Assembly: GCA_016882555.1 (NCBI GenBank)
Contig: VGPQ01000013.1
Span: forward strand, 1 to 11,835
Source of the DNA: Cyanobacteria bacterium M_surface_7_m2_040
GTDB taxonomy: Bacteria > Cyanobacteriota > Cyanobacteriia > PCC-6307 > Cyanobiaceae
Direction of reading: 5' to 3'
DNA: 11,835 nucleotides
Shown here one piece after another: positions 1 through 11,835 of the stretch. Every line of letters begins with the position of its first letter. The first letter of the stretch is position 1. The notes below the pieces were generated by a model, which saw only the letters and a program-made list of their open reading frames with translations, was not told the origin of the DNA and ran no database searches. The position numbers and the translations under genes are program-made.

Positions 1-166
1 GATCGACGACCTCGCCGGAAGGATCTTCCTGGCGGAGCACTTCTGCAGCCGCACCATCCAGGCACCGGAAGCCAGCGAACCTGTTGGAGAAGTGCGGGTG
101 TGGATGGAGCTCAATGACTTCGACCAGGCGCCGATCGGCGGCGACGTCCTTGCTGGTGGTGGTCAT
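1..166 (-). CDS. Partial CDS, unknown function (5' end only)
   Basis: The minus strand carries an ATG at 166-164 followed by 55 open codons that run off the left edge. The N-terminus begins MTTTSKDVAADRRL, a common-looking bacterial start, and continues with a His/Pro-containing segment (HPHPHF). Third codon positions are mostly G or C. An in-frame TGA lies upstream at 220-218, so the start is bounded. I do not recognise the family. No Shine-Dalgarno motif is visible. It would lie 56 bp downstream of the small membrane protein gene on the same strand and could share its transcript. The plus strand of the same stretch is also open and GC3-rich, so the strand is not certain. I prefer minus because plus-strand protein quality drops right where the minus ATG sits. 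Confidence 0.5.
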   Translation of the reverse strand, partial: MTTTSKDVAADRRLVEVIELHPHPHFSNRFAGFRCLDGAAAEVLRQEDPSGEVVD

Positions 167-222
167 GGCATGGGCTGTCAGCTGCAGCCATGCTTTCGGT
201 GCAAAGGGGTTTACGGGTCAGA

Positions 223-402
223 TCACGTGCGAACCACCGAAGCACTGAACAGGCCCCGGCGCCTCAGCTCTGCCTGGAAGCGCCCTGCCAGGCCGTGACA
301 TTGAAGGCGCTGTCTGGCTGTCCCGAACCAAGCGAGAGCAGTCAGCAGGATTGCAGACCAGCTCAGAACGACCAGCAGTGCAGAGATCATAAGTGGGGAC
401 AT
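223..402 (-). CDS. Small single-span membrane protein, 59 aa, unknown function
   Basis: An ATG at 402-400 opens a 59-codon frame ending in TGA at 225-223. A second in-frame ATG four codons later (390-388) would give 55 residues. Residues 4 to about 26 form a strongly hydrophobic helix (MISALLVVLSWSAILLTALA and onward), long enough for one membrane span. The tail that follows is rich in arginine (ARQRLQ, AELRRRG), so by the positive-inside rule the C-terminus should be cytoplasmic. A random frame in GC-rich DNA rarely gives this clean pattern, which is the main reason to call it a gene. The family is not recognised. It is transcribed away from the large gene at 553, with 150 bp between the two starts, and may be followed by the partial gene at the left edge. 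No Shine-Dalgarno motif is visible. Confidence 0.6.
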   Translation of the reverse strand: MSPLMISALLVVLSWSAILLTALAWFGTARQRLQCHGLAGRFQAELRRRGLFSASVVRT

Positions 403-552
403 GAAACAGGGAAGTGCGACCGGAGGCCAACGACAGGCAAGTCAGGCTGTAGGGATTAAGGAAGTATTCGCTGGACGAATAAAGATTAAGATTTCATTTA
501 TGAAGCTTTAATTGTAGCGCTGCTAGCGTGAAGCCCTTGCTGCGCCTGGGAT
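403..552. promoter_or_regulatory. Divergent intergenic region, probable promoters
   Basis: This 150-bp spacer separates the leftward small membrane protein gene from the rightward 1054-aa gene. It becomes AT-rich from about 455 to 525, in contrast to the GC-rich surroundings. On the plus strand TTTAAT at 507-512 is a plausible -10 element, but no convincing -35 hexamer sits at the usual distance. An inverted repeat and a pair of direct repeats inside it are listed separately. Promoter position is inferred from layout and base composition only. Confidence 0.4.
465..481. promoter_or_regulatory. Inverted repeat, candidate operator
   Basis: TATTCG (465-470) and CGAATA (476-481) form a perfect 6-bp inverted repeat with a 5-bp centre. 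The half-sites are 11 bp apart centre to centre, about one helical turn, as expected for a dimeric regulator. The site lies about 60-70 bp from both divergent start codons. A 7-bp direct repeat, GATTAAG, occurs on either side (454-460 and 484-490). Short palindromes also arise by chance, so this is only a candidate. Confidence 0.3.
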
Positions 553-3500
553 GTGAGCCGGCTTTTGTTGCGATTGTGGTCTGATCACCGATTCGCTGCG
601 GTGATCAGTGGATGCCTGTTGGCTCTTGGTCTGCTGATCACCCCATGGGCCCTAGTGCTCGTTCTGCTTGTCGGGGTTGGCGGTCCTCTCCTGAGCAGAA
701 CGGATGGAGCCAGGGCATCTGGTCTCGGCAGGCTGGGGCGGATCGAGTGGGCCTCGCTGGCGCTTGGGCTTGCCTCGGTGCTGCTGCTTCTGAATAGAGG
801 TGGAAGCCTGGTTGCCTTGCTCCTCGCGCTGATTCCAGTGGCATGGGCGCTGATCACGGACCGATCGCTCCTGCAATCAACAGACGGCACTGATCGGCGT
901 CTTCAACCCACTGCTCTGCCAGATGAGGAAGAACCCGAGGTTGCAGCCGAGATGGCAGAGGGCGAAGAGCTGACTGAGACGGAGCCTGCTCTGGCTGATC
1001 AGCCAGGCACGCCTCTTGCCGGAAGTGAGTTACTGGCCAGGATCAAGGAGATAGGCGATGTCGGCAAATCAGACATCGTGCGTGCATGCGGCTATGTAGG
1101 CCTGCGGCCTGATGGCTCAGAGCGCCTGAATTTCACCGCTTTCTACGAAGCACTCCTGGAGGCCAAGGGAATCGATGCCTCAGGAGACACATCAGATGAC
1201 GAAGCTGACGACAACTTACCGACTAACGAACGACTCATGAACCTGCCCAATGATTGGAAGAAACTGGACGATTCCGTAATCGTTGAACGCCTCAAGAGTT
1301 CAGCTGATGTCAGCGCCGAAGTGCTCACCGCATTGGCAGGATCCGACGACTGGGAAGTCCGGCGCGCAGTCGCCTGGCATGACAACACCCCGGAAGTGGT
1401 GTTAAGCACCCTGGCAGATGACGACGACTCGGATGTGCGTCAAGCGCTTGGTGAGCGTTCTCTGCCACGGGAATACCGCTATCGCAGTCAGGATGAAAAG
1501 ATTTCGGCTCTGCAGAGTGATGAGATCAATGCAGACATCATTGAGGCGCTTGCCAGCTCCGAAAACTGGTCACTGCGGCAGGCTGTGGCCTGGAGTCCCA
1601 GCACCTCAGATGCAGTGTTGTCCAGACTCAAGAAAGACGATGATGAGGATGTTCAGTTTGCCGCCAGCGAGGAACGCCTACTTCCCGTTGAATGGAGATT
1701 CCTTTCGATCTGGGAAAAAGCTGAACGCCTGGCCGAGCAATCTGTTGATGAGAGCATTCTCCGTGTGCTAGCGCAGGCTCGCGCTACAGAGGTGCGGCGG
1801 GCCGTCGCGCTCCATGAAGGCACACCGCAGGTGCTTCTTGACAGGCTTGCCGAAGACGATGATGTCAATGTCCAATCCGGCATCAGAGAACGCCAGCTTC
1901 CTGATCAGTGGAAAGCGCTCGAAGACGATGACCGTATAGCCGCGCTCAGAGAGCCAGGTGTGCCTGAGAGCGTCTTGGAAATTCTGGCTGGTTCTGGGAA
2001 CTGGTCCATTCGCCAGGCGGTAGCACTCTCTCCATCTACTCCCGATTCGGTTCTTGAGCGGCTTGCGGCCGATGAAGACACTGACGTCCAGTCGGCTATT
2101 CGCGAGCGTGATCTACCTGCAGAATGGAAGGTGCTGGATGAGGACGAAAAAGTTGAGCGCCTCAACGAAGGGAGCGTAGACCCAAGCATTCTTGACATCC
2201 TTGCGAAGTCAGGCCGCTGGACGATTCGACAGGCTGTGGCTCAAAACAGCGCTACAGCGGAAGTGACGCTCCGAGAATTGCTTCAGGATGACGATGACGA
2301 TGTTCAAAGCGCAGCCCGTAAGAGCTTGAAGAAACGTGGTGCTGGCGATAAAAGTACTGATTCATCAATTGCCTGGGATCAGCTGTTCAGTGCTGATGAA
2401 GACAAGGATGGCTTTGAGAGGTCTCCATTTGAAAATGTCCCTCACCTGCTCGAGCCACTCTCGGATGGCGAGAAGCTGATACTGGTCAACCTCGGCGTCA
2501 TCGAAGAAGAGTGCGATGAGTATCTGATGAAACTGTCAGAGAAAACCACTGCACTTTTGCCTGGCGACTGTGTCATTGAGAACGGCAGGCATGTCGCCAA
2601 TGTTGTTTCACACGGCAAGGCGAGAGTCGTTTTGGGCTGGAAGCTGCCCGACGACAAGCAGGATCTTCTGGCAGACCTTGAAAGGGACTGGTCAGAGGTC
2701 AAGGTCAATGGCGAAAAGACATTTGATGAATCCCTCAGTCCGTCTTTCGTCGACTATGGATCAACATCCACTTCTCCATCTGAGATCAGATTCCTTAAGC
2801 AAGACGGTACCTGGCATATCTGCATGCCTAATGATCTTGAATGGGAAGAGCGTGAAAGCACCTGCCTCGATGAGGATCGAGGTACTGGCTACTTTTCGAA
2901 TTACTTTGAATCCCGCGAAGAGCGTCCATATCAGGTCGCTGTTGTCAGCAAGTCAGGCAAGGGCTATGTGATCGAAGAGATTCCCGAGTCTGAGCTTGCA
3001 GACTTCAAGGCCTGGATTGTTCAGCGCCTGGATGGCCCTGGCCCTTCGGGTTCGGCACTCGCTGGAGACAGTGATGACGAGAGCCATTCCATTTATATCA
3101 AGACAGAGCCTGGTGGTCGGATTGCATTCGGCGCCCTGGATCTGGGTCAGATGCAGCAATTGCTGGAGTCGATTGCCAGTGGAGAGTTGGTCTCGGAGCT
3201 TGAGGAGTTGCGTGACAACTCCTACGGCTCGCTGAATGAATGCGACGGCGTGGTCAATAGTGGTGATGAAGGGGATTCAGGAAACGAAGGCACGATCGTC
3301 TTCAGTGCAGATCAGCCAGCCTTAGGCCCCAGCCTGAAAGATGACGGAAGTTTCGAGGATGGCGTCTATATCGTTTGGATGCGTCTCAGCAAGTGCTCCA
3401 TTGAATTCGAATTCAACGCAAGCGGTGGCTTCGATCGAGGCGAGTTCGAGGAGATTTCGGTGCCCGTGAAGCTGCCAGGAGAGATCATTCATAGACTTTA

Positions 3501-3717
3501 CGGCCATCCCGACTTCAATATCATCACCGGCTTCCGCTTCCGCGGTGAGCCGATTGAGGAATACGAAGGAGAAGTGGAGGATCGCGGTTATGACGACCAG
3601 CTCACGTTCTTCGCCGTCAAGGATGGAGAGACGACTGTGTTGTATAGCAATTACAACGGCGAGGAGGAGTGGTGTGATGAAGACAAGGCTAAGGCGGTGT
3701 TGTCATCCTTCCTCTGA
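553..3717 (+). CDS. Membrane-anchored protein with AbrB-like segment and LRV/HEAT-like repeats, 1054 aa
   Basis: The start is GTG at 553; an in-frame TGA at 529-531 excludes a longer form and the ATG at 551 is followed directly by a stop. Residues 13-29, 31-47, 66-80 and 84-101 are hydrophobic and predict four membrane spans, which would leave the rest in the cytoplasm. An acidic linker (about 121-153) leads to residues 157-207 (GSELLARIKEIGDV, KSD, ACGY, LNFTAFYEALLEAKG), which resemble the cyanobacterial AbrB-like family, a proposed DNA-binding module. Residues 231-595 are five tandem repeats of 72-73 residues with VRRAVA/IRQAVA, TPxxVL and DDDxDVQ signatures, typical of LRV/HEAT-like protein-binding solenoids. 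Residues 596-1054 are acidic and match nothing I recognise. No catalytic motif is visible. A scaffold or sensor role is an inference. A small gene follows after 12 bp. Confidence 0.9.
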   Translation: MSRLLLRLWSDHRFAAVISGCLLALGLLITPWALVLVLLVGVGGPLLSRTDGARASGLGRLGRIEWASLALGLASVLLLLNRGGSLVALLLALIPVAWALITDRSLLQSTDGTDRRLQPTALPDEEEPEVAAEMAEGEELTETEPALADQPGTPLAGSELLARIKEIGDVGKSDIVRACGYVGLRPDGSERLNFTAFYEALLEAKGIDASGDTSDDEADDNLPTNERLMNLPNDWKKLDDSVIVERLKSSADVSAEVLTALAGSDDWEVRRAVAWHDNTPEVVLSTLADDDDSDVRQALGERSLPREYRYRSQDEKISALQSDEINADIIEALASSENWSLRQAVAWSPSTSDAVLSRLKKDDDEDVQFAASEERLLPVEWRFLSIWEKAERLAEQSVDESILRVLAQARATEVRRAVALHEGTPQVLLDRLAEDDDVNVQSGIRERQLPDQWKALEDDDRIAALREPGVPESVLEILAGSGNWSIRQAVALSPSTPDSVLERLAADEDTDVQSAIRERDLPAEWKVLDEDEKVERLNEGSVDPSILDILAKSGRWTIRQAVAQNSATAEVTLRELLQDDDDDVQSAARKSLKKRGAGDKSTDSSIAWDQLFSADEDKDGFERSPFENVPHLLEPLSDGEKLILVNLGVIEEECDEYLMKLSEKTTALLPGDCVIENGRHVANVVSHGKARVVLGWKLPDDKQDLLADLERDWSEVKVNGEKTFDESLSPSFVDYGSTSTSPSEIRFLKQDGTWHICMPNDLEWEERESTCLDEDRGTGYFSNYFESREERPYQVAVVSKSGKGYVIEEIPESELADFKAWIVQRLDGPGPSGSALAGDSDDESHSIYIKTEPGGRIAFGALDLGQMQQLLESIASGELVSELEELRDNSYGSLNECDGVVNSGDEGDSGNEGTIVFSADQPALGPSLKDDGSFEDGVYIVWMRLSKCSIEFEFNASGGFDRGEFEEISVPVKLPGEIIHRLYGHPDFNIITGFRFRGEPIEEYEGEVEDRGYDDQLTFFAVKDGETTVLYSNYNGEEEWCDEDKAKAVLSSFL
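1243..2337 (+). repeat. Five in-frame tandem repeats of ~216-219 bp
   Basis: Within the large gene, repeat units begin at residues 231, 304, 377, 449 and 521 (nucleotides 1243, 1462, 1681, 1897 and 2113). Each starts with Leu-Pro-x-x-Trp/Tyr, has a helix around a W(S/T/E)(I/L/V)R(Q/R)AVA core, then TPxxVLxxLA, and closes with an acidic DDDxDV turn and an Arg-rich boundary (RERxLP). The first unit carries NDWKK, the third has Ala-Thr in place of the core Trp, and the last ends in a basic KSLKKR cap. The period equals three 24-residue LRV-type units. Similarity is clear in protein but the DNA copies have diverged. Confidence 0.85.
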
Positions 3718-3729
3718 GATCGCTTTCTC

Positions 3730-3903
3730 ATGCCCCGTATCGAGATCGAGTACCAGGACCAGTTCGGTCGCTGGCAGCACTACCAGACCATGCACAATCA
3801 AGCCAATGCCTTTCGCACAGCGCAGAACCGTGCACGCAGCACGGGGAAACGCCACCGCCTCACGGATGAGAACGGCAGTCTTCTGGATCTGATCGATCCC
3901 TGA
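3730..3903 (+). CDS. Small basic conserved-type protein, 57 aa, unknown function
   Basis: ATG at 3730 opens 57 codons ending in TGA at 3901-3903, in a different frame from the large gene, whose stop is 12 bp upstream. The product starts MPRIEIEYQDQFGRWQHYQ and ends in RHRLTDENGSLLDLIDP. The alternation of a beta-like start, a central basic helix (NAFRTAQNRARSTGKRHR) and an acidic-hydrophobic end reads as a compact folded domain rather than noise. It resembles short hypothetical proteins that I associate with marine Synechococcus, but I cannot name a family. Close spacing suggests co-transcription with the large membrane protein. No good Shine-Dalgarno motif precedes it, so translational coupling is possible. 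Confidence 0.7.
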   Translation: MPRIEIEYQDQFGRWQHYQTMHNQANAFRTAQNRARSTGKRHRLTDENGSLLDLIDP

Positions 3904-3999
3904 GTTCAGTGGCTCAGGGTTGGGGTGGTTGTTCGCAGGTGATTGGGCCTTGTTGATCCGCGCTCAGTTCATGGTGGTGGCCACTTGAGCCAGCCACCG

Positions 4000-4362
4000 A
4001 TGCAGAGCGATTCCACCCCCAACAGTCCTGATGAACTGGTAAAGAGGTTCAGTGAACGCCAGTCAGAGTTGGCGCAGGCCGGTGGCTACACCAGGCGCCA
4101 GAAACAGCTGCTTGACTCCCTGCTCGACAGCGATGATGACGAGCTGTTCAACGAGCGGTTCCACAAGCGACTGCTGATCGAGCTGGTGGGCTTCATGCAT
4201 GACTACCACCTGCGCTCAACGGCTCGCCGCCTGCGTGAGGGGGATTTTGAATCTGCCCTGCTCTGGCTTCAGGACAGCACGCGGCTCAGCCTCATTCAGG
4301 CTCAGATCGAGGGAATAGCGATCTCCGAAACGGACTCGGCTGAGGGAGCCTCAGGCACTTAG
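4000..4362 (+). CDS. Hypothetical helical protein, 120 aa
   Basis: I chose the ATG at 4000, giving MQSDSTPNSPDELVKRFSE. The frame is open further up to a TTG at 3943, but those 19 extra codons read as non-coding (GGGHLSQ) and ATG is the better start. The product is soluble and mostly alpha-helical by inspection: a charged helix (DELVKRFSERQSELAQ), a YTRRQKQLLDSLL segment with an acidic DSDDDE turn, then FNERFHKRLLIELVGFMHDYH and a helix-turn-helix-like pair ending LWLQDSTRLSLIQAQIEG. No catalytic motif, membrane span or cysteine is seen. The family is not recognised. It follows the 57-aa gene by 96 bp on the same strand and meets the HIRAN gene tail to tail, with 26 bp between the stops. Confidence 0.75.
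   Translation: MQSDSTPNSPDELVKRFSERQSELAQAGGYTRRQKQLLDSLLDSDDDELFNERFHKRLLIELVGFMHDYHLRSTARRLREGDFESALLWLQDSTRLSLIQAQIEGIAISETDSAEGASGT
4340..4354. terminator. Hairpin at convergent gene ends, weak terminator candidate
   Basis: CTGAGG (4340-4345) and CCTCAG (4349-4354) form a perfect 6-bp stem with a 3-base loop, just inside the 3' end of the 120-aa gene and 34 bp from the end of the convergent HIRAN gene. No T-run follows on either strand, so it does not meet the usual intrinsic terminator pattern. Most cyanobacteria lack Rho, so a hairpin at a convergent junction is worth marking, but chance is a fair alternative. Confidence 0.25.
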
Positions 4363-4388
4363 GCCGTCAGAGGGATCGGGCGAGGTCA

Positions 4389-6005
4389 TCAGTGGGCAGG
4401 GTTGTGGAGGTGCTTGCCGCAATGGCCGATCACCACCTGGCCCAGGTCGACGTCCCAGCAGAAGTGCAGGCGCAGGGTGCGGTTCTCGGAGTCTTTGGCA
4501 CCGATCTTGAGGTGCTGCCACATCTCCACTGTCTTGCCGCCATAGGAGAAGGTGCGGGCACGCCTGGCCTGGGGGTTGCGCTCGATCGTCTGCGATTCCC
4601 GGGGTGCATAGCTGTTGGCCCCGAACACCTGGCCGGCCACCATGTCCGGTGCACCGTCGAGTTTGCGCTGGCGAAAGCCGGTAGCCAACACCCAGAGCAG
4701 CTCGAACAGCTGTCCGCCGTGTTCAAACCCCTTGGCCTGGTCCGCGGAGTTCCAGGCACTCTCAAGAACAAGCACATGGCCCGGGCAGAGCTCCTCGCTC
4801 ACCAGCTGCAGGCACTGCCTCGGTTTAAGGCGCTCTTTCGCTGCCAGCGCACGGAGGCTATTGAACAGCCTCTCGCTCAGCTCCTGTTCAGATGCGCCGG
4901 AAGCAGCACCACTCCATGGTGATGGGCCATCACCTGAGCCGGCAACAAAGCCGACCTGCTGCAGGTAGTCCAGCTGAAGCTGAAGAGCATCGAGCTGATT
5001 GCCAGTCTGGGCCAGCTGGTCCTCGAGGGCCTGATTCTCCGCCAGTACCAGCTGCAGTTCCTGATCCCGCAGATCCAGCTGCTGCTTGAGTTCGCCCTCG
5101 ACGCTGGAGGCCAGCTCCATGGCCTGCTCGCCCTGTTCCTGGGCCTTTTCCGTACGCCGTTCCCAGGCTGCTTTGTTGAATTCGAACTCCCGCCGCAGCC
5201 GCCGCTCTTCTGAGCGGCTCGCCTCCAGGCGCCGGCTGATCTGCTCCTGCTGCTCCTCCAGTTCCCGGAGTCGCGTCTGCCGCTCGCGAACCCGCGTGGA
5301 TTCGCTCGGTACGCCGAACAGTGAACGGATCAGCTGCTCCACCCTGGCGGGATCATCCGGAGCCTTGCCGCTGCTGTCGGTCAGGCTGAGATACCAGGGG
5401 TAATGGCGTCCGTCCTGGGTGGGGTAATAGCTGTACCCGCACTTGCTCACGTCGTAGCTGGCGCTGAGCAGCTCCTGCAGTTCACGCAGGGCGGTTTCGG
5501 TGCAGTTGATCACCAGCCGCAGCTTGTCCCCGGCGCTGGTGCGATCGAAATCCCAGGCGAAAGCACTGGTGACCCCCAGCCCTCGCAGGCGGCGGCTGGC
5601 ACGACGGATCGGGATGGAGATCTGCAGCCGAAAGGCATCGCGCTGCGAGGTGGTGGTCAATCCGGTGACAACCGCCTCCAGTCCACTACCTGCCTCCGGC
5701 ACTTCAGCAGCAATCAGGGCTGCCATGTCCTTGGGGATGTAGCCGATCCACTGCTCCCGCCAGAACACCTTGACGGCGTTGGCGTCCCACGGGTTGTCCG
5801 GTTCATGGCGCAGGGTGAGCGGATCACCGATGGCGATGCCGAGGGCCATCTTCTCGGCAGCCTGATCGAGCTTGTAGGCGAGAAAGGTCTGCAGGATCTC
5901 GCCGCTGCTGTGCTGCTGCCGCTTCTGCCGAGCAGCCTGGCGTTCGGCGCTGCCGGCCTGACCCAGGTGTTGGAGGCGCTGGAAGAGACTGTGCTTGGGC
6001 ACCAT
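4389..6005 (-). CDS. HIRAN domain-coiled-coil protein with unassigned C-terminal domain, 538 aa
   Basis: ATG is at 6005-6003. Residues about 50-132 carry a HIRAN domain: GIAIGDPLTLRHEPDNPWD, then ANAVKV and QWIGYIPKDMAALIA. HIRAN domains (named after HIP116/HLTF and Rad5) bind DNA ends or stalled-fork structures; in eukaryotes they are fused to SNF2 helicases, in bacteria also to nucleases or free-standing. Residues 140-215 may be a second small domain (AFAWDFDRT, CGYSYYPTQDG). Residues about 235-350 form a charged, Glu/Gln/Arg-rich coiled coil. Residues 375-535 form a globular domain with conserved-looking positions (FG-SYAPRES, RTFSYGGKTVEMWQHLKIG, LHFCWDVD, VVIGHCGKHL); the clustered His, Cys, Asp and Glu could be catalytic, but I cannot assign it. 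No helicase motif is present. Its gene follows the YhaN-like ATPase by 56 bp on the same strand, suggesting a shared function in DNA-end handling. Confidence 0.88.
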   Translation of the reverse strand: MVPKHSLFQRLQHLGQAGSAERQAARQKRQQHSSGEILQTFLAYKLDQAAEKMALGIAIGDPLTLRHEPDNPWDANAVKVFWREQWIGYIPKDMAALIAAEVPEAGSGLEAVVTGLTTTSQRDAFRLQISIPIRRASRRLRGLGVTSAFAWDFDRTSAGDKLRLVINCTETALRELQELLSASYDVSKCGYSYYPTQDGRHYPWYLSLTDSSGKAPDDPARVEQLIRSLFGVPSESTRVRERQTRLRELEEQQEQISRRLEASRSEERRLRREFEFNKAAWERRTEKAQEQGEQAMELASSVEGELKQQLDLRDQELQLVLAENQALEDQLAQTGNQLDALQLQLDYLQQVGFVAGSGDGPSPWSGAASGASEQELSERLFNSLRALAAKERLKPRQCLQLVSEELCPGHVLVLESAWNSADQAKGFEHGGQLFELLWVLATGFRQRKLDGAPDMVAGQVFGANSYAPRESQTIERNPQARRARTFSYGGKTVEMWQHLKIGAKDSENRTLRLHFCWDVDLGQVVIGHCGKHLHNPAH

Positions 6006-6039
6006 GGCTCAGGCCCTGATCCACCGAGGTTAGGAAACC

Positions 6040-6060
6040 CGCCAGGCGATGCCTCTGGCG
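6040..6060. terminator. Inverted repeat after the SbcC-like gene
   Basis: CGCCAG (6040-6045) and CTGGCG (6055-6060) pair perfectly over 6 bp around a 9-base loop. In the direction of transcription (minus) the hairpin begins right after the SbcC-like stop codon (6064-6062) and is followed by only three T residues. It could attenuate transcription into the HIRAN gene or stabilise the upstream message. A full terminator is unlikely given the short T-run. Confidence 0.25.
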
Positions 6061-6061
6061 A

Positions 6062-8779
6062 TCAGCTCCCCAGCTCCACCACCTGATCAGCAAAACCGCC
6101 ATAGGCGGCCGGATCGCAAGTGAGCAGGATCACCTGCAGCCCCCGATCCACGGCGGTACCCAGCATCCCTTTCACCAGGTCCACCCGTTCAGGGTCCGAG
6201 TTGGTGAAGGCATCGTCAAACACCAGGGGCAGACAACCGTCATGGCTGCCTTTCAGCACATCGGCCATCGACAGCCGCAGGGCGGCTGCGAGCTGCTCGC
6301 GCATGCCACCGCTGAGCTGCTCGAAGGCATAGAACTCCTGGCCGCGCCGCAGCCGCAGTCCGCCAAACCCCTTGCTCTGGTCGTAATTGAGCTGGGCTAC
6401 GGGACCGTCGGAAATCAATGGCCCCAGATAGCTGCCGATGGCCTGGGCCAGCGGTTCGCTGTAGCGGCTGGAGAGATCGGCCTGGGCTTCCAGAAACAGT
6501 TGCTGCAGGAGCTTGTGGGCTTCCGTGAGCCGCTTGAGGCTCTTGTGATCGCCATGGGCTGCCTCCAGCAGGGCCCTGGCCTGCTCGGCGGCGGCATAGG
6601 GATCCTCATTGCTGATGCTGTCGCAGCGCTGCTTGGCGGCGCCACGCTGATCAATGAGTTGTTCGATCTGACGTTGCAGCGCTTCCAGCTGCTCCTGCAG
6701 GGCACTGAGCTCCTGCTCGTTGTCTCCACTGCCGAGTGCGGCGCGTTCGGTCTGCAGCCGCTGCAGCTCCCCCTCCGCCTGCTGCCGTTCCAGGGCCAAC
6801 GTTGTGAGCTGGGCGGCCAGGCCATCACGGCTGCCATGGCCTTGCTGCAGTGCCTCGCGCCGGCTGCGCCGATCGCTGCATTCGGCCTGCAGGATCTGCA
6901 GCTGGCTGGTTTCGCTGAGCCGTGCTTGCTGAAACTCCTGCAGTGCGGCCTGGGCGGCATCCAGATCCACTTCCGCCTGCCGGTAGGCAGCCGTGGTGTG
7001 ACTGAGGGTCTGGCTCAGTTGCTGATGCAGGGTCTGCAGCTCAGCCGCACCGATAGGCAGAGCCTGCTCCTGCTCCAGCAGCTGCCGGCACTCGCGCAGG
7101 GCATCCAGCTGCGGCTCCAACTGGCTCAGCTGTTGCGCCAGGTTGTCCTGGTCCAGCTCAAGTGCCTGCAAGTCCGACAGTGGTGTGGCGGCTTGGGCCG
7201 AGAGCTGCTGCTCCAGGGTTGATCGTTGGTCGGCCGCCTGCTCAGCGGCCTCAACCGAGTTCACCGCGAGTTCACTGAGCCGTTCGTCAAACGATTGCTC
7301 CGCCGCGATGCAGGCCGACTCCAGATCCCCTAAGGCCTTGCCACCTCCAGGTGTGATTTCCAGGGCGACCCCCTCGCCCACCTGCAGCTCAAAGGTGGAA
7401 CTCAGCTGACGCTGGTCACCGCTTTGCAGCAGTTCACCATTGATGCGGACGGGCTGGTCGCTGCGCAGCAACCGCACCCCAGCGGCCATGGCCTGCTGTC
7501 TTGTACGGGCATCACGGCTCTGCTGCTGCAGGTCGCGCAGCTGTTGCACTTCAGCGCGACTGAGGGGAGGCAGTGCCGCCAGTTGCTGCTCCAGCTCCCG
7601 GCGCCTGGCATGGCCCTGCTGGAGTTGTTCGAGCTCCTTGGCCAGCCGCTGCTGGGCCTCCTGGGTGCGGGCATGCTCCAGCAGCAGTTGAACCAATTGA
7701 TGGCGCTGCTCAAGAGTGAGTTTCTGGGAGGCCAGTGCAGCCCTGCTGGTGCGCCGTTCCTCAAGCGTTGTGGCGAGGGCCAGCTCACGGGCATCGGCTC
7801 CCTGCTGACTGCCCTGCAGCTGTTGCAGCTGCTGCTCGCGTTCACTGAGCTCAGTGGCCAACGCATCAAATTGCTGCAGCTGGTTCTGGGCGGTCTCATG
7901 GCGCAGGCGCAGCGGTTCCAATGCCTGGGCGGCCAACTGAACGGCCGCCTCCAAGCGGCTCGAGGCCTCGGCCCCCTGGCTGATCAGACGCCGGCGTTCC
8001 TCCAGCGCCGGCAGGTCCCTTCCCTGCAGTTGCTCGAGCTGTTCGCCGATCTCGGCGAGCTCAGCGCTGGCGTCTTCGTAGTCGGCGAGCCGTGCCAGAG
8101 CCTGATTCATGGCCAGCTCGGCATTCTCCAGCTCTTCCTGGCGCTGCCAGAGCGGCGAATTCTTCTTCACTCCACGGGTGGTGAAGTTCTCCTCCAGCGC
8201 GGTATCAACGCGCTGGGCCACGCGTTGATCGTGGGCGGACTGTTGCACCACAGCCCCGCCGCTCTGCTCCAGCTGGGCCAGTAGCGCATCGAAGTCGTAA
8301 CTGGCCTTTCCGGCCTCGAGCAGGTTGTCGCCGGCGGCGCCCTGCATCACCCAGAGATGGGCCCAGCGGGTGGGCAGGATCGTGGTGGCCTGTTTACTGC
8401 CAACGGTTTCCTTCACACCCACGAGTTCAGCCAGCACCTCCTCCGCCACCGGGCCACTGAGCTGTTGTCCACTGGCCTCAGAGAGCAGGCTCACCTGGCC
8501 GGAGGTACCGCTGAAGCGCTTGCGCAGCGTCCAGGTATCCCCCTTGGCCTCGAAGGCGAGGGACACCACGGGCTGCCCGAGATGCAGCCGCGACTGCAGC
8601 GCTTCCACGGGCGCACCTGTGGCCGAGGCCTTGAGAAAGAGGGCGCGGTGCAATGCTTCCACCAGGGTGCTCTTGCCGCTCTCATTGGCGCCGCCGATCA
8701 GGGTGATGCGGGGCGAGAAGTCGAGGCTGAGATCCCCATGCAGCCTCACGTTCTGCAGTTGGCAGTGAAGAAGGCGCAT
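6062..8779 (-). CDS. SbcC/Rad50-like (YhaN-type) coiled-coil ATPase, 905 aa
   Basis: ATG is at 8779-8777. The N-terminus (MRLLHCQLQNVRLHG) leads to a Walker A motif at residues 30-38 (GANESGKST). Residues about 170-790 are long Gln/Glu/Leu-rich coiled coils, broken near 437-490 by a beta-rich insert (VRINGELL, FELQVGEGVALEITPGGG). The C-terminus holds the ABC signature LSGGMREQLAAALRL (from residue 822), Walker B LPLVFDDAF (850-858) and a D-loop-like TNSDPERV. This is the SMC/Rad50 split-ATPase layout. No CxxC zinc hook is found, and the size and motifs fit YhaN or the Rv1278 group better than classical SbcC. The family forms ATP-driven complexes with an Mre11-like nuclease to process DNA ends in the cytoplasm. 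The nuclease gene lies 5 bp upstream, so the two very likely form one complex. No Shine-Dalgarno motif is evident, so translation may be coupled. Confidence 0.93.
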   Translation of the reverse strand: MRLLHCQLQNVRLHGDLSLDFSPRITLIGGANESGKSTLVEALHRALFLKASATGAPVEALQSRLHLGQPVVSLAFEAKGDTWTLRKRFSGTSGQVSLLSEASGQQLSGPVAEEVLAELVGVKETVGSKQATTILPTRWAHLWVMQGAAGDNLLEAGKASYDFDALLAQLEQSGGAVVQQSAHDQRVAQRVDTALEENFTTRGVKKNSPLWQRQEELENAELAMNQALARLADYEDASAELAEIGEQLEQLQGRDLPALEERRRLISQGAEASSRLEAAVQLAAQALEPLRLRHETAQNQLQQFDALATELSEREQQLQQLQGSQQGADARELALATTLEERRTSRAALASQKLTLEQRHQLVQLLLEHARTQEAQQRLAKELEQLQQGHARRRELEQQLAALPPLSRAEVQQLRDLQQQSRDARTRQQAMAAGVRLLRSDQPVRINGELLQSGDQRQLSSTFELQVGEGVALEITPGGGKALGDLESACIAAEQSFDERLSELAVNSVEAAEQAADQRSTLEQQLSAQAATPLSDLQALELDQDNLAQQLSQLEPQLDALRECRQLLEQEQALPIGAAELQTLHQQLSQTLSHTTAAYRQAEVDLDAAQAALQEFQQARLSETSQLQILQAECSDRRSRREALQQGHGSRDGLAAQLTTLALERQQAEGELQRLQTERAALGSGDNEQELSALQEQLEALQRQIEQLIDQRGAAKQRCDSISNEDPYAAAEQARALLEAAHGDHKSLKRLTEAHKLLQQLFLEAQADLSSRYSEPLAQAIGSYLGPLISDGPVAQLNYDQSKGFGGLRLRRGQEFYAFEQLSGGMREQLAAALRLSMADVLKGSHDGCLPLVFDDAFTNSDPERVDLVKGMLGTAVDRGLQVILLTCDPAAYGGFADQVVELGS

Positions 8780-8784
8780 GGCTG

Positions 8785-9966
8785 TCAGCGGGTAGTGAAG
8801 CGGAAGAGTTCACAGAGCGCCGCCCGGGCGATGGCGGCCTGCTCAGATTCGGGGTCGTCATCGCGCTGCAGCCGGTGCTGCAGCTGCTCAGCCACACGGG
8901 CGATCAGGGGGTCCTCCACCCGACCGGTGAGCTGCTCGAGCTCCGCGGCTTCCGGCGCCTGCTGACACTCGCCTTTCAGCCGCAGGCGCAGTAGCCGGTT
9001 CTCCAGGTCGCTGACGAGCTGGTCGTAGCGCTGGTGACCGGCCAGGCTGAGGCTGCCGCTCACCTCAACCCGCAGCAGATCACGGGCGACACGCCCTGCG
9101 GTGAGCTCCTCCACCTGCCGCTCGAAACGATCGAGATCCGCATCGCTGTTGAAGCGGAAGCGGATGTTGTGCCACCTGATGCGGCCGGTGGGCACGATCT
9201 GTACCTGGGGAGCGGCGCTCCGCTCCAGCTCCACCTGCAGCACCTGGCCGCGCTGGTTGTCTTCCCCCTGATCGAACTGATCGGGCTCGGGGGTGCCGGA
9301 GTACCAGGCGCACTCCGACACCTGCTTGAGGTTGTGCCAATCGCCCAGGGCGATGTAGTCGATCTCGCGGGCCGGCAGGGCGTCGAGATCGATCAGGTTG
9401 TTGGCACCGGCCTGGGCCTCTTCATCGATGCTGTAGTCGCGGCCGCTGAAGCCATGCACACCGCCATGGGCCAGCACGAGGCGCGGCTTCTGCTGCGGCA
9501 GAGCGCTCCAGTCGAGGCCGCGCAGCCAGAGGGTGGGATCGGCGGAGTCCTGGTTGCGCAGCAGCGGGCAGGGCAGCACCACCGCCTGCTCCAGCTCCAC
9601 GGGCTGGCGTTCCAGCAGCAGCTGCAGGTTCGGGGCCATCTGGCGCTGATGGCGCTGGAAGTCGTCGCGGTGCCACACCGTCCCTGGGGCACCGTGGTCG
9701 TGGTTACCGGGGATCACCAGCACGGGGATCTCCATCTCACCGATGGCTTCCAGCACCTCAAGCACTGCTGTGGTGGGCGGCGTTGGTGAATCGAAGAGAT
9801 CCCCTGCCACGACCACGAACTGGGCCGCCTGGATGCGGGCGGCATCGCGGATCCGGCCGATGGCGCTCAGCCGCTCCTGCTGCAGGCGAAAGCGCTTCTG
9901 CTCATCGCCCACCTGCCGGTACGACTTGCCGATCTGCCAGTCGGCCGTGTGGATCAAGCGGGTCAT
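8785..9966 (-). CDS. SbcD/Mre11-like metallophosphoesterase nuclease, 393 aa
   Basis: The start at 9966-9964 (MTRLIHTADWQIGKS) is set by a strong GGAGG site 7 bases upstream and by overlap with the helicase stop; longer in-frame starts would overlap the helicase gene by well over 100 bases. Metal-binding motifs of the calcineurin-like nuclease fold are present: H6 and D9 with Q11 (TADWQIG), GDLFD at 55-59, GNHD at 87-90, H167 in LVLAHGG, and GDWH at 208-211. The residue after D-W is Gln where classical SbcD/Mre11 has His, a feature I associate with the Rv1277-like branch that pairs with YhaN/Rv1278-type ATPases. The C-terminal third (about 240-393) would be the ATPase-contacting and capping part. 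The product should be a Mn-dependent nuclease acting with the SbcC-like ATPase encoded 5 bp downstream. Confidence 0.93.
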   Translation of the reverse strand: MTRLIHTADWQIGKSYRQVGDEQKRFRLQQERLSAIGRIRDAARIQAAQFVVVAGDLFDSPTPPTTAVLEVLEAIGEMEIPVLVIPGNHDHGAPGTVWHRDDFQRHQRQMAPNLQLLLERQPVELEQAVVLPCPLLRNQDSADPTLWLRGLDWSALPQQKPRLVLAHGGVHGFSGRDYSIDEEAQAGANNLIDLDALPAREIDYIALGDWHNLKQVSECAWYSGTPEPDQFDQGEDNQRGQVLQVELERSAAPQVQIVPTGRIRWHNIRFRFNSDADLDRFERQVEELTAGRVARDLLRVEVSGSLSLAGHQRYDQLVSDLENRLLRLRLKGECQQAPEAAELEQLTGRVEDPLIARVAEQLQHRLQRDDDPESEQAAIARAALCELFRFTTR

Positions 9967-11835
9967 GCGCTCACCTCCATGGGCAGAGCCTTGCAGTCTG
10001 CCGCCATGAGCCGGCACAGCCGGTTGAGCTGGCGCACGCCGTCCACGGAGCTGCTGATGTCCGTCGCCAGCCGAGGCGAGCCCACCACGATGCAGAGGCA
10101 CTGGGCCCGGCTGATGGCCACGTTGAGCCGGTTCGGATCGAGCACGAACGACAGGCCACGGGGCGCACTGTCGCCATCACTGGCTGTCAGCGAGTGAATG
10201 GCCACCGGCGCCTCCTGACCCTGAAAGCGATCCACGGTGCCGACCCGGGCCAGGTCTCCCAGGCGGCGCTGCAGACGGTTCACCTGCAGGTTGTACGGAG
10301 CGGTGATCAGGATGTCGTTCGGTGTGAGTGTGTGCTCCTCGCACACCAACACCCCATCCCGAAAGCGCATGCGCGCGTAAGGGCGTTCGAGCAGGCGCTC
10401 GACCAGGGCAGCAATGGCCTCCCCCTCCTCGTCGCTGGCGCTGCCGTTGCCCTCATGCTCCACCGGTTGAAACAGCAGCCCCTGCTCGAGGCCATCCCAG
10501 AGCACCCGGTTGGCGGCATTCTCAGCGCTGCCCTGCAGCTCGCCCTGATAGAAGAGCTGCGACACCAGATCCGTGAGCACAGGCGGCATCCGCCAGCTGG
10601 TGGCGAGAAACACGCCGCGCTCGGGCGGCACGACCGGCTGGCCGTCCATCCCATAGTCCAGGCAGCTGAGGCCGCTGTCATCGGGGTGCTTGGCGCGGTT
10701 CGGCTGGGAGAGCTGCTGTTGATCACCCACCAACAGGATGTTGCGGGCGCATTGACTCATGTACAGCAGGTTGCTGAGCGACACCTGGCCGGCCTCATCA
10801 ATCACCAGCAGGTCAAAAGGAGCGTCGGCATGGCTCTCCTTCACCAGGCTGAACACGGTGGCGCCGAGCACGTCGGGCTCCTGTCTGATCGCCGACTCGC
10901 GCAGGGCCTGCACGGCGCAGCCGTGGAGGGAGCGCTGATCATTCATCTCGCTGGTGCTGCTGGAGAGTTTCACCACCAGCCCCGGGCCGCCAAGCTGCTC
11001 GATCTGGCTCTGGGTGCGCTTGAGCAGGTTGTTGATCGCTTCATGGCCCTGGGAGCTGACGGCCACCCGTTGCCCCTGTTGCACCAGGCGGGCGATCAAC
11101 TCTCCGGTCACGGTGGTCTTGCCGGTTCCCGGCGGCCCCTGCAGTGACAGCGCCAGGCCATCCGCTGAGCCAAGAAAGGCAGCCAACTGGGTGGCCGTTG
11201 TCTGCGGTTGCAGGCGGATCGAGGCATTGAGGTCCCTTAGCGCCGGAATCGCTCGACGTTCCAGCAGGTGCTGCATGGCCGCCGGCAAAGGCTGTCGCCC
11301 GTTCACCCAGGCCTGGGCCTGGCGCACCAGATCCGGGAGCATGCGTTTGTAGATCTGCTTGGGCAGGGGGATCAGATCGCAGATGTCCGGCAGATCGGCA
11401 TGGCCGAGGCTCTGCAGCTCCTGCAACTTGCGACCGCTCAGTTTCAGGGTCACGACGCAGGGGTCGTCGGCATCCAACACGCCATCCACATCGAAGGCCT
11501 TGCCATCGACGCGGCGCACGATGTCCTGGGTGGTCAGCGCGCCGCTGGCTTGCAAGAGCAGCGGTGCCATCGCAAAGCGCAGCTGCTGACCAGGCTTGGC
11601 CGCCAGCTTGAGGGGCTGTTGGGCGGAGAAGCGGTAGCGGTAGCCACGGCTCTGGCTGGTGAGCTGTTCAGGCGCGCCATCGCGCACCGCTGCCGCAATC
11701 ACCTCGGTGTCGTCATCGCGCTCTTCCGCGCTCATGCCATTGATGCGGTTGAAGAACTCCCACCACTCCACCTTCCCCTCGCGCTCCTGGAAGTCGACCA
11801 GCTGGGCCAGCAGCTTCTGGTGTGTCCAGCTGAGG
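9963..11835 (-). CDS. Dna2/UPF1-like SF1 helicase, C-terminal part (N-terminus outside window)
   Basis: The frame is open to the right edge; the GTG at 11771 is probably internal, because the 21 codons upstream of it also read as protein (LSWTHQKLLAQLVDFQE). Superfamily 1 motifs follow in order: Walker A GPPGTGKTT (11138-11112), VSSQGHEAINNLL, Walker B DLLVIDEAGQ (near 10790-10815), LVGDQQQLSQP, FLATSWRMP, GTVDRFQGQE and LNVAISRAQC (near 10100-10125). This is the AAA_11/AAA_12 arrangement of the Dna2/UPF1 group. The 'EWWEFFNR' segment and the C-terminal end resemble proteins of the TM0106 RecB-like nuclease group, whose N-terminal half is a nuclease; that half would lie beyond the window, so the nuclease call is an inference. 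The protein should unwind DNA ends with ATP. Its stop overlaps the SbcD-like start by 4 bases, placing it first in the visible operon. Confidence 0.9.
   Translation of the reverse strand, partial: LSWTHQKLLAQLVDFQEREGKVEWWEFFNRINGMSAEERDDDTEVIAAAVRDGAPEQLTSQSRGYRYRFSAQQPLKLAAKPGQQLRFAMAPLLLQASGALTTQDIVRRVDGKAFDVDGVLDADDPCVVTLKLSGRKLQELQSLGHADLPDICDLIPLPKQIYKRMLPDLVRQAQAWVNGRQPLPAAMQHLLERRAIPALRDLNASIRLQPQTTATQLAAFLGSADGLALSLQGPPGTGKTTVTGELIARLVQQGQRVAVSSQGHEAINNLLKRTQSQIEQLGGPGLVVKLSSSTSEMNDQRSLHGCAVQALRESAIRQEPDVLGATVFSLVKESHADAPFDLLVIDEAGQVSLSNLLYMSQCARNILLVGDQQQLSQPNRAKHPDDSGLSCLDYGMDGQPVVPPERGVFLATSWRMPPVLTDLVSQLFYQGELQGSAENAANRVLWDGLEQGLLFQPVEHEGNGSASDEEGEAIAALVERLLERPYARMRFRDGVLVCEEHTLTPNDILITAPYNLQVNRLQRRLGDLARVGTVDRFQGQEAPVAIHSLTASDGDSAPRGLSFVLDPNRLNVAISRAQCLCIVVGSPRLATDISSSVDGVRQLNRLCRLMAADCKALPMEVSA
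9974..9978 (-). promoter_or_regulatory. Strong Shine-Dalgarno site of the SbcD-like gene
   Basis: On the minus strand GGAGG (9978-9974) lies 7 bases before the ATG at 9966, ideal spacing. It is inside the last codons of the helicase gene, whose TGA (9965-9963) overlaps the ATG as ATGA. Helicase and nuclease are therefore probably translated in a coupled way. Other genes of the cluster show no comparable site, so this start may be re-initiated especially efficiently. Confidence 0.75.

Follow-up and report, generated by a model that had tools for sequence, protein, structure and literature searches.

The four consecutive genes for a Dna2-like helicase, an Mre11-like protein, a Rad50-like ATPase and a HIRAN protein in the window (the whole stretch of DNA analysed, 11,835 bp) are best explained as an accessory gene unit of freshwater picocyanobacteria, shuffled by horizontal transfer, that processes DNA ends and is most likely aimed at foreign DNA. 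We hold this explanation with roughly even confidence. The preliminary description of this DNA had proposed either a resection machine or a defence system, in the form of one four-gene operon. A linked end-processing set, patchily distributed and in some copies next to defence-type genes, was supported, but an obligate four-gene system was not.

All four genes lie on the minus strand (Table 1). The helicase stop (9963) and the Mre11 ATG (9966) are separated by −4 bp, the Mre11 stop (8785) and the Rad50 ATG (8779) by +5 bp, and the Rad50 stop (6062) and the HIRAN ATG (6005) by +56 bp, in agreement with the junctions and coordinates given earlier. A simple sigma-70 scan of positions 3700–11835 detected no site (0.6 expected), which is compatible with one transcript or several. 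The four-gene order was found in five genomes, namely that of the window (G000) and L061, L062, L068 and L042, the last with a broken HIRAN gene. Because it recurs in other genomes, the order is beyond chance.

Table 1. Position, strand and annotation of the features of the window.
Feature	Position	Strand	Remarks
SF1 (Upf1/Dna2-type) helicase	9963..11834	(-)	C-terminal 623 aa; gene cut by contig end
Mre11/SbcD-like metallophosphoesterase	8785..9966	(-)	393 aa; variant motifs DWQ, GDWH
Rad50/SbcC-like ATPase	6062..8779	(-)	905 aa; Walker A, signature and Walker B; without zinc hook
HIRAN protein	4389..6005	(-)	538 aa
Small convergent gene	3943..4362	(+)	139-aa frame; start at 4000 by coding score
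Leucine-rich-variant (LRV)/HEAT repeat protein	553..3717	(+)	1,054-aa frame; coding score prefers start 778
DUF3293 gene, N-terminal piece	2..139	(+)	residues 8-53, 89% identical

The small convergent gene was also observed behind HIRAN in L061 and L062. In the same two loci an LRV/HEAT repeat gene lies between HIRAN and a cluster of E2, JAB and E1 genes, and in L044 it adjoins helicase-Mre11-Rad50; this gene may be either a partner or a mere neighbour of the operon. Between helicase and Mre11, L068 carries a toxin-antitoxin pair, PHD/PIN-like on inspection by eye, and L061 and L062 carry an antisense gene.

The helicase frame is open up to the contig end (the contig is exactly 11,835 bp), so that the listed GTG is not necessarily its start. 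Profile search matched AAA_12 (1.3e-23) and AAA_11 (5e-18) to the window protein. Full-length relatives (approximately 1,150–1,210 aa) combine a RecB-like nuclease and an RNase H-like (DEDD) domain with an SF1 helicase and its motifs, the nuclease-type domains lying in the half that is missing from the window. The RecB-type and DEDD-type residues were kept in all nine aligned full-length helicases, and the three full-length relatives scanned all exceeded the TIGR03491 cut-off (205–209 versus 97 bits). Judging from these relatives, the window helicase would possess the same nuclease half, cut off here by the contig end. The earlier name "Dna2-like helicase" was thus borne out, with a nuclease in the relatives as well. 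The likeness to the Dna2-like/TM0106 nuclease-helicase consists of the TIGR03491 match and the SF1 motifs of the full-length relatives, whereas the additional RNase H-like domain of the relatives and the truncation of the window copy are differences. The family also occurs apart from Mre11-Rad50, for example in L050, where genes like HmaB and HmaC of Hma (helicase-methylase-ATPase) stand behind the helicase in the place held by Mre11 and Rad50 in the window; this comparison covers the genes behind the window helicase, the region before it lying beyond the contig end.

The Mre11-like protein matched Metallophos (5.8e-12), and the Rad50-like protein matched AAA_23 (2.7e-13) and AAA_27. Five phosphoesterase motif positions are recognisable in the Mre11-like protein, but all 49 aligned family proteins have D-W-Q as motif I and G-D-W-H as motif V (the alignment omits 3 of the 52 proteins collected, each shorter than 351 aa). 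Relative to the canonical DxH and GxH pair, the His of motif I is replaced by Gln and the first His of motif V by Asp; a relative of solved structure in the alignment, 4o24, shows DWH and GHIH there. The changes could mean an altered or lost activity. The SF1 helicase, Rad50-type ATPase and HIRAN domains claimed at first were all matched, but the nuclease motifs are not canonical. In an alignment of 44 Rad50-like proteins, for which 9 of the 53 collected were set aside as being 800 aa or shorter, the three ATPase motifs of the window protein are mostly kept; 43 of the 44 have no CxxC zinc hook, and neither has the window protein. Adjacent nuclease and ATPase genes (6062–9966, +5 bp) and the ATPase motifs resemble SbcCD/Mre11-Rad50 (TIGR00619, NF008206, AAA_23). 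In contrast, the DWQ and GDWH motifs, the missing hook, the additional HIRAN and helicase genes and scores below the curated SbcD cut-offs (55.6 versus 77.65 bits for the NCBIfam SbcD model TIGR00619) set the window pair apart. An ordinary SbcCD was rejected because its defining metal-ligand motifs, zinc hook and SbcD score are lacking.

The HIRAN domain (PF08797; E 3.7e-11, 43.2 bits versus a gathering score of 24.7) occupies residues 57–128 of its protein, followed by a coiled coil predicted at about 235–346 and a conserved C-terminal domain at about 373–538. The C-terminal domain matched the PADLOC models HEC-07 (2.3e-14), presumably a candidate-class PADLOC system, and NsnC (3.8e-10), which we take to be part of the Menshen system. 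It is also plasmid-borne: 144 plasmid records gave a match, which in the 20 listed (Pseudomonas, Klebsiella, Moellerella) is confined to residues 384–533. Compared with HEC-07 and with Menshen NsnC (the latter by PADLOC model name), the C-terminal domain is common, but the partner genes are others and the HIRAN domain was not found in the two plasmid proteins scanned. A search with the HIRAN protein gave 215 matches, mainly metagenomic. With Foldseek, the best match was the HIRAN domain of HLTF (prob 1.00, E 0.0097, 61 columns) and the first ten rows were all HLTF HIRAN; the predicted structure is weak N-terminally, every 10-residue block of residues 1–240 being under 60 pLDDT. According to the excerpt of PMC11237066 used here, HLTF HIRAN binds a 3'-OH DNA end, and human HLTF requires the domain for clearance of Cas9 from ends ahead of Mre11-type resection. 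Human HLTF is a HIRAN translocase with a RING ubiquitin ligase and unites HIRAN, a DNA motor and ubiquitin chemistry (excerpt of PMC4666394). In the window, by contrast, the functions lie in separate genes, none of the window proteins gave a SNF2 or RING match in the profile search, and the likeness of function is an analogy only. The window protein is a putative DNA-end binder.

Strong HIRAN matches were detected in 15 of 390 family genomes, at 16 loci. At 10 of these a Rad50 gene (intact, partial or remnant) is next upstream on the same strand, 5 of the 15 testable loci have no Mre11-Rad50 next door, and one locus is cut by its contig. The gap between HIRAN and Rad50 is no more than 90 bp in 8 of the 10, 386 bp in L068 and approximately 0.7 kb in L042. 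A weakly matching genome, G473, has HIRAN remnants directly behind an intact Mre11-Rad50 pair, and remnants and breaks were also seen in G072, G080, G002 and G059. None of the five other sampled genomes of the window's genus had a strong HIRAN match; in one of them (G144) the contig with helicase and Mre11 breaks off within the Rad50 gene, so that the lack of HIRAN there may be a matter of assembly alone. The distribution is patchy. The four genes keep their order in five genomes, but they do not form an obligate block, and Mre11-Rad50 pairs of these families commonly stand without HIRAN or helicase; since the partner genes are separable, an obligate four-gene system was rejected. A phage-borne element was likewise rejected, as the two collections searched gave no matches.

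Housekeeping repair of double-strand breaks offers another reading of this distribution, the locus then being a second SbcCD-like resection operon with an accessory helicase and a HIRAN end-binder that guards the chromosome. Every component has its match among repair families, Mre11-Rad50 pairs are widespread in the family, often at one pair per genome, and the G023 helicase adjoins an NAD-dependent DNA ligase gene. However, the scarcity of HIRAN, also within the window's genus, the remnants and breaks, a second and different Mre11-Rad50 pair in the window genome (contig C4) and the defence-type genes near some loci make this reading rather unlikely.

The Rad50 proteins linked to HIRAN fall into two deep clades, and well-supported branches of the tree (48 of 53 collected rows, 5 short ones dropped) force at least five label changes. 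Between the window and L063, HIRAN compares at 76% and Rad50 at 35%; between L063 and L067 the values are 67.5% and 83%, which points to an exchange of partners. In the HIRAN tree good support is limited to 3 of 12 inner branches, too few for counting partner switches, and the A-type HIRAN-Rad50 pairing may have a single origin. Since the Rad50 partner of HIRAN comes from either of two strongly diverged lineages, the gene set is, on the sequences, modular and not one block. Independent scattering without co-occurrence had been named as the outcome that would speak against a common system; the genes are indeed partly scattered, but HIRAN-Rad50 adjacency recurs with both Rad50 lineages.

The E2-JAB-E1 cluster lay beyond the sight of the preliminary description, being absent from the window. 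An E2-like gene lies within 6 kb at 7 of the 16 HIRAN loci, 5 of which have the full cluster. E2 occurs in 9 of 390 genomes, and 7 of the 9 also carry HIRAN, always within 6 kb (hypergeometric 9e-10 with kinship ignored; about 1e-3 when collapsed to genera with same-genome pairs only). In G023, G080, G105 and G430, E2 is the next same-strand gene behind HIRAN (approximately 110–430 bp). CBASS-type E2, JAB and E1 models match the cluster proteins in relatives, and the E2 cysteine is kept in 5 of 5 complete aligned proteins. G080 and G105 have a partial E2 gene, with no JAB or E1 seen, G472 has cluster remnants only, and G498 lacks HIRAN but carries the intact cluster next to type III-B CRISPR genes. 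In the window, E2, JAB and E1 had no match, and a search for E2 in the incomplete genome of the organism was negative. A DUF3293 gene stands just past the cluster in L063; the DUF3293 piece at the window end suggests the same site without the cluster, apparently through loss. The window copy thus represents the form that lacks the conjugation module.

Among the genes scanned, none was recognisable as a ubiquitin-like modifier. The small gene after E1 appears to encode a membrane protein without a C-terminal Gly (read by eye). Bil and Bub, in which a modifier gene accompanies the ubiquitin-like conjugation genes, were compared by PADLOC model names. With Type II CBASS and the E1-E2-JAB operons, in the excerpt of PMC1779556 divided into types 6a–6e including the modifier-bearing 6d and 6e, the cluster shares the grouping of E2, JAB and E1, the adjacency of JAB to E1 and a sporadic distribution. 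It differs in its three separate genes, in the linkage to HIRAN and Mre11-Rad50 and in that no nucleotidyltransferase or ubiquitin-like protein was recognised; no CD-NTase (cGAS-like) gene was found among the part of the neighbours in relatives that was scanned.

The HIRAN protein might instead chiefly serve the ubiquitin-like enzymes, as their adaptor or their substrate, in an HLTF-like combination split into genes, with Mre11-Rad50 as the regulated nuclease. The closeness of HIRAN and E2, the conserved cysteine and the matching enzyme models agree with this. The proposal is nevertheless doubtful: no E2 was present in the available DNA at 9 of the 16 strong HIRAN loci, the window included (some are cut by contig ends), the clusters of G080, G105, G498 and G472 are partial, without HIRAN or decayed, and no modifier was recognised among the scanned genes. 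A hotspot at which HIRAN gathers unrelated accessory genes without joint function would account for the variable contents (the L068 toxin-antitoxin pair, the antisense and LRV genes) and for the DUF3293 gene, which follows the cluster in L063 and of which a piece lies at the window end, but it is improbable given that 10 of the 15 testable loci have HIRAN next behind a same-strand Rad50 gene from one or other of two lineages, and that E2 directly follows HIRAN in four genomes.

Proximity to defence-type genes, a point also raised at the outset, was found for some copies. DruE (Druantia-type) neighbours L068, DruE-like, GmrSD and DpdE-like genes neighbour L043, and DrmD-type (DISARM-type) helicases lie near L161 and L162; these are chosen genes in chosen loci, considered with no background rate, and we claim no enrichment. 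In three batches of chosen neighbours, PADLOC gave no match for 5 of 10 (at 1e-8), 6 of 10 (at 1) and 2 of 8 (at 1e-3). Lamassu (LmuA/LmuB/LmuC), described as Rad50/SMC-like in the excerpt of PMC10586767, also joins a Rad50-like ATPase to a nuclease, and LmuB models match weakly (1.6e-12). Unlike in Lamassu, the neighbouring nuclease is Mre11-like; neither LmuA nor LmuC matches the Mre11-like or HIRAN gene flanking the Rad50-like gene (E 0.1), and neither is among the matches listed for the five window proteins (25 of 47 for the Rad50-like protein). Among the papers listed from the openly licensed literature, none describes the combination in its title or the opening lines of its abstract. Within the excerpts used, PMC12458937 does not mention Mre11, SbcC, RecB, Upf1 or ubiquitin, PMC11090510 mentions HIRAN three times but not Mre11, SbcC or ubiquitin, and PMC1779556 does not mention SbcC, helicase or HIRAN.

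In the accessory end-processing unit that we favour, the HIRAN protein would recognise DNA ends, probably those with a 3' terminus, and pass them on by way of its coiled coil and C-terminal domain to the nuclease-ATPase of Mre11-Rad50 type. Unwinding, and then degradation or resection, would fall to the Dna2-like helicase-nuclease, and in several relatives the attached E2-JAB-E1 module would mark or switch a component. The sequences themselves show the gene order and its recurrence, helicase and nuclease motifs kept in relatives, closely related HIRAN genes next to Rad50 of either lineage, the adjacency of the conjugation genes, the patchy distribution and some defence-type neighbours; complex formation, end binding, the target and any role of the conjugation genes are inferred.

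More tentatively, the unit might be an end-surveillance machine under ubiquitin-like control, in which HIRAN finds the end, Mre11-Rad50 and the helicase-nuclease process it, and E2-JAB-E1 conjugates a component or a DNA-bound protein as an on/off switch. It would then be a prokaryotic counterpart of HLTF and MRN whose Mre11-Rad50 module is swapped from lineage to lineage. If this is true, bacteria have joined an Mre11-Rad50 nuclease with a HIRAN protein that binds DNA ends, and some members of the family have added ubiquitin-like conjugation, which would provide a small, genetically tractable system for how ubiquitin-type marks govern DNA-end processing and an Mre11-based addition to the Rad50/SMC-like defence systems. 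The gene set, together with the ubiquitin-type genes, may be an undescribed defence or repair machine.

The window spans the whole of contig C13 (11,835 bp); the assembly, in 524 contigs, is incomplete (81%), and the helicase gene is interrupted by the contig end. Re-reading bore out the four minus-strand genes of the preliminary description and their junctions of -4, +5 and +56 bp, and Pfam models identified an SF1 helicase, a metallophosphoesterase, a Rad50-type ATPase and a HIRAN domain. A small gene and a gene for a 1,054-aa repeat protein lie downstream, convergent to the operon (see table). Large proteins of leucine-rich-variant/HEAT repeats, varied in length and with conserved ends but repeats divergent among copies, recur by the operon.

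Coordinates of the features and HIRAN loci linked to Rad50 (G, genomes, G000 being that of the window; L, loci in relatives, on plasmids or in the window's own genome)
Locus	Feature	Position
Window	small gene	3943-4362
Window	1,054-aa leucine-rich-variant/HEAT repeat protein	553-3717
L044	leucine-rich-variant/HEAT repeat protein	14221-18630
L061	leucine-rich-variant/HEAT repeat protein	12233-15385
L061	251-aa gene	4030-4785
L062	251-aa gene	4035-4790
L069	~146-161 aa gene	4979-5464
L068	~146-161 aa gene	722-1207
L042	~146-161 aa gene	6166-6606
L046	~146-161 aa gene	7288-7758
L062	~146-161 aa gene	2-178
L059	~146-161 aa gene	8244-8651
L122	159-aa relative of the preceding	198-677
L122	466-aa gene	732-2132
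L166 (G498)	E2-JAB-E1-membrane cluster by CRISPR genes	5314-14674
L050	helicase relative, HmaC-like and HmaB-like genes	317-10503
L052	equal three-gene layout	68-10143
L072	Klebsiella plasmid protein	3846-5435
L073	Pseudomonas plasmid protein	4825-6414
G000, G436=L061, G465=L062, G430=L063, G506=L064, G080=L066, G105=L065, G438=L067, G447 C14=L068, G072=L042	HIRAN with Rad50 next upstream	

Helicase relatives in the loci read are ~1,150-1,210 aa long. The TM0106 RecB-like nuclease domain was present in all three scanned (205-209 bits; cut-off 97), and an RNase H-like domain accompanied the SF1 helicase in the one scanned for it. RecB-type (H-D-ExK-QxxxY) and DEDD-type residues were kept in 9/9 aligned full-length helicases. 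Those of the helicase core were kept in 10/10 proteins, including that of the window; this conservation strengthens the comparison with Dna2 drawn earlier. Judged by sequence, the Mre11-Rad50-like pair is a member of a divergent branch, because two metal-ligand positions differ from canonical Mre11 in 49/49 aligned Mre11-like proteins and the Rad50-like protein has no zinc hook.

In the 538-aa HIRAN protein, the HIRAN domain is followed by a long coiled coil and by a C-terminal domain that the family conserves. Foldseek ranked HIRAN structures of human HLTF first (E 0.0097, prob 1.00) for a model that is weak in that region. The C-terminal domain matched the PADLOC models HEC-07 and NsnC. Two plasmid proteins scanned (529 aa each) have this domain but no HIRAN domain, and it is all that they share with the HIRAN protein (~40% identity). 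The shared domain looks worth separate study.

At E up to 0.001, the HIRAN gene was found in 9 of 151 family genomes and the helicase in 26; the counts for Mre11-like (92/151) and Rad50-like (73/151) genes take in weak matches and a second, different pair, which the window's own genome carries on contig C4. Among 390 family genomes, 19 matched HIRAN, 15 of them strongly (16 loci) by our own cut of ≥45% identity over ≥140 residues; G049, G091, G457 and G473 were set aside as weak, as was a second place in G423. HIRAN-bearing family genomes are named Synechococcus, Cyanobium and Vulcanococcus. Across the phylum, 12 of 292 genomes matched, over the whole protein in G000 and G101 only. HIRAN was matched in none of the five other genomes sampled from the window's genus. 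Because the short contig with helicase, Mre11 and Rad50 pieces in G144, of that genus, stops inside Rad50, its HIRAN gene may be unassembled rather than absent.

Rad50 lies next upstream of HIRAN on the same strand at 10 of the 16 strong loci, within 90 bp at eight of these and at 386 bp in L068 and ~0.7 kb in L042; in G506 and G080 only Rad50 remnants are present. Five loci have no Rad50 next upstream (L069, on contig C60 of G447, and those of G023, G101, G423 and G505), and the locus of G074 is cut by a contig end. The helicase precedes the pair at 6/16 loci, including a fragment in L066; L064, L065, L067 and L070 lack the sequence upstream, and L063 showed no helicase in the 6 kb read. All four genes occur together in G000, L061, L062, L068 and L042. 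Between helicase and Mre11 stand a gene of 251 aa and another in antisense orientation in L061 and L062, and a PHD/PIN-like pair (read by eye) in L068. The 251-aa gene starts 3 bp after the helicase stop; its copies are 85% identical, and that of L061 matched no Pfam or PADLOC model. In G101, helicase, Mre11 and Rad50 adjoin, and HIRAN lies with a helicase fragment ~18 kb off.

A conserved gene of ~146-161 aa precedes the helicase in L042, L046, L059, L062 and L068, and HIRAN in L069. Its relative in the window's own genome (L122, contig C244) matched the Acb2/Tad1 hairpin domain below threshold (20.3 bits against a cut-off of 27). Acb2/Tad1 phage proteins bind cyclic nucleotides. Upstream of this relative, a 466-aa gene matches WCX weakly and is by eye a WYL-type regulator; no helicase frame follows in the ~200 bases that remain.

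In a Rad50 tree built by a quick method from 48 of 53 collected proteins (five short ones left out), HIRAN-linked members fell in two deep clades, and the HIRAN-link label changed at least five times on well-supported branches. Between L063 and the window, HIRAN is 76% identical and Rad50 only 35%; between L063 and L067, Rad50 is 83% and HIRAN 67.5% identical. These sequences are most simply read as at least one re-pairing of HIRAN with its Mre11-Rad50 partner. In the HIRAN tree few branches are supported, and no more than one switch to the A-type partner is forced. Re-pairing that recurs favours a functional link between HIRAN and Mre11-Rad50 over passive inheritance of a block, although reuse of one insertion site could mimic it.

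A gene for an E2-like protein is clustered with genes for a JAB peptidase (PF14464), an E1 (ThiF, PF00899) and a small protein, apparently of the membrane, next to HIRAN in L061, L062, L063, L069 and L045; they were assigned by Pfam in L061 and by similarity in the others. L065 ends in an E2 gene directly 3' of HIRAN and L066 has only an E2 fragment; JAB and E1 were seen in neither. PADLOC CBASS models matched E2 (2.6e-11), JAB (3.2e-16) and E1 (1.6e-27). E2 was found in 9/390 genomes, seven of them with HIRAN, always within 6 kb; the chance value of this association is 9e-10 with kinship disregarded and ~1e-3 with genera collapsed and same-genome pairs only. In G498 the cluster is intact and adjoins type III-B CRISPR genes (Cas10, Cmr3, CARF protein), with no HIRAN gene; G472 has remnants. 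No E2, JAB or E1 match was obtained in the window, nor an E2 match in its own, incompletely assembled genome. The left end of the window carries the start (residues 8-53) of a DUF3293 gene whose counterpart in L063 is found shortly beyond the cluster. Loss of the cluster from the window, together with the greater part of this gene, is therefore probable, though a contig error may also account for the cluster-less end.

The operon would work like Mre11-Rad50 systems, but departs from the canonical family in defining features. Lamassu is excluded, as the genes beside the window Rad50 match neither LmuA nor LmuC, and so is CBASS, since the window has no E1-E2-JAB and the relatives' neighbours scanned include no nucleotidyltransferase. 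Nor is the operon Hma. The E2-JAB-E1 cluster belongs among the bacterial conjugation operons of PMC1779556, a paper in which HIRAN and SbcC do not occur. This gene combination was described in no title or abstract opening among the papers retrieved.

DruE lies in L068, DruE-like, GmrSD and DpdE-like genes in L043, and DrmD-type helicases in L161 and L162. PADLOC scans of three neighbour sets were blank for 5/10, 6/10 and 2/8 proteins. These defence-type neighbours are circumstantial evidence, since the scans covered chosen neighbours and many of those had no match. The helicase family also occurs with Hma-type genes: its member in L050 overlaps the HmaC-like (DUF499) gene, and the HmaB-like (DUF1156 methylase) gene follows; L052 is equal in layout by size.

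According to PMC11237066, the HIRAN domain of human HLTF binds 3' ends and is required to remove Cas9 from broken DNA ahead of Mre11-type resection. By analogy, the HIRAN protein would locate DNA ends and pass them to the Mre11-Rad50-like pair, the helicase-nuclease would lengthen the cut, and the conjugation module, where present, would regulate end processing. Because the distribution is patchy, decaying and re-paired, a putative accessory role against foreign DNA fits these genes better than housekeeping repair.
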